A stretch of 64,000 nucleotides of DNA from Gemmatimonadota bacterium. GTDB lineage: Bacteria; Gemmatimonadota; Gemmatimonadetes; Gemmatimonadales; Gemmatimonadaceae. The notes beneath the pieces were generated by a model. It ran no database searches and was not told the origin of the DNA. It saw only the letters and a program-made list of their open reading frames with translations. The translations under genes were made by a program, and so were the position numbers. The DNA is taken from the NCBI GenBank assembly GCA_028287305.1, contig JAQBPX010000034.1:1-64000 (forward strand), in the 5' to 3' direction. Of the stretch, positions 1-64,000 are shown piece after piece (position 1 is the first letter of the stretch; each line of letters begins with the position of its first letter).

Positions 1-268
1 GAAGGAGAGTGATCGCATCGCCGCCGTCGTCGGCAACCTGCGCACACTCGGCGCCGACGCCGAGGAGCTCGAGGACGGCTTCGTTGTGCGCGGCACGCGT
101 CCGACACTGCGCGGCACCGTGATCACGCATGGCGACCATCGCCTGGCCATGGCGTTCGGCATTCTCGCCACGCTGCCCGGCAACGAGATTGCCATCGACG
201 ATCGCGACTGCGTCGCGGTGTCGTACCCGGGGTTCTGGAACGACCTCGAGGCCGTGACGCGCCCGTGA
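1..268 (+). CDS. aroA: 3-phosphoshikimate 1-carboxyvinyltransferase (EPSP synthase), C-terminal part
   Basis: This is the 3' end of aroA; the gene begins before the window and its frame is open from base 2. The visible residues start with KESDRIAAVVGNLRTLGA and continue to the THGDHRLAMAF segment, the conserved C-terminal lobe motifs of EPSP synthase. The enzyme transfers the enolpyruvyl group of PEP to shikimate-3-phosphate in the cytoplasmic aromatic amino acid pathway. The stop TGA at 266-268 overlaps the GTG start of cmk (GTGA), so the two genes are translationally coupled. An aroA-cmk-rpsA order is common in bacteria. Confidence 0.95.
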   Translation, partial: KESDRIAAVVGNLRTLGADAEELEDGFVVRGTRPTLRGTVITHGDHRLAMAFGILATLPGNEIAIDDRDCVAVSYPGFWNDLEAVTRP

Positions 269-951
269 GCACGCTGCCGCGCACCGTCATCGCGATCGAC
301 GGTCCGGCCGCCTCGGGCAAGTCGTCCACGTCGCAGTGGGTTGCCGAGCGGCTGGGCTTCCTGCATGTCGATTCGGGATCCCTCTACCGCGCACTCACCG
401 CGGCGCTCTTGCGGACCGGACGACCCCCCGATCGCTGGACGTCGGGCAGCATGGTCGCGGAAGGGGCGAGGATCGCCCTGCGTCCGGAGCAGACCTCCTT
501 CACGGCGCTCGTGGACGGCCGGCCGGCGGAGGAGGAAATCCGCGGCAGCGCGGTGACGGAGCATGTGTCGCAGGTTGCCCGGGTACCCGAGGTGCGCGCC
601 TGGGTCAATGCGCGCGTGCGGGAGGCGGCGGTGGAGCACGACGTCGTCGTCGACGGACGAGACATGGGCACGGCCGTCTTTCCCGATGCGTCGCTCAAGA
701 TCTTTCTCGTCGCCGACCCGTGGGAGCGCGCCCGCCGCCGTCTCACCCAGCGGCTCGGCCGGCGGCCGACGGACGACGAGATCGCCGGGGAGACCGACCT
801 GATCGTGCAGCGCGACGCGAAGGACGCCACGCAGACCGTCCAGGCCAAGGACGCCGTGCTGCTGGACACGACGTACCTCACGCAGGCGGAGCAGGTGGAG
901 CGCATCGTCGCCCTTGCTCGCGCCGTAAGTCACCGTCCCGGCGTCACTTAA
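265..951 (+). CDS. cmk: cytidylate (CMP/dCMP) kinase
   Basis: This 228-aa protein has the usual length for bacterial CMP kinase. The N-terminal P-loop reads IAIDGPAASGKSSTS, followed by HVDSGSLYRA. Later segments include DGRDMGTAVFPDA and the lid region RLGRRPTDDEI. It phosphorylates CMP and dCMP to the diphosphates with ATP. The start is GTG at 265, chosen because the P-loop then lies near the N-terminus and the codon overlaps the aroA stop. It sits between aroA and rpsA, a classical neighbourhood. Confidence 0.96.
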   Translation: MSTLPRTVIAIDGPAASGKSSTSQWVAERLGFLHVDSGSLYRALTAALLRTGRPPDRWTSGSMVAEGARIALRPEQTSFTALVDGRPAEEEIRGSAVTEHVSQVARVPEVRAWVNARVREAAVEHDVVVDGRDMGTAVFPDASLKIFLVADPWERARRRLTQRLGRRPTDDEIAGETDLIVQRDAKDATQTVQAKDAVLLDTTYLTQAEQVERIVALARAVSHRPGVT

Positions 952-953
952 GG

Positions 954-982
954 TTGACGTCGGCACGGAGCCGGCGTAGATT
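954..982 (+). promoter_or_regulatory. sigma70-type promoter of rpsA
   Basis: TTGACG (954-959) and TAGATT (977-982) are separated by exactly 17 bases in the 171-bp cmk-rpsA gap. This predicts transcription from about 989 and a leader of about 130 bases, long enough for the S1 autoregulation known in other bacteria. A purine-rich AGGAG at 1104-1108 lies before the ATG. Confidence 0.65.
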
Positions 983-1122
983 CACAGGTTCGCTCTCATT
1001 GTGCTACCGGGCTGACCGCCGTGTAGCTGTTTCTGCGTCGCCCCGCCTTGGTGCGATGGCAGCCCCCATGACTCGCCGCGGCGAGCGAAAATATCCGCGA
1101 TCTAGGAGATTCTTCTTCAAGT

Positions 1123-2937
1123 ATGACTGAGCTCGACACCCTCACCGACAAGGCGGCACTGACGGCTCGCGAGAAGCGCGATGCACAGCGCGCGCAGCTT
1201 CGCCCCCTTGCCAACCTGCGTCCGGAACTCGTCGACGATGAGGGCTACTCGCCCGACGAGCTCGAAGCGATGATGGAGATGTACAACGGCACGATGGCGT
1301 CGATCGACGAAGGGGAGATCGTCAAGGCGCGCGTGCTCGAGATCCGCGACAACATGGTCGTGCTCGACATCGGCTTCAAGTCGGAAGGCAGCGTTCCGCT
1401 CGAAGAGTTCAAGGACTTCCCCGACCTCAAGATCGGCGACGAAGTCGAAGTGCTCCTCGAGCACCTGGAAGACCAGGAGGGATCGGTCGTCCTCTCGAAG
1501 AAGAAGGCGGACTTCATGCGCGTGTGGGAGCGCATCCGTCTGGCCTACGAGAACGATCAGCCGGTCGAAGGCACGCTCGTCAAGAAGATCAAGGGTGGCG
1601 TCGTCGTCGACCTCATGGGCGTCGACGCGTTCCTCCCCGGCTCGCAGATCGCCCTGCGGCGCGTGCCGAACATCGACGAGCTCCTCGGCCAGAAGTTCGA
1701 GTTCAAGATCATCAAGCTGAACAAGCGCCGCCGGAACATCGTCGTGTCCCGTCGCGTGATCCTGGAGAACGAGCGCGCCGGCAAGCGCGAGAAGCTCATG
1801 AAGGAGCTGGAGAAGGACCAGATCCGGAAGGGCGTCGTCAAGAACATCACCGACTTCGGGGCGTTCATCGACCTCGGCGGCGTGGATGGACTGCTGCACA
1901 TCACGGACATGTCGTGGGGCAGGATCTCGCACCCGTCCGAGCTCGTTTCCATTGGTGCCGAGCTTGAAGTGAAAGTTCTGGATATCGACTGGCAGCGCGA
2001 GCGCATCTCGCTCGGCCTCAAGCAGCTCCAGAGCTACCCGTGGAAGGACGTCGCCGAGAAGTATCCGGTCGGCACGCGGGTGCAGGGCAAGGTCGTCAGC
2101 ATCACGAACTACGGCGCCTTCATCGAGCTCGAGCCGGGCATCGAAGGGCTGGTGCACATCAGCGAGATGAGCTGGACGCGCAACGTGCGGCACCCTTCGA
2201 AGCTGGTGAGCATCGGTGAGACTATCGAGGCGGTGGTGCTCAAGGTCGATCCGAACGAGGAGAAGATCTCGCTCGGCATGAAGCAGACGGAGCAGGATCC
2301 GTGGGTCGTGCTGCCCCTCAAGTACCCGGTGGGCACGCGCATCAACGGCAAGGTCCGCAACCTCACGTCGTTCGGCGCCTTCGTGGAAATCGAGCCCGGC
2401 ATCGATGGGCTCATCCACATCTCCGACATGTCGTGGACGAAGCGAGTCCAGCATCCGTCCGAAGTCGTGAAGAAGGGAGACGCGGTCGACGTCGTCATCC
2501 TGAACATCGACTCCGAGAACAAGCGCATCTCGCTCGGCCTCAAGCAGGCCGAAGAGGATCCGTGGCTCCGCATCGGTGAGACGTACCCCGTCGGCACCGA
2601 CCTCAAGGGCACCGTGGTCCGCCTGATGGACAAGGGCGTCGTGGTCGACATCGGCAACGACATCGAAGGGTTCGTCCCGATCTCGCAGCTCTCCCCGGAC
2701 GGCAAGACGATCGACAATCCGGCGGACGAAGTCTACGAGACCATGAACCTCGAGATGCGCGTGCTGGAAGTGGACCCGATTCACCGTCGCATCGTGCTTG
2801 GAGTCACCGCCGTGCCGGCCGATCAGCCGCCGCGCCCGGAGACGCCGTCCAAGGTGCTCCCGATGGAGTCCGAGGAAGAGGGGATCGTGATCCCCGACAT
2901 CTCCGACCTCGACGTGGACGCGGACGACAGCGAGTAG
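1123..2937 (+). CDS. rpsA: 30S ribosomal protein S1
   Basis: This 604-aa S1 protein recruits mRNA to the 30S subunit. Six S1/OB-fold repeats can be read in order, beginning near GEIVKARVLEIRDN, QPVEGTLVKKIKGG, KGVVKNITDFGAFIDL, GTRVQGKVVSITNYGAFIEL, GTRINGKVRNLTSFGAFVEI and GTDLKGTVVRLMDKG. Repeats three to five carry the canonical GLLHI/GLVHISEMSW-type core, whereas one, two and six are more diverged, as expected for S1. The C-terminus is acidic (SEEEGIVIPDISDLDVDADD). The gene has its own promoter and a strong intrinsic terminator, so it is probably a single-gene transcript. Confidence 0.98.
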   Translation: MTELDTLTDKAALTAREKRDAQRAQLRPLANLRPELVDDEGYSPDELEAMMEMYNGTMASIDEGEIVKARVLEIRDNMVVLDIGFKSEGSVPLEEFKDFPDLKIGDEVEVLLEHLEDQEGSVVLSKKKADFMRVWERIRLAYENDQPVEGTLVKKIKGGVVVDLMGVDAFLPGSQIALRRVPNIDELLGQKFEFKIIKLNKRRRNIVVSRRVILENERAGKREKLMKELEKDQIRKGVVKNITDFGAFIDLGGVDGLLHITDMSWGRISHPSELVSIGAELEVKVLDIDWQRERISLGLKQLQSYPWKDVAEKYPVGTRVQGKVVSITNYGAFIELEPGIEGLVHISEMSWTRNVRHPSKLVSIGETIEAVVLKVDPNEEKISLGMKQTEQDPWVVLPLKYPVGTRINGKVRNLTSFGAFVEIEPGIDGLIHISDMSWTKRVQHPSEVVKKGDAVDVVILNIDSENKRISLGLKQAEEDPWLRIGETYPVGTDLKGTVVRLMDKGVVVDIGNDIEGFVPISQLSPDGKTIDNPADEVYETMNLEMRVLEVDPIHRRIVLGVTAVPADQPPRPETPSKVLPMESEEEGIVIPDISDLDVDADDSE

Positions 2938-2961
2938 GCTCATCGCTCCAGCAGGAACAGG

Positions 2962-2994
2962 ACGCCCCGCCGAACCGGCGGGGCGTTCTTTTTT
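2962..2994 (+). terminator. intrinsic terminator of rpsA
   Basis: A perfect 11-bp GC-rich stem (2962-2972 with 2976-2986) has a 3-base AAC loop and is followed by TCTTTTTT. It lies 24 bp after the rpsA stop and closes the transcript before the transposase-like gene. Confidence 0.93.
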
Positions 2995-3235
2995 CAAGGT
3001 GCATGGGAATTACTGCCCGCGTATTCGTGTTAGCCGCGAAGCGGCTTGGTGATATTCGTGGCAAAAGCTGTTGCTGTTCGGGCGCCTGCCGTCACCCAGC
3101 GTCCGCCGAGATCCCCCTGGTTACGACACTGTCATTTTGGGTGCAGGTCTTTGTCACGTGGCCGGTCGCATACTCGTGCAACCTCAACTGCCGACGATGC
3201 ACACCTCCCCATGGCCCGTCAGCACCCAGGCGCCG

Positions 3236-4297
3236 ATGAATGACGCCGGCGAGCTCGCTCGCCAGCTCGCCCCCTTCGCCGCGCTGCTCAAGCGCAGCGA
3301 GAATCGTCGTGCCCTCGAGGCCTACGTCCGGGGCCTGGCGGCGAGCATTCCGAGCAAGACCGCAAGCGGCATTGCCGCGCACGACGCCGGCACCAGCTCG
3401 CAGCGGCTGCAGGAATTCCTCACCCGCACCGCGTGGGACGAGGAGCGACTCAACTCCTTGCGCATCCGCACGCTCGTGGGCAGCGCGGAGCAGTCGAGTG
3501 ACGAGGAGGGCGTGATCGTCATCGGCGAGGAGCTGCTGCGGAAGACTGGGTCCAGCTCCGTGGGCGTCGCGCGCCATCGCACGGGCGGCGCGCGCGCGCT
3601 CAACGCACAGCGGCTGGTCACGGCGCACTACGCCGGCCGCTCTGGCAGCTGGCCACTCGGCGCCCGCCTCTACCTGCCCGCGGAGTGGGCGGGCGACGCG
3701 GCACGCCGCACGCGCGCCCGCATTCCCGCCAGCGTCTCCTACGCCTCGCCGGGTGCCATCGCGCTCGACCTGGTGGATGTCGCGCACGGCCTCCGCGTGC
3801 CGGCCAGCGCGGTGGCGGTGGATGCTGCCTTCTCCACGGACTCGCTGTTGCTCGACGCACTCGAGCACCGCAACCAGCGCTACCTCTCGCAGCGCGACTC
3901 GTCCCTCACCGATGCCGCTTCGCTGCGCGGCGCGCGCTGGACTCCCGTGGACGAGGGCGCGGCGGCCGCGGGCGTGCGTCCACGCGAGATCGCCCGCATT
4001 CGCCTCTCGCGCATCACGGCCGCGCGACGACCGGCCGACAGGCCGGGCTACCTGTTCGGCGTGCGTGACGCAGGCTCCGCGCACGAGGCCAGCTACTACT
4101 ACGCCTGGGGAATGGACGAGCTCTCGAGCGCGTCGCTCCTCCGCCTTGCAAGCCGGCTCGATGCGCGCCGCAGCTTCTACGAGGAGGCGCGTGGCCAGCT
4201 GGGCCTCGAGGACTACGAGGGGCGCCTCTGGCCCGGCCTGCACCGCCACATAGCCCTCGTGATGCTCGCGCACACCCTGCGACGTCACCTCACGTAG
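3236..4297 (+). CDS. IS701-family transposase-like protein with altered catalytic site (possibly domesticated)
   Basis: This is about 353 aa from the ATG at 3236; 3197 is an alternative start. The order of segments matches IS701/IS4-type DDE transposases: an N-terminal helical part ending EAYVRGLAASIPSKTASGIA, then LQEFLTRTAWDEERL, SVGVARHRTGGARALNAQ, LYLPAEWAGD, VAVDAAFSTDS (second Asp region) and FYEEARGQLGLEDYEGR (Glu region), ending HRHIALVMLAHTL. Where the family has its first catalytic Asp (VFDDTG/VIDETG) this protein reads VIVIGEELLRKTG, so that Asp appears to be lost. I see no terminal inverted repeats or target duplication. It may be a fossil or a protein reused for another DNA-binding role. 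It is a monocistronic gene between rpsA and the carboxylase operon. Confidence 0.72.
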   Translation: MNDAGELARQLAPFAALLKRSENRRALEAYVRGLAASIPSKTASGIAAHDAGTSSQRLQEFLTRTAWDEERLNSLRIRTLVGSAEQSSDEEGVIVIGEELLRKTGSSSVGVARHRTGGARALNAQRLVTAHYAGRSGSWPLGARLYLPAEWAGDAARRTRARIPASVSYASPGAIALDLVDVAHGLRVPASAVAVDAAFSTDSLLLDALEHRNQRYLSQRDSSLTDAASLRGARWTPVDEGAAAAGVRPREIARIRLSRITAARRPADRPGYLFGVRDAGSAHEASYYYAWGMDELSSASLLRLASRLDARRSFYEEARGQLGLEDYEGRLWPGLHRHIALVMLAHTLRRHLT

Positions 4298-4348
4298 CGC
4301 CCCATCCGGCTGGTACGCGGTAGCCCCGGGCGCTAGCTTCTCCCGCTT

Positions 4349-5899
4349 ATGACCATGCGAGAGAAGCTCGAGCTCCTCGAGCGCCGGCGGGCCGAGGCAG
4401 AGCTCGGTGGTGGCGAGGCGCGGCTCAAGGTTCAGCACGACAAGGGGAAGCTGTCGGCCCGCGAGCGCCTGGACCTGCTCCTCGACGAGGGCAGCTTCGT
4501 CGAATATGACCGCTTCGTGGTGCACCGGTCCTCCGACTTCGGCCTGGAGCAGACGCGCGTCTATGGCGACGGCGTGGTCACCGGCTACGGCCGCATCAAC
4601 GGTCGCCTGGTCTACGTCTTCTCGCAGGACTTCACCGTGCTCGGCGGCTCCCTCTCGGAAGCATTCGCCGAGAAGATCTGCAAGGTGATGGACCTGGCGA
4701 TGCGCAACGGCGCCCCCGTCATCGGACTCAACGACTCGGGCGGCGCGCGCATCCAGGAGGGCGTCGTGTCGCTCGGCGGCTACGCCGACATCTTCCTCCG
4801 CAACACGCTCGCCTCGGGCGTGGTGCCGCAGATCTCCGCGATCCTCGGCCCCTGCGCCGGTGGCGCGGTGTACTCGCCGGCGATCACCGACTTCACGTAC
4901 ATGGTGCGCGGCACGTCGTACATGTTCGTCACGGGCCCCAACGTCGTGAAGACGGTGACGCACGAGGACGTGACCATGGAGCAGCTCGGCGGCGCCGACA
5001 CGCACGCCGGCGTCTCAGGTGTCGCGCACTTCGTGCATGACTCGGAGCCCGCGTCGCTCGGCGCCATTCGAGAGCTGTTCCGGTACGTGCCGCAGAACAA
5101 CCTCGAGGAGCCGCCGCGGGGAACGGGGCGTGACCCGCGCGACCGTCGCGACGAGGCGCTGCTCGACGTGGTCCCCGACCACCCGAACAAGCCGTACGAC
5201 ATGCACGACGTCATCCGTCGCGTGATCGACGACGGCGAGTTCTACGAGGTGCAGCCGGACTACGCGGGGAACATCCTCTGCGGCTTCGCGCACCTGGGTG
5301 GCTTCAGCGTGGGCATCGTCGCCAACCAGCCCGCGGTGCTGGCCGGCGTGCTCGACATCAATGCCTCGCTCAAGGCCGCGCGCTTCATCCGCTTCTGCGA
5401 CTGCTTCAACATTCCCATCGTGACCTTCGAGGACGTCCCCGGATTCCTCCCGGGCACCGCGCAGGAGCACGGAGGCATCATCAAGCACGGCGCCAAGCTG
5501 CTCTATGCATACTGCGAGGCCACCGTTCCCAAGCTCACCGTGATCACGCGCAAGGCATACGGTGGCGCGTACGACGTGATGTCGTCGAAGCACATTCGCG
5601 GCGACTTCAATGTTGCATGGCCCACGGCGGAAGTGGCGGTGATGGGCCCGAAGGGCGCGGTCGAGATCCTCTTTCGCAAGGAGATCGGCGAGAGCGATGA
5701 TCCGGCGAAGGCCATGGACGAGCGAGTCAACGAGTACACCGAGAAGTTCGCGAATCCCTACGTGGCGGCGGGCCGCGGCTACGTGGACGATATCATCGAC
5801 CCGCGTGACACGCGCCCGCGCCTGATCGACGCACTGGAGACGCTGCGCACCAAGCGCGACCGGAATCCGCCGAAGAAGCACGGAAACATCCCGCTCTGA
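4349..5899 (+). CDS. pccB: acyl-CoA (propionyl/methylmalonyl-type) carboxylase carboxyltransferase subunit
   Basis: This 516-aa carboxyltransferase has fused N- and C-terminal crotonase-like domains, the length typical of PccB/MmdA. Recognisable segments are [22 protein letters not shown], the [12 protein letters not shown] acyl-CoA site, [17 protein letters not shown], and in the C-terminal half [24 protein letters not shown] with the [13 protein letters not shown] biotin site. It moves carboxyl from carboxybiotin to propionyl- or acetyl-CoA. The stop overlaps the accC start (TGATG). Together with the biotin carboxylase and carrier genes it forms a three-part acyl-CoA carboxylase, separate from the AccD encoded near 39.4 kb. 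Exact substrate cannot be told from sequence. A TAGCTT box lies 9 bases before the ATG. Confidence 0.93.
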
Positions 5900-7416
5900 T
5901 GCTGAAAAAGGTCCTGGTGGCGAATCGGGGCGAGATCGCGCTCCGGATCATCCGCGCCTGCCGCGAGCTCGGCATCCGCAGCGTGGCGGTCTACAGCGAC
6001 GCCGATGCCCGCGCCCCGCACGTGCGCGAGGCGGACGAGGCGGTGCACATCGGCGCGTCGCCGTCATCCGAGAGCTACCTGGTGGGGGAGCGCCTCATCC
6101 AGGCCGCGTTGCGCACGGGAGCCGACGCGGTGCATCCGGGATACGGCTTCCTCTCCGAGCGCGAGTGGTTCGCGCGCGCGGTGCGTGACGCAGGCCTCGT
6201 CTGGGTGGGCCCGCCCGCCGAGGCCATCGCCGCGATGGGCAGCAAGACCGCGGCGCGCACGCTCGCCATCGCCGCGGGCACTCCCGTGGTGCCGGGTACC
6301 ACGACCGCGCTCCGCGATGCCGCCGAGGCAATGGAGGTCGCGCGCACCTTCGGCTACCCCGTGCTGCTCAAGGCCGCAGCGGGCGGCGGCGGCAAGGGGA
6401 TGCGCGTGGTGCGCGCCGAGTCAGAGATCGCCACTGCGCTGGAGCAGGCGCAGCGCGAGGCGAAGAATTCATTCGGCGACGACGCGGTGTACGTCGAGAA
6501 GTACATCGAGGGTCCACGGCACGTGGAGATCCAGGTGCTCGGCGACATGCACGGCACCATGCTCCACCTGGGCGAGCGCGAGTGCTCGGTGCAGCGTCGG
6601 CACCAGAAGATGATCGAGGAAGCCCCCAGCGTGGCGGTATCCCCCGAGCTGCGCGCGCGCATGGGCGCCGCAGCAGTGGCGGCCGCGAAGGCTGCGGGCT
6701 ACGTGAACGCCGGCACCTGCGAGTTCCTGCTCGACGCGAAGGGGGAGTTCTACTTCCTCGAGATGAACACGCGCATCCAGGTGGAGCATCCCGTCACCGA
6801 GCTCGTGACCGGGATCGACCTGGTGCAGTGGCAGCTGCGCATCGCGAGCGGGGAGAAGCTGCCCTTCGTGCAAAGCGAGATCGTGCCGCGCGGCTGGGCG
6901 ATCGAGTGCCGCATCACCTCGGAGGATGCCGCGAACGGCTTCCTGCCTTCCACGGGCCGCATCTCCTATCTCAAGGTGCCCTCGGGTCCCGGCGTGCGCT
7001 GGGACGGCGGCATCGAGGAGGGGAGCGAGGTCGGGCTGTTCTATGACCCGATGCTCGCCAAGCTCATCGTCTGGGCGCCCACGCGCGAGTCCGCGGTGGA
7101 GCGGATGCATCGCGCGCTGCTCGAGCTCACCATCGAGGGCGTGGAGACGTCGCGCGACTTTCACGTGCGCGTGATGGAGGACGCCGACTTCAAGGCGGGC
7201 GCCATCGAGATCCAGTGGCTCGAGCGGAGGCTTCCGTCGCTGATCGCGGTTGCGCCCACCGCCGAGGAGGTCCGCATTGCCGCCATCGCGGGGGCGCTGT
7301 TCGCGGAGCGCGATCGCAGCGCGCCGCCGGTCGCCGGCACCTCGGCGACCAGCGCAGCGCCGGCGACGGAATCATCGAACTGGCTGCGCACCGCCCGCGC
7401 CGAGGGGCTGCGATGA
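5899..7416 (+). CDS. accC: biotin carboxylase subunit of acyl-CoA carboxylase
   Basis: This 505-aa ATP-grasp enzyme carboxylates biotin with bicarbonate and ATP. It begins [20 protein letters not shown], followed by VHPGYGFLSE, the glycine-rich ATP loop KAAAGGGGKGMRVV, the LGERECSVQRRHQK segment and EMNTRIQVEHPVTE. The length is that of a biotin carboxylase plus a short Ala/Thr-rich tail with no biotin domain of its own; the carrier is encoded two genes downstream. The start is ATG at 5899 overlapping the pccB stop, and the end overlaps the methyltransferase start (ATGA at 7413). Confidence 0.95.
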   Translation: MLKKVLVANRGEIALRIIRACRELGIRSVAVYSDADARAPHVREADEAVHIGASPSSESYLVGERLIQAALRTGADAVHPGYGFLSEREWFARAVRDAGLVWVGPPAEAIAAMGSKTAARTLAIAAGTPVVPGTTTALRDAAEAMEVARTFGYPVLLKAAAGGGGKGMRVVRAESEIATALEQAQREAKNSFGDDAVYVEKYIEGPRHVEIQVLGDMHGTMLHLGERECSVQRRHQKMIEEAPSVAVSPELRARMGAAAVAAAKAAGYVNAGTCEFLLDAKGEFYFLEMNTRIQVEHPVTELVTGIDLVQWQLRIASGEKLPFVQSEIVPRGWAIECRITSEDAANGFLPSTGRISYLKVPSGPGVRWDGGIEEGSEVGLFYDPMLAKLIVWAPTRESAVERMHRALLELTIEGVETSRDFHVRVMEDADFKAGAIEIQWLERRLPSLIAVAPTAEEVRIAAIAGALFAERDRSAPPVAGTSATSAAPATESSNWLRTARAEGLR

Positions 7417-8657
7417 GCGACGGCGACGCAACCGGCGAGGTGGAGATCGCGAGCATCGCGGCGGGCGGAGAGGGCGTGGGACGCACCGAGGGGCTGGTGC
7501 TCTTCGTGCCGCGCACGGCGCCGGGCGATCGCGTGCGCGTCCGCTACCGCACCGGCAAGCGCTTTGCGCACGCGCGCATGGAATCACTGCTTCAGCCGAG
7601 TGACCGCCGCGTGGAGCCTGCGTGCGGCCACTACGTGGTGGACCGTTGCGGCGGGTGCCAGCTGCAGCACCTCGCCTACGACGCGCAGCTCGATGCCAAG
7701 CGCGGGATCATCCGCGATGCCATCGTGCGCGTGGCAAAGCGCGACGCGGGCCTGCCCGACGTGCGCGAGAGCGACCGTCCCTGGCGCTACCGTCGCAAGC
7801 TCACCCTGGCCATGCGACTGGTGAGCGGACGCTGGGTGATGGGGCTCCATCGCTACGATGATCCGGTGGGAGTCTTCGATCTTGCCGACTGCCCAATCAC
7901 CGAGGAGCCGGTGCTCGAGGCATGGAAGGCGATACGAGCCGCCAGCGAGTTCCTTCCTCGCGTTCCAGCCCTTCGCGGCGCCGTGCAGCTCGGCGCCGAG
8001 GGCGCGTCGGTGCTCATCGAGGGCGCGGGTGCGTGGCCCGACCACGAGCGCTTCTTCGCGGCGCTCCCGGGCATCGTCGCGCTCTGGTGGCAGCCCGAGA
8101 AGTCGCGCCGCCGCCTGCTGCACTCACGGTCGCTGGATGGCTCGCGCACCGGCGCATCGTTCACGCAGGTGAACGAGAGCGTGGCCGGCCGCCTGCGCGA
8201 GCACGTGCTCGGCCTCGCCCGCGCAATCGCGCCGGAAACTGCCATAGACGCGTACGCGGGAATGGGCGACACCGCCGTTGCGCTGGCGGCGATGGGCGCG
8301 CGCGTCACGGCGATCGAGCTCGATCGCGAGGCTGCCGCGCGCTGCGCCGAGCGCCTGCCGCCGGGGTCGCGAGCGATCGCGGGGGCGGTCGAGCGCGAGC
8401 TCTCCGGCGCCCTGCCCGCTGCGCTGGTGCTGGTGAACCCGCCGCGGACCGGGATGGATGCGCTCGCGTCGCAGGTGCTGCAGGATGTCGTCGTCGCCCC
8501 CAGGTCGCTGATCTACGTGAGCTGCGATCCCGCGACGCTCGCGCGCGACCTGGCGCGCATGCCGCGCTATCGCATCGTCTCCATGCTCGGCTTCGACATG
8601 TTTCCGCAGACGGCGCACGTCGAGACCGTCTGCGAGCTACGGCCGGAGGGCGCGTGA
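7413..8657 (+). CDS. RlmD/TrmA-family RNA (uracil-5-)-methyltransferase
   Basis: This 414-aa protein has an N-terminal TRAM-like segment (VEIASIAAGGEGVGR, LVLFVPRTAPGDRV), then Cys71, Cys79 and Cys82 in CGHYVVDRCGGCQ and a later Cys in FDLADCPI. That is the iron-sulfur cysteine pattern of RumA/RlmD. The C-terminal Rossmann methyltransferase has DAYAGMGDTAVALA, the LVNPPRTGMD motif and the catalytic-Cys segment YVSCDPATLARDL. It is expected to make 5-methyluridine in 23S rRNA with S-adenosylmethionine. The start ATG at 7413 overlaps the accC stop and its own stop overlaps the carrier start. An rRNA modifier is thus locked between two subunits of the carboxylase. Specificity (U747 versus U1939) is unknown. 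Confidence 0.87.
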   Translation: MSDGDATGEVEIASIAAGGEGVGRTEGLVLFVPRTAPGDRVRVRYRTGKRFAHARMESLLQPSDRRVEPACGHYVVDRCGGCQLQHLAYDAQLDAKRGIIRDAIVRVAKRDAGLPDVRESDRPWRYRRKLTLAMRLVSGRWVMGLHRYDDPVGVFDLADCPITEEPVLEAWKAIRAASEFLPRVPALRGAVQLGAEGASVLIEGAGAWPDHERFFAALPGIVALWWQPEKSRRRLLHSRSLDGSRTGASFTQVNESVAGRLREHVLGLARAIAPETAIDAYAGMGDTAVALAAMGARVTAIELDREAAARCAERLPPGSRAIAGAVERELSGALPAALVLVNPPRTGMDALASQVLQDVVVAPRSLIYVSCDPATLARDLARMPRYRIVSMLGFDMFPQTAHVETVCELRPEGA

Positions 8658-9154
8658 AGTACATCGTCAGCGTGAACGGCGAGGATCACGAGGTGCTGCT
8701 CGACGGCACTCACGTCACCGTCGGTGGAGAACTCTCGTCGGCGCACGTGACCGAGCTCGAGGGAACGCCCATCCGGATGCTCACGATCGGGAACACCGTG
8801 CATCGCGTGGTCGCGCGGCGCACGGGCCCGCGCGGATCCTACGACCTCTGGATCGACGGCCATCGCTTCGCTGTCGAGGCACTCGACGAGCGGTCGCGCG
8901 CCATCCGCGAGCTCTCGCGCAAGTCGCAGGGCGCACTCGGCCCCGCGCCGCTCATCGCACCGATGCCCGGCCTGGTGGTGCGCGTGAACGTGGCGGTGGG
9001 CGATGCGGTCCAGGCAGGGCAGGGACTGGTCGTGATGGAAGCGATGAAGATGGAGAACGAACTGCGCGCGCCCGCCGCCGGCACCGTGCGGCAGGTGCAT
9101 GCGACGCCGGGCACCGCCGTCGAGAAGGGAACCGTCCTCATCGAACTCGAATAG
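8654..9154 (+). CDS. biotin carboxyl carrier protein subunit of acyl-CoA carboxylase
   Basis: This 166-aa protein ends in a biotinyl/lipoyl domain: PLIAPMPGLVVRVNVAVGDAV, then MEAMKMENELRAPAAG with the biotinylated lysine at residue 132. The first 100 residues (MKYIVSVNGEDHEVLLDG, YDLWIDGHRFAVEALDE) resemble the BT-like linker domain that holds propionyl-CoA carboxylase together. It carries carboxybiotin between the accC and pccB products. The GTG start at 8654 overlaps the methyltransferase stop (GTGA). Confidence 0.93.
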   Translation: MKYIVSVNGEDHEVLLDGTHVTVGGELSSAHVTELEGTPIRMLTIGNTVHRVVARRTGPRGSYDLWIDGHRFAVEALDERSRAIRELSRKSQGALGPAPLIAPMPGLVVRVNVAVGDAVQAGQGLVVMEAMKMENELRAPAAGTVRQVHATPGTAVEKGTVLIELE

Positions 9155-9165
9155 GAGACCGTCGC

Positions 9166-10050
9166 ATGAACAGCACGCGAGCCTCGATCCTGGCGCTGTC
9201 GTTCTGCACGCTCGCGACTGTCGCGGGCGCGCAGGCGAACACCGACGTCTACCTGCTTCGGCTGCCGGCCACGCGCGGGGAACCGCTCGCGGCGCCGATG
9301 AACCTCACGAGTCGCGTCGGCTACGACAACCAGCCCGCCTTCACCGCTGACGGCAAGTCGCTGCTCTTCACGAGCACGCGCGAGGATGCGCAGGCCGACA
9401 TCTGGCGTGTGGACCTGGCGACGAAGGCGACCACCCGCGTGACGACCACCGCGCCCGTGAGTGAGTACTCCGCCACCCTCACTCCAGACGGCAAGGGGTT
9501 CTCCATGATTCGCGTGGAGAAGGACTCCACGCAGCGACTCTGGCGCACGGGGTTCGACGGCACCGGTGACGCTCTCGTGTTCGAGCGGATCAAGCCCGTG
9601 GGGTACCACGCGTGGGTGGACGACCACACGCTCGCGCTGTTCGTGCTCGGCAATCCAGCCTCATTGCAGGTGGCCGATACGAAGACCGGCGAGGGTCGAG
9701 TGGTCGCGCACAACATCGGCCGGTCGCTGCTGCGCGTGCCGGGCTCGCGCCGCCGCATCTCGTATGTCCAGCTCGACTCGGCGCGCGGTGCCTGGCTGAC
9801 GTCGCTCGACCTCGATGCGACCAACGCCGCTCCCGTCACGCTGGTGGCGATGGCTCCCGGCGCCGACTACGTCACGTGGACCTCCGCCGACCACGCCCTG
9901 AGCCTCAGCGGCAACACGCTGCTCGAGTGGTCCACCGGCGACGCCCAGTGGCGCCCCGTGGGAACCATTGCCGGCGTGCAGAAGGCGAGCCGCCTCACCG
10001 TGAGCCCCGACGGCAAGTGGCTCGCCTTCGTAGCCGAGCCGCTGCCGTAG
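9166..10050 (+). CDS. secreted PD40/TolB-type beta-propeller protein
   Basis: This 294-aa protein has a clear signal peptide (MNSTRASILALSFCTLATVAGAQA) and repeated blades of the TolB/PD40 type: DNQPAFTADGKSLLFTSTRED, then DIWRVDLATKATTRVT, YSATLTPDGKGFSMIRVE and a last VSPDGKWLAFVAE. These WD40-like repeats form extracytoplasmic binding propellers. A good Shine-Dalgarno (AGGAGA) lies 11 bp after the carrier gene, so it is probably the last gene of the carboxylase operon although its role there is not evident. No catalytic residues were recognised. Confidence 0.75.
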   Translation: MNSTRASILALSFCTLATVAGAQANTDVYLLRLPATRGEPLAAPMNLTSRVGYDNQPAFTADGKSLLFTSTREDAQADIWRVDLATKATTRVTTTAPVSEYSATLTPDGKGFSMIRVEKDSTQRLWRTGFDGTGDALVFERIKPVGYHAWVDDHTLALFVLGNPASLQVADTKTGEGRVVAHNIGRSLLRVPGSRRRISYVQLDSARGAWLTSLDLDATNAAPVTLVAMAPGADYVTWTSADHALSLSGNTLLEWSTGDAQWRPVGTIAGVQKASRLTVSPDGKWLAFVAEPLP

Positions 10051-10080
10051 CAGTTCCCGAGCCCCCAGCTCCCGAGCTCC
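10051..10080. repeat. two 15-bp tandem units filling a convergent intergenic gap
   Basis: The entire 30-bp gap between the propeller gene stop and the phoU stop is CAGTTCCCGAGCCCC followed by CAGCTCCCGAGCTCC (13 of 15 identical). It contains no T-run typical of a terminator. Confidence 0.7.
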
Positions 10081-10761
10081 TCACTCCCCGCTGTTCCCGT
10101 GGCGGATCTGCTTCCCCTCAGCGAGGTACACGGCGTCCTCGCCGATGTTGGTGGCGAGGTCGGCCACGCGCTCGAGGTTGCGGCTCACCAGGAGCAGCTC
10201 GAGCGAACCGTTGATGGTCCGCGCATCGCCCATCATGTGCGTGAGCAGGATGCGGAAGATGGAGTTGTGCATCGCGTCCACTTCATCGTCGGCGCGGCAC
10301 ACGGCGCGGCCCAGCGCGCCGTCGGAGCGCACGAGCGCCAGGAGGGCATCGCTGAGCATCCGGCGCGCGCGTCGTGACATCTCCGTGATCTCGGGCATTG
10401 GCGTCACGATGCTCGGCGTCGCCAGCAGCCGGAGCGTGCTCTGTGCGATGTTCACTGCATGATCGCCCACGCGCTCGAGGTCGCTCGAGACCTTGATCGC
10501 GGTGATGATGAAGCGGAGGTCGCGCGCCATGGGCTGCTGTAGCGCGAGCAGCGCGATCGCAGCTTCCTCCACCTCGAGCTCGAGTGCATCGAGCGCCGCG
10601 TCGCCCGCCACCACCGCCTCGGCCTTGGACAGGTCGCGCGTGAGCATGGCATCCACCGACTGGTCGAGCAGCGCCTTCGCCTGCTCCGACATGTCGAGCA
10701 GTCGCTGCTTGAGGTGCGACAGCTGGTCGTGAAAGTGACGGAACCCCTCGGTGCCGGTCAT
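10081..10761 (-). CDS. phoU: phosphate transport system regulatory protein PhoU
   Basis: This 226-aa all-helical PhoU has two repeats, each with the conserved (D/N)LE/LERVGD metal-binding signature: [16 protein letters not shown] in the first half and [16 protein letters not shown] in the second. PhoU links the Pst transporter to the PhoR/PhoB-type phosphate sensor and prevents over-uptake. The ATG at 10761 overlaps the upstream pstB stop (ATGA), making it the last gene of the pst operon. No histidine kinase or response regulator gene lies in the window. Confidence 0.95.
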
Positions 10762-11507
10762 CCGAACCTCCCCGTGATGTACGCCTCGGTCTGTTCCTGC
10801 GCCGGGCTGGTGAAGAGCTGCTGGGTGGGCCCGGCCTCGATCAGGCGGCCGAGATAGAAGAATGCTATGGAATCCGCGACGCGACCCGCCTGTTGCAGGT
10901 TGTGCGTGACGATGACGATCGACAGGTCCTTCCTCAGTTCGTAGAGGAGTTCCTCGATGCGCTGCGTCGCGATGGGGTCGAGCGCGCTCGCCGGCTCGTC
11001 GAGCAGCAGCACCTCGGGATCGTTGGCCAGCGCCCGCGCAATGCAGAGCCGCTGCTGCTGCCCACCGGAAAGGCCGAGCGCCGACTGGCGAAGCCGGTCG
11101 CGCACCTCCTCCCAGAGCGCGGCGCGACGCAGCGAACGCTCCACGATGCCATCGAGCTCCTCGCGATCGCTCACGCCATTGATCTTCGGGCCATACGCCA
11201 CGTTGTCGTAGATGGACTTCGGAAAGAGATTCCAGCGCTGGAAGACCATTCCCACCCGTTGGCGCAACCCCACCACGTCCATGGACCGGTCGTGGATGTC
11301 TTCCCCGTCGAGCGCGATCAGTCCCGTGTGGCGCGTGCCCGGCAGGAGCTCCTGCAGCCGGTTGATCGAGCGCAGGAAGGTGGACTTGCCGCATCCTGAC
11401 GGCCCGATCAGCGCCGTGATCTGCCGGTCGGCGATCGAGAGCGTGATGTCGTGCAGCGCCTGCTTTTCCCCATACCAGAAGGAGAAGTTCTCGGCGGCAA
11501 CCGTCAT
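10758..11507 (-). CDS. pstB: phosphate ABC transporter ATP-binding protein (second PstB)
   Basis: This 249-aa ABC ATPase has Walker [11 protein letters not shown]-loop [20 protein letters not shown], signature [16 protein letters not shown] and Walker [14 protein letters not shown], then IVTHNLQQA. The [22 protein letters not shown] segment is characteristic of PstB. It powers phosphate import through PstC-PstA. It follows directly on another PstB gene with an ATGA-type junction; both end with the same EAYITGRFG tail, so they are tandem paralogues. Confidence 0.93.
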
Positions 11508-12337
11508 CCGAACCGGCCCGTGATATAGGCCTCGGTGCGTGCGTCGGTGGGTGCCGTGAAGATCGCGCTCGTGGCCCCAACCTCCACCAGCTCGCCGGCG
11601 AGCATGAAGGCGGTTCGGTCGGAGACGCGCGCCGCCTGCTGCATGTTGTGTGTCACGATCACCACGGCGACGTCGGCGCGGAGCTCGTACACCAGCTCCT
11701 CCACGCGCATCGTGCTCGTGGGATCGAGTGACGCGGTCGGTTCGTCGAGCAGCAGCACCTCGGGCTGCGTGGCCAGGGCGCGCGCGATGCAGAGCCGCTG
11801 CTGCTGGCCCCCGGACAGCATCACGGCGCCCTGCTTCAGGCGGTCCTTCACCTCCTCCCAGAGCGCGGCGCGACGCAGCGCCTGCTCCACGATCTCGTCG
11901 GTGCCGCTGCGCGTGGGACGGTCCGCGCGCGGAAGAATCTTGAGGCCCGCTGCCACGTTGTCCCGGATGGACATGGTGGGGAAGGGAGTGGGTCGCTGGA
12001 AGACCATCCCGATGTGACGGCGCACCGTGACCGCGCTCATCCCCCCACTGTACACGTCCGTGCCCGAGAAGAGCACCTCGCCCTCGGCGCGCGCGCCCAC
12101 CACCGTCTCGTGCATCCGGTTCAGGCAGCGCAGGAGCGTGCTCTTGCCGCACCCCGACGGGCCGATGATGGCGGTCACCTGGCGATCGTACACTCGCAGT
12201 GCCGCATCCTTCACCACCCGCGTCGCGCCGAAGAAGGCGTCGAGCCCGCGCGTCTCGAGGCGCACGTCGCTCAACGCGATGGCGGAGTGCTCGCCCGTCT
12301 GCGGGCGCAGCGTCACGCCCATCGCGAGTTCAGTCAT
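11504..12337 (-). CDS. pstB: phosphate ABC transporter ATP-binding protein (first PstB)
   Basis: This 277-aa PstB-like ATPase has Walker [31 protein letters not shown], signature [16 protein letters not shown] and Walker [14 protein letters not shown]. The [15 protein letters not shown]-like segment is that of standard PstB. The ATG at 12337 was chosen because it lies in the last codons of pstA and gives a family-length N-terminus; upstream in-frame residues are low-complexity and unlikely to be coding. Having two intact ATPases suggests either a heterodimeric motor or condition-specific alternatives. Confidence 0.92.
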
Positions 12338-13220
12338 GCCCGCGACCATACCGGCTGCGCGTGGCGAAGCGGGCGCTGACGCTGATGACGAGGACGAGCG
12401 CAATGAGGACGAGCGCGCCGGCCCAGGCCTGGGCGTGCCAGTCGTCGTAGGGACTGATCGCATAGGAGAAGATCTGCAGTGGCAGCGCCGCGATCGGCTG
12501 CCCGGGGGAGGTGGACCAGAACTGGTTGCCGAATGCCGTGAAGAGCAGGGGAGCGGTCTCGCCGGCGATGCGCGCCACCGCCACCAGCGCGCCCGTCACG
12601 ATCCCGGGTAGCGCCGAACGCAGCACGATCGACAGCGACGTGCGCCAGCGCGTATACCCGAGCGCCAGCGCCGCCTCGCGCAGCGAGACCGGCACCAGCC
12701 GGATCATCTCCTCGGTGGTTCGCGCGACGATCGGGATCATCATCACGGCCAGCGCGATCCCACCGGCCAGCGCCGAGAAGTGGTGAAAGGGGCGCACGAG
12801 CAGCTGCCAGGCGAAGATCCCGACCACGATGGACGGCAGGCCGTTCAGCACGTCCGAGAGGAACCGCACCACGTTGGCCACGCGCGTGCCGCGCTGCTCG
12901 GCCAGGAAGAGTCCGGCGCCGATCCCAATCGGGAGGCCGATGGCGGATGCGATCGTGATCAGCATCAGCGTGCCCGCGATGGCGTTCGCCATGCCACCGC
13001 CTTCCTCGCCCACGGGCTTCGGCATGCTGGTGAAGAAGTGCCAGTGCAGGGAACCCACGCCCTGCCGCAGCAGGTTGGCGAGGATGAAGATCAGCGGGAG
13101 CGTCGCCGCGGCTGCCGCCAAATAGGTGAGCACGATCATCACTGCGCTCACCACGCGGCGACGCGTGACGTTGCGCGGCACCCGGCGCCCGCCGGGCACG
13201 ACCGCCGTGGATTGCGTCAT
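12330..13220 (-). CDS. pstA: phosphate ABC transporter permease PstA
   Basis: This 296-aa inner-membrane permease has about six hydrophobic segments, including [20 protein letters not shown] and [20 protein letters not shown]. The coupling (EAA) loop reads [24 protein letters not shown], and the PstA-typical [16 protein letters not shown] segment is present. It forms the phosphate channel with PstC. The start ATG at 13220 overlaps the pstC stop (ATGA), and its end overlaps the first pstB by eight bases. Confidence 0.94.
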
Positions 13221-14140
13221 GCGGTGCGCTCTCCCGCCACGCGCGACACCAGCCACCGCGCGAGCAGGTTGACCACGAGCGTGATCGCGAACAGGCCGGC
13301 GCCCACCGCCATCAGCGCGGAGATGTGCATGTCGTTCGTCGCCTCGCTGAACTCGTTCGCGATCTGCGACGCCATCGTGTAGCCCGGCGAAAAGAGCGAC
13401 GCCGAGATCTCGTGCGTGTTGCCGATCACCATGGTGACGGCCATCGTCTCCCCCAGGGCGCGCCCCAGCCCGAGGATGATGCCGCCGATGATCCCCGATC
13501 GCGCGTGCGGAAGCACGGCGTCGCGGATCATCTCCCACCGCGTGGCACCGAGAGCGAGCGCGGCCTCGCGCTGCGAGCGCGGCACGGCCAGCAGCACCTC
13601 GCGCGTGACGGCCGCGATATAGGGCAATATCATGATCGCGAGAATGATCCCCGCAGCGAGCATGCTGTTGCCGTAGGCGGGACCGCTGAAGAGGGGCGTG
13701 TTGCCCAGCTTCAGCGTGTCGGCCAGGAACGGCATCACTGTCTCCCGCAGCCAGGGGATCAGCACGAGGATTCCCCAGAGCCCGTAGACCACGCTCGGGA
13801 TTGCCGCGAGCAGGTCGACCAGGAACGCCACCGGTTGCTGCAGCCAGCGAGGCGCGAACTCGGAGAGGAACAGCGCGCTTCCCACGGCGAGCGGCGTTGC
13901 CAGCACGAGCGCGAGGATGGACGATACGATGGTGCCGTACACCGCGGGCGCGGCGCCGAAGTCGCCGTTCACCGCGTCCCACGCGCTGCGCGTGAAGAAC
14001 GCGATGCCGAAGCGGTGCAACGCCGGCCAGCCGGCGCGCACCACTTCCACGGACACCAGCAGCAGCAGCAGCGGAACCACCATGGCCATCGCGGCTACCG
14101 TCACCCGGTAGGCGCGATCGCCCGCATCGGCAGTGTTCAC
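13217..14140 (-). CDS. pstC: phosphate ABC transporter permease PstC
   Basis: This 307-aa permease begins at GTG 14140, overlapping the pstS stop (GTGA). It has six hydrophobic segments, first VTVAAMAMVVPLLLLLVSVEVV. The EAA loop is [24 protein letters not shown] and the PstC marker GRALGETMAVTMVIGN follows. Further upstream the reading frame stays open but encodes only pstS-antisense-like sequence, so it was not included. It partners PstA in the high-affinity phosphate importer. Confidence 0.94.
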   Translation of the reverse strand: MNTADAGDRAYRVTVAAMAMVVPLLLLLVSVEVVRAGWPALHRFGIAFFTRSAWDAVNGDFGAAPAVYGTIVSSILALVLATPLAVGSALFLSEFAPRWLQQPVAFLVDLLAAIPSVVYGLWGILVLIPWLRETVMPFLADTLKLGNTPLFSGPAYGNSMLAAGIILAIMILPYIAAVTREVLLAVPRSQREAALALGATRWEMIRDAVLPHARSGIIGGIILGLGRALGETMAVTMVIGNTHEISASLFSPGYTMASQIANEFSEATNDMHISALMAVGAGLFAITLVVNLLARWLVSRVAGERTA

Positions 14141-15219
14141 TTCGCGGGGGACGGGGTGATCGAGTCCAGTCGCGCGAGCACCGCGCTCGCGATCGCCGCG
14201 GGCAGGGGCGCGTAGTCGAGGGCCGCCGCCGACTTCTGTCCATCCGTGAGTGCCCAGCGAAGGAAGTCGGTGAGCTTCTTCGACTTCACCGCGTCGGTCG
14301 GCGTGCGATAGAGCAGGATCCACGTCATGGACGAGATCGGATAGGCGCCGGCGCCCGGGGCATTCGCGATCGAGACGCGGTAGTCGGTGTTGGCGGGGAG
14401 CTTCGCCGCCACGCCTGCTGCGGCGGCCGTCGCCGACTCAACGCTCGGCGTCACGAAGTCGCCGTTCGCATTCTTCAGCGCGGCAACCGGCAACGCGTTC
14501 TGCTTCGCGTACGCCAGCTCGACGTAGCCGATCGCCCCCGGCGTTCCCTTCACCTGCCCGGCCACGCCGTCGTTTCCCTTGCCGCCCAGGCCCACCGGCC
14601 ACTGCAGCTCCTTCCCCTTGCCCGGTGCCTTGGCCCATGCGGCGCTCACCGCGCTCAGGTAGTCGGAGAAGATGAACGTCGTGCCGCTGCCGTCACTGCG
14701 GTGCACCACGAGGATTGCCTTGTCGGGCAGCGAGACGCCGGGATTGGTCGCGACGATGCGCCCGTCGTTCCACTTCACGATGTGGCCCGCGAAGATGTCG
14801 GCCACCACGTCACCCGTCAGGCGGAGTGGAGCGGTGATGCCAGGCACGTTGTAGGTGACGGCCACTGCACCCAGCACCATGGGCACGTGCATCACGGCGC
14901 CGCCCTTCGCCTTGGCGATGTCATCATCGGTCATCGGCGCGTCCGAGGCGCCAAAGTCCACTGTGCCTTCCTGCAACTGGCGAATGCCGCCGCCCGACCC
15001 GATCGCCTGGTAGTTGATCTTCACGCCGCTCTTCGCCGCGTAATCGGTGATCCAGCGCGAATAGAGAGGGTTCGGGAAGGTGGCGCCCGCGCCGTTCAGG
15101 TCCACGCCCCCTGACGCATGCTGCGCGGCGGACCCGCTGTCCGAACCGGCGGGCTTCGAGTCACCGCCGCACGACGCGAGCATCGCGGCGCCGAGGAATC
15201 CAACGTAGAGAGCCTTCAC
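14137..15219 (-). CDS. pstS: phosphate-binding lipoprotein PstS (copy 1)
   Basis: This 360-aa periplasmic phosphate-binding protein starts at GTG 15219 behind GGAG and has a lipoprotein signal ending LASC (MKALYVGFLGAAMLASCGGD), so it is anchored at the membrane. The phosphate-site segments are VDLNGAGATFPNPLYSRW, GSGGGIRQLQEGTVDFGASDAP and RSDGSGTTFIFSDYLS. It is clearly paralogous to the next gene upstream, which has an ordinary signal peptide instead. An 11-bp-phased repeat array, a likely Pho box, lies 59-96 bases before its start, so it may have an extra internal promoter. Confidence 0.94.
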   Translation of the reverse strand: MKALYVGFLGAAMLASCGGDSKPAGSDSGSAAQHASGGVDLNGAGATFPNPLYSRWITDYAAKSGVKINYQAIGSGGGIRQLQEGTVDFGASDAPMTDDDIAKAKGGAVMHVPMVLGAVAVTYNVPGITAPLRLTGDVVADIFAGHIVKWNDGRIVATNPGVSLPDKAILVVHRSDGSGTTFIFSDYLSAVSAAWAKAPGKGKELQWPVGLGGKGNDGVAGQVKGTPGAIGYVELAYAKQNALPVAALKNANGDFVTPSVESATAAAAGVAAKLPANTDYRVSIANAPGAGAYPISSMTWILLYRTPTDAVKSKKLTDFLRWALTDGQKSAAALDYAPLPAAIASAVLARLDSITPSPAK

Positions 15220-15277
15220 TGTGTATCTCCGTCGCTGAGTGAGCGAACCAGGAACAGAGGAAGGCTCTCCAGCGGCT

Positions 15278-15315
15278 GTTACGGTTCGTGTACCGACACG
15301 TAACAGCCGTGTAAC
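15278..15315 (-). promoter_or_regulatory. Pho-box-like array of four 11-bp units in front of pstS copy 1
   Basis: Read on the minus strand, GTTAC, GTTAC, GTACA and GTAAC recur exactly every 11 bases (plus-strand positions 15311, 15300, 15289, 15278). This phasing matches PhoB/PhoP-type direct-repeat boxes. Part of it also forms a perfect 11-bp inverted repeat (15273-15283 with 15299-15309), so a hairpin in the pstS-pstS gap is an alternative reading. Confidence 0.55.
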
Positions 15316-15324
15316 GGAGGTCCG

Positions 15325-16362
15325 TCAGCGCGTGGCGAGCACCCGCACGCTGGCGAGCCGGGCAATGACGCTCTTCGCCATGTCGGTGGGCAGCGGCGAG
15401 TAGTCGAGCGCTTCCACGTACGACTGGCCCTTCGTGAGCGCCCAGGTGAGGAAGTCCGTGAGCTTCTTCGCCTTCTCGCCATCGGCCTGGTTCTGGTAGA
15501 CCAGGATCCAGGTGAAGGAAGAGATCGGGTACGCGGCCTTGCCCGGGGCATTCACGATCGAGATTCGATAGTCGGACTTCAGCGACAGCTTCGCGGTCTT
15601 GCCGGCGGCCGCGGCGGTCGCTCCCGCCACCGACGGCTCGACGAACTCGCCATCGGCGTTCCGGATCGCGGCGTACTGGAGCTTGTTCTGCTTGACGTAG
15701 GCGAGTTCCACGTACCCGATCGACCCCGGCAGCTGCCTGACCTGTCCGGCCACGCCCTCGTTGCCCTTGGCGCCGAGTCCGACCGGCCACGCCACGTCCT
15801 TGCCGCGGCCGGGACCTGCCGCCCACTCCTTGCTTACCGATGCCAGGTAGTCGGTGAAGATGTACGACGTCCCGCTGCCATCGCTGCGGCGTACCACGAG
15901 GATGTTGCGGCTCGGCAGCGCCACGCCGGGATTGAGCGCGGCGATGCGCGCGTCATTCCACTTCGCCACCTTGCCGAGATAGATCGCCACGAGCGTGGCA
16001 CCGTCGAGGCGCAACGGCTGCCGGACCTCGGGCACGTTGTAGGTGACCGCGACCGCGCCGATCACCGTCGGCACATGCAAAATGCGTCCGCCCTTCGCCT
16101 TCGACATCTCGTCGTCGCTCATCGGGCCGTCGGTGGCGCCGAAGTCCACGGTCTCCTCGGAGATCTGGCGGATGCCTCCACCGGAGCCGATCGACTGGTA
16201 GTTGATCTTCACGCCCGTCTGTCCGGCGTACGTCGAGAACCACTTGGTGTAGATCGGGAAGGGAAAGGTGGCGCCGGCGCCGGTGAGGTCCACGCCCTGT
16301 GCGTGCGCGCCTCCGGCGAGCGTCGCGAGCCCGAGGCTCGCGACGAGGATGATATTCTTCAT
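15325..16362 (-). CDS. pstS: phosphate-binding periplasmic protein PstS (copy 2)
   Basis: This 345-aa PstS has a cleavable signal peptide (MKNIILVASLGLATLAGGAHA, no lipobox) and the same ligand segments as its neighbour: VDLTGAGATFPFPIYTKW, GSGGGIRQISEETVDFGATDGP and RSDGSGTSYIFTDYL. It would be a soluble periplasmic phosphate scavenger while copy 1 is membrane-anchored. It follows the porin gene by 12 bases, so porin and binding protein are cotranscribed. The two copies differ through much of their length, implying an old duplication. Confidence 0.94.
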   Translation of the reverse strand: MKNIILVASLGLATLAGGAHAQGVDLTGAGATFPFPIYTKWFSTYAGQTGVKINYQSIGSGGGIRQISEETVDFGATDGPMSDDEMSKAKGGRILHVPTVIGAVAVTYNVPEVRQPLRLDGATLVAIYLGKVAKWNDARIAALNPGVALPSRNILVVRRSDGSGTSYIFTDYLASVSKEWAAGPGRGKDVAWPVGLGAKGNEGVAGQVRQLPGSIGYVELAYVKQNKLQYAAIRNADGEFVEPSVAGATAAAAGKTAKLSLKSDYRISIVNAPGKAAYPISSFTWILVYQNQADGEKAKKLTDFLTWALTKGQSYVEALDYSPLPTDMAKSVIARLASVRVLATR

Positions 16363-16374
16363 GGTGTCAGGGAA

Positions 16375-17562
16375 TCAGAAGTTGATGATGACGTGCGCGA
16401 AGTACGTCTTGCTGTCGACGGCGCTGCTGCCGTTCTTCGGCTCGACGTCCTGGTAGTCGAACCACAGCTGTGACTTCTTGTTCATGTCGAGGCCGAAGCC
16501 TGCCACATAGCGGCGCTCGTGCGCGGCCTTGTTGTTGTCGGGCTTGAAGTCATCGGCGCGCAGTACCACGTTCACCGGCCAGCTCGGCAGCGACTCGAAG
16601 TACGTCAGCGGCTTCACCACCGTATAGAGGCTGCGCAGCGAACCCGTGCGGTCCGTGGAGGCTGGCACCACGTCCACGGCGACGTTGGCCGTCTCGATCA
16701 CGTCGGTGCGCTGCGCCAGTTGCAGCCCGATCACGATGCGTGGGTCCTTCACGCCGACGTGCACGCCGTAGCGGTCCTTCGCCAGCCCGGTGCCTACCGG
16801 CTTCACCGTGCCGTTGCCGCGGAAGTAGTCGCTCGCCCTCGTGCCCTTGTAGTACCAGGGCGTCACCGCGAAGGTGCGGAAGAAGCCCACGTGATTCATG
16901 AGGAGCGGCGTGAGCGTGAGGCGCGCGCCGAAGTCCTTGAAGCGGTCGGTCTCGCGCGTGGTGTAGCCACCGCCGTTCCAGGTGCCGGCGTAGAGCTCAC
17001 CCATCCTGTTCGGCAGCGTCACGAGCGTGGCGGCGCCCACGTCGGCGGACGAGAAGAAGCCGTTCGACTCGGTCGGCGAGTTCGTGATGCCGCGCGGCCA
17101 GAAGGTCTCCTCATAGTCGATGATCGGCGTGTGCAGCATGCCGCCGCGCACGACCATCTTCCATTCGCTCACGTCGATGTCGCGGACCAGGTCGTACTGG
17201 AAGTAGGCGTACTTCGCGCGCAGTGCCCAGCCGCGGTAGTACTGGTCCCTGGTGGAATCGCGCTGCTGGTAGACGTCGGCGGTGATGCGCCAGGTGATGT
17301 GGTCGCCGGCGGCGCCGCGGAAGGTGAGGTACGCGCGCTCCAGCTCGAAGCGGTTCTGCGACCGCTCGGCCTTCGATCCGCCGGTCTGGTAGTTGACGTA
17401 CATGACCCCGGAGAAGTCGAAGGGCAGCGCGGCCGCGGGGGCCGGCGCCACGGGGGCGGGAGGAATGACGGTGTCGCGGGTCGCCTTCGTGGTGTCCTGG
17501 GCCCGGAGCGCCGGAGCGAGCGCGAGCGTGGCCAGGGCGATCAGTCGGAAGCGGATGCGCAT
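16375..17562 (-). CDS. outer-membrane porin of the phosphate operon (OprP/OprO-like role)
   Basis: This 395-aa protein has a signal peptide (MRIRFRLIALATLALAPALRAQ), a short Pro/Ala linker, then alternating amphipathic strands (FDFSGVMYVNYQTGG, RFELERAYLTFRG, WRITADVYQQRD) and a terminal Phe (FAHVIINF), the beta-barrel assembly signal. Its place as the first gene before pstS suggests it lets phosphate across the outer membrane, as OprP does. Function rests on context; sequence alone shows only a porin-type barrel. Confidence 0.8.
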   Translation of the reverse strand: MRIRFRLIALATLALAPALRAQDTTKATRDTVIPPAPVAPAPAAALPFDFSGVMYVNYQTGGSKAERSQNRFELERAYLTFRGAAGDHITWRITADVYQQRDSTRDQYYRGWALRAKYAYFQYDLVRDIDVSEWKMVVRGGMLHTPIIDYEETFWPRGITNSPTESNGFFSSADVGAATLVTLPNRMGELYAGTWNGGGYTTRETDRFKDFGARLTLTPLLMNHVGFFRTFAVTPWYYKGTRASDYFRGNGTVKPVGTGLAKDRYGVHVGVKDPRIVIGLQLAQRTDVIETANVAVDVVPASTDRTGSLRSLYTVVKPLTYFESLPSWPVNVVLRADDFKPDNNKAAHERRYVAGFGLDMNKKSQLWFDYQDVEPKNGSSAVDSKTYFAHVIINF

Positions 17563-17640
17563 CAGTGGGCGAGTGGGTAGGGTATTCGTGGCGAACGGAG
17601 GGATAATCGGACTGCCCCGTCACGAACAGGCAGGCGCCAT

Positions 17641-17656
17641 GTAACGACGGGGAAAC
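17641..17656 (-). promoter_or_regulatory. possible Pho-box half-site pair upstream of the porin gene
   Basis: On the minus strand GTTTC and GTTAC are separated by 6 bases, the same 11-bp phase as the array at 15278-15315. It lies about 80 bases upstream of the porin start. No convincing -10 box at the usual distance was found, so this is tentative. Confidence 0.3.
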
Positions 17657-17670
17657 GAACGGCGGTGGCT

Positions 17671-17702
17671 GGCCCGCAGGCCCGCGGGCCCGCGGGCCGG
17701 CC
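17671..17702. repeat. 8-bp GC tandem repeat in the divergent porin-rplM gap
   Basis: Units GGCCCGCA, GGCCCGCG and GGCCCGCG plus a variant GGCCGGCC follow each other, and the centre is palindromic (GGCCCGCGGGCC). It lies between the two divergent transcription units just upstream of the rplM -35 box. Confidence 0.7.
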
Positions 17703-17720
17703 GTACCGCAGTTCTGTAGG

Positions 17721-17749
17721 TTGCACAGCCGCAACTGCTTGACTAGCTT
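17721..17749 (+). promoter_or_regulatory. promoter of rplM-rpsI
   Basis: TTGCAC (17721-17726) and TAGCTT (17744-17749) are 17 bases apart. Predicted transcription from about 17756 gives a leader of about 84 bases that contains a small CTCGG/CCGAG hairpin at 17771-17784. The rest of the 277-bp gap holds the GC octamer repeat and the possible Pho site. Confidence 0.6.
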
Positions 17750-17839
17750 TCGAGTCTGTCCAAAACACCCCTCGGGGGGCCGAGACCCGGGTTGCATTCC
17801 GCACCGGTGAGGCGCCGTTCTTCTGTGAGCTCCACCAGG

Positions 17840-18286
17840 ATGAAGACCTACACCGCTACTCCGGACGATATCCAGCACCACTGGTTCATCGTCGACGCCG
17901 AAGGCATGGTCCTCGGCCGCCTTGCCACCGAGATTGCCAAGATCATCCGCGGCAAGCACAAGCCCATGTACACGCCCCACATGGACACGGGCGACAACGT
18001 CATCGTCATCAACGCGAGCAAGGTGCGCGTGACGGGACGCAAGGCCGAGCAGAAGGAATACTTCCGCCACACCGGCTACATGGGTCACGAGCGCTTCACG
18101 TCGTTCGCGACGATGATCGCCAAGCACCCCGAGCGCGTCATCGAGAAGGCCGTCTACGGCATGCTCCCGAAGACCACCCTCGGTCGCCAGGTCCTCCGTC
18201 GCAAGCTTCGCGTCTATGCGGGCGCCGATCATCCGCACGTCGCGCAGCAGCCGACGTCGCTTTCCTTCCAGAAGAGCGAGGCCTAA
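17840..18286 (+). CDS. rplM: 50S ribosomal protein L13
   Basis: This is 148 aa from the ATG at 17840, which follows CCAGG and gives the family N-terminus [22 protein letters not shown]. Conserved blocks are [44 protein letters not shown] and [19 protein letters not shown]. It is an early 23S rRNA-binding assembly protein. An in-frame upstream ATG at 17792 would add 16 unconserved residues and was not used. rpsI follows after 3 bases, the near-universal L13-S9 pair. Confidence 0.97.
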
Positions 18287-18289
18287 CCC

Positions 18290-18685
18290 ATGGCCGCTGA
18301 AAACCAGGTCCATACCATCGGCCGCCGCAAGGAAGCCGTCTGCCGCGTGTACCTCACGCCCGGCACGGGGAAGTGGGACGTCAACGGCCGCACGCTCGGG
18401 GATTACTTCCCGCGCTCGGGCCTCGTCTCCGCCATCCAGCAGCCGATGACCGCCACCGACAACCTCGGTCGCTATGACGTGAAGGCGAACCTCGAGGGCG
18501 GCGGCCTCACCGGACAGTCCGGTGCGCTCCGCCTCGCCATCGCCCGCGCGCTCGTCAAGATCGATGAGGGCCATCGCCGCAAGCTTCGCGACCTCGGCCT
18601 CCTCACGCGCGACGCACGTGCCGTCGAGCGCAAGAAGCCGGGCCGTCCGAAGGCTCGCAAGCGCTTCCAGTTCTCCAAGCGATAG
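18290..18685 (+). CDS. rpsI: 30S ribosomal protein S9
   Basis: This 131-aa S9 starts with TIGRRKEAVCRVYLTPGTG, contains GGGLTGQSGALRLAIARALVKID and LRDLGLLTRDARAVERKKPG, and ends in the universal basic tail RKRFQFSKR whose last residues contact P-site tRNA. It is cotranscribed with rplM; a long hairpin follows its stop. Confidence 0.97.
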   Translation: MAAENQVHTIGRRKEAVCRVYLTPGTGKWDVNGRTLGDYFPRSGLVSAIQQPMTATDNLGRYDVKANLEGGGLTGQSGALRLAIARALVKIDEGHRRKLRDLGLLTRDARAVERKKPGRPKARKRFQFSKR

Positions 18686-18692
18686 CCGTACC

Positions 18693-18724
18693 CGCTGGGA
18701 AGCGGCGCATGCCGCTTCCCAGCG
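18693..18724 (+). terminator. 14-bp perfect hairpin after rpsI, terminator-like but without a T-run
   Basis: The arms 18693-18706 and 18711-18724 are perfectly complementary with a GCAT loop, 7 bp after the rpsI stop. The following bases lack a U tract, so it may act as an RNA stabiliser or a weak, factor-assisted terminator before rpsB. Confidence 0.6.
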
Positions 18725-18835
18725 CTGCAGTTCATCTCTCAAGCCTTCCCGAGCTCTCGTTGGTGCCGGCAATCTCCGGTCGACGACGAGCAATGACGAA
18801 GGGCCGACGACTCAACCAAACCGAGGCATTACCAG

Positions 18836-19777
18836 ATGGCCGACAACAAGCCCACGCTCGAGGAGCTCCTCGCGGCGGGTGTCCACTTCGGGCACCAGAC
18901 CCGACGCTGGAATCCCAAGATGCGCCAGTTCATTTTCGCTGAGCGCAACGGGATCCACATCATCGACCTGCAGAAGACCCTCCGCCAGCTCGAGATCGCG
19001 CAGAAGCTCGTGCGCGATGTCGTCATGCGCGGCGAGCACGTCCTCTTCGTCTGCACCAAGGAGCAGCTCACCTCGATCGTCAAGAGCGAGGCCGAGCGCG
19101 CCGGCGCCATGTTCATCACCGAGCGCTGGCTCGGCGGCCTCCTGACCAACTTCCAGACGGTCAAGAAGCAGCTCCGCCGCATGAAGGACCTCGAGTCCGG
19201 CTCCGAGTCCGGCGGCGACTTCGAGAACTACACCAAGAAGGAGCAGCTCATGCTCACGCGTGAGCGCGAGAAGCTCTCCAAGTACTTCAGCGGCATCTCC
19301 AAGATGACGCGCCTCCCGGGGCTGATGTTCGTCATCGACTCCAAGAAGGAGAAGATCGCCGTCGCCGAAGCCAAGAAGCTCGGCATCCCGATCATCGCCA
19401 TCGTGGACACGAACGCCGACCCGGACCTGATCACGGTCCCGATCGCCGGCAACGACGACGCCATCCGCTCCGTGGAGCTGATGACCAAGTCGATCGCCGA
19501 CGCGATCATCGAGGCGCGCATGGCCGCGCCCAAGCACGAGGAGAACGAGGAAGGCGAGAGCTACACCTACTCCTCCGACCGCGGCGCCGAGCCGGCGGGC
19601 GAGGGCGACGACAAGAAGCGGAAGCGCCGCCCGCGCCGCCGCCGGGCCAAGCCGGAAGCCATCGCCGCGCGCCTTCGGGCGCCGGGCGAGGCCGGTGAAG
19701 CGGGCGACTCCGCGGACTCCGCCGACGCTGGCGATGCCGACGCAGGCGAGGGTGACGAGGGCGGCGAGGCCGAGTAA
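18836..19777 (+). CDS. rpsB: 30S ribosomal protein S2 with long charged C-terminal extension
   Basis: This 313-aa protein has a core typical of S2: [22 protein letters not shown], then [49 protein letters not shown] and [17 protein letters not shown]. It is about 50-70 residues longer than usual. The extension after [13 protein letters not shown] is first basic ([18 protein letters not shown]) and then acidic/small (Gly, Ala, Asp, Glu), probably disordered. S2 is needed late in 30S assembly for S1 binding. The 150-bp upstream gap has the rpsI hairpin but no promoter I could identify. Confidence 0.96.
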
Positions 19778-19814
19778 CCGGCCCGCCCCTGCACCGAACC
19801 CGTTACACTAGTAC

Positions 19815-19840
19815 ACGCCGCCGGGCTCCCGGCGGCGTTT
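19815..19840 (+). promoter_or_regulatory. GC-rich hairpin between rpsB and tsf
   Basis: The 11-base arms ACGCCGCCGGG (19815-19825) and its complement (19828-19838) flank a very short CT loop and are followed by TTT. The short U tract suggests an attenuator or partial terminator that could lower tsf expression relative to rpsB, as seen between these genes in other bacteria. Confidence 0.5.
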
Positions 19841-19875
19841 CCACGACACGACTCCAGAGCAGGCAGAACCGATAA

Positions 19876-20469
<594 letters not shown>

Positions 20470-20476
20470 CCGCATC

Positions 20477-21190
20477 GTGGCCGACCTGAAGTACTCCCGC
20501 GTCCTCATCAAGCTCTCCGGCGAGGCACTCGCCGGGGACCGCGGGTTCGGCTTCGACTTCGAGACCATGAGCCGCCTCGCCGACGAGGTGGTGCAGGTGG
20601 TGCAGCTCGGCGCCGCCGTCGGCCTGGTGGTCGGGGGCGGCAACATCGTGCGCGGCGGGCAGCTCGCGCAGATGGGGATGGAGCGCGTCGGCGCCGACTA
20701 CATGGGCATGCTCGGCACGGTCATCAACGCGCTGGCGCTCCAGGACATCCTGGGCCGCAAGGGCGTGGACGTCCGCGTCATGACCGCCATCCGGATGGAG
20801 GAGCTCGCCGAGCCCTACATCCGCCTGCGCGCGCTCCGCCACTTCGAGAAGGGGCGCACGGTCATCTTTGCCGCCGGCACCGGGAACCCGTACTTTTCCA
20901 CCGACACCGCCGCCGTGCTCCGCGCCATCCAGATCAAGGCGCAGGTCATCATCAAGGCGACGAGTGTGGATGGGGTGTATTCGGCAGACCCCAAGAAGGA
21001 CCCGAATGCCACGCTTTTCGAAGAGATCAGCTACCGCGACGTCATGCTGCAGGACCTCAAGGTGATGGACCAGACCGCCGTCACCCTGTCCCGCGAAAAC
21101 GCGCTGCCGCTGATCGTACTCAACATTCACCGCCCGGGCGCCATCGCGGACGCGGTTCGCGGGGAGCGCGTGGGGACCCTGGTCCGATGA
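20477..21190 (+). CDS. pyrH: uridylate (UMP) kinase
   Basis: This 237-aa amino-acid-kinase-fold enzyme makes UDP from UMP. Motifs are RVLIKLSGEALAGDRGFGFD, VVGGGNIVRGGQLAQMGMERV, ADYMGMLGTVINALALQDIL, FAAGTGNPYFSTDTAAVLRA and KATSVDGVYSADPKKDP. The GTG start at 20477 is 7 bp after tsf and its stop overlaps frr (ATGA), so the order rpsB-tsf-pyrH-frr is a single unit. Confidence 0.97.
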   Translation: MADLKYSRVLIKLSGEALAGDRGFGFDFETMSRLADEVVQVVQLGAAVGLVVGGGNIVRGGQLAQMGMERVGADYMGMLGTVINALALQDILGRKGVDVRVMTAIRMEELAEPYIRLRALRHFEKGRTVIFAAGTGNPYFSTDTAAVLRAIQIKAQVIIKATSVDGVYSADPKKDPNATLFEEISYRDVMLQDLKVMDQTAVTLSRENALPLIVLNIHRPGAIADAVRGERVGTLVR

Positions 21191-21741
21191 CACCGATCCA
21201 GCAGATCCTGAAGGACTGCCGCTCCGGCATGGAGAAGAGCCTCGACAGCACGAAGAAGGAGTTCGCGTCGATCCGCTCCGGCAAGGCCTCGCCCAACATG
21301 CTCGACAGCGTGCGCGTCGAGATGTATGGCTCGATGCTCCCGATGAACCAGGTGGCGCAGGTCTCCAGTCCCGAGCCGCGCGTGCTCATCGTGACGCCCT
21401 TCGACAAGGGGCAGATGAAGGCGGTCGAGAAGGCCATTCGCGAGTCCGACCTCGGCCTCGATCCGGCCATCCAGGGCGGGGTGCTTCGCGTGCCGCTGCC
21501 CTCGATGAACGAGCAGCGCCGCAAGGAGCTCGTGAAGGTGGTGCACAAGTTTGCGGAAGACGGCAAGATCGCCGTTCGTCACTCGCGCACGCATGCACGC
21601 GACCTCCTCAAGAAGCTCACGGGCGTCTCGGAAGACGACGTGAAGCACGCCGAGAAGGACCTCCAGAAGATCCACGACGACACCATCCACAAGATCGACG
21701 AGTTGATCAAGGCCAAAGAGGCCGAGATCATGGAAGTCTGA
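21187..21741 (+). CDS. frr: ribosome recycling factor
   Basis: This 184-aa protein splits post-termination ribosomes with EF-G. It has the RRF signature MEKSLDSTKKEFASIRSGKA near the N-terminus, VRVEMYGSMLPMNQVAQV, and the C-terminal helix VRHSRTHARDLLKKL. The start ATG at 21187 overlaps the pyrH stop. Length is standard for the family. Confidence 0.97.
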   Translation: MTPIQQILKDCRSGMEKSLDSTKKEFASIRSGKASPNMLDSVRVEMYGSMLPMNQVAQVSSPEPRVLIVTPFDKGQMKAVEKAIRESDLGLDPAIQGGVLRVPLPSMNEQRRKELVKVVHKFAEDGKIAVRHSRTHARDLLKKLTGVSEDDVKHAEKDLQKIHDDTIHKIDELIKAKEAEIMEV

Positions 21742-21772
21742 CCGGCTTCCCCGTGAACTTGCGGCGGCACCC

Positions 21773-22513
21773 GTGAGCGACGAGCTGCTCGCGCGCATTC
21801 GCGTGCACGGCGAAGTGCCCCGGCACGTCGCGATCATCATGGATGGCAATGGGCGATGGGCACGCGAGCGCGTGATGCCGCGCCCGTTCGGCCATCGCGC
21901 CGGCATGCAGTCCGTGCGCGACGTGGTCGAGGGCGCCATTGCCGTGGGACTCGAGCACCTGTCGCTGTTCGCGTTCTCGCAGGAGAACTGGCAGCGCCCG
22001 CTCACCGAAGTCTCGGCGCTCATGTCACTCCTCGAGGAGTACATCGCGCGCGAGGCGGATGAGCTGCAGGCGCAGGGCGTGCGCGTCCTCATTCATGGCG
22101 ACCTGGCGCGCCTCACCGCGCCCGCGGCGGCGGCAGTCGCCCGGGTCACCCGGCAGACCGCCGCGTGCACCACCCTCACGCTGCACCTGTTCATTTCGTA
22201 CGGCGGTCGTGCGGAGCTCGTGCGCGCCGCGCGCGCCGTGGCCGCGGACGTCTCCTCCGGCGCGCTGGCGCTGGAGGACGTGAACGAGGACGCGATTCGC
22301 GTGCGGCTCTACACGGGCGAGACGCCCGACCCGGACCTGCTCATTCGCACGAGTGGCGAGCAGCGGCTGTCGAACTTCCTCCTCTGGCAGCTCGCCTACA
22401 CGGAGCTGGTGCTCTCGCCGGTGCTCTGGCCGGACTTCCGCCGCGCGCAGCTGTTCGAGGCGATCCTCGACTATCAGGCCCGCGACCGCCGCTTCGGGCG
22501 CGTGACCGCCTGA
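21773..22513 (+). CDS. uppS: isoprenyl transferase (undecaprenyl diphosphate synthase)
   Basis: This 246-aa cis-prenyltransferase makes the lipid carrier for peptidoglycan and other surface polymers. Motifs are RHVAIIMDGNGRWARER with the catalytic Asp, LFAFSQENWQRP, and the C-terminal RTSGEQRLSNFLLWQLAYTEL. The start is GTG at 21773. The stop overlaps the cdsA start (TGATG). Confidence 0.95.
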   Translation: MSDELLARIRVHGEVPRHVAIIMDGNGRWARERVMPRPFGHRAGMQSVRDVVEGAIAVGLEHLSLFAFSQENWQRPLTEVSALMSLLEEYIAREADELQAQGVRVLIHGDLARLTAPAAAAVARVTRQTAACTTLTLHLFISYGGRAELVRAARAVAADVSSGALALEDVNEDAIRVRLYTGETPDPDLLIRTSGEQRLSNFLLWQLAYTELVLSPVLWPDFRRAQLFEAILDYQARDRRFGRVTA

Positions 22514-23412
22514 TGGCCATTTCCTCGGAGCTCGGCAAGCGGGTCGTGACTGCAGTGCCCGCGGCGATCGTCGCCGTGTGGGCGGTGTTCGCGGGCGGCG
22601 CGCCCCTGGCTGCGCTGCTCGCCATCGCCGCGGCGCTCTCGGCGTGGGAGCTGTTCCGCATGGCGCGCGCCGCGGGGCTCACCCCGTTCGCCGTCGGCGT
22701 CGCGCTCGCGGGACTCGTGCCGCTCGTGGTCCACGCGCGCTATCTCGCCATCTGGGAGCCGCACCTCACCCTGCTTGCCCTGGTGGTGCCCGCGCTGCTC
22801 ACGATGGCGCTCTTCTCCCGCGGAACGGACGCGAAGCCCTTCAGCGCCGCAGCGGTCACGCTCCTCGGCATCTGCTATACGGGGGGCATGCTCTCGTTCG
22901 CGTACGCGATCCGCTATCACGATTACGCGTACGGCGACGTGGTGATGCGCCTGGCCGGTCGCGAGGTGCATGTCGCGTCCGGTGGCTTTCTGCTCGTGCT
23001 GCCGGTGCTGCTCACGTGGGCGACGGACATCGGCGCGTACGCCGTGGGGCGCACGGTCGGCGGGGCGAAGCTCATGCCGAGCGTGAGCCCCGGCAAGACG
23101 CGCTCCGGTGCGATCGGCGGCGTAGTGACGAGCGTGCTGGTCGCGTGGTTGTTCGTGCGCTACTCGCTGCAGCCGGCGGCACAGCTGTCGTTCACGCCGC
23201 TCGGCATCGTGCTCTTCGGCGTGGGCGTGAGCGTCGCGGGCCAGGTGGGTGACCTGGTCGAGTCGCTGCTCAAGCGCGAGGCGGGCGTGAAGGACAGCTC
23301 GTCGCTCATCCCCGGACACGGCGGCGTGCTCGATCGCATCGACTCGCTGCTGTTCGTGCTGCCGGTGAGCTACGCCCTGATGGGCTGGCTGCTGGTCCCG
23401 GCGCCGCGCTAG
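22513..23412 (+). CDS. cdsA: phosphatidate cytidylyltransferase (CDP-diacylglycerol synthase)
   Basis: This 299-aa multi-spanning inner-membrane enzyme is mostly hydrophobic (VVTAVPAAIVAVWAVFAGG, FLLVLPVLLTWATDIGAYAV). The family signature is present near the C-terminus as GDLVESLLKREAGVKDSSSL followed by IPGHGGVLDRIDSLLF. It makes CDP-diacylglycerol for phospholipid synthesis. The ATG at 22513 overlaps the uppS stop; the longer in-frame extension upstream lies inside uppS and was rejected. Confidence 0.95.
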   Translation: MAISSELGKRVVTAVPAAIVAVWAVFAGGAPLAALLAIAAALSAWELFRMARAAGLTPFAVGVALAGLVPLVVHARYLAIWEPHLTLLALVVPALLTMALFSRGTDAKPFSAAAVTLLGICYTGGMLSFAYAIRYHDYAYGDVVMRLAGREVHVASGGFLLVLPVLLTWATDIGAYAVGRTVGGAKLMPSVSPGKTRSGAIGGVVTSVLVAWLFVRYSLQPAAQLSFTPLGIVLFGVGVSVAGQVGDLVESLLKREAGVKDSSSLIPGHGGVLDRIDSLLFVLPVSYALMGWLLVPAPR

Positions 23413-23425
23413 CGCGCGGGCACGC

Positions 23426-24562
23426 ATGCAGCGCGTCGCGATCCTCGGTTCCACCGGCTCGATCGGCACCACCGCGCTGCGCGTGCTCGCGCGACACGCC
23501 GACCGCTTCCAGGTCGCCGCGCTCACCGCGAACAGCAACGCAGCGCTGCTGCGCGAGCAGGCGTCGCAGTTCAGGCCCGCGTTCGTGGGGTGCGTGGACC
23601 AGTCTGCGGAGGGCGCGGGCGACTGGCAGCGCGGGTCGCAATGCCTGGTGGAGGCGGCGAGCCGCGAGGACGTGGACATCGTGCTCAACGCGGTCGTCGG
23701 CGCGGCGGGGCTCGACGCCACGCTCGCGGCGCTCGCGGCCGGCAAGCGCGTGGCGCTCGCCAACAAGGAGTCGCTGGTGGTCGGCGGCGAGCTCGTGGAA
23801 CGCGCTCGCGCGCAGGGTGGGGGAACGCTCGTCCCCGTCGACAGCGAGCACTCCGCCATCCTCCAGTGCCTCGCAGGGCGCGCGCCGCACGAGGTGCGAC
23901 GCGTGGTGCTCACCGCCAGCGGCGGGCCGTTTCGCGAGTGGAGCGCGGCGCGCATCGCGAGTGCCACGCGCGAGGACGCGCTGCGTCACCCTACCTGGAG
24001 CATGGGGCGCAAGATCACGATCGACAGCGCGACGCTCGCCAACAAGGCGCTCGAGGTGATCGAGGCGCACTACCTGTTCGGGCTCTCGTACGACCAGGTG
24101 CAGGTGGTGGTGCATCCGCAGAGCATCGTGCACTCCTTCGTGGAGTTCATCGACGGCAGCGTAGTGGCGCAGCTGGGCGTGCCAAGCATGGAGCTGCCGA
24201 TCCTCTACGCGCTCACGCATCCGGACCGGCTCGAGGATTCGGGGGTACCATCCTTCGACCCGGTGGCGGCATCGCCGCTCACCTTCGAGCCGGTTCGGCT
24301 CGATGCCTTCCCGGCGCTCGCGCTGGGCATCGGTGCGGGACGGAGCGGCGGCGCGGCGCCGGCGGTGTTCAATGCGGCGAACGAGCAGGCGGTGGCCCTC
24401 TTCCTCGAGGGCCGCATCGGCTTCGGCGGCATTGCCGAGGCCATCGGGTCCGCGCTGGCCGCGCTCGGCGGCGGGGCACACGACACGCGTGAGCAACTGC
24501 TCGCGGCCGACGCGGCCGCGCGGCGACACGTACGGGAGCAGCTCGAGGCCACAGCATGTTGA
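23426..24562 (+). CDS. dxr: 1-deoxy-D-xylulose 5-phosphate reductoisomerase
   Basis: This 378-aa enzyme is the second step of the MEP isoprenoid pathway (DXP plus NADPH to MEP). It has the N-terminal NADPH fold VAILGSTGSIGTTALRV, ALANKESLVVGG, the metal/substrate site PVDSEHSAI, the GPFREWS loop, and PTWSMGRKITIDSATLANKALE. It feeds precursors to the uppS product encoded just upstream. It starts 13 bp after cdsA and overlaps the rseP start by 7 bases. Confidence 0.96.
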   Translation: MQRVAILGSTGSIGTTALRVLARHADRFQVAALTANSNAALLREQASQFRPAFVGCVDQSAEGAGDWQRGSQCLVEAASREDVDIVLNAVVGAAGLDATLAALAAGKRVALANKESLVVGGELVERARAQGGGTLVPVDSEHSAILQCLAGRAPHEVRRVVLTASGGPFREWSAARIASATREDALRHPTWSMGRKITIDSATLANKALEVIEAHYLFGLSYDQVQVVVHPQSIVHSFVEFIDGSVVAQLGVPSMELPILYALTHPDRLEDSGVPSFDPVAASPLTFEPVRLDAFPALALGIGAGRSGGAAPAVFNAANEQAVALFLEGRIGFGGIAEAIGSALAALGGGAHDTREQLLAADAAARRHVREQLEATAC

Positions 24563-25989
24563 TGACCATTCTCGCGCCACTGATCGTCTTCGGCCTCGTC
24601 GTGTTCGTGCACGAGCTCGGGCACTTCATTGCCGCGAAGGCGCTCGGCGTCTATGCGCCCCGCTTCTCGATCGGGTTCGGCCCGGCGCTCTTCAAGCGCA
24701 AGCGGGGCGAGACGGAGTACATCGTGGCGGCGCTGCCGCTCGGCGGCTACGTGCGCATGGCCAGTCGCCATGACGAGGAGTCCGCGATCCTCGAGGGCGG
24801 CAACGAGGAGCAGCTGGCGGTGGAGCGCAAGGCGAGCGGCGACTGGGATCCGGAGGCGATGATCCCCTTCGGTCCGAAACCGGTGCCCGAGGACCGCTGG
24901 TTCGAGTCGAAGCCGCTCTGGGCGCGCGTGATCATCCTGCTCGCCGGCGTCACGATGAACGTGCTGCTGGCGTGGGTGGTGCTCACGTCGCAGGCGCTCT
25001 ACTTCGGCCGCACCACCGTGCCCACCACGGAAGTGGGCGCCGTGCGCGCGGTGGCAGCCATGCCGCAGCTGGCGACCGCGCTGCAGAAGGGCGACACCGT
25101 GCGTCGCGTGAACGGGGTCGAGGTGCACAGCTGGAACGAGGTGCAGCGCCAGCTGCTCGCTGCGCGTGACTCCGTCTCGTTCACGACGCAGCGCGGCGTG
25201 ACCGCCGTGCCGATCGGCGTGGACGGTTCGGCACTCGAGCAGCTCGCGAATGCGTTCGACTTCCACGTGTCCACCGTGCTCGACTCCGTGCTCGCCGGCC
25301 AGCCGGGGGCGAAGGCGGGGCTGCAGCGCGGCGATCGCGTGGTGTCCATTGCCGGGCAACCGGTCACGGACTGGAGCGACCTGGTGCAGCATGTGTCCTC
25401 GTCGCCCGGCGTGCCGCTCGCCTTCGTGATCGACCGCGGGGGACAGCAGCAGGCGCTCACGATCACGCCGCGCGCCTTTGCGGAGCGCGATGCGGCCACT
25501 GGGAAGCCGAAGACGATCGGCCGCATCGGGGCCATGCCGAAGAGTCCGGCAGTGCGCGAGCGGATGGGCCTTCTGGATGCGATCGCTGGCGGAGCGCGCG
25601 GGACCGTGGCGATTGGTGCGACCGTGCTCGGCACGGTGCGCGACCTGGCCACCCACCGCGTGTCGCCCAAGCAGCTGGGAGGTCCGGTCGCGATCGCCCG
25701 GGCATCGGTCGCGGCGGCGCAGGATGGCCTGGCCACCCTCTTCCGGCTGATCGCACTGCTCAGCGTGAATGTCGCCATCCTCAACCTGCTGCCGATCCCG
25801 ATCCTGGATGGCGGGCAGATCCTCATCAACGTGCTGGAAACCGCGAAGGGCGGGGCGTTCAGCATGCGGACCCGCGAGTGGTTCCTGCGGGTCGGGCTGG
25901 CCTTCCTGGGGCTGATCTTCGTGCTGGTGATGTACAACGACATTGCGCGGCTGGTGCACGACCTCCAGCAGCGGCTGTTCGCGGGCTAA
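24556..25989 (+). CDS. rseP: site-2 metalloprotease RseP (RIP family)
   Basis: This 477-aa intramembrane zinc protease has HExxH at residues 19-23 in the first hydrophobic segment (FVHELGHFIAAK) and the third ligand motif NLLPIPILDGG near the C-terminus. Two PDZ domains lie between (GDTVRRVNGVEVHSWNEV and GLQRGDRVVSIAGQPVTDWSD). It cleaves membrane-bound anti-sigma factors and leftover signal peptides. The ATG at 24556 overlaps dxr. It is the last gene of the rpsB-rseP cluster; bamA, often next in other genomes, is absent here. Confidence 0.95.
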   Translation: MLMTILAPLIVFGLVVFVHELGHFIAAKALGVYAPRFSIGFGPALFKRKRGETEYIVAALPLGGYVRMASRHDEESAILEGGNEEQLAVERKASGDWDPEAMIPFGPKPVPEDRWFESKPLWARVIILLAGVTMNVLLAWVVLTSQALYFGRTTVPTTEVGAVRAVAAMPQLATALQKGDTVRRVNGVEVHSWNEVQRQLLAARDSVSFTTQRGVTAVPIGVDGSALEQLANAFDFHVSTVLDSVLAGQPGAKAGLQRGDRVVSIAGQPVTDWSDLVQHVSSSPGVPLAFVIDRGGQQQALTITPRAFAERDAATGKPKTIGRIGAMPKSPAVRERMGLLDAIAGGARGTVAIGATVLGTVRDLATHRVSPKQLGGPVAIARASVAAAQDGLATLFRLIALLSVNVAILNLLPIPILDGGQILINVLETAKGGAFSMRTREWFLRVGLAFLGLIFVLVMYNDIARLVHDLQQRLFAG

Positions 25990-26007
25990 ATCCGCATCGT
26001 TCCTCCC

Positions 26008-26051
26008 TTTACACCGTTGGCAGCCCCGGTTACTTTTACAGACTGTAACCG
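26008..26051 (+). promoter_or_regulatory. rpsO-pnp promoter overlapped by nested palindromes
   Basis: TTTACA (26008-26013) and TACTTT (26031-26036) are 17 bases apart. Two palindromes cover the -10 and predicted start: CGGTTAC/GTAACCG (26027-26033 and 26045-26051) and, inside it, TTACAG-A-CTGTAA (26036-26048). This looks like an operator or a leader hairpin; no regulator is identified. Confidence 0.6.
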
Positions 26052-26100
26052 AATCGACCCTTCGCATTCCGTCCATTCCGGGCGGGCAACAAACGACGTC

Positions 26101-26361
26101 ATGGCTTTCGAAAAAGCTCCTACGATCCAGAAGTACCAGTCGCATGAGACCGATACCGGCTCTGCGCGCGTGCAGGTGGCGATCCTCACGAATCGCATCA
26201 ACTACCTCACGGATCACTTCCGCGCCCACAAGAAGGACCATCACGGCCGCCGTGGCCTGTTGAAGATGGTCGGGCAGCGTCGCCGCCTCCTGAACTACAT
26301 GAAGCGGACGGACGTATCCGGATATCGGCAGATCGTCGAGGAGCTCGGACTCCGCTACTAA
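26101..26361 (+). CDS. rpsO: 30S ribosomal protein S15
   Basis: This is 86 aa from the ATG at 26101. S15 motifs are [51 protein letters not shown] and the C-terminal [12 protein letters not shown]. It is a primary 16S rRNA central-domain binder and in other bacteria represses its own mRNA. It is followed by pnp after 77 bp, as in Escherichia coli. Confidence 0.97.
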
Positions 26362-26375
26362 GTCATGACGTGCAC

Positions 26376-26412
26376 ATCGCGCGGGCGCATCCATTGCGGC
26401 CCGCGCGATTTG
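26376..26412 (+). terminator. hairpin in the rpsO-pnp gap (attenuator/processing site candidate)
   Basis: An 11-bp perfect GC-rich stem (26376-26386 with 26399-26409) has a 12-base loop and is followed by TTT. In E. coli the equivalent gap carries a terminator and RNase III sites used in pnp autoregulation; the same role here is an inference. Confidence 0.6.
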
Positions 26413-26438
26413 CTATTCCCGAGGCCAAAAACAAAGCA

Positions 26439-28687
<2,249 letters not shown>

Positions 28688-28691
<4 letters not shown>

Positions 28692-29950
28692 CCGGTCGCG
28701 CCCGCTCCGACACGGAGTTCCGGCGCACGATCCTCCCGAATGGACTGACCGTACTCTCGGAGCACATGCCGGGAGTACGGTCAGTTGCCTTTGGGGCCTG
28801 GATTCGCGCGGCCTCCATTCACGAGGCGCCCGAGGTCATGGGCGTCTCGCACCTGCTCGAGCACATTGTGTTCATGTGAACGCAGACCCGGAGCGCGAAG
28901 CAGCTCGCACTCGAGCTCGAGGCGCTGGGGGGCTCGCTCGACGCGTTCACCTCGCGTGAGCACACCGCCTACCAGGCGCGCGTGCTCGACGAGCACCTCG
29001 AAATAGCCGCCGACGTCATCGGTGACCTGGTGTTCCGCCCGCTGTTGCGGCCGGAAGACCTCGCACTGGAACGCAAGGTGGTGCTCGAGGAGATCGGGAT
29101 GGTGGACGACACCCCAGATGACCTGGTGTTCGAGCTGCAGAACGATCGCCTCTGGGGAACGCACCCCTACGGGTACTCGATCCTCGGCACGCGCGACACG
29201 GTGGCGAACCTCACGGTGGAGCACCTGCGTGCGCTGCACGAGCGCGCATACGTGCCCGCGCAGGTCGTGGTGACCGCGAGTGGCAACGTGGACCACGACG
29301 AGCTGCTCGCGATCCTCGAGCGCACCGGCTGGGCCTCGCTGCCAAGTGGTCCCTCCGAGCGGCTCGTGGCGCCGCCCGCGCTGTCCATGCCCCCCATGCG
29401 CGAGCACGTGACGCGCGAGGGCGCGCAGGCCCACATCGTGGTCGGCTCGCAGACCGTTCCGTACGGCCATCCGCATCGCCACGCACTGGTGCTGCTCAGC
29501 ACGATGCTCGGCGGCGGCATGAGCTCGCGCCTGTTCCAGCGCGTGCGCGAGGAGCTGGGGCTCGCCTATTCCGTCTACACCTTCCAGTCGTTCCACGCCG
29601 ACGTCGGCATGCACGGCGTGTACGTCGGCACCGCGCCGGACACTGCAGACGAAGCGCTTGCCGCCATCGAGCAGGAGTTGACGCGCGTGGCGGAGGAGGG
29701 GCTGCCGGAGGAGGAAATCGCGCTCGGAAAGAGCCAGCTCAAGGGGCAGCTGGTGCTGTCGCTCGAGAGCGTGAGCGCGCGGATGTACCGCCTGGCGGGC
29801 GTCGAGCTGTACAATGAGCCGCACCGCAGCGTGGACGAGCTGCTGGCGCTCATAGACGGCGTGGACGCGGAGACGATCCGCACCGTAGCCGCCGAGTTCT
29901 TCGTGCCCGAGAACCAGACCGTGGTGTCGCTGGGGCCGGACGAGGAGTAG
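28688..29950 (+). pseudogene. M16 zinc peptidase (processing-peptidase-like) interrupted by an in-frame TGA
   Basis: The reading frame would encode about 420 aa but has TGA at 28877-28879, codon 64. Before it: ILPNGLTVLSEHMPGVRSV and the inverted zinc motif HLLEH at residues 55-59, then IVFM. After it the same frame continues without a shift: TRSAKQLALELEALGGSLDAF, SREHTAYQARVL, the third-ligand region ERKVVLEEIGM, and LGGGMSSRLFQRVREELGLAYSVY near the C-terminus. Family members usually read VFKGT here, so a Gly codon seems to have become TGA. The gene starts in the last codons of pnp (ATG... replaced by GTG at 28688). Recent nonsense mutation, recoding or a base-call error are all possible; the remaining frame shows no other damage. 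Confidence 0.8.
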
Positions 29951-29962
29951 GCAGGGGGCACC

Positions 29963-30025
29963 AGCAACGGCAACAGCAACGGCAACAGCAACGGCAACAG
30001 CAACGGCAACAGCAACGGCAACAGC
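29963..30025. repeat. 12-bp tandem repeat AGCAACGGCAAC, five full units
   Basis: Five perfect copies of AGCAACGGCAAC run from 29963 to 30022 and a partial AGC follows. The array starts 12 bp after the M16 gene stop in a 230-bp intergenic region. Confidence 0.9.
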
Positions 30026-30055
30026 CTTGGCAGGGACAACGGCGGACGAGAAGCT

Positions 30056-30119
30056 GGACAAGGGTGGATAATGCAGAAGAAGTAGTCCGTACTGGTCCAG
30101 CAGTCCTCCGCCTTTGTCC
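30056..30119 (+). repeat. copy A of a dispersed GGACAA...TTGTCC intergenic repeat
   Basis: This 64-bp element begins GGACAA and ends TTGTCC (terminal inverted repeats GGACAAGGGTGGA versus GGACAAAGGCGGA, 11 of 13). It shares the internal blocks TAGTCCG and GGTCCAG, in the same order and spacing, with the element on the minus strand at 56335-56400. A partial end, GGACAACGGCGGAC, lies just upstream at 30034. Confidence 0.65.
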
Positions 30120-30141
30120 TCGCTGCAGTTTTGCCTATGTT
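30114..30141 (+). promoter_or_regulatory. candidate ald promoter using the end of repeat copy A
   Basis: TTGTCC (30114-30119, the right end of the repeat) and TATGTT (30136-30141) are 16 bases apart, about 40 bases upstream of the ald ATG. Confidence 0.45.
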
Positions 30142-30180
30142 TCATCCTCGTACAAATTCACACTCTACGTGCAATCGCCC

Positions 30181-31293
30181 ATGAAGATCGGCGTCCCGAA
30201 GGAGATCAAGACCAACGAGAACCGCATCGCGCTCGTCCCGGCAGGGGCTGAGGCGCTGGTTGCCGCGGGCCACCAGGTGATGGTGGAGACCGGCGCGGGG
30301 CTCGGCAGCGGGTTCACCGACGAGGCCTATACGTCCGTCGGTGCCACCGTCGGGGACGTCGCGACCACCTGGTCGCAGTCCGACATGATCATGAAGGTGA
30401 AGGAGCCGATCGAGCGCGAGTGGCCCCACATGAAGCAGGGGCAGCTCATCTTCACCTACTTCCACTTCGCCGCTGACGAGAAGCTCACGCGCGCGCACAT
30501 GAAGCAGGGCCCGGTCTGCGTGGCCTACGAGACCGTGGAGCTGCCCAGTCGCGAGCTGCCGCTGCTCACGCCCATGTCCGAAGTCGCGGGCCGCATGGCC
30601 GTGCAGGAAGGCGCCAAGTACCTCGAGAAGCTCTACGGCGGGCGCGGCGTGCTGCTCGGCGGCGTGCCGGGTGTGCCGCCCGCGAAGGTCGTGATCCTCG
30701 GCGGCGGCATCGTCGGGATCAACGCGGCCAAGATGGCCGCAGGCATGGGCGCGAAGGTCACCATCCTCGACCTCTCGCTCGAGCGGCTGCGCTACCTGTC
30801 CGACGTCATGCCGCCGAACGTGTTCCTGATCTACTCGAACCGGCAGAACGTGCTCGAGGAGATCTCGAATGCGGACCTCGTGATCGGTGCGGTGCTGATC
30901 CCCGGCGCCGTGGCTCCGAAGCTGATTCGCAAGCAGGACCTCAAGACCATGCAGCCGGGCTCCGTGATCGTGGATGTCGCAATCGACCAGGGTGGATGCG
31001 TCGAGACCATCCATGCGACCACGCACGAGAACCCCACGTACGTGGTGGATGGGGTGATCCACTACGGCGTGGCGAACATGCCGGGCGGCGTGCCGCGCAC
31101 CTCCACGCTCGCGCTCACCAACGCCACGCTGCCGTACGCGCTGCAGCTGGCGAACAAGGGCTGGAAGAAGGCGCTCAAGGAAAACCCGGCACTGCTCAAG
31201 GGCCTCAACATGGCCGAGGGCAAGATCACCTACGGCGGCGTGGCCGAGGCGTTCGGGCTGGAGTTCCACGATCCGTCCACATTCCTGGCGTAA
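30181..31293 (+). CDS. ald: alanine dehydrogenase
   Basis: This is 370 aa, the standard length, from the ATG at 30181. Motifs are MKIGVPKEIKTNENRIALVP, IMKVKEPIEREWPHM, TYFHFAADEKLT, VILGGGIVGINAAKMAAGMGA (NAD-binding) and AIDQGGCVETIHATTHENPT. It interconverts L-alanine and pyruvate plus ammonium with NAD. An upstream in-frame start (30064) falls within the repeat and was rejected. The gene is followed after 27 bp by a deacetylase. Confidence 0.96.
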   Translation: MKIGVPKEIKTNENRIALVPAGAEALVAAGHQVMVETGAGLGSGFTDEAYTSVGATVGDVATTWSQSDMIMKVKEPIEREWPHMKQGQLIFTYFHFAADEKLTRAHMKQGPVCVAYETVELPSRELPLLTPMSEVAGRMAVQEGAKYLEKLYGGRGVLLGGVPGVPPAKVVILGGGIVGINAAKMAAGMGAKVTILDLSLERLRYLSDVMPPNVFLIYSNRQNVLEEISNADLVIGAVLIPGAVAPKLIRKQDLKTMQPGSVIVDVAIDQGGCVETIHATTHENPTYVVDGVIHYGVANMPGGVPRTSTLALTNATLPYALQLANKGWKKALKENPALLKGLNMAEGKITYGGVAEAFGLEFHDPSTFLA

Positions 31294-31320
31294 GGCACAA
31301 TTGCTGCCGAGCGGAAGGCC

Positions 31321-32097
31321 GTGACGCTTCCGCTCATTCTCTGCTGGCACAAGGTCGAGCGCCGCGGTGAGCTCGGGGTAACCCGTGTCTCGCCGCGGCG
31401 CTTCGCGCGCCAGGTCGAGCGGCTGGCGCGCGCCGGCTATCGCACGCTTACGCTACATGAACTGCTCGCCTGCGCGCGCGGCGAGCGCGCGGCCGCGCCG
31501 TACGAGCTCGCGATTACGTTCGACGACGCCTACCGCGGGCTGCGTGAACACGCCTTCCCGGTGCTGCGCGCACACGGCTTCGGCGCGACTGTTGGAGTGA
31601 TCACCGACTACGCGGGCAAGCTGAATCGCTGGGACGTGGCCTACGGTGGCCGGCGCTTCGCGCACCTCGCGTGGCGCGACATGCGTGCGTGGCAGGCGCG
31701 AGGCATCGAGTTCATCTCGCACAGCGCGTCGCACCCGCGACTCACCTGGCTGACCGATGGCGAAATCGAGCTGGACCTCGCACGCTCGCGCGACGTGCTG
31801 CGCGGGGAGCTCGACGTCGACCCCGTCGCCGTGAGCTACCCCTTCGGCGCCGTGAACGCGCGCGTGGCCCTCGCTGCGCAACGTGCCGGGTTCACCGCTG
31901 GCTTCTCGCTCGGCACTACGTTTACCGGCGACGCGATGATCATCCCGCGCGTGCCAGTCTATCTCTGGACGCCACCGCGACCGGGCTCACTCGGCGCGCT
32001 CGAGCGAATGGCCGGTACGCTCGCCAATCGCTGTGCGGTGGGCACCACGCTCATACGAAGTACTTGGCCAGTACCGGCAGCAGCGAGGGTTGGCTGA
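31321..32097 (+). CDS. polysaccharide deacetylase family protein (NodB fold)
   Basis: This 258-aa protein starts at GTG 31321. It has the NodB catalytic base motif AITFDDAYRGLREHAFPVL (TFDD), the zinc-ligand motif HSASHP, and SYPFGAVNARVALAAQRAG towards the C-terminus. It would remove N- or O-acetyl groups from a surface polysaccharide. No signal peptide is evident, so a cytoplasmic or exported-by-context role is unclear. Its 3' end overlaps the opposing oxidoreductase gene by 47 bases, so the last residues (STWPVPAAARVG) are probably unimportant. Confidence 0.82.
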   Translation: MTLPLILCWHKVERRGELGVTRVSPRRFARQVERLARAGYRTLTLHELLACARGERAAAPYELAITFDDAYRGLREHAFPVLRAHGFGATVGVITDYAGKLNRWDVAYGGRRFAHLAWRDMRAWQARGIEFISHSASHPRLTWLTDGEIELDLARSRDVLRGELDVDPVAVSYPFGAVNARVALAAQRAGFTAGFSLGTTFTGDAMIIPRVPVYLWTPPRPGSLGALERMAGTLANRCAVGTTLIRSTWPVPAAARVG

Positions 32098-33220
32098 TCA
32101 GCGCGTGCGTGAACACGCGGCCCACGGTTCGCTTCGCGGGCGGAATGCCGCGAATGGTCTCCGCGAGCCGGTTGTAGAAGCCGTCGTCGAAGCGCTCGAG
32201 CGCCGACTTCACCCGATAGAAGCGCTCGTGATCGGCGCCGAGCAGCGCATGCCATTCACGCGGGTACGCGGAGAGCGCGTCCGCAGACACGTTGTCCCTT
32301 GCCAGCGCGGCGACCGCGGTGCGCGCCGCGATGCGCGCCGCCTTCATGCCGGTAGTGATGCCGCCGCCCGAGAGCGGATTGACCTGGTGGGCGGCGTCGC
32401 CGCAGAGCATGATGCCGTCGGCCACGATGCGCTTCGCGGTGGTGGCGACGATCACGCCGCCCACCGTGTACGACGTCGTGATGCCGGTGGGGAAATACGC
32501 CTGCATGTAGCGATCGAGCCATTGCCGCGCCGACAGTCCCGATGCGCCGCGCGCCACGACCCCCAGGCCGACGTTGGCCACGCGCTCGCCCTTCGGGAAT
32601 ACCCACGCGTATCCCCCAGGAGCCACTTCGTCACCGAAGTGCAGGTAGATCGCATCGGGGTCGAAGTCCACGGCCTGCACCACGTACTGCGCGCAGCTCT
32701 CCATGTCCCGCGCGGCCACGCGCACGTCGATCCCCGCCCATCGGCCCACCATGCACTCCACGCCGTCGGCACCGATCACTACGCGCGCCTCGATCGTCTC
32801 GTCGCCGCGTGAGCCTCGCGTCTGGACCACCCAGCGGTCGCCCACGCGCTGCATGGAAGTCGCCTCGGTGGAGAGCCGGATCTCGGCTCCCGCCTGGCCC
32901 GCCTCCGCTGCCAGCGCGGGCTCGAAGCGGGTCCGGTCGAGCACGTAGGCGGGATCGCTCTGGACCTCGACCTCCGAACCGTCCGGCGCCCGGAAGATCA
33001 CCCGGGTGATCTTTCGCGAGATCCAGTCGGCCCCAGTGGGATCGATGAACTCGGCCATGCCGGCGTGGCCCACGCCCTCGCCACAGCGTACGGGAGCGCC
33101 GACGGCGCGATCCCGCTCCAGGAGCACCACGTCGAGGGAGGGGGCCGCCGATGCGACCTCCCGGGCAGCAATGAGGCCTGCAGGCCCGCCCCCAATGACG
33201 AGCACGTCTACGCGGCTCAC
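32051..33220 (-). CDS. geranylgeranyl reductase-family flavoprotein
   Basis: This is 389 aa from GTG 33220. The N-terminal FAD motif is VDVLVIGGGPAGLIAAREV, followed by the geranylgeranyl reductase family segment APVRCGEGVGHAGMAEF. Later come VIGADGVECMVGRWAG, the GGYAWVFPKGE block and MLCGDAAHQVNPLSGGGITTGM. Family members saturate isoprenoid double bonds in archaeal lipids, chlorophyll or menaquinone side chains. The start overlaps the stop of a two-cluster ferredoxin gene (GTGA), which strongly suggests ferredoxin as its electron donor. The substrate here might be menaquinone or a polyprenol; no photosynthesis genes are nearby. Confidence 0.85.
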   Translation of the reverse strand: MSRVDVLVIGGGPAGLIAAREVASAAPSLDVVLLERDRAVGAPVRCGEGVGHAGMAEFIDPTGADWISRKITRVIFRAPDGSEVEVQSDPAYVLDRTRFEPALAAEAGQAGAEIRLSTEATSMQRVGDRWVVQTRGSRGDETIEARVVIGADGVECMVGRWAGIDVRVAARDMESCAQYVVQAVDFDPDAIYLHFGDEVAPGGYAWVFPKGERVANVGLGVVARGASGLSARQWLDRYMQAYFPTGITTSYTVGGVIVATTAKRIVADGIMLCGDAAHQVNPLSGGGITTGMKAARIAARTAVAALARDNVSADALSAYPREWHALLGADHERFYRVKSALERFDDGFYNRLAETIRGIPPAKRTVGRVFTHALISQPSLLPVLAKYFV

Positions 33221-33477
33221 GAAGCCGGCCCCCCGATGGTGGCGGAAGGCGAGGCGGCGAGGGGAATCATCACCAGCGCCGACACCGGGCAGGGCGCGAT
33301 GCACTTCCGGCAGCCGGTGCAGGTCTCCGCGTCCACGACCAGTCCCTCACGTCGCATGACGATCGCGCTGGGAGGACAGAGGGCCACGCAGAGCCCGCAG
33401 GCATCGCAGCGAAGGGCCTCGACCACGGCGACTTCCAGCCGTTTCGGTGACGGCGCGGGGCGGGTTCCAGGATGCAT
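33217..33477 (-). CDS. 2[4Fe-4S] ferredoxin
   Basis: This 86-aa protein has eight cysteines in two classical sets: C24, C27, C30, C34 (CDACGLCVALCP) and C53, C56, C59, C63 (CTGCRKCIAPCP). It is a small electron carrier, translationally coupled to the geranylgeranyl reductase-like gene. About 20 N-terminal residues precede the first cluster and 20 follow the second. Its promoter lies so close that the message is probably leaderless. Confidence 0.92.
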   Translation of the reverse strand: MHPGTRPAPSPKRLEVAVVEALRCDACGLCVALCPPSAIVMRREGLVVDAETCTGCRKCIAPCPVSALVMIPLAASPSATIGGPAS

Positions 33478-33484
33478 TCAGCCG

Positions 33485-33513
33485 AGGCTAGGAGGTGGCG
33501 TAGGTTGTGTCAA
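33485..33513 (-). promoter_or_regulatory. promoter of the ferredoxin-reductase operon (leaderless)
   Basis: On the minus strand TTGACA (33513-33508), a 17-base spacer and TAGCCT (33490-33485) are followed after only 7 bases by the ATG at 33477. Transcription would start at or next to the start codon. Confidence 0.7.
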
Positions 33514-33596
33514 GCCAATATCTTGCTGTCAGTGTGGCGGCAGCGCGGAACGACCGTGTTCGCCGCCCCTTTTCGCTGCACAACACGAGCCGCCCG

Positions 33597-34631
33597 ATGC
33601 GCTGGCCTTTTCGACTTAGCAACTTCGTCCCCCCGAACGCGATCGGCGTCGACCTCGGGACCGCCAACACGCTGATCTACGTGAAGGGGCAGGGTATCGT
33701 GCTCAACGAGCCCTCCGTAGTTGCGCTGGATCGCGAGACCAAGCGCATCAAGGGCGTGGGGCTCGAGGCGAAGCGCATGCTGGGCCGCACGCCCGAGAAC
33801 ATCATCGCGGTGCGTCCCATGAAGGACGGCGTGATCGCCGACTTCGACGTCACCGAGAAGATGCTCCGCTATTTCCTCAAGCTGATCATCGACGACAAGT
33901 TCCTCAAGGTGAAGCCGCGCGTGATCGTGTGCGTGCCGAGCGGCATCACCGAAGTGGAGAAGCGCGCGGTGCGTGACAGCGCGATGGGCGCGGGCGCGAA
34001 GGAAGTGTTCATGGTCGCCGAGCCGATGGCCGCTGCGATCGGCGTCGGCCTTCCCGTGGAGACGCCCACCGGCAACATGGTGATCGACATCGGCGGCGGC
34101 ACCACCGAGATCGCCGTCATCGCGCTCTCCGGCATCGTGAGCGACACGTCCATTCGCGTGGGCGGCGACGAGCTCGACACCGCCATCGTGCAGTTCCTCC
34201 GCAAGAACTACAACCTGCTGATCGGCGAGGCCACTGCCGAGCAGGTGAAGATCAACATCGGCTCCGCCGCGCCCGTGGGCGAGGAGCGCGAGATGGACGT
34301 GAAGGGACGCGACCTGGTCTCCGGAATCCCGAAGACCGTGCGCGTGCACTCGAGCGAGATCCGCGAGGCGCTGCAGGAGCCCGTGCAGCAGATCGTGGAC
34401 GCCGTGCGCCGCGCGCTCGAGATCACGCCGCCCGAGCTGGCGAGCGACATCGTGGATCGCGGCATCGTGATGACCGGTGGCGGCGCGCTGATTCGCGGCC
34501 TCGACCTGCTGCTCAGCCAGGAGACCAGCCTGCCGATTCACGTCGACGAGGATCCCCTGACCTGCGTGGTTCGCGGCACCGGGCGCATCCTGGACGACGA
34601 AGAGAAGTTCTGGTCCGTCCTGAGCACCTGA
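33597..34631 (+). CDS. mreB: rod-shape-determining actin homologue MreB
   Basis: This is 344 aa from the ATG at 33597 (family start [20 protein letters not shown]). Actin-fold nucleotide motifs are [37 protein letters not shown] and [20 protein letters not shown]. An amphipathic-like N-terminus ([10 protein letters not shown]) may bind membrane. MreB filaments direct the elongation synthases encoded just downstream. A candidate promoter TGGCGT-N17-TATCTT at 33496-33524 is weak. Confidence 0.96.
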
Positions 34632-34637
34632 CGCCCC

Positions 34638-35762
34638 GTGGCCCGGAACGCCCGGTACAGCAGCCGCGTCGACATCATCGCCTTCATCGGCTGCATGCTG
34701 CTGGCGCTGATCGCCAACGTGCTCCCCGCCAACCTGCGTGACCCGCTCGCCGGCACGCTGCGTCGCACCTTCGTCGCGCCGCTGATCACGCTGCAGCAGG
34801 GCGCGGAGCGCTGGCGCTACGCCTGGCTCGAGCGCGACCGCCGCGCGGTGATTCGCGACACGATGTCCATGCGCGCGTTCAAGACCACGGAGCTCGAGGT
34901 CGAGAACGACCGCCTGCGTCGCCTGCTGGGTCTCGGCGCCAAGATGGAATGGGGCTTCATTCCCGCCGAGGCGATCCACTCGCCGGGTCGCGTGGAGGAT
35001 CCCATCACCACGCTCACGCTCACCGCGGGCTCGAACTCCGGCATCCAGCGCTACAGCCCAGTGGTCGCGCCGGAGGGCATCGTCGGGATGGTGCAGACCA
35101 CCGATCCCACGATGAGCATCGCGATCGCGTATTCGCATCCGGACTTTCGCGTGAGCGCGATGAGCGCAGACGGCTCGGCGTTCGGCATCGCGTATCCGCA
35201 CCTCGAGGCTGGCCCGCAACGCTACCTGCTCGAGCTGCGCAACGTGCCGTACCGCACGTCGCTCAAGCCGGGCACCGTGGTGTACAGCTCCGGCCTCGGT
35301 GGCACCTATCCCCGCGGCATCCCGATCGGCACCGTGCTGCGCGAGATGAAGACGACGGAAGGCTGGTCGCGCACGTACCTCGTGCAGCCGGCCGTGAACC
35401 CGGCGCACGTGACCAGCGTGATGATCCTGCGCCCGCAGCGCATCGCGCAGTCCATCGACAACGTCTGGGCGCGCGTGAGCGCGATCGACTCCGCCACGCG
35501 CGGCGTCGCCGCCGCGGGCGATTCACTGGCGCGCCAGGCGGCGCTCGCGGAAGCAGCCGCGCGTCGTGCGGCGCTGGACTCTGCGCGCGCGCGCAATCCT
35601 GGCGACACCACGCGCGTGGACAGCGCGCAGGTGGTGCCGCCGGTGCGCACCGACACCACGCGTCCACGCCCCCGTCCCCGGCCGCGCACCGACTCCACCG
35701 CTCGCCCGCGCCCGGACAGCACTCGCCGTGACTCACTGAGACCAGCGGGAGGACGCCCATGA
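34638..35762 (+). CDS. mreC: rod-shape-determining protein MreC
   Basis: This is 374 aa from GTG 34638. One N-terminal membrane segment (VDIIAFIGCMLLALIANVLP) is followed by a coiled-coil region (TTELEVENDRLRRLLGLG) and the periplasmic double beta-barrel with VTLTAGSNSGIQRYSPVV-like and GLGGTYPRGIPIGTVLREM segments. The last 80 residues are Ala-rich and then Pro/Arg-rich (RPRPRPRPRTDSTARPRP), an unusual low-complexity periplasmic tail. The stop overlaps mreD (ATGA). Confidence 0.93.
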   Translation: MARNARYSSRVDIIAFIGCMLLALIANVLPANLRDPLAGTLRRTFVAPLITLQQGAERWRYAWLERDRRAVIRDTMSMRAFKTTELEVENDRLRRLLGLGAKMEWGFIPAEAIHSPGRVEDPITTLTLTAGSNSGIQRYSPVVAPEGIVGMVQTTDPTMSIAIAYSHPDFRVSAMSADGSAFGIAYPHLEAGPQRYLLELRNVPYRTSLKPGTVVYSSGLGGTYPRGIPIGTVLREMKTTEGWSRTYLVQPAVNPAHVTSVMILRPQRIAQSIDNVWARVSAIDSATRGVAAAGDSLARQAALAEAAARRAALDSARARNPGDTTRVDSAQVVPPVRTDTTRPRPRPRPRTDSTARPRPDSTRRDSLRPAGGRP

Positions 35763-36247
35763 GCTGGTCCAGCGTTGTTCGCACGGTGATCGCGTGTGCC
35801 GTGTTCGTGGTGCTGCACTACACGCTGCGTCCGCTCCTCGGATGGCGCGCCTCGATCGACTTCCTCATCATCGCGCTGCTCTTCGGCGCGGTGCGGATGC
35901 GGCCGGGCTTCGCCGCCGTGTACGGCTTCCTGCTCGGGCTGGTCGCCGACTCCCTCGGCCTCTCGGCCTTCGGCGCTGGCGCCGTGGGCATGACGCTCGT
36001 CGGCTTCTCGGCATCGTGGCTGAAGGCGGTGTTCTTCGCTGACAACCTCGCGCTCAACGCGTTCTTCCTCTTCATCGGGAAGTGGACGTTCGACCTGGTG
36101 TACCTGCTGCTCGAGCGGCGGATGCACGGCATGGAGCTCGTGACGCAGGTCTTCGTGTGGAGCTCGCTCGCCGCCGCGGTGACTGCGGGCGCGGGCGTGC
36201 TCGCCCTCACGCTCCTCAAGCCGCTGGTCGAGGCGCGCGCGACGTGA
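35759..36247 (+). CDS. mreD: rod-shape-determining membrane protein MreD
   Basis: This 162-aa, strongly hydrophobic protein has about five membrane segments (VRTVIACAVFVVLHYTLRP, FAAVYGFLLGLVADSLGLSAF, FVWSSLAAAVTAGAGVLALTLL). The short length, LVADSLGLSAFG segment and position between mreC and mrdA identify MreD. Start and stop both overlap neighbours (ATGA and GTGA). Confidence 0.9.
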   Translation: MSWSSVVRTVIACAVFVVLHYTLRPLLGWRASIDFLIIALLFGAVRMRPGFAAVYGFLLGLVADSLGLSAFGAGAVGMTLVGFSASWLKAVFFADNLALNAFFLFIGKWTFDLVYLLLERRMHGMELVTQVFVWSSLAAAVTAGAGVLALTLLKPLVEARAT

Positions 36248-38028
36248 GCTTTCACCCGAACGACGTCGTCCGCCGCGGCCGCGCCGCCACGATCATCGTC
36301 TGCGGGCTGATGTTGTTCCTCACGGGCGCATTCTTCCGCACGCAGATCCTGCGCGGCCAGCAGTGGGTGCTCCAGTCCGAGGAGAATCGCCTCCGCGAGG
36401 TGCCGCTGCCGGCGCCGCGCGGCACGATCCTCGACCGCAAGGGCGAGATCATCGCCGAGAACATCGTGGGCTACACGGTCTCGATCCTCGGCCAGAAGGA
36501 AGACTCGCTTCGCGCCACCATGAAGCGGCTGGGCGGGCTGGTGACGCTCTCACAGCCGCAGATTGACCAGGCCGTGCGCCGCTACAAGCGCGCGCCCAAT
36601 CGTCCCACGGTGCTTCTGTCCGATGCGAGCTTCGACGTGATCTCGGTGCTCGAGGAGCATCGCGTCGAGTTCCCCAGCCTCATCATCCAGTCCTCGCCGA
36701 AGCGCTTCTATCCCGACGGGCCCTCCGTCGTGTCGTTCACCGGCTACACGGGTGAAATCAGCGAGGCCGAGATGGCCGCGCCCGAGTACCAGGGCTACAA
36801 GGCCGGCCAGCAGATCGGCAAGCAGGGACTCGAGAAGCAGTACGAGTCGCACCTGCGCGGCGTGGAAGGCTCGCGCTTCGTGGAAGTGGATGCGCGCGGC
36901 CGCGTGCTCAAGGAAGCGGGCGCGCGTGCCGACCAGGTGCCGCGCGGTGGCGAGGTGCTGCAGACCAACATCGACCTCGACCTCCAGCGCTACGCCGCAT
37001 CGCTCTTCGGCGACACGCTGCAGGGCGGCGTGGTGGCACTCGACCCGAAGACTGGCGAGGTGCTCGCCCTGTACTCGGCGCCGAGCTTCGATCCCAACCG
37101 GTTCATCGGCGGCATTCCCGCCGACTACTGGAACGAGCTGCGCAACGATCCGCGGCGCCCGCTCTACAACAAGGCGCTACAGGGACAGTACCCGCCCGGT
37201 TCCACCTGGAAGCTGGTGACGTCGATCGTCGCGCTCGAGGGAGGCATCGCGAAGATGTCCGACCACATGCCGATCCCGTGCACCGGCGGCATGCAGTTCG
37301 GCTCGCGGTACTTCCGCTGCTGGGACAAGCGAGGGCACGGTTCGGTGGACCTCACCGGCGCCATCTCCAAGTCGTGCGACGTGTATTTCTACCAGCTGGG
37401 GCTGCGCATCGGCCTCGCGCGCTTCCTGGCCGGCGGCACCTCGATGGGCTTCAACCAGAAGGCGGGGATCGACCTGCCCGAGGAAAAGCGGCCGCGCTGG
37501 CCCGAGACGGTGGACTACTACAATCGCCGCTACGGGCCGCGCAACTGGACCAATGCCGTCACGCTCAACCTGTCCATCGGGCAGGGCGAGAACGTGCAGA
37601 CCATCCTCAGCATGGCGCGCTTCTATACCGCGCTCGCCACGGATGGCACCGCGGCCAAGCCGGAGATCGTGAAGGGACATCCGGAGCGCAAGGCGCTGTA
37701 TCACCTGTCCCCGGCGGAGCAGCAGGAGCTGCGGCTCGCACTGGCCAGCGTGGTGTCGTCGAGCGGCACGGCGAACTCGGCCCGCATCCAGGGCGTGGTG
37801 CTCGCCGGCAAGACGGGCACCGCCCAGAGCGGGCGCCATGTCAACGGCGTCGAGCTCAATCACGCCTGGTTCGTGGGCTTCGCGCCGGCGGACGACCCGA
37901 AGATCGTGGTGGCCGTGATGCTCGAGTACGTGCCCTTCCACGGCACCGTGTCGGCCGGCATCGCGTCGAAGATCATCGCGCACTACCTGAAGGTCGTGCC
38001 GATCTCGCTGATCAACACGGAGGGCTGA
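36244..38028 (+). CDS. mrdA: penicillin-binding protein 2 (elongation transpeptidase)
   Basis: This is 594 aa from GTG 36244. One N-terminal membrane segment (AATIIVCGLMLFLTGAFF) precedes the pedestal domain with LPAPRGTILDRKGEIIAEN. In the transpeptidase domain the active-site serine lies in STWK at 320-323, the second motif is SCD at 377-379 and KTGTA at 523-527. It cross-links peptidoglycan in the rod system with RodA. The in-frame upstream extension lies inside mreD and was excluded. The stop overlaps rodA (TGATG). Confidence 0.96.
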   Translation: MSFHPNDVVRRGRAATIIVCGLMLFLTGAFFRTQILRGQQWVLQSEENRLREVPLPAPRGTILDRKGEIIAENIVGYTVSILGQKEDSLRATMKRLGGLVTLSQPQIDQAVRRYKRAPNRPTVLLSDASFDVISVLEEHRVEFPSLIIQSSPKRFYPDGPSVVSFTGYTGEISEAEMAAPEYQGYKAGQQIGKQGLEKQYESHLRGVEGSRFVEVDARGRVLKEAGARADQVPRGGEVLQTNIDLDLQRYAASLFGDTLQGGVVALDPKTGEVLALYSAPSFDPNRFIGGIPADYWNELRNDPRRPLYNKALQGQYPPGSTWKLVTSIVALEGGIAKMSDHMPIPCTGGMQFGSRYFRCWDKRGHGSVDLTGAISKSCDVYFYQLGLRIGLARFLAGGTSMGFNQKAGIDLPEEKRPRWPETVDYYNRRYGPRNWTNAVTLNLSIGQGENVQTILSMARFYTALATDGTAAKPEIVKGHPERKALYHLSPAEQQELRLALASVVSSSGTANSARIQGVVLAGKTGTAQSGRHVNGVELNHAWFVGFAPADDPKIVVAVMLEYVPFHGTVSAGIASKIIAHYLKVVPISLINTEG

Positions 38029-39278
38029 TGCGCCGCAAGCAGGCGATCGACGTCCCGCTCATCGCGACGGCGATCCTCCTCTCGCTGTACGGCATCGCCA
38101 TCGTCTACTCCGCGGGGCAGACCGACTTCCCCACGCGAGTCGCGACGGCCTATCGCGCGCAGCTCGTGTGGTTCATGGTGGCACTCGTGGGCGCGTACTT
38201 CATCAATCGCGCGTCGCTGCGACTGCTGGAATGGCTCACCACGCCGCTCTACGCGCTCACCATTTTCCTGCTGCTGCTGATCCTCGTGGGCTTCGGCTCG
38301 GGAGGCGGCACCGCGGCGAGCGTCAAGGGATGGCTGACCATCGGTGGCGTGCGACTCGGGCAGCCGGCGGAGCTCGCGAAGCTCACGGTGATCCTGATGC
38401 TCGGCAAGGTGCTCTCGGCGAGCAAGGAGCCTCCCAAGTCGCTCATCGACCTCTGGAAGCCGGCGCTCGTGGTCGGCGTCCCATGGCTGTTGATCATGGC
38501 GCAGCCCGACCTCGGCACCGGCATCGTGTTCGTGGGGATCTTCTTCGCGATGCTCTTCTGGTCGGGCATCAGCTGGCGGCTGCTGCTGCTCATCGCCAGT
38601 CCGGTGATCTCCCTGGTGCTCGCGTTCAACACGAGCCTCTGGGGCGCCTGGTTCCTGCTGCTCATCGCGCTGGTGCTCTGGTACAAGCCGTACCTGGCCG
38701 AGGGCGTGATCCTGGTGGCGGCGAACGTGATCATGGGCGTGGTGGCGCCACTCCTCTGGGATCGCCTCGCGCCTTACCAGCAGAATCGCCTGCTCGTGTT
38801 CCTCGATCCGAGTATCGACCCGCGCCGCTCCGGCTACCACGTGATCCAGTCGCAGGTGGCGATCGGGTCGGGTGGGCTCTTCGGCAAGGGGTTCACCCTC
38901 GGCACGCAGAAGCGCCTGGCGTTCCTGCCGGCGCAGCACACCGACTTCATCTTCTCGGTCGTGGGCGAGGAGCTCGGCTTCGTGGGCGTGACGCTCGCCT
39001 TCGCGCTCTTCCTCTCGCTCTTTTTGCGCGTGGTGCGCATCTCGGAGCGCGCGACGGATGCCTACTCCAGCCTGGTCGCGTTCGGCCTGCTCGCGAGCTG
39101 GTTCGTGCACGTGCTGGTGAACGTGGGCATGACGCTGAACCTGATGCCCATCACCGGCATCCCCCTGCCGTTCTTCAGCTACGGCGGCTCGTTCATGCTC
39201 GCGAGCTGGCTGGCCATCGGGATCCTGGCTCGCATTGCCGCTGAGGGACGGGGGCGGGCGGGGATGCTTGCCATCTAG
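38028..39278 (+). CDS. rodA: peptidoglycan glycosyltransferase RodA
   Basis: This 416-aa SEDS polymerase has about ten membrane segments. Family motifs are VKGWLTIGGVRLGQPAELAK, WLLIMAQPDLGTGIVF (catalytic loop region with Gln-Pro-Asp), SGYHVIQSQVAIGSGGLFGKG, QHTDFIFSVVGEELGFVG and GIPLPFFSYGGSFMLASW. It polymerises lipid II for lateral wall growth. It is the last gene of mreBCD-mrdA-rodA and is followed at once by a palindromic heptamer repeat. Confidence 0.96.
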   Translation: MRRKQAIDVPLIATAILLSLYGIAIVYSAGQTDFPTRVATAYRAQLVWFMVALVGAYFINRASLRLLEWLTTPLYALTIFLLLLILVGFGSGGGTAASVKGWLTIGGVRLGQPAELAKLTVILMLGKVLSASKEPPKSLIDLWKPALVVGVPWLLIMAQPDLGTGIVFVGIFFAMLFWSGISWRLLLLIASPVISLVLAFNTSLWGAWFLLLIALVLWYKPYLAEGVILVAANVIMGVVAPLLWDRLAPYQQNRLLVFLDPSIDPRRSGYHVIQSQVAIGSGGLFGKGFTLGTQKRLAFLPAQHTDFIFSVVGEELGFVGVTLAFALFLSLFLRVVRISERATDAYSSLVAFGLLASWFVHVLVNVGMTLNLMPITGIPLPFFSYGGSFMLASWLAIGILARIAAEGRGRAGMLAI

Positions 39279-39320
39279 GTACTTAGTACTCAGTACTGAG
39301 TACTAAGTACTGAGTACGTA
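39279..39320. repeat. heptamer tandem repeat GTACTNA forming a 32-bp perfect palindrome
   Basis: Six 7-bp units run directly from the rodA stop: GTACTTA, GTACTCA, GTACTGA, GTACTAA, GTACTGA and GTACGTA. Bases 39279-39310 are a perfect 32-bp palindrome, able to form a hairpin or cruciform. Confidence 0.9.
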
Positions 39321-39377
39321 GCATCCGGACCCCGGCTAAACGCTTGCCCCACGCGGCGTTACACGCCATTTTTATGA

Positions 39378-40241
39378 ATGGCCTGGTTCCGCAAGGAGAA
39401 GAAGCCCCGTCGTCCGGTGCGCGAGCGCCTCGAGATCCCCGCAGACGCGTGGGAGAAGTGCGAGGCGTGCGCCCATACCGACCTGCGCGAGAAGTTCGTG
39501 CGCAACTTCAACGTCTGCCCCAACTGCGACTTCCACCGCCGCATAAGGGCCAACGACTACTGCACGATCCTCCTCGACGAGGACACCATGGAGGAGCTGG
39601 AGGTCGACCTCCGCTCCACCGACCCCCTCGGCTTTCCCGAGTATCCGGCGCGCCTCAAGCGCGCCCTCGAGAAGGCTGGCGACAGCGACGCCCTCTTTGC
39701 CTGCGCGGGCACCCTCGACGCCCTCCCGGTGAACCTCGCCGTGATGGACTTCTCCTTCATGGGAGGGTCCATGGGCTCCGTGGTCGGTGAGAAGATCGCC
39801 CGCCTCGGCCAGCGCTCCCTCGAGCGGAAGTACCCCCTCATCGTGATCTCCGCATCCGGCGGCGCCCGCATGCAGGAAGGCGTGCTCTCGCTCATGCAGA
39901 TGGCCAAGGTGGCCGCCATCCTCGCGCAGCTGGCCGAGCGCCGCATCCCGTACATCTCGATCCTCACGAACCCCACCACGGGCGGCGTGAGCGCCAGCTA
40001 CGCGATGCTCGGCGATGCGATCCTCGCCGAGCCCGGCGCCGTGATCGGCTTCGCCGGTCCCCGCGTGATCAAGCAGACGCTGGGACAGGACCTGCCCGAA
40101 GGATTCCAGACGTCGGAGTTCCTGCTCGACCACGGGATGCTCGACTCGGTGGTGCACCGCAAGAACCTCAAGCGCACCGTGGGCCAGCTCCTCCGCCACA
40201 TGTCGGGCCGTCCGGCGGTCGCGGGGTGGAGCGCAGTCTGA
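39378..40241 (+). CDS. accD: acetyl-CoA carboxylase carboxyltransferase subunit beta
   Basis: This 287-aa AccD has the N-terminal four-Cys zinc ribbon (CEACAHTDL and CPNCDF), then FDYPARL-like EYPARLKRALEKAG, MDFSFMGGSMGSVVGEK, SASGGARMQEGVLSLMQMAK and NPTTGGVSASYAMLGD. It needs AccA, which is not in this window. A second, out-of-frame ATG lies 4 bases upstream. Together with folC, which overlaps its end, it forms the common accD-folC pair. It is a separate system from the acyl-CoA carboxylase at 4.3-9.2 kb. Confidence 0.96.
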   Translation: MAWFRKEKKPRRPVRERLEIPADAWEKCEACAHTDLREKFVRNFNVCPNCDFHRRIRANDYCTILLDEDTMEELEVDLRSTDPLGFPEYPARLKRALEKAGDSDALFACAGTLDALPVNLAVMDFSFMGGSMGSVVGEKIARLGQRSLERKYPLIVISASGGARMQEGVLSLMQMAKVAAILAQLAERRIPYISILTNPTTGGVSASYAMLGDAILAEPGAVIGFAGPRVIKQTLGQDLPEGFQTSEFLLDHGMLDSVVHRKNLKRTVGQLLRHMSGRPAVAGWSAV

Positions 40242-41515
40242 CCTCCGTTCAGGAGGCCCTGCAGTACCTCTTCTCGCGAACCACCGGTGGTGTACGGCTC
40301 GGGCTCGAGCGCACGCGCGCGCTGCTCGCGCAGATGGGCGACCCGCACCTCGCCTATCCGGTCTTCCATGTGGCCGGCACCAACGGGAAGGGAAGCACCA
40401 TCGCGACTGCCTCGGCCCTGCTGCGCTCGCGCGGGCTTCGAGTTGGTGTCTACACGTCGCCGCACCTCGTCGAGTTTCGCGAGCGCATCCTCGTGAACGA
40501 CACGCCGATCGACGAGCAGGAGATCGTCGAGTTCGTGCAGCGCTGGACGCCCGAGATCGAGCGCCTGGAGGCCACCTTCTTCGAGGGCACCACCGCACTG
40601 GCGTTCGCGCACTTTGCGCGCGTGGGCGTCGACGTCGCCCTCATCGAGACGGGACTCGGCGGCCGCCTCGACTCGAGCAACGTGGTGGATCCGCTCGCTG
40701 CCGCTGTCACGAGCATTGGCTACGACCACATGGAATACCTCGGGCACACACTCGGGGAGATCGCGGCCGAGAAAGCGGGCATCTTCAAGCCGGGTCGGCC
40801 CGCGATCATCGGCGAGTGGAACCTGGAGCTGCGCGCGCTGCTCGCGTCGCATGCACGTGCCGCAGGAGCGAGCGACATCCGCATCGTCGCCGACCAGGTT
40901 GCGATAACGGACGTCGTGGTCGATGGCGAAGGCACCTCCTTCACGCTCGAACGACGCGGGTCCACCGCGCGCCTGCGAACCCCACTCGCCGGCATTCACC
41001 AGTCGCGCAACGTGGCGCTCGCGATCGAGATGCTGGACGCCGCGGGCGACCCGTGGCGCATGTCGCTGGAGGAGGCGGCGCCGGCGCTCGCCGACACCTT
41101 CATCCCCGGGCGATTCCACCGACACGGCAAGTGGATCTTCGACGTCGCCCATAACGCCGACGGCGCGCGCGTGCTCGCCGGCACCATCAGGTCGGTGGCA
41201 CCGGCGAGGCCGCTCTGGGCCGTGCTCTGCGTGCTCGGCGACAAGGACTGGCGCGCCATGGCAGCGCAGGTGAGCACGGTGGTGGACCGCATCATCCTCA
41301 CCAACGCGCCCACGGCGCCGGAAAGTCGCGCGTGGGACCTGGATGAGGTCGAGCGCGTCCTGGTGGGCGAGGAAATGGTCGTCGAGGTCATTCCGCACTT
41401 CGAAACGGCGCTGCGGCGCGCCGAGGCCGCAGCCGCCACCGTGCTCGTCACCGGCTCCTTTCACACCGTGGGCGATGCCATGGCGCGCTTGCAGCTGTCT
41501 CCTTTCTCACGGTAA
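40226..41515 (+). CDS. folC: folylpolyglutamate synthase / dihydrofolate synthase
   Basis: This 429-aa Mur-ligase-type enzyme has the ATP loop GTNGKGST at residues 51-58, IETGLGGRLDSSNVV, SIGYDHMEYLGHTLGEIAAEKAGI and FHRHGKWIFDVAHNADGARV. It adds glutamate to folates. GTG at 40226 overlaps accD by 16 bases and is the only plausible start before the conserved N-terminus. Its stop codon lies inside the -10 box of the hisS promoter. Confidence 0.94.
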   Translation: MERSLTSVQEALQYLFSRTTGGVRLGLERTRALLAQMGDPHLAYPVFHVAGTNGKGSTIATASALLRSRGLRVGVYTSPHLVEFRERILVNDTPIDEQEIVEFVQRWTPEIERLEATFFEGTTALAFAHFARVGVDVALIETGLGGRLDSSNVVDPLAAAVTSIGYDHMEYLGHTLGEIAAEKAGIFKPGRPAIIGEWNLELRALLASHARAAGASDIRIVADQVAITDVVVDGEGTSFTLERRGSTARLRTPLAGIHQSRNVALAIEMLDAAGDPWRMSLEEAAPALADTFIPGRFHRHGKWIFDVAHNADGARVLAGTIRSVAPARPLWAVLCVLGDKDWRAMAAQVSTVVDRIILTNAPTAPESRAWDLDEVERVLVGEEMVVEVIPHFETALRRAEAAAATVLVTGSFHTVGDAMARLQLSPFSR

Positions 41516-41518
41516 CTT
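41489..41518 (+). promoter_or_regulatory. promoter of hisS (leaderless)
   Basis: TTGCAG (41489-41494) and TAACTT (41513-41518) are separated by 18 bases; the hisS ATG follows after 5 bases at 41524. This also supports ATG 41524 over the TTG at 41518 as the start. Confidence 0.6.
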
Positions 41519-41523
41519 TGGTC

Positions 41524-42837
41524 ATGAGCAAGGCCGCACTCCCAGGATTCCGGGACTTCTATCCCGCGGAGTTCGCCGAGCGGGCGCTGATCTTTCGCGC
41601 ATGGCGCGAAGTGGCGCGCCGCTATGCCTTCGTCGAGTACGACGGACCTCCCCTCGAGCCGCTCGAGCTCTACACGAAGAAGAGCGGCGACGAGATCGTC
41701 GGCCAGCTCTACAACTTCACCGACAAGGGCGGTCGCGAGATTTCCCTCCGCCCCGAGATGACGCCGAGCCTCGCGCGCATGGTCGGCGCGCGCGCGAATG
41801 CGCTGCGCAAGCCGGTGCGCTGGTTCTCGATTCCGCAGCTGTTCCGCTACGAGCGACAGCAGCGCGGCCGCCTGCGCGAGCACTTCCAGCTCAACGTGGA
41901 CATCATCGGCGAGGCCGATGTCACCGCCGACGCCGAACTGCTCGCCGCGGCCATCGACATCATGGCGGAACTGGGCCTCGGCCCCGCCGACGTGCGCGCT
42001 CGCGTCTCGGATCGCCGCCTGCTGCACGCCATCCTGCTGTCGCTCGGCGCCGCCGAGGAGCAGGTGAATGCGTACTACGGCGTGATCGACAAGTTCGAGC
42101 GCCAGCCGCGCGAGCTCTCGCACGAGAAGATGACGTCGCTCGGCATGAGCGACGCGAACGTCGCGCGCCTGTTCACGCACCTGGGCCCGACCAGCGTGCA
42201 GTCGTTGCGTGAGAGCTTTCCCGACGCAGCCGTGCTGGAGCAGCTCGACGGAATCGCGCGCTATCTCGGATACCTCGACCGGCTGGGCGTGGGCGAGTGG
42301 GTCGTGCTCGACCTCACCATCGTGCGCGGCCTGGCCTATTACACGGGCATCGTCTTCGAGCTGTTCGACGCGAAGGGTGAGCTGCGCGCGATCTGCGGCG
42401 GCGGGCGATACGACAACCTGCTCGGCGCGCTCGGCGGACAGGACCTCCCCGCGCTCGGCTTCGGCATGGGTGACGTGGTGCTCGGCGAGCTGCTGCGTGA
42501 GCGCGGGCTGATGACGCCTCCGAGTCACACGGCCGAGTTCTGGGTGGCCGCCGAAAACGCCGAGCGGCTGCCAGAGGTGATGGAGGCTGCCCGGGCCCTG
42601 CGCGACGCAGGTGGATCGGTGGAATACGCGCTCCGTTCGCAGCAGCTCCAGAAGCAGAAAAAGGCCGCACAATCCGCCGGCGCTGGCTATTTTGTGACAT
42701 TGGGCGAAGGCCCGGGATCCATCGCGTCGATCCAGTCGCTCACGGCCGCGAGCGCCCCATCGGGGATCGAGTCCGCAACCACGATCGACGCACTCTGCCA
42801 GTTGCTGGCAAGCCGCACGTCATCCGAGTCCGACTGA
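41524..42837 (+). CDS. hisS: histidyl-tRNA synthetase
   Basis: This 437-aa class II synthetase has [19 protein letters not shown], then [15 protein letters not shown] (motif 2 region preceded by [10 protein letters not shown]), [21 protein letters not shown], the histidine-A motif [15 protein letters not shown]-like [16 protein letters not shown], and motif 3 [14 protein letters not shown] with GFGMGDVVL. It charges tRNA-His. It starts the hisS-proS-lysA-phosphodiesterase-guaA series. Confidence 0.95.
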
Positions 42838-42841
42838 GAAC

Positions 42842-44311
42842 ATGGCCGACGACAAGAAGCTGACCACCCGCGCCGCCGACTTCAGCGCGTGGTACAACGA
42901 GACCGTTCTGAAGGCCGAGCTGGCGGACTACTCGCCCGTGCGCGGCTGCATGGTCATCCGGCCGAACGGCTACGGGATCTGGGAGCGCATGCAGCGCGCC
43001 CTCGATGACAAGTTCAAGGCGACCGGCCACCAGAACGCCTACTTCCCGCTCTTCATCCCCGAGAGCTTCCTCCAGAAGGAAGCGGAGCACGTCGAGGGGT
43101 TTGCCCCCGAGACGGCAGTCGTCACGCACGGCGGCGGCAAGAAGCTCGAGGAGCCCCTGATCGTCCGGCCCACCTCCGAGACGATCATCTATCACATGTT
43201 CGCGAAGTGGACGCAGAGCTATCGCGACCTGCCGATCCTCATGAACCAGTGGGCCAACGTGGTCCGTTGGGAGATGCGCACGCGCCTCTTCCTGCGCACC
43301 ACCGAGTTCCTCTGGCAGGAAGGGCACACCGCCCACGTCACGCACGACGAGGCGGAGGAAGAGACGCGCCGCATGCTCGGCGTGTATCGCGACTTCATGG
43401 AAGGCTGGATGGCCATGCCGGTCATCACCGGACAGAAGACGAATGCCGAGCGCTTCGCCGGCGCGCTGCGCACGTACTCTTGCGAGGCGATGATGCAGGA
43501 CAACAAGGCGCTGCAGGCCGGCACCTCGCACAACCTCGGGCAGAACTTCTCGAAGGCGTTCGACCTGAAGTTCCAGGCGGAGCATGGCGGCACCGAGTTC
43601 GCGTGGAACACCAGCTGGGGCGTGTCCACGCGACTCGTCGGCGGGCTGGTGATGACGCACGGCGACGACAACGGCCTGCGCACGCCGCCGCTGCTCGCGC
43701 CCATTGAGCTCGTGATCGTCCCGATCTATCGAACCGATGAGGAGCGGAGCGTGGTGCTCGAGGCGGCGCATCGCATCCAGAAGTCACTGTCCGACTGGGA
43801 GCGTCGCGACATCGCCCGCATCCGCGTGCACGTGGACGCGCGCGACGGCATGAAGCCTGGCGCCAAGTACTACGAGTGGGAGCTGCGCGGCATTCCGCTG
43901 CGGCTCGAGATCGGGCCGCGCGACCTGCTGAAGAACGAGGCGGTGCTCGTGCGTCGCGACACGCGCGCCAAGACGCCGGTCTCGCTCGACACGCTTGGCG
44001 AGGAAGTGGCGGAGATGCTGTCGCGGGTGCAGCGCGAGATGCTCGAGGCGGCGCGCGAGCGCCTCGACGCGAGCACGGTGCGCGAGCGGATCTCGTACGA
44101 CCAGTTCCGCCAGCTCATGGAAGGACCCGGCGGGTTCGTGTACGCCGGATGGTGCGAGGGCGCCGAGTGCGAGGCGCAGATCAAGGAAGAGACGAAGGCG
44201 ACCATTCGCGTGCTGCCGGACGAGGAGTTCCGGTCGGCCGACGCTCCCGCGACGTGCCTCAAGTGCGGCAAGCCGGCGACCGCCGAGGCGGTATGGGCCA
44301 AGGCGTACTGA
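42842..44311 (+). CDS. proS: prolyl-tRNA synthetase, archaeal/eukaryotic-like short form
   Basis: This 489-aa class II synthetase lacks the bacterial insertion domain. It has [59 protein letters not shown] and [14 protein letters not shown], then an anticodon domain and a C-terminal block with [16 protein letters not shown] and CLKCGKPA resembling the zinc-binding tail of archaeal-type ProS. This type is shared by a subset of bacteria. It starts 4 bp after hisS and overlaps lysA. Confidence 0.95.
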
Positions 44312-45573
44312 CCGCCGGCTTCTCTCGCGTGGACAACGCCCTTCATTGCGAGGGCGTGTCCGTCGAGCGGATTGCCGGCGAGGCAGGCACGCCACTCTTC
44401 GTCTACAGCGCGGCCACGATCCGCGATCGCTTCACGCGGCTCGATGCCGCGCTGGAGGGAGTGCCGCATCGCCTGCACTACACGCTCAAGGCCAATGCGA
44501 ATCGCGCGATCCTCGAGCTGGTGCGCTCCATGGGCGGTGGCGTGGACGTCGTCTCCGGCGGCGAGCTTTATCGCGCGCAGCAGGCAGGATTCCGCGGCGA
44601 GGACATCATCTTCGGAGGGGTGGGGAAGACCGCGGCCGAGCTGCGACAGGCAGTGGAGGCCGACGTCCTCTTCATCAACGCCGAGTCGGAGGCCGAGGTT
44701 CGGCTGCTCGACTCGATCGCCGGTGAGCTGGGGATGCGCGCGCGCCTCTCGCTCCGTGTGAATCCCGAGATTACCATCGAGAGCGCCCACGAGTACATCA
44801 AGACGGGCGAGAAGGGGCACAAGTTCGGGATCCCCTACGACGACGTGGTGCACGTGGGCAAGGTTGCGCTCCAGTGCCGCAACCTCACGCTCGTGGGGCT
44901 CGACATGCACCTCGGCTCCCAGCTCTCGCGCATCGATCCATATCGCGCCGGCACCCAGCGCCTGGTGCAGCTGCACTCGGAGCTGGTTGCCCTCGGCGCG
45001 CGCGACATTCGCTGGCTCGACATCGGCGGTGGCCTGGGCGTTCGCTACGACAGCGAGGAGCCGCCCGACCTCGGGCGCTTCGGCGAGGAGGTGCTGCCGC
45101 TGGTGGAGGGCACCGGCCTCACGCTCGTGATGGAGCCGGGCCGCTTCATCGTCGGCAATGCCGGGATGCTCGTGGCGCGCGTCCTCTATCGCAAGCGCAG
45201 CGGCGGAAAGGACTATGTGATTGCGGACGCCGGCATGACCGAGCTGCTGCGTCCGTCGCACTACGGCGCCTACCATCGCATCGAGGCCGTGATACGCAGC
45301 GGCGACACGGCGCGCGTGGACGTGGTAGGCCCGATCTGCGAGAGCGGCGACTTTCTCGCGCTCGACCGGGAGATGGACCAGGTCGGGCCCGGAGACCTGC
45401 TGGCCATCTACGACGTGGGCGCCTACGGCGCCGTCATGTCATCGAACTACAACGCACGCCCGCGCGCGGCCGAGGTCATGGTGGATGGTGACCGCTGGGC
45501 ACTCGTCACGGAGCGTGAGTCATTGTCCGATCTCGTGCGACACGAGATCGCCACCCCATCCTGGAGAAGCTGA
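44293..45573 (+). CDS. lysA: diaminopimelate decarboxylase
   Basis: This is 426 aa if started at ATG 44293; CTG at 44308, overlapping the proS stop, is another possible start. It is a PLP alanine-racemase fold enzyme: [14 protein letters not shown] with the PLP lysine, [58 protein letters not shown] and [11 protein letters not shown]. It makes L-lysine from meso-diaminopimelate. Its stop overlaps the next start (TGATG). Confidence 0.94.
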
Positions 45574-46082
45574 TGCGTGTCGGAATCCTTGCCGACAGCC
45601 ACGATCGCGTCCCCGCGATCGCCGAGCTCGTGCGCCGCATGGCCGCTGCCGGGATCAGTACGATCCTGCACGCCGGTGACTATTGCTCCCCCTTCGCGCT
45701 GGCGCCGATCGCCGATGCGCACATGTCACTCGCCGGCGTGTTCGGCCGCAATGACGGTGACCCGCAGGGATTGCTCGCTCGCGCGCAGACCGGCTTCGGC
45801 GTCGAGATCTTCGAGTCGCCGCACAGCTTCGAGATCGGCGGGCACCAGGTACTGCTCGTGCACGACATCGCCGAAGTGCAGGCGCGCTCGCTCGAGTCGC
45901 ACGGCGTGGTGATTCACGGCTTTACCCATCGCCAGGAGATGAAGACGCGCGGCGACACGCTGCTGCTCAATCCCGGCGAGAGCTGTGGCTGGGTGTATGG
46001 CACGCCGCAGGCGGCGATCCTCGACCTGCAGACGAAGAACGTGGAGTTCCTCACCCTCGACGCCTCCGAGTGGACCAGGTGA
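45573..46082 (+). CDS. YfcE/MJ0936-family metallophosphoesterase
   Basis: This 169-aa calcineurin-like phosphodiesterase has the metal motifs [13 protein letters not shown] (D-x-H), LHAGDYCSP (GDxx), FGRNDGD (GNxD variant, GRND), LLVHDIAE and GFTHRQEM (GHTH-like with Phe for His), then LLNPGES. Family members hydrolyse phosphodiesters. The GH-to-GF change in the GHTH motif is unusual and may alter one metal ligand. It is tightly coupled to lysA before it and to guaA after it. Confidence 0.85.
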
Positions 46083-47629
46083 CGGCGCACTCGCGCATCC
46101 TCATCATCGACTACGGGTCGCAGTTCACGCAGCTGATCGCCCGTCGTGTGCGCGAGGCGCGAGTGTACTCCGAGATCCATCCACCCACGCGTACGCTCGA
46201 GTGGATCCGCGAGTGGAAGCCCACCGGCATCATCCTCAGCGGGGGCCCGAGCTCCGTGTACGAGAGCGACGGACCCTCCGCTGACCGTGCGCTGCTCGAC
46301 GTCGCGCCGATCCTCGGCATCTGCTACGGGATGCAGCTCGTCGCGCACCTCGAGGGTGGGCAGGTTGTGGGAGCAGGGAAGCGCGAGTACGGGCGCGCCG
46401 ACGTGGAGGTCTCCGATCGCACGGGGCTGTTCGCGGGCTTCGACCAGGGCGAGCACACCACCGTCTGGATGAGCCACGGCGATCACGTGGACGCGCCGCC
46501 GGCAGGCTATGTCGTCACCGCTCGCAGCGGCAGCGTGCCGATCGCGGCCATGCGCCACGAGAGCAAGCCCATTCACTGCGTGCAGTTCCATCCCGAGGTG
46601 GCCCACACGCCGCGCGGGGCGGAGCTGATCCACAACTTCCTCTTCGCCGTCTGCGGCGCGAAGCCCGACTGGACACCCGGCAGCTTCATCGAGGACGAGA
46701 TTCGTCGCGTGCGCGAGCGCGTGGGAAGCGACCAGGTGATCTGCGGCCTCTCCGGCGGCGTGGACTCCTCCGTGGCTGCCGCGCTCGTGCACCGCGCCGT
46801 GGGCGATCAGCTCACCTGCATCTTCGTGGATACCGGCCTGCTGCGCCGCCACGAACGCGAGCAGGTGGAGCGCACCATGGGCAAGCACCTCGGCATCCGC
46901 CTGATCGTCGTGGACGCGAGCGACCGCTTCCTCTCGGCGCTCGAGGGCGTGTCCGATCCCGAGCGCAAGCGCGTGATCATCGGCCACACCTTCATCGACG
47001 TGTTCGAGGACGCCGCCAAGGACGTGGGCGCCAGCGTGAAGTGGCTGGTGCAGGGCACGCTCTACCCGGACGTGATCGAGTCGGCGTCGCCCAAGGGGGG
47101 GCCGAGCGCGACCATCAAGACGCACCACAACGTGGGCGGGCTCAAGCCCGACATGCAGTTCAAGCTGATCGAGCCGCTGCGCGAGCTGTTCAAGGACGAG
47201 GTCCGGAACGTGGGACGCGAACTCGGCCTTCCCGAGGAGATGGTGGGTCGCCATCCCTTTCCCGGGCCCGGCCTGGCGATTCGCGTGCTCGGCGAGATCA
47301 CTCGCCCGGCGCTCGAGGTCCTGCGGTCGGCCGACGCCATCTACCTGGACGAGATCCGCAGCGCCGGCCTCTACAATGAGATCTGGCAGGCGTTCGCGGT
47401 GCTGCTGCCGGTGAGGAGCGTGGGCGTGATGGGTGACGGTCGGACCTACGAAAACGTCGTAGCTGTGCGGGCCGTGACCAGCACCGACGGCATGACCGCC
47501 GACTGGTACCACTTCCCCCACGAAGTGCTGGGGCGTATTTCCAGTCGGATCATCAACGAAGTGGACGGCGTGAACCGCGTCGTCTACGACATCAGCAGCA
47601 AGCCGCCCGCGACGATCGAGTGGGAGTAG
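46079..47629 (+). CDS. guaA: GMP synthase (glutamine-hydrolysing)
   Basis: This is 516 aa from GTG 46079, which overlaps the previous stop; GTG 46070 is an alternative. It has an N-terminal glutamine amidotransferase ([20 protein letters not shown], catalytic Cys82 in [17 protein letters not shown]), the ATP-pyrophosphatase loop SGGVDSS at 225-231, and the C-terminal dimerisation domain ending [10 protein letters not shown]. It converts XMP to GMP. Confidence 0.96.
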
Positions 47630-47651
47630 GCAGGACCGAGGAGGACGCAGC

Positions 47652-48554
47652 ATGACCGGCACGCATCACCGCCAGACCACGCCCGTGTACGGCGCCGCGC
47701 TTCGCGACATCATCGTGAAGACGGACAGTGTGCGCTGCCGAAACTGCGACGCTCCGCTGCATGGATCGTACTGCTCGCAGTGCGGGCAGGAAGCGAAGCC
47801 CGCGGACCCCACCGTCGGCGCGATCGTCGGCGAGCTGTGGAGCGAGTTCGTGCAGGTGGATGGCAAGGTGTTGAACACCCTGCGCGCGCTGTTCAAGCGC
47901 CCCGGCTTTCTCACCACTGAATACCTCGACGGCCGACGCGCGCGCTACCTCTCGCCTCTGCGCCTGTACCTCTTCGCGAGCGTGGCGTTCTTCGCACTGA
48001 GGGCCGTGCTGCCGACCACCGGCTTTCACCTGCAGCTCTCGCGCGACAAGCAGCTGAGCGAGAGCCAGTTCAACGCGAAGCTCGACACCCTCGCGCAGGT
48101 ACTGGGCGAGCCGGGCGAGCGCATTCGCCGGGGATTCGTCCGCGGCACCAAGGACGACCAGGCGCTGGACTCGACCTTCTTCGCCGCGCTGCCGCGCGGA
48201 ATCTTCCTGCTCGTGCCGTTCTTCGCGCTGCTGGTGGGCCTCGGCTTCCGCGGGGCAGGGCGCCACTATCCCGCGCACCTCGTATTCTCGCTGCAGCTGC
48301 ACGCCTTCTTCTTCGCGATGTTCGCGGCCGGCCTGCTGGCGGCGCTGACGCCGTTCGGCGTGAACCTGGCGCTGCAGCTCGCGATCCTGGTGTGGTCCAC
48401 GATCTACACCGAGCGCGCCTTCGCCGCGGTCTACGGCGGATCGATCGGCAAGAACCTGGTGAAGACCGTGGGCATCACCGTGGCCTACTCGTTCGGCCTG
48501 TTCGCGCTGGTCATCGCCCTGATCTTCTGGACGGTGTATGCGTTGGGGGCGTGA
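47652..48554 (+). CDS. DUF3667-type membrane protein with N-terminal zinc ribbon
   Basis: This 300-aa protein of unknown function has a strong Shine-Dalgarno (GAGGAGG). Residues 30-47 hold two CxxC pairs (CRNCDAPLHGSYCSQCGQ). The segment VDGKVLNTLRALFKRPGFLTTEYLDGRRARYLSPLRLYLF is the hallmark I associate with DUF3667. It is followed by four to five hydrophobic segments (FASVAFFALRAVLP, FLLVPFFALLVGLGF, FGLFALVIALIFWTVYALGA). It probably sits in the inner membrane. It follows guaA by 22 bp. Confidence 0.78.
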   Translation: MTGTHHRQTTPVYGAALRDIIVKTDSVRCRNCDAPLHGSYCSQCGQEAKPADPTVGAIVGELWSEFVQVDGKVLNTLRALFKRPGFLTTEYLDGRRARYLSPLRLYLFASVAFFALRAVLPTTGFHLQLSRDKQLSESQFNAKLDTLAQVLGEPGERIRRGFVRGTKDDQALDSTFFAALPRGIFLLVPFFALLVGLGFRGAGRHYPAHLVFSLQLHAFFFAMFAAGLLAALTPFGVNLALQLAILVWSTIYTERAFAAVYGGSIGKNLVKTVGITVAYSFGLFALVIALIFWTVYALGA

Positions 48555-48636
48555 GGTGATCCGGGAGTCATGAAGTCCGAATGCAGCGCGGCGGCAATAC
48601 GGCATTGATCGGCAGTACACACGAATCGCTGAGCCC

Positions 48637-48894
48637 ATGACTAGCCACATCTCCGCCGCTGGGAACACAGTGGTGCCGGCGCTGCTCGCTTTGGAGGCAC
48701 TCGGCTTTCGCGTCGAGGTCACTGCCGGTGCACAGTCCAGTTGCCAAGCCTTTCGCGGAGACGAGAGCTACTCCGCCGGCGACCCGGTGACAGTCCTTGG
48801 GCTCGTCCGCCTCGTTGAGCTCAGAAGCTGGGATTGGGAAGCGAGCGACCGCGATATCGATCTCACCTTGAATCGGTTCGCGCTCGGGGGCTGA
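48637..48894 (+). CDS. small protein of unknown function (island gene 1)
   Basis: I do not recognise this 85-aa protein with certainty. It starts ISAAGNTVVPALLALEALGF, has a hydrophobic/aromatic middle (VTVLGLVRLVELRSWDWEAS) and ends with a short helix (DIDLTLNRFALGG). It has no signal peptide or membrane segment. Coding potential is supported by the open frame and by the run of similarly sized co-directional genes after it. Base composition is less GC-rich than the flanking core genes. Confidence 0.55.
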   Translation: MTSHISAAGNTVVPALLALEALGFRVEVTAGAQSSCQAFRGDESYSAGDPVTVLGLVRLVELRSWDWEASDRDIDLTLNRFALGG

Positions 48895-48969
48895 CCTTCC
48901 AGCGGACCTCGCGGACTAGCAACACTATCTGTGACGCTCGCAACCGACGTTGGACCCTAGGCGCAGCGC

Positions 48970-48975
48970 TACAAT
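48970..48975 (+). promoter_or_regulatory. -10 box before island gene 2 (possible leaderless start)
   Basis: TACAAT lies 8 bases before the ATG at 48984. A TTGGAC at 48950-48955 is only 14 bases away, so the -35 is poor. Confidence 0.4.
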
Positions 48976-48983
48976 CGGACTGA

Positions 48984-49226
48984 ATGCCCACTCAACGAGA
49001 TCTCTCGTTACTGCTCGATGACCTTTGTTCATCGCTAGGAATCTGCCTGGCGCCCGAGCAGCGGGCTGCCCTTGTTTCGACGGTGCCGGCCACTGCAGGT
49101 GCCTTCGTTGAGGCCGTCGTGCGAGCGGAGGGTCTCGCCTTGCGCGCGCTGGATGCGCGCCTGGCGCGGCAGATCGAGTCCAAGGTTGCGGTCACCTTCG
49201 CTCGCGATCACGTTGATGACGCCTAG
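48984..49226 (+). CDS. small protein of unknown function (island gene 2)
   Basis: This 80-aa, predicted all-helical protein reads RDLSLLLDDLCSSLGICLAP, then AFVEAVVRAEGLALRALDAR and a basic-acidic end. No domain was recognised and there is no signal peptide. A good -10 box sits directly upstream. Its size and character are those of a small regulatory or immunity-like protein, but that is only an impression. Confidence 0.55.
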   Translation: MPTQRDLSLLLDDLCSSLGICLAPEQRAALVSTVPATAGAFVEAVVRAEGLALRALDARLARQIESKVAVTFARDHVDDA

Positions 49227-49328
49227 CGTTGCGCTGGATCAACTGGAATTAATTGTGGCTTCTTCGTTCAACTCCTCCGCGCGAAGCTGCGGCGTTGCAC
49301 CACAGCAGGCGACCTCTGGAAACGATCG

Positions 49329-49640
49329 ATGAGAGACGTTCCACAGCGCATTACCGTGGAGAATTCTACTGATCGTCCGCTCATGTTCATTCTGGAGCCG
49401 TGGGCCAACGAATATCCCATGGCACCGGGCGAGCGTTTTGTCGTAGAGGGCAACGGACCAGAGGGCGGAACTTTCTCAATCGAGTCGACGGAGGATGGAG
49501 AGAACGTGGTTGTCTGGGCGTGGGACGGTTCGGATGCCCGAGTCCTCCGAGAGGATGGTACCGTTGTCGCCGACTGGACGGAGCTTCGCGTACCCAACTT
49601 TCAAGAACTCGATCGGCAACGCGATGGCTCGAATCAATGA
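49329..49640 (+). CDS. small beta-rich protein of unknown function (island gene 3)
   Basis: This 103-aa acidic protein is probably a beta-sandwich: RITVENSTDRPLMFILEPWA, MAPGERFVVEGNGPEGG, ENVVVWAWDGSDARVL. Trp and acidic residues are abundant. I do not know its function. Codon choice includes more A/T-ending codons than neighbouring core genes. The stop overlaps the start of the next gene (ATGA at 49637), so the two are coupled. Confidence 0.6.
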   Translation: MRDVPQRITVENSTDRPLMFILEPWANEYPMAPGERFVVEGNGPEGGTFSIESTEDGENVVVWAWDGSDARVLREDGTVVADWTELRVPNFQELDRQRDGSNQ

Positions 49641-50134
49641 AGAGCCTCTTCCTCGCAGTCCTCATGAGTGCGATCGCAGTCGCACCAATTGAGGCGCAGG
49701 CGAAACCTTCCGCGCCCGTAACACTGATCGCGAGTCTTTACGCCGCATTCGCCTGTGAGGCCGTCGTCGATGCACCGGGCTGCGATAGCACGCATGAACT
49801 CATGGACCAGCCCAAGCCTGTTCTTGCAAGGTATTTCGACGCGCAGATGGTGCGGCTGTGGCTGGCCGATCGCAAGTGCGCCGCGCAGTCACGCGAGATC
49901 TGCAGCCTGGACTTCGCACCGATGTGGTCCTCGCAGGATCCGATCGGGACCACAGTCAGAATTCTGCCGACCAACGACCCGAGACTCGTCGATGTCGAGC
50001 TGCTGAGTCCTCAGGGCAAGACCAGGCAGCTGTTGCGGTATACGCTCGTGAAGACGCCGCAGGGTTGGCGAATACACGACATCTCGCTGGGGAAGGAGTG
50101 GTCGCTCCTTGCATTGCTTTCACGCAAGCCCTAG
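49637..50134 (+). CDS. secreted protein of unknown function (island gene 4)
   Basis: This 165-aa protein has a signal peptide (MKSLFLAVLMSAIAVAPIEAQA). The mature part has four Cys (CEAVVDAPGC, KCAAQSREIC) that could form two disulfides, and a C-terminal strand pattern LLRYTLVKTPQGWRIHDISL typical of NTF2-like/DUF3828-type exported domains. That assignment is tentative. The ATG at 49637 overlaps the preceding gene; the longer open frame upstream is in the wrong context. Confidence 0.6.
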   Translation: MKSLFLAVLMSAIAVAPIEAQAKPSAPVTLIASLYAAFACEAVVDAPGCDSTHELMDQPKPVLARYFDAQMVRLWLADRKCAAQSREICSLDFAPMWSSQDPIGTTVRILPTNDPRLVDVELLSPQGKTRQLLRYTLVKTPQGWRIHDISLGKEWSLLALLSRKP

Positions 50135-50145
50135 GTGACTTCCTC

Positions 50146-50583
50146 GTGAAAGAAATAGTACTGCAATATTTCTTCAAGGGACACGCCACTGCTCAGGAAC
50201 TCGCGACTGACGTATCAGGCGCCTTCGATAGAACGACTGATCCCGGAGGAACCATCCTCTCGCAACTTCGCGCTGTCGAGATGAACCACGAGTTCACCGT
50301 CGATCCGGGGCACCTGATCAAGCTCGTCGACGCCGTTCAGGCGGGAGCTCTGGATCTCGATGCGCTCGATACAATCTGCTTCTGCCTCGAAGCGTCGGGC
50401 AATTTCACCTGGGATGCCGACACGCCCGATGGAGAGCGCGTCGCGAATGGCCTCTTCTGGCTCGGCAGCCCCGAGGTCAACTATGCGTTGACCGAGTCAG
50501 TGATGGCGAAGATTCGCGACTACCTGGTAACCGGCAGGGAATCGTTCACCGACGATGACCCTCGGTCCCCGGCGGAAGGCTAA
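50146..50583 (+). CDS. protein of unknown function (island gene 5)
   Basis: This 145-aa protein starts at GTG 50146 (AGG about 10 bases upstream), 11 bp after the previous gene. Blocks include FFKGHATAQELATDVSGAFD, HLIKLVDAVQAGALDLDALD and the clustered CFCLEASGNFTWD, ending acidic. Predicted mostly helical and soluble. No family was assigned. Its TAA stop overlaps the stop of the convergent ptsN gene (CTAA), which marks the right edge of the small-gene block. Confidence 0.6.
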   Translation: MKEIVLQYFFKGHATAQELATDVSGAFDRTTDPGGTILSQLRAVEMNHEFTVDPGHLIKLVDAVQAGALDLDALDTICFCLEASGNFTWDADTPDGERVANGLFWLGSPEVNYALTESVMAKIRDYLVTGRESFTDDDPRSPAEG

Positions 50584-51032
50584 ACGCCCTTCTCCTCGAG
50601 CAACGCCAGAAACTGCTTCGGCTCGGTCAGTCCCAGCAGGCGCTCCGGCACGTCGGGCTCCTTGCTGAACTGGGCGATCTTGCCGAGCACCGGCAGGTAC
50701 TGGTTCGACACCTCGAGCGGCGGCGCGACGATCAGGAAGAAGAAGTGCACCGGCTTCTCGTCGATCGCCTTGAAGTCCACGCCATTCGGCTTCCGGCCGA
50801 ACGCGACGCGCAGCTTGTTCACCACCAGCGAGCGACAATGCGGGATCGCGATGCCGCGACCGATCCCCGTCGACCCCAGGTTCTCGCGGCGCTTCAGCAT
50901 CTTGAAGAGCATCCCCTCCGACTTCTCGTCGAGCTTCAGCAGGGCGATGAGCTCCTTGAGGATCTCATCCTTGCCGGTCCCTTCGAGGTCGAGCTTGATC
51001 GCGTCTTCGCTGAAGAACTCGCGCAGTTCCAT
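50580..51032 (-). CDS. ptsN: PTS EIIA-type phosphotransfer protein (PtsN/fructose type)
   Basis: This is 150 aa from ATG 51032. The EIIA-fructose/PtsN domain is clear: REFFSEDAIKLDLEGTGKDE, LGSTGIGRGIAIPHCRSLVV with the phosphorylatable His in PHCR, and VHFFFLIVAPP. It is a signalling phosphotransfer protein (PTS-Ntr) or, less likely, part of a sugar transporter; no EIIB/EIIC or rpoN genes are adjacent. It is transcribed divergently from dusB. Longer in-frame starts would lie across its own promoter. Confidence 0.88.
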   Translation of the reverse strand: MELREFFSEDAIKLDLEGTGKDEILKELIALLKLDEKSEGMLFKMLKRRENLGSTGIGRGIAIPHCRSLVVNKLRVAFGRKPNGVDFKAIDEKPVHFFFLIVAPPLEVSNQYLPVLGKIAQFSKEPDVPERLLGLTEPKQFLALLEEKGV

Positions 51033-51063
51033 CGGGGCACCTGGTTCGTGGGTTCGAAGGCGG

Positions 51064-51092
51064 AACATAACCGACGGCCCGAAGGGGGTCAA
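51064..51092 (-). promoter_or_regulatory. promoter of ptsN
   Basis: On the minus strand TTGACC (51092-51087) and TATGTT (51069-51064) are 17 bases apart, predicting a leader of about 25 bases before ATG 51032. Confidence 0.65.
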
Positions 51093-51101
51093 ATGCTGGC
51101 G

Positions 51102-51130
51102 TTGCTTGCACTTCCGCGTTTGGCTAACTT
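51102..51130 (+). promoter_or_regulatory. promoter of dusB-larB (leaderless)
   Basis: TTGCTT (51102-51107) and TAACTT (51125-51130) are 17 bases apart and the dusB GTG follows after 6 bases, so transcription should begin at the start codon. It is back to back with the ptsN promoter, 9 bases between -35 boxes. Confidence 0.65.
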
Positions 51131-51136
51131 GGTGGA

Positions 51137-52141
51137 GTGAACCGCTTTCCGTTCCCCGTTGAGGCCGACGTGCCGCTGTACCTGGCACCCATGGCCGGCG
51201 TGTCCGAGTCGCCCTTCCGGCGCCTCTGCCACCGCTATGGCGCCGACGTCGTGGTCACCGAATTCCTCTCGGCCGAAGGCATCCGCCGGGAGAACCCCGC
51301 CACCATCTCCAAGCTGCGCTTCGGCGCCGATGAGCACCCGGTGGGCGTCCAGATCTTCGGCGCCGAGCCCGACGCCATGGGCGAGGCCGCTGCTCTCGTC
51401 TCGGACGTGTTCCACCCCGACTTCATCGACATCAACTTCGGTTGCCCGGTGAAGAAGGTGGTGCGTCGCAACGGCGGTTCCGGCTGCCTCCGCGACCTCG
51501 ACCTGGTGCAGCAGGTGATCCGCGCCGTGAAGCGCTCCACCAGCCTGCCGACCACGGTCAAGATCCGCAGCGGCTGGAACGAGGAGATGCGCGATCCGGT
51601 CACCATCGCACTGCGCTGCCAAGATGCAGGCGCCACCGCGCTCGCCCTCCACCCGCGCACGCGCACGCAGATGTACACCGGCCACGCGCACTGGGACGAG
51701 ATTGCCGCGGTGAAGCAGGCGCTCGACATCCCCGTGATCGGCAACGGCGACATCAAGACCGCCGAGGACGCCTTCCGCATGCTCAACGAGACGCACTGCG
51801 ACGCGATCATGATCGCGCGCGGCTCCTTCGGGCAGCCCTGGATCTTCAACCAGGTGAAGGACCTCATGGCCGGCATCCCCATGCGCCCCGCGCCCCCCGT
51901 GGAGGAGCGCTTCGCGATCGCGCTCGATCACGCGCGCATGGTGCAGGGTTACGAGGCCGATCCCACCGGCGCCGCGCTCGAGTTCCGCAAGCACCTCGGC
52001 TGGTACGTGAAGGGCCTCCCCGGTTCGGCGGAGCTGCGCAAGAAGCTCCACGCCGTGACGCACTTCGACGAGGTCGAGGCGATCTTCACGAACTACCTGG
52101 CGAATCGCGAGCGATTCACGGAAGAGCAAGAGGCGGCCTGA
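51137..52141 (+). CDS. dusB: tRNA-dihydrouridine synthase
   Basis: This 334-aa FMN enzyme reduces uridine in the tRNA D-loop. Motifs are LAPMAGVSESPFRRLCHRYGA, VQIFGAEPDAMGEAA, DINFGCPVKKVVRRNGGSGCL with the catalytic Cys region, LHPRTRTQMYTGHAHW and VIGNGDIKTAEDA with ARGSFGQPWIF. The start is GTG 51137 at the predicted transcription start. DusB-type is the closest call; it lies 2 bp before larB. Confidence 0.92.
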   Translation: MNRFPFPVEADVPLYLAPMAGVSESPFRRLCHRYGADVVVTEFLSAEGIRRENPATISKLRFGADEHPVGVQIFGAEPDAMGEAAALVSDVFHPDFIDINFGCPVKKVVRRNGGSGCLRDLDLVQQVIRAVKRSTSLPTTVKIRSGWNEEMRDPVTIALRCQDAGATALALHPRTRTQMYTGHAHWDEIAAVKQALDIPVIGNGDIKTAEDAFRMLNETHCDAIMIARGSFGQPWIFNQVKDLMAGIPMRPAPPVEERFAIALDHARMVQGYEADPTGAALEFRKHLGWYVKGLPGSAELRKKLHAVTHFDEVEAIFTNYLANRERFTEEQEAA

Positions 52142-52143
52142 CC

Positions 52144-52893
52144 GTGCGCCGCGAGCAGGTGGAACAGTTGCTCGCACAGGTGAAGGGCGGTGAGCTCGAC
52201 GTAGCCGCCGCGCTCGACCGGTTGTCCTTCGCGCCCGCCGAGAGCCTGGGCTACGCCACGATCGACCATCATCGCGCGCTCCGCCAGGGATTTCCCGAGG
52301 TCATCTTCGGGGAGGGGAAGGACGTCACCCACCTCGTGGGCATCGCCGAGCGCATCGCCGAGCGAGGCGACGGATTGCTCGTCACGCGACTCGCGCCCGC
52401 AGCGGCGCCGGCACTCTCCGCGACGATTCCGGGCATCGAGCTCAACGCACTGGGACGCACGGCGTATCTCGCCCCGAAGGTGCCCACGCCGGCGGGCACC
52501 GGCACCGTGTTGGTCGTCACAGCCGGCACCTCCGACCTGCCGGTGGCCGAGGAAGCGGCCGTCACGAGCACGGCGATGGGTGACAGCGTCGCGCGTCTCA
52601 CCGACGTAGGCGTCGCAGGAATTCATCGGCTGCTGTCGCGCACCGACGCACTGGCGGAAGCGCGCGTGATCATCGTCTGCGCGGGGATGGACGGCGCGCT
52701 AGCGAGCGTGATCGGCGGGCTGGTGCGCGTGCCGGTGATCGCGGTGCCCACGAGCGTGGGATACGGCGCGGCGTTCGGTGGCCTGGCGCCACTGTTGACG
52801 ATGCTCAACAGCTGCGCGGCCGGCGTGACCGTGGTCAACATCGACAACGGGTTCGGCGCCGCGATGGCCGCGGCGCGCATCACGCACGCCTGA
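52144..52893 (+). CDS. larB: nickel-pincer cofactor biosynthesis protein LarB (PurE-like carboxylase)
   Basis: This is 249 aa from GTG 52144. The N-terminal part reads VRREQVEQLLAQVKGGELDV with ATIDHHRALRQGFPEVIFGEGK. The C-terminal PurE-like Rossmann domain has VVTAGTSDLPVAEEA, DVGVAGIHRLL, CAGMDGALASVIGGLV and VPVIAVPTSVGYGAAFGGLAPLL. LarB carboxylates and hydrolyses nicotinate adenine dinucleotide in the route to the lactate racemase cofactor. No larC or larE is in the window; the next gene is a GGDEF protein. Confidence 0.9.
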   Translation: MRREQVEQLLAQVKGGELDVAAALDRLSFAPAESLGYATIDHHRALRQGFPEVIFGEGKDVTHLVGIAERIAERGDGLLVTRLAPAAAPALSATIPGIELNALGRTAYLAPKVPTPAGTGTVLVVTAGTSDLPVAEEAAVTSTAMGDSVARLTDVGVAGIHRLLSRTDALAEARVIIVCAGMDGALASVIGGLVRVPVIAVPTSVGYGAAFGGLAPLLTMLNSCAAGVTVVNIDNGFGAAMAAARITHA

Positions 52894-52901
52894 GCCGCGG
52901 C

Positions 52902-54581
52902 ATGCCTCCCCTCGGGTGGCTGTCCGCGGGTGCCGCAGTCATCGTTGCAGGCGCTGCGGGCTGGATCGCCGCGCGACTGAAGCGCGACAGCGCAACGACG
53001 ATCGAAGCACACACCGGCGAGATTCCCGCGCAGGGCGGCCGCGTGCGCGCGCTCATGTCGCACACGCCGGCGCGACGCAGGCTCTCCACGCAGGGTGCAC
53101 TCTCCGACCTGCGCGGCGAGGTGCAGCGCGGCGTCGAACTGCGCGAGGCCGAGCAGGACCTCGGCGTCCTCACGCGCACGCTGGCCGACGTGCGCGATGC
53201 ATTCGGCGCCGAGGAGGCGGTGCTCTGGCGCTGGCTGGAGCAGCGAGACTCGCTGCAGCCTGCCGCGTGGAGTACGCTGCAGGCGGAGCGGCCGCGCCAC
53301 TTCCGCCTGGACGAATGGGCGCCGCTGCTGCGCTGGTCGGCGGAGGAGCGCGTGGTGCAGTGCGACGCCGACGAGGGAAGCGTGCACGTGGTGGCCGCGC
53401 CGCTCGTGGTGCAGGAGCGACTGTTCGGCGTGCTGAGCGTCTCGAGTGCATCGGGGCTGCTGATGGGGCGCGCCGACGTGCGCGAGTGGGGGCAGCGCTA
53501 CGCGAAGCAGGTGGAGACACTGCTCGAGATGTTCGAGCTCCGTCGCGAGTACGGGCGGCACATGCGCCAGAGCAGCGCGCTGCTCGGCGCCGTGCAGCGC
53601 ATCCAGTCGCACACCACGCACGAGGCATTGAGCCGCGCGATTTGTGAAACCGCCCTCGAGGTGACGTCCGCCAGCGCGAGCGCCCTCGTGCGCTGGTACC
53701 CGGACCGCAACGAGGGCGAGGTGCAGGCGACGAGCGCGGGAATGAGCGTGAAGGGCGCTACCGTGGTGAGCCCCGACTCGCTGACGGCGGGGGCCTGCCG
53801 CGACGGGCTGCCGGTGGTGATCGAGGACGCCGTGCTGATGCACGCGAGCGCCAGCCTGCTGGTGAAGGGCGACCATGCGTCGTCGTGCGGCTCGCTGGCG
53901 GTGATGCCACTCGGACGCGACGGGCGGACCCTGGGGGCCATCGTCATCACCTCGCCCACTGGAGGCGCGATCACGGCCGAGGAAGCGCGCAACGTGAGCG
54001 TGCTGGGGGCGGTAGCGGCTGCGTCGCTGGAGATCGTCTGGGAGATCGAGGAGGTCACGCAGCGCTCGCGCACGGATGCGCTCACGGGGCTCCGGAACCG
54101 CCGGGACTTCGACGTGCAGCTGGAGCGCCTGCTGTCGGAGTCGGACCGCTTCGGGCAGCCGGTGTCGCTGATCATCTGCGACGTGGACCACTTCAAGGCC
54201 GTGAACGACGGGCATGGCCACGAGGCAGGGGATGCCGTGCTGAGGCGGGTGGCGAAGATCCTCCAGGACGGCGTGCGGACCGTGGACGTCTGCGCTCGCT
54301 ACGGCGGGGAGGAGATCGCGATGCTGCTCCCACAGACGTCGACGCAGGGGGCGGTGGAGCTGGCGGACAGGCTTCGGCGCGCGATAGCCCAGCACCCGCT
54401 GGAGTGGCAAGGAACCGCCGTGGCAGTGACGGCGAGCTTCGGAGTGGCCTGCTACCCGGAGACCGCGCGGGGGAGGGACTCGCTATTCCCATCGGCGGAC
54501 CGGGCGCTCTACGAAGCGAAGTCAGCGGGTAGAAACTGTGTCAAGTCAGCAGGCTCAACACCTGACCGGGCAAGCTCTTAG
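52902..54581 (+). CDS. GAF-GGDEF diguanylate cyclase
   Basis: This 559-aa protein has an N-terminal membrane segment (LGWLSAGAAVIVAGAAGWIAA), two GAF-like sensory regions (around EEAVLWRWLEQRDSLQ and ASALVRWYPDRNEGEV) and a C-terminal GGDEF domain starting RTDALTGLRNRRDFD. The active-site loop is GGEE at residues 468-471, an allowed variant, so it should make cyclic di-GMP. Metal-site segment ICDVDHFKAVNDGHGHEAGD is intact. I did not see the RxxD inhibitory site clearly. It starts 8 bp after larB. Confidence 0.9.
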   Translation: MPPLGWLSAGAAVIVAGAAGWIAARLKRDSATTIEAHTGEIPAQGGRVRALMSHTPARRRLSTQGALSDLRGEVQRGVELREAEQDLGVLTRTLADVRDAFGAEEAVLWRWLEQRDSLQPAAWSTLQAERPRHFRLDEWAPLLRWSAEERVVQCDADEGSVHVVAAPLVVQERLFGVLSVSSASGLLMGRADVREWGQRYAKQVETLLEMFELRREYGRHMRQSSALLGAVQRIQSHTTHEALSRAICETALEVTSASASALVRWYPDRNEGEVQATSAGMSVKGATVVSPDSLTAGACRDGLPVVIEDAVLMHASASLLVKGDHASSCGSLAVMPLGRDGRTLGAIVITSPTGGAITAEEARNVSVLGAVAAASLEIVWEIEEVTQRSRTDALTGLRNRRDFDVQLERLLSESDRFGQPVSLIICDVDHFKAVNDGHGHEAGDAVLRRVAKILQDGVRTVDVCARYGGEEIAMLLPQTSTQGAVELADRLRRAIAQHPLEWQGTAVAVTASFGVACYPETARGRDSLFPSADRALYEAKSAGRNCVKSAGSTPDRASS

Positions 54582-54605
54582 CCTGTGGCGAGGTAGCCTC
54601 AGAGG

Positions 54606-54634
54606 TTGCGTGAGGCGGGGCGACAGGGTATATT
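54606..54634 (+). promoter_or_regulatory. promoter of ssrA
   Basis: TTGCGT (54606-54611) and TATATT (54629-54634) are separated by 17 bases, 13 bases before the mature 5' end of tmRNA. Confidence 0.75.
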
Positions 54635-54647
54635 CCTTTTACCCTTA

Positions 54648-55005
54648 GGGGGCGACTGGCTTCGACGGGAGTCGTGAAGCTATGGCCGCGTGCTCAGGTC
54701 GACGGGAACCTGGTTAAACACCCGACAAAATTCCAACTGCCAACTCTAACCTGGCTCTTGCCGCGTAACTTTTAGTTACGCCCGCAAGTGGACGTAATGA
54801 AGCCCGCCCGGGGCGGCATTACGACCATCGCTAAATCTGGGCTGGCTCGTGGGCGCGTCCTCCGCTCATGAGTGAGATTCAGAAGGACTTACCTGATGGT
54901 GGGCGGCCCACTGGCCAGCCATCGGGAAAATCAATCGGTGGGATACGCACGTAGTGGTCGTGGTCGATCGTCATTCGGACCGGGGTTCGATTCCCCGCGC
55001 CTCCA
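54648..55005 (+). ncRNA. ssrA: transfer-messenger RNA (tmRNA)
   Basis: The 5' end GGGGGCGACTGGCTTCGACG and the 3' T-arm CGGGGTTCGATTCCCCG (54981-54997) are diagnostic. The acceptor pairs 54648-54654 with CGCCTCC at 54998-55004 (one G-U) and the discriminator is A55005. The CCA end is not encoded; the genome continues TTGG. The tag frame runs from GCC 54739 to TAA 54766-54768 and encodes ANSNLALAA. Just after it, CGTAAC/GTTACG forms a pseudoknot stem. tmRNA with SmpB rescues stalled ribosomes and tags the nascent protein for ClpXP-type proteolysis. Length about 358 nt. Confidence 0.96.
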
Positions 55006-55016
55006 TTGGTACCTGG

Positions 55017-55051
55017 ACGGGCTCATGCCATCACTGGCGTGGGCCCGTTTT
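55017..55051 (+). terminator. intrinsic terminator of ssrA
   Basis: A 14-bp stem (55017-55030 with 55035-55048, two G-U pairs) has a TCAC loop and is followed by TTTT, 11 bp beyond the tmRNA 3' end. Confidence 0.88.
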
Positions 55052-55100
55052 GGCATTCATCGGGGACTGTCTGAGAGGAGGATCTCTCGGCTCCTCGGAT

Positions 55101-55162
55101 TCCGAGGCAGCCCCGCGCAGCGGCAGACCCAAAGCGCCAAAAGAACTCAGCTACTCAACACC
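55101..55162. repeat. 62-bp direct repeat, left copy
   Basis: It matches 56418-56479 at 57 of 62 positions and lies in the 229-bp region between tmRNA and the lipoprotein gene. Apart from the terminator nothing else was seen in that region. Confidence 0.85.
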
Positions 55163-55234
55163 TCGAGCCACGGTTCATGGCCCTCGCGCCGCCCCATCCC
55201 CATGTTTGACCCCGAACTTCCACCGGGGACCACG

Positions 55235-56326
55235 ATGCGCCTGAAAGTCCTGCTGCTGGTCGCGGCCCTCACCGCATGCGCTTCACAGAGGCCCTCGCCG
55301 GCCGTCGAGGCAGCCGCGCCAGCCCTCCACGACGGCTGGAACACCATCGCCGGCCCACCCGGCACCGGCTGCGCCCAGGACTCCGCATTCCGGCTGCTCG
55401 TGCGCCCCGGCGCCCCCGACAAGCTCCTCATCTTCCTCAACGGGGGAGGCGCCTGCTGGCGCGCCGCCGACTGCAACACGAAGGGTCGCGGCACCTACAC
55501 CACGCGGGCCGACACGGCGAACGATCCCACGGGCGGCAACGGCATTTTCGCCACCGACAACCCGAAGAACCCGCTGCGCAACTTCACGATGGTGTTCGTC
55601 CCCTACTGCACCGGCGACGTACACCTCGGCGCGCGCACCTCTCAATACGAGCTCCCGGACAGCACCGCCCCCGGCGGCGTCCGTCGCTTCGCAGTCAGGC
55701 ACCAGGGCGCCGCCAACCTCGAGTTCGCGCTCTCGTGGGTGCAGTCCAACATCCGCAACCCAACCGTCATCGTCGTCACCGGCAGCAGCGCCGGCGCCAT
55801 TCCTTCGCCAGTGCTCGCGGAGCGACTCGCACTCGCGAACCGTCGCGCGCGCGTGGTGCAGTTGGGAGATGGTGCCGGCGCCTATCACACGCCTGGCACG
55901 CCGCGACTGATGTCACAGTGGGGCGCGACCGACTACCTACGCCGGGATCCTGTATATCGCGACCTCGACTCGGCGTCGTTCTACTTCGAGGCGCTCTACA
56001 CGCGAGCCGCGCACGCCGCGCCGCGCGTCACCTTCGCGCAGTACAACGCGGTGGATGATGCGACGCAGGGATTCTTTCTCTCCCTGCTCGGCATCCGCGG
56101 CATTCCCCTCTCGCACTTCCTCACGCTCGGACTCGACGAGCTGCACGCCGCGATTCCATCGTTTCGGGCCTACACCGCGCCAGGCCGAGTGCACACGATA
56201 CTGAGAAGCAACGCCGTCTACACGACCACCGTGGATGGGGTGGCGTTCGTGGACTGGCTAAGTGCGCTGGTCGAGGGTCGTGCGATTTCCGATGTGGGTG
56301 CGTCGCTCCTCGCGCCGGGCCATTAA
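55235..56326 (+). CDS. secreted pectinacetylesterase-like lipoprotein
   Basis: This is 363 aa from ATG 55235. A lipoprotein signal (MRLKVLLLVAALTACAS) puts it on the outer or inner membrane surface. The pectinacetylesterase/Notum-type fold is suggested by LLIFLNGGGACWRAADC (oxyanion loop with disulfide Cys), TMVFVPYCTGDVHLG, VIVVTGSSAGAIPSP (nucleophile Ser in GSSAGA) and the C-terminal His region HTILRSNAVYTTTVDG. It would remove acetyl esters from a polysaccharide. The long open frame upstream runs through tmRNA and is not coding. The gene is bracketed by a 62-bp direct repeat. Confidence 0.85.
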   Translation: MRLKVLLLVAALTACASQRPSPAVEAAAPALHDGWNTIAGPPGTGCAQDSAFRLLVRPGAPDKLLIFLNGGGACWRAADCNTKGRGTYTTRADTANDPTGGNGIFATDNPKNPLRNFTMVFVPYCTGDVHLGARTSQYELPDSTAPGGVRRFAVRHQGAANLEFALSWVQSNIRNPTVIVVTGSSAGAIPSPVLAERLALANRRARVVQLGDGAGAYHTPGTPRLMSQWGATDYLRRDPVYRDLDSASFYFEALYTRAAHAAPRVTFAQYNAVDDATQGFFLSLLGIRGIPLSHFLTLGLDELHAAIPSFRAYTAPGRVHTILRSNAVYTTTVDGVAFVDWLSALVEGRAISDVGASLLAPGH

Positions 56327-56334
56327 CAACGCAA

Positions 56335-56400
56335 GGACAACTGCCGAGAACTACTGGACCACGGCGGACTAAAAAGAGAAGAACTTTTCCGCGGTTGTCC
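56335..56400 (-). repeat. copy B of the GGACAA...TTGTCC intergenic repeat
   Basis: This 66-bp element on the minus strand has terminal inverted repeats (GGACAAC/GTTGTCC) and shares TAGTCCG and GGTCCAG in order with copy A at 30056-30119. The complementary GGCGGAC (56363-56369) and GTCCGCC (56397-56403), with AAAAG/CTTTT inside, could also form a hairpin between the convergent genes. Confidence 0.65.
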
Positions 56401-56417
56401 GCCCTCGTCTGCGAAAG

Positions 56418-56479
56418 TCCGAGGCAGCCCCGCGCAGCGGCAGACTCAAAGCGCCAGGAGAACCCAGCTACTCGACACC
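56418..56479. repeat. 62-bp direct repeat, right copy
   Basis: This is the counterpart of 55101-55162. Its right end includes the last codons and stop of the flippase-like gene (stop at 56468-56470). Confidence 0.85.
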
Positions 56480-57487
56480 CCGCACAACCTTCGACTCCTC
56501 GATCGCCGCCTCTCGCTCCCCGATCGGCCGCGTCTTGCCGCGCTTCAGCAGGAACTCCGGCGCCATCGCCACACCGAGAATCGTCACCGGCAGGATCTGC
56601 TGCGTCTGGATCAGGAACGCCACCGCGATCGCCTGGTTCCGGTCGAGCCCCATCGCCACCGCCGTCACCGCGTAGAGCATCTGGAACACGCCCACGTTCC
56701 CCGGCGTCGCGCGCAGCGCAAAGCCGAGGTTCACCGCGAGCAGGCACGCCACCGTTCCCACGAGCGTGATCGGGAATCCCGCCGCGCGCGCCGTCATGTG
56801 ATAGGTGACCACCTGCAGGATCCACACGCCCACCGAGAGCAGCAGCGCCGCCACGAAGCGCGACGGCGTCGACAGCTCGGCCATCGTTTCCATGAAGCGC
56901 GACATGTACGCGCCGAACCGCGCCTTCCATCCGGCGCCCTCGACCACGACGCGCGCCGCCTTCTCCGGGCGACGCACCAGGTACACCAGCAGCCCGAGCA
57001 CCACGGCGAGTGACAGCCACGCCACGGGACGGAATCGCTCGATGCTCGCCGGCAGGTTGAGGAAGCTCACCGCGAGCGCGAGCATCACCACGTAGCCCAT
57101 CAGCTCGAACAGGCGCTCCAGCGCGAGCGTCGCCAGCACGCGAGCACTCGGCACGTGCGACGCGCGGCTCACGAAGATCACGCGCGCCGCCTCACCGCCG
57201 TTCGCCACGAGCACGTTGTTGAGTCCTGCGCCCGCGAAGGTGGCGCGCATCGCGAGCGGCAGCGACGGCGCGCCCACGGGCCGCAGGAAGATCCACCACC
57301 GCACGCCCTTGATGGCCAGCGACGCCAGGTTCACGAGCGTGGCGACCAGCAGGATGCCGGGCGACGCCGAGCGAATGGCCTTCCAGGTGTCGTGCCAGTT
57401 CACCGTGCGGGCGAACAGCACCATGCCCACGATCACGATCGCCGTGACCACCCACCGCACGATCTTCCCGATCTTTCCGCCAGTCAC
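56468..57487 (-). CDS. lysylphosphatidylglycerol synthase TM-region/flippase-like membrane protein (YbhN family)
   Basis: This is 339 aa from GTG 57487, overlapping the deacetylase stop (GTGA). It has about eight membrane segments: WVVTAIVIVGMVLFARTV, then GILLVATLVNLASLAIKGVRWW, the NNVLVANGGEAARV motif, ATLALERLFELMGYVVMLAL and FALRATPGNVGVFQMLYAV. These are family signatures of LPG_synthase_TM proteins, which flip or transfer lipids. It is cotranscribed with a deacetylase and a GT4 glycosyltransferase, suggesting work on a glycolipid. Confidence 0.85.
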   Translation of the reverse strand: MTGGKIGKIVRWVVTAIVIVGMVLFARTVNWHDTWKAIRSASPGILLVATLVNLASLAIKGVRWWIFLRPVGAPSLPLAMRATFAGAGLNNVLVANGGEAARVIFVSRASHVPSARVLATLALERLFELMGYVVMLALAVSFLNLPASIERFRPVAWLSLAVVLGLLVYLVRRPEKAARVVVEGAGWKARFGAYMSRFMETMAELSTPSRFVAALLLSVGVWILQVVTYHMTARAAGFPITLVGTVACLLAVNLGFALRATPGNVGVFQMLYAVTAVAMGLDRNQAIAVAFLIQTQQILPVTILGVAMAPEFLLKRGKTRPIGEREAAIEESKVVRGVE

Positions 57488-58176
57488 CAGTTCTCTCCGG
57501 TCAACGGCACGAACCGCAATCCCTTCGCTCGCACTCCCGCGACCACCGCCGGAATCGATTCGGCCGTCTGCAGCCGGTCGCCCTGTGGTGCGTATCCATC
57601 TCCATCGTGGAGCAGAAGGATCGCACCGGCACGCGCGCCGCGCACTGTCCTCTCCGCAATCACCCCGGCGCCCGGCCGGTCCGAGTCCCACACGCCCAGC
57701 GACCAGCCCACGGTGCGCTGCCCGAGCGACTTCGCAATCGAGGCGACCCACGGACTGCGAAAACCGTGCGGGGCGCGAAAGAGGGCAGGGCGCCCGCCGC
57801 CCGCGGCCTCAATTGATCGCGTGCCCCGCTCGAGGTCGTCGCGCACGTACGCGGGGCTCTTGAAGTGCAGCTTCCTGTGGTACCAGCCATGGTTCGCCAC
57901 CGCGTGTCCCTCATCCGCCATGCGCGCCACGAGCGCCGGCCACTGGTCTGCGTGCCGGCCGAGGACGAAGAAGGTCGCGCGCACGTCGAGGGTCGCGAGC
58001 GCATCCAGGATGCGCGGCGTCGCCTCGGGGTTGGGTCCGTCATCGAAGGTGAGCGCAACGGCATCGGCGCCCCTCACGCGAGTGATCGGGGCGCCGAAGA
58101 TGGGGCTGTTCCGGTGAAACGCGCCGTGGGCGAGCCCGCCGGAGATGGCGAGCCCCAGCGCGGCCGTGCCGATCAT
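57484..58176 (-). CDS. exported polysaccharide deacetylase (NodB family)
   Basis: This is 230 aa from ATG 58176 with a short hydrophobic N-terminus (MIGTAALGLAISGGLAHGA). The NodB motifs are VALTFDDGPNPEATPRILDA (motif 1), ANHGWYHRKL (motif 2, zinc His), RAPHGFRSPW (motif 3) and ILLLHDGDG (motif 5). Unlike the protein encoded at 31.3 kb it has the full DDGP and LHDGD set, so it is probably an active de-N-acetylase. It is coupled on both sides: ATGA with the glycosyltransferase and GTGA with the flippase. Confidence 0.9.
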   Translation of the reverse strand: MIGTAALGLAISGGLAHGAFHRNSPIFGAPITRVRGADAVALTFDDGPNPEATPRILDALATLDVRATFFVLGRHADQWPALVARMADEGHAVANHGWYHRKLHFKSPAYVRDDLERGTRSIEAAGGGRPALFRAPHGFRSPWVASIAKSLGQRTVGWSLGVWDSDRPGAGVIAERTVRGARAGAILLLHDGDGYAPQGDRLQTAESIPAVVAGVRAKGLRFVPLTGENW

Positions 58177-59384
58177 GCCACGACGGCGGCCTGGTGTCCC
58201 ACGAGGGAGCGGTAGACCTCGAGCACCTGGCTCGTGACTCGCGACCACGAATAGCGCTGCGCCTCGTGCCGTCCGTTGCTGCCGAGTCGCGCGCGGAGGG
58301 TCTCGTCATCGAGCACGCGGACCAGTGAATCCGCCAGCGCCTCGCGATCGCCACAGGGCGTCATGAGCGCCTCGCGCTCGTGCTTCACCACGTCCCGGAA
58401 GCCGAGGATATCGGAGCAGACGATCGGCGTCTCGCAGGCCATGGACTCGAGCAGCGTGATGCCGAACGAAGCCTTCGTGGTGGGACAGGCGTACACGGAG
58501 CTGTGCGCGTAGTAGCTCGGGCGTCCCTCGAGCACGGCACCCACGAAGGTGATGTCCGGGTCGCCATCCGCCTGGCGGCGGTAGTGGTCGCGCAGCGGCC
58601 CATCACCCACGACCACGAGCTGCGCCGGCCGTCCCTTGCCCTTCACGCGCTTGAACGAGTCGATGAGTGTCGAGAGCCCGTTGCGCGGGTCGAAGCGCCC
58701 CAGGAAGAGGATGCTTGGCACGTCCTGCCGGATCTCGGGCGGGCAGGGGACGTCGGGATTGAAGATGTCGACGTCGATGCCGTTGGGAATGATCTGCCAG
58801 TCGGCGTCGAAGTAGCGGTTGAGCGCCACCGTGGTCGAGTGCGACACCGCGATCGCGGCGCTCAGCTTCTCGAGCTTCTTCTGGAAGTAGCGATTGCCCA
58901 GCGTGTAGGCGACCGAGCGATCGAAGTAGGTGTGGAAGGTGCCGACCACCGGGCAGTCGGCTTCCTCGATCGCCAGGAGGGGCAGCACCGGCGTGAGCGG
59001 CGAGTGCACGTGCACGATGTCGTACTGGCCCTGCCGGAGCACGCGCCGCAGCTCCTTGCGGAGGCCCATTCCCACCGTGATGCGCGCCTGCGAGCCATTG
59101 CAGTACACCGGCTGGCTGCGGCCCAGGCGAATGACGTTCGGCTGCTCCTCGGCGCCCGGCAGGTGCGAAGTGATGACGTCCACGTGATGGCCGCGCCGGC
59201 GGGCTTCCCGGGCGAAGAAGTGGACGTGCTCGCACACCCCGCCAAGGTGGGGATAGTAGTACTCGGTGACGTGGGCAATGCGCAGCGGGCGCTCGTCGCG
59301 CACGAGTGCGAGCGGCGGCAGCTTGGGGAATGCCGGGCGTCGGAGACGAACGGCTGCTTCGCTAGGAGGATTCAAGAGCGGCAT
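58173..59384 (-). CDS. GT4 glycosyltransferase (PimA/alpha-mannosyltransferase-like)
   Basis: This is 403 aa from ATG 59384. It has a GT-B fold: N-terminal RIAHVTEYYYPHLGGVCEHV (glycine-rich loop), DIVHVHSPLTPVLPLL, NGIDVDIFNPDVPCPP, SILFLGRFDPRNGLSTLIDS, VVVGDGPLRDHYRR and the EX7E site in ASFGITLLESMACETPIV. Such enzymes add hexoses to a lipid or glycan from a nucleotide sugar. The start overlaps the ppdK stop by 23 bases; a later start near LRIAHVTEYY is possible. Confidence 0.9.
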   Translation of the reverse strand: MPLLNPPSEAAVRLRRPAFPKLPPLALVRDERPLRIAHVTEYYYPHLGGVCEHVHFFAREARRRGHHVDVITSHLPGAEEQPNVIRLGRSQPVYCNGSQARITVGMGLRKELRRVLRQGQYDIVHVHSPLTPVLPLLAIEEADCPVVGTFHTYFDRSVAYTLGNRYFQKKLEKLSAAIAVSHSTTVALNRYFDADWQIIPNGIDVDIFNPDVPCPPEIRQDVPSILFLGRFDPRNGLSTLIDSFKRVKGKGRPAQLVVVGDGPLRDHYRRQADGDPDITFVGAVLEGRPSYYAHSSVYACPTTKASFGITLLESMACETPIVCSDILGFRDVVKHEREALMTPCGDREALADSLVRVLDDETLRARLGSNGRHEAQRYSWSRVTSQVLEVYRSLVGHQAAVVA

Positions 59385-62049
59385 GGGCTGCGGCCAGTCG
59401 GGCAATCGGCACGCGGTATGGAGAGCACGAGACGTAATCGAGGCCGATGTCATGGCAGAACTTCACGGAGCGAGGCTCGCCCCCGTGTTCACCGCAGATG
59501 CCGACCTTCAACTGCGGACGCACCGCCCGGCCGTTCGTGACAGCGAAACCGATGAGCTTGCCAACACCTGCCTGATCCAGCACCTGAAACGGATCGTCCG
59601 GAAGTATACCCCGTTCCACGTAATTCGGAAGGAATCTGCCAGCATCGTCACGACTTAGCCCAAAAGTGGTCTGGGTGAGGTCATTGGTCCCAAAGGAGAA
59701 GAATTCGGCGGATTTCGCGATCTCGTCGGCCGTGAGGGCGGCCCGCGGAAGCTCGATCATCGTCCCGATCAGGTAGGGGAGGTCCTCGCCCATGGCCCCC
59801 AGCACCTGCTGGGCAGCCCGCTCGAGGATTCCCCGCTGGTGGTCGAACTCCTTCACGGTGGCGACGAGCGGGATCATGATCTCAGGACGTACGTCGATGC
59901 CCCTTCGTTTCGCCCGGACGGCAGCTTCGAAGATTGCCCGCCCCTGCATCTCGGTGATTTCGGGGTAGGTGATGCCCAGGCGGCACCCCCGGTGGCCGAG
60001 CATGGGGTTCGTCTCCCGCAGCCCCTCCACGATGTGCTGGAGCTCCGGGCGGGAGATCCCGAGGGTGCGGGCCAGCAGCTTGGTCTCCTCGCCCCCGTGC
60101 GGCAGGAACTCGTGGAGGGGCGGGTCCAGCAGCCGGATGGTGACCGGGAAGCCCGCCATGGCCTCGAAGATCCCCTCGAAGTCCTGGCGCTGCATGGGCA
60201 GCAGCTTGGCGAGCGCCCGGCGACGTCCCCCTTCATCTCGCGCCACGATCATCTCGCGCATGGAGGTGATGCGGTCGCCCTCGAAGAACATGTGCTCCGT
60301 GCGACAGAGCCCGATGCCCTCGGCGCCGAAGCCGCGCGCGATGCGCGCATCGGCGGGGGTGTCGGCATTGGCCCGCACGCGCAGGCGGCGCACGTCGTCG
60401 GCCCATCCGAGAAGTTGATGGAATGAGCGGTAGGCCGGCGCGTCGGCTGCCTGGAGCGTGCCGCGAATCACCTGCACCACCTCGCTCGGCGTGGTCGGCA
60501 GGTCGCCGGAATAGACGCGGCCCGTGGCGCCGTCGAGCGTGATCCAGTCGCCCTCCGACACCGTCAGCTCGCCCACCCGGAAGTTGCGCTCGCCCAGGTC
60601 CACGGTGAGCTCGCGGCATCCCACCACCGCGCACTTGCCCATGCCCCGCGCCACCACCGCGGCGTGCGACGTCATGCCGCCGCGCGCCGTGAGCACCGCG
60701 CGCGCCGCGACGATGCCGTGAAAGTCCTCCGGGGTGGTCTCGTCCCGCACGAGGATCACGCTCTCACCGCGCGCCGCGCGCTCCTCCGCCACGTCGGGAT
60801 CGAACACCGCGATGCCGCTCGCAGCACCCGGCGACGCGGGCAGTCCCGTGGCGATTGGCGCCGCGCGCACCGACTGGTCGATCACCGGGTGGAGCAGCTG
60901 GTCGAGGTGCTCCGGGTTCACGCGCGACACGGCCGTCGCGTGATCGATCATTCCCTCAGCCACCATCTCGGTCGCGATGCGCACTGCCGCCGCCGCCGTG
61001 CGCTTGCCCGATCGCGTCTGCAGCAGGTAGAGCTTGCCGCGCTCCACCGTGAACTCGATGTCCTGCATGTCGCGGTAATGCCGCTCGAGCCGGTCCTGCG
61101 TGTCCATCAACTCCTGGAATGCCCCCGGCAGCTTCGACGACATCTCGTTGATGCTCAGCGGCGTGCGAATGCCGGCGACGACGTCCTCCCCCTGCGCGTT
61201 CACCAGGAACTCGCCGTAGAAGGTGCGCTCGCCGGTGGAGGGATCGCGCGTGAATGCGACGCCCGTGCCTGAATCATCACCCAGGTTCCCGAACACCATG
61301 GACACGACGTTGACCGCGGTGCCCATCTCCTCGGGGATGCGGTTCACGCGGCGGTAGTCCACCGCCTTCTTGAGTGTCCACGACTTCCACACGGCCTCGA
61401 TGGCTCCCCAGAGCTGGACGGTGGGATCCATGGGGAACTCCACCCCGGTCGTGGTGCGCACCAGCGACTTGTATTCCTCAACCAGGTTGCGCAGCACCTC
61501 CTCGCCCAGGTGCGAGTCGTCGTCCACGCCCGCGGTCATGCGCTTCGACTTGAGCAGGTGCTCGAACGAATGAATGGGGACGCCGAGCACCACGTCGCCG
61601 TACATCTGGATGAAGCGCCGATAGGAGTCGTATGCGAAGCGCGCGTTGCCGCTCTGCTGCGCGAGCCCCTGCACGGTGCGATCGTTGAGCCCGAGGTTGA
61701 GGATGGTCTCCATCATCCCGGGCATGGACATCGGCGCGCCGGAGCGCACCGAGACGAGCAGCGGGTTCTTCGGGTCGCCGAGCGTCTTGCCGGCGACCTG
61801 TTCCAGGCGGGCGAGGGCGGCAGTGGCCTCTGCTCGCACCGAGTCCGGAAAGCTGCCGTGGCGAAGGTAGTCCACGCACACGCTGCAGGCGATCGTGAAC
61901 CCGGGCGGCACGGGCACGCCCAGGTTGGTCATCTCGGCGAGGTTGGCTCCCTTGCCCCCGAGGACCGCCTTCATGTCCTTCGTTCCCTCGGCTTGCCCGC
62001 CGCCGAAGAAGTAGACCAGCTGCGAGGTTGGCCCTGAAGTCGTCGTCAT
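59362..62049 (-). CDS. ppdK: pyruvate, phosphate dikinase
   Basis: This 895-aa enzyme has the normal full length. In order: an ATP-grasp domain (AVLGGKGANLAEMTNLGVPVP), the swivelling phosphohistidine domain with ARGGMTSHAAVVARGMGKCAVV, and the PEP/pyruvate TIM barrel (GFGAEGIGLCRTEHMFF, LGHRGCRLGITYPEI, ending GICGEHGG). It interconverts pyruvate, ATP and phosphate with PEP, AMP and pyrophosphate. Start at ATG 62049 gives LVYFFGGGQAEG at the N-terminus. Its relation to the cell-surface genes downstream seems to be just transcriptional. Confidence 0.96.
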   Translation of the reverse strand: MTTTSGPTSQLVYFFGGGQAEGTKDMKAVLGGKGANLAEMTNLGVPVPPGFTIACSVCVDYLRHGSFPDSVRAEATAALARLEQVAGKTLGDPKNPLLVSVRSGAPMSMPGMMETILNLGLNDRTVQGLAQQSGNARFAYDSYRRFIQMYGDVVLGVPIHSFEHLLKSKRMTAGVDDDSHLGEEVLRNLVEEYKSLVRTTTGVEFPMDPTVQLWGAIEAVWKSWTLKKAVDYRRVNRIPEEMGTAVNVVSMVFGNLGDDSGTGVAFTRDPSTGERTFYGEFLVNAQGEDVVAGIRTPLSINEMSSKLPGAFQELMDTQDRLERHYRDMQDIEFTVERGKLYLLQTRSGKRTAAAAVRIATEMVAEGMIDHATAVSRVNPEHLDQLLHPVIDQSVRAAPIATGLPASPGAASGIAVFDPDVAEERAARGESVILVRDETTPEDFHGIVAARAVLTARGGMTSHAAVVARGMGKCAVVGCRELTVDLGERNFRVGELTVSEGDWITLDGATGRVYSGDLPTTPSEVVQVIRGTLQAADAPAYRSFHQLLGWADDVRRLRVRANADTPADARIARGFGAEGIGLCRTEHMFFEGDRITSMREMIVARDEGGRRRALAKLLPMQRQDFEGIFEAMAGFPVTIRLLDPPLHEFLPHGGEETKLLARTLGISRPELQHIVEGLRETNPMLGHRGCRLGITYPEITEMQGRAIFEAAVRAKRRGIDVRPEIMIPLVATVKEFDHQRGILERAAQQVLGAMGEDLPYLIGTMIELPRAALTADEIAKSAEFFSFGTNDLTQTTFGLSRDDAGRFLPNYVERGILPDDPFQVLDQAGVGKLIGFAVTNGRAVRPQLKVGICGEHGGEPRSVKFCHDIGLDYVSCSPYRVPIARLAAAHAALESS

Positions 62050-62091
62050 GCGTATCGTGTGAAGGATGCCCAGGCCGACGACTGCGCGGTG

Positions 62092-63471
62092 CTAACAGCC
62101 GCAGCCGAATCGTAGCTTGTCGGGGTCGATGGGGGGCGGGGTCGGGTAGTCGCCCGAGAAGCAGGCATGGCAAAAGCCGTGCGGGCCGTCCGGGACCGCC
62201 CCCAGCATCCCCTCCAGCGACATGTAGCCCAGGGTGTCCACCCCGAGCGACTTCGCGATTTCCGGAAGGGTGTTGTTGGCCGCGATGAGCTCCTCGCGGT
62301 TGGGCGTATCGATGCCGTAGTAGCACGGCCCCGTAACCGGTGGGGACGAGATACGCAGGTGCACCTCGCGAGCGCCTGCGTTGCGGACCATCGCCACCAG
62401 CCCGCGGGTAGTGGTGCCCCGCACGATGGAGTCGTCCACCATCACCACGCTCTTGCCCTCGATCACCTCGCGCACCGCGTTGTACTTCACCTTGACCTTG
62501 GCGTCGCGCCCGGCCTGCGTGGGCTGGATGAAGGTGCGACCCACGTAGTGATTGCGGATCAGCGCGAGCTCGTAGGGCAGCCCGCTCTGCTCCGCGAAGC
62601 CGAGCGCCGCCGAGTTCGAGGAGTCGGGCACCGAGAACACCAGCTCCGCCGAGGGCGCGGGATGCTCCACGGCCAGGCGGCGTCCGAGCGAACGCCGCGC
62701 GCGATCCACCGAGCCGCCGAAGACGCGCGAGTCGGGACGCGCGAAGTAGACGTACTCGAACACGCACTGCTTGCGATCCTTGCGCTCGAATGGAAAGAGC
62801 GAGCGCTCTCCATCGGCGTCCACGGCGAACACCTCACCCGGGGCGATCTCTCGCTCCACCTTGGCGCCGACGATGTCGAGCGCGCACGTTTCCGACGCGA
62901 GCACCGCGCATCCGTTCAGGCGTCCCAGCACGAGTGGGCGCCAGCCGCGCGGGTCACGCGCGGCAAGCAGCGTGTCCCCCACGCTGATCACCAGGCTGTA
63001 CGCGCCGTCCACGCCCTGCAGGGCCTCGGCGAGGCGCTCCTCGGGGCGCGCCGCAGTGGAGTGCGCCATGCGATGCACGATGACTTCGGAGTCCATGGTG
63101 GACGAGAAGATCGCACCCTTGTCCTCCAGCTCCATGCGCAGCTCGGCGGCGTTCACGATGTTGCCGTTGTGCGCCAGCGCGATGTAGCCCCCGCGCGAGC
63201 GCGCGAGCACCGGTTGCGCGTTCTCGATGGTGGAGGACCCCGCCGTGCTGTATCGCGTGTGGCCCACGGCCATCTTCCCCGGACGCTTCGAGAGCCGCAC
63301 GCTCATCTCCTCGTCCATGGTGCCCATGCTGCGGAGCAGGTGCGGCGTGCCGTCCGCCTCCACGACCACCACGCCCACGGACTCCTGCCCGCGGTGCTGC
63401 AGCGAGTAGAGGCCGAGCTGCGCGAGGTGGGTCGCGTCGGGATGCCCGCGGACGCCGAAGATGCCACACAT
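62092..63471 (-). CDS. purF: amidophosphoribosyltransferase
   Basis: This is 459 aa. The catalytic Cys is residue 2 (MCGIFGVRG), so no propeptide is needed, unlike the Bacillus enzyme. Glutaminase segments are LYSLQHRGQES and GHTRYSTAGSS. The PRPP-binding motif is VVMVDDSIVRGTTTRGLV. The C-terminus has Cys in HGFCHACFSGDYP and ends CGC, which may hold a Fe-S cluster as in some family members. It starts purine synthesis from PRPP and glutamine. It begins one base after the purL stop. Confidence 0.95.
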   Translation of the reverse strand: MCGIFGVRGHPDATHLAQLGLYSLQHRGQESVGVVVVEADGTPHLLRSMGTMDEEMSVRLSKRPGKMAVGHTRYSTAGSSTIENAQPVLARSRGGYIALAHNGNIVNAAELRMELEDKGAIFSSTMDSEVIVHRMAHSTAARPEERLAEALQGVDGAYSLVISVGDTLLAARDPRGWRPLVLGRLNGCAVLASETCALDIVGAKVEREIAPGEVFAVDADGERSLFPFERKDRKQCVFEYVYFARPDSRVFGGSVDRARRSLGRRLAVEHPAPSAELVFSVPDSSNSAALGFAEQSGLPYELALIRNHYVGRTFIQPTQAGRDAKVKVKYNAVREVIEGKSVVMVDDSIVRGTTTRGLVAMVRNAGAREVHLRISSPPVTGPCYYGIDTPNREELIAANNTLPEIAKSLGVDTLGYMSLEGMLGAVPDGPHGFCHACFSGDYPTPPPIDPDKLRFGCGC

Positions 63472-63472
63472 G

Positions 63473-64000
63473 TCAGGAAACCAGTTCGGGAGTCGAGGAC
63501 GCCGGCATCTCGGCCATCAGGCGCGCGATGCTCTCATGATACGCGTCGTCGATTCGGGAGAGCGCGCAGTCGAGCTGCGTGGCACCGAGCGAGATGCGCA
63601 GGCTCTTGCCGCCCACGGTGCCGAGCTTGCGCGCCGGGACGCCGTGTCGTTGCGCCGCCGCGATGACCGCGGCGGCATCAGGAGTCGAGACCACAACGCG
63701 CGCCTGCGATTCACCGAACAGCACGGCGCGGAGCGGAACGGCCGGCCATGCGTTGAGGTCCACGTCTGCACCGAGCGGCTCGTCGCGGCTCATCACGCAG
63801 CACTCGGCGAGCGCCACCGCCAGCCCACCCTCGGCGCAGTCGTGCGCGGAGCGCACGGCGCCAGAGGCGATCGCCTCGAGCAGCGCGTCGATGAGCGCCT
63901 TCTCGGCGGGAAGGTCACAGCGCGGCGGCGCACCACCCACCACGCCGTGCACGCGCGCCAGGTACTCGCTGCCGCCGATCTCGTCGAAGCTGTCGCCGAG
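63473..64000 (-). CDS. purL: phosphoribosylformylglycinamidine synthase subunit PurL, C-terminal part
   Basis: The frame is open to the window edge; about 175 residues are visible. They include GDSFDEIGGSEYLARVHGVVGG, SAHDCAEGGLAVALAECCV and VLFGESQARVVVS, which are conserved C-terminal AIRS-like domain motifs of PurL (FGAM synthase II). It makes FGAM from FGAR, ATP and glutamine-derived ammonia. The stop is one base from the purF start, giving the standard purL-purF pair. Confidence 0.93.
   Translation of the reverse strand, partial: LGDSFDEIGGSEYLARVHGVVGGAPPRCDLPAEKALIDALLEAIASGAVRSAHDCAEGGLAVALAECCVMSRDEPLGADVDLNAWPAVPLRAVLFGESQARVVVSTPDAAAVIAAAQRHGVPARKLGTVGGKSLRISLGATQLDCALSRIDDAYHESIARLMAEMPASSTPELVS

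Follow-up and report, generated by a model that had tools for sequence, protein, structure and literature searches.

A candidate domesticated, catalytically dead IS701-type transposase between rpsA and pccB in a Gemmatimonadota bacterium

Between the genes for ribosomal protein S1 and a carboxyl transferase subunit, a Gemmatimonadota genome carries an intact IS701-type transposase-like gene (positions 3236-4297, forward strand) that appears to be catalytically dead. We analysed it within its window, the whole stretch of 64,000 nucleotides, and read it, with a rough probability of 0.58, as a candidate domesticated protein of the IS701 family, nuclease-dead, with a Tn5 fold and a DNA-binding role. 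Domestication had been proposed in a first-pass annotation of this DNA. It stands as the best reading, and the indirect tests of selection described here favour it, but the gene is absent from the related genomes searched, where its two neighbours are conserved without it.

The open reading frame (ORF) encodes 353 amino acids, according to the ORF listing and translation of the window, and a genome search found a single copy. The protein matches NF033540, the NCBIfam model for IS701 transposases, with 232 bits across residues 9-349 (cut-off 150), and the Pfam family DDE_5 at 5.6e-33, so the family match is not due to chance. Intact IS701 members of the class reach 447 bits on NF033540, and the protein is therefore a diverged member of the family. 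Both the whole-length likeness to IS701 transposases and the intact frame had been noted in the first-pass annotation. The homologous start is probably the ATG at 3197, 13 codons upstream of 3236, as this is where sister elements start when the upstream regions are aligned; if it is used, the full coding frame would be 366 amino acids long (3197-4297, forward strand). The start-signal check found a Shine-Dalgarno sequence at neither 3197 nor 3236, pccB likewise lacks one, and a promoter search for the ORF matched none. An open frame alone is weak evidence here, because G+C content is about 73% and the reverse strand carries an ORF of 637 codons. The missing start signals and the commonness of open frames at this G+C content both suit a rather unlikely alternative, namely that the gene is an ordinary relic of a dead insertion sequence, functionless, with its ends lost, its catalytic residues mutated and its frame open by chance.

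Alignment with catalytically intact homologues shows that their first motif, DDTG, has become GEEL at residues 97-100. Glycine thus replaces the first catalytic Asp at codon 97 (3524-3526, forward strand), a loss that the first-pass annotation had recognised; E98 is ordinary, since the family carries D or E at the second position of the motif. The region of the second Asp had been described as kept, which is right for D196 itself (codon 196, 3821-3823, forward strand), while the GYG that follows it is now AFS. The Glu region had also been described as kept, and here the alignment disagrees: R308, W309, E312 and K319 of the RWxxE-(6)-K motif of the sister enzymes are L, D, R and R (sister enzymes RWVIERFYQDAKGELG, this protein LDARRSFYEEARGQLG). 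Arginine therefore stands in place of the catalytic Glu at codon 312 (4169-4171, forward strand), and none of the glutamates noticed earlier is the catalytic residue. In the superfamily the catalytic Glu is recognised by the R-(3)-E-(6)-K spacing, and the complete DDE triad is perfectly conserved in these families (PMC2266710). With D97G and E312R, D196 is the sole catalytic residue left in the alignment; two of the three are gone, more than had been recognised before. Their loss suggests that the protein should not cut or join DNA via the DDE mechanism. Barring truncated or frame-broken copies, all other homologues with readable motifs retain the first Asp, the second Asp and the Glu; the exceptions are this protein and one other, L081, discussed below.

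The gene lies in a gap between two conserved neighbours. Upstream, at 1123-2937 (forward strand), is the gene for ribosomal protein S1, which from the ORF listing and the relatives' loci we take, as did the earlier annotation, to be rpsA; its intrinsic terminator, predicted at 2959-2989 (forward strand), forms the left edge of the gap. The right edge is GCTAGCTT (4332-4339, forward strand), a promoter-like element just 5' of pccB that starts 35 bp past the ORF stop and was recognised by comparison with relatives, many of which have a similar form. The downstream gene (4349-5899, forward strand) encodes a pccB-type carboxyl transferase subunit, on the basis of a Pfam match and the relatives' loci. 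Across the family and order, many genomes have rpsA and pccB side by side and lack the gene between them, so that we are dealing with a lineage-specific insertion rather than a phylum-wide orthologue. The first-pass annotation had suggested looking for orthologues in synteny beside rpsA or pccB, and had held that their absence from close relatives would indicate an ordinary decaying insertion sequence; a search of 178 other genomes of the family returned none. A position conserved across a clade, as expected of a domesticated gene, is thus lacking, the gene being present in one genome only in a genus represented by that genome. No partner gene is conserved with it, and scanning genome and viral contigs with the single protein found no close relatives. 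Its restriction to one lineage is a further point for a functionless relic.

At three other loci (L072, L018 and L019) the rpsA-pccB gap holds an unrelated gene, by eye apparently for Tat-exported, DedA-like and pentapeptide-repeat proteins, and the gap may therefore gain genes repeatedly. The first of these (L072, G000:C14:1-8000) is a second rpsA-pccB pair in the same assembly, situated at a contig edge and encoding proteins 81% and 75% identical to those of the window; this contig may be a contaminant in the bin.

Catalytically intact sister elements bear the terminal repeat CTAGTACTACTYTGTTA, which lies 114-124 bp before the region of the codon for residue 6 and, on the other side, about 190-230 bp past the match. 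The best match between 2900 and 4420 is TACGACACTGTCA at 3122-3134 (forward strand), a decayed left terminal repeat that corresponds to TACTACTYTGTTA in the sisters. It agrees with the sister repeat at 10 of 13 bases, in the correct orientation, and lies 133-134 bp before residue 6 against 114-124 bp in the sisters. Its score against shuffled sequences gives P between 0.0005 and 0.003, for a distance window chosen after the spacing in the sisters was known. On the right no terminal repeat was found at the locus, and the right end and C-terminal tail are gone, because the expected position of the right end is now inside pccB; with it has gone the pair of flanks in which a 4-bp target duplication, typical of IS701 elements, would be seen. 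Instead of the inverted repeats on both sides that mark an insertion sequence, there is a decayed left end only, and the gene therefore cannot move itself. By sequence, the transposition capacity that a domesticated protein is expected to have lost is gone, in catalytic residues and ends alike. The earlier statement that no terminal repeats are visible is correct for intact repeats and misses this decayed left end. The several identical copies with inverted repeats that would have spoken for an ordinary insertion sequence are not there either: one copy was found, short of the multiple or mobile copies of such elements, and no sister repeat with at most one mismatch occurs in the genome.

Terminal-repeat-like sites are not enriched genome-wide over a reversed control. 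A repeat-like site at 59254 lies inside a glycosyltransferase-like frame, where it codes for ...EYYYP..., and was judged a coincidence. The stretch upstream of the ORF (2996-3235) is apparently lower in G+C than the ORF itself, 2996-3117 being the part to the left of the decayed end. In another frame, the segment 3146-3239 reads FVTWPVAYSCNLNCRRCTPPHGP, similar to the CxxxCxxC with which radical SAM proteins begin; the likeness is probably a coincidence.

Decayed or lost repeats are what a functionless relic would have, and the class has many broken IS701 copies. What opposes a long neutral period is the uneven retention of residues along the protein. It keeps 55% of the 146 columns that are invariant in eight sister enzymes, with 2 of 13 (15%) kept in the catalytic motifs, 23 of 32 at the N terminus and 15 of 15 at the C terminus; the motifs differ from the two termini together (38 of 47, 81%) at p=2.6e-5. 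An active enzyme must retain its motifs, so the motif losses should post-date its death, and since drift of the whole gene after death would have eroded the termini equally, this pattern favours selection after catalytic loss. The state of the frame also weighs against a relic. All five indels are in frame and no stop codon interrupts it, whereas several other broken IS701 copies have stops or frame splits; neutral drift to 50-60% residue identity, simulated from start points that are proxies, yields 2.8-4.6 stops, with a probability of no stop of at most 0.05. Codon usage is likewise host-like. Codon adaptation is 0.66, compared with 0.63-0.74 in host genes and 0.36 ± 0.03 when the same protein is given codons set by base composition, and GC3 is 0.88 against a GC2 of 0.56, the GC3 of neighbouring genes being 0.90-0.92. 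Such usage could come from a similar donor. Uneven retention, in-frame indels, the lack of stops, host-like codons and the correlation with L081 given below indirectly favour purifying selection on the gene after catalytic loss.

The second dead protein, L081 (the same place as L067), is on contig JACQVC010000198.1 of a groundwater metagenome-assembled genome from another Gemmatimonadota family. It is intact and single copy, with no terminal repeats, and none of the three catalytic residues is left (D97G, D196G and E312S). Its loop is also shortened. It differs from our protein in keeping the C-terminal tail and in its locus, and the two are 37% identical. L081 shows the same contrast between motifs and termini (p=1e-4), and sites retained by one protein tend to be retained by the other (odds ratio 7.2, p=1e-7). 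They share replacements (D97G, E98, G198A, Q202D, L248R, E276V and K319R), 8 of 29 where 3 are expected (p=0.008), and pair as sisters in an all-column tree with support of 99/96. We do not take this support as proof of kinship: both branches are long, and once the catalytic regions are removed the pairing has support of 76/60, with the AU test rejecting no alternative (p 0.2-0.3). From the shared residues a common dead ancestor is possible, though the trees do not establish it.

The shared replacements, the all-column pairing and the different loci would also fit a divergent IS701 clade, as yet unsampled, to which L081 would belong and whose members are or were moved in trans or work with altered residues; the gene would then be a non-autonomous element rather than a gene of the host. 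We consider this very unlikely, as neither protein has intact terminal repeats or a second copy, no acidic triad is conserved between them, and the genome is without a sister element that could supply transposase. Sampled searches of 394 genomes of the class, 121 from the family of L081 and 21 from family f6, in which part of the candidates were scored, found no further dead members, nor did a search of viral contigs with a profile of the dead pair. A bolder proposal is that the two represent an old, rare, nuclease-dead IS701 lineage in Gemmatimonadota, acting for their hosts as regulators that bind DNA or as a defence against IS701 elements that enter the genome, and the first host-recruited members known from the family; we regard it as doubtful.

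The AlphaFold model of the protein has a pLDDT of 88.5 and a pTM of 0.89, figures that do not demonstrate that the protein folds, because the input alignment consists mostly of intact homologues. A structure comparison against DDE transposases had been suggested in the first-pass annotation, and among solved structures it places the model closest to Tn5 transposase, with Z 24 over residues 2-353, and to the inhibitor of that transposase, with Z 15.8. A PDB sequence search returned nothing significant. Under the preferred reading of a domesticated protein, an IS701-type element of the CTAGTACTACTYTGTTA-end subgroup would have inserted into the rpsA-pccB gap in the lineage leading to this genome. 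Loss of the right end, the C-terminal tail and a GRP-containing loop of 42 amino acids, with decay of the left end, would have made self-movement impossible. The remaining Tn5-like protein would then have been retained through selection, as the retention pattern supports. Its most likely role would be DNA binding through the conserved N-terminal helical domain and the C-terminal helices, and binding without cutting is the most economical function to predict. It might bind a site in the host DNA close to its own gene or, equally speculatively, block incoming sister elements as a dominant negative by occupying their terminal repeats; neither a host site nor a terminal-repeat target was found.

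Bacterial host genes derived from dead DDE transposases are seldom documented compared with those of eukaryotes, and a limited search of the open literature, which does not prove absence, found no host-recruited IS701 protein. If selection is confirmed, the gene would offer a compact example of a catalytic motif erased while the putative DNA-binding and C-terminal parts were held, and a concrete protein with which to address terminal-repeat binding. Transposon proteins have been turned into bacterial regulators in TldR, TnpB-like RNA-guided transcription factors (PMC13418256). TldR belongs to an unrelated family, is RNA-guided and, unlike the protein described here, has a demonstrated function. 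TnpA-REP is a Y1/HuH-type enzyme that has kept its catalysis, and differs from our protein in both respects. It has been described as the first prokaryotic domesticated transposase (PMC8266576). The active IS701 transposases (NF033540; subgroup L073-L080 and L097) are alike in full-length match, 36-40% identity, domain order and type of left end; compared with them our protein is without the first Asp, the Glu, the 42-amino-acid loop, the tail and the right end. The Tn5 transposase inhibitor provides a precedent for a protein of the Tn5 fold that does not transpose. Tn5 transposase and its inhibitor (PDB 1muh, 1mm8 and 1b7e) have the closest solved fold, at about 9% identity, and whereas the inhibitor is without the N-terminal DNA-binding part, the corresponding part is kept in the protein described here.
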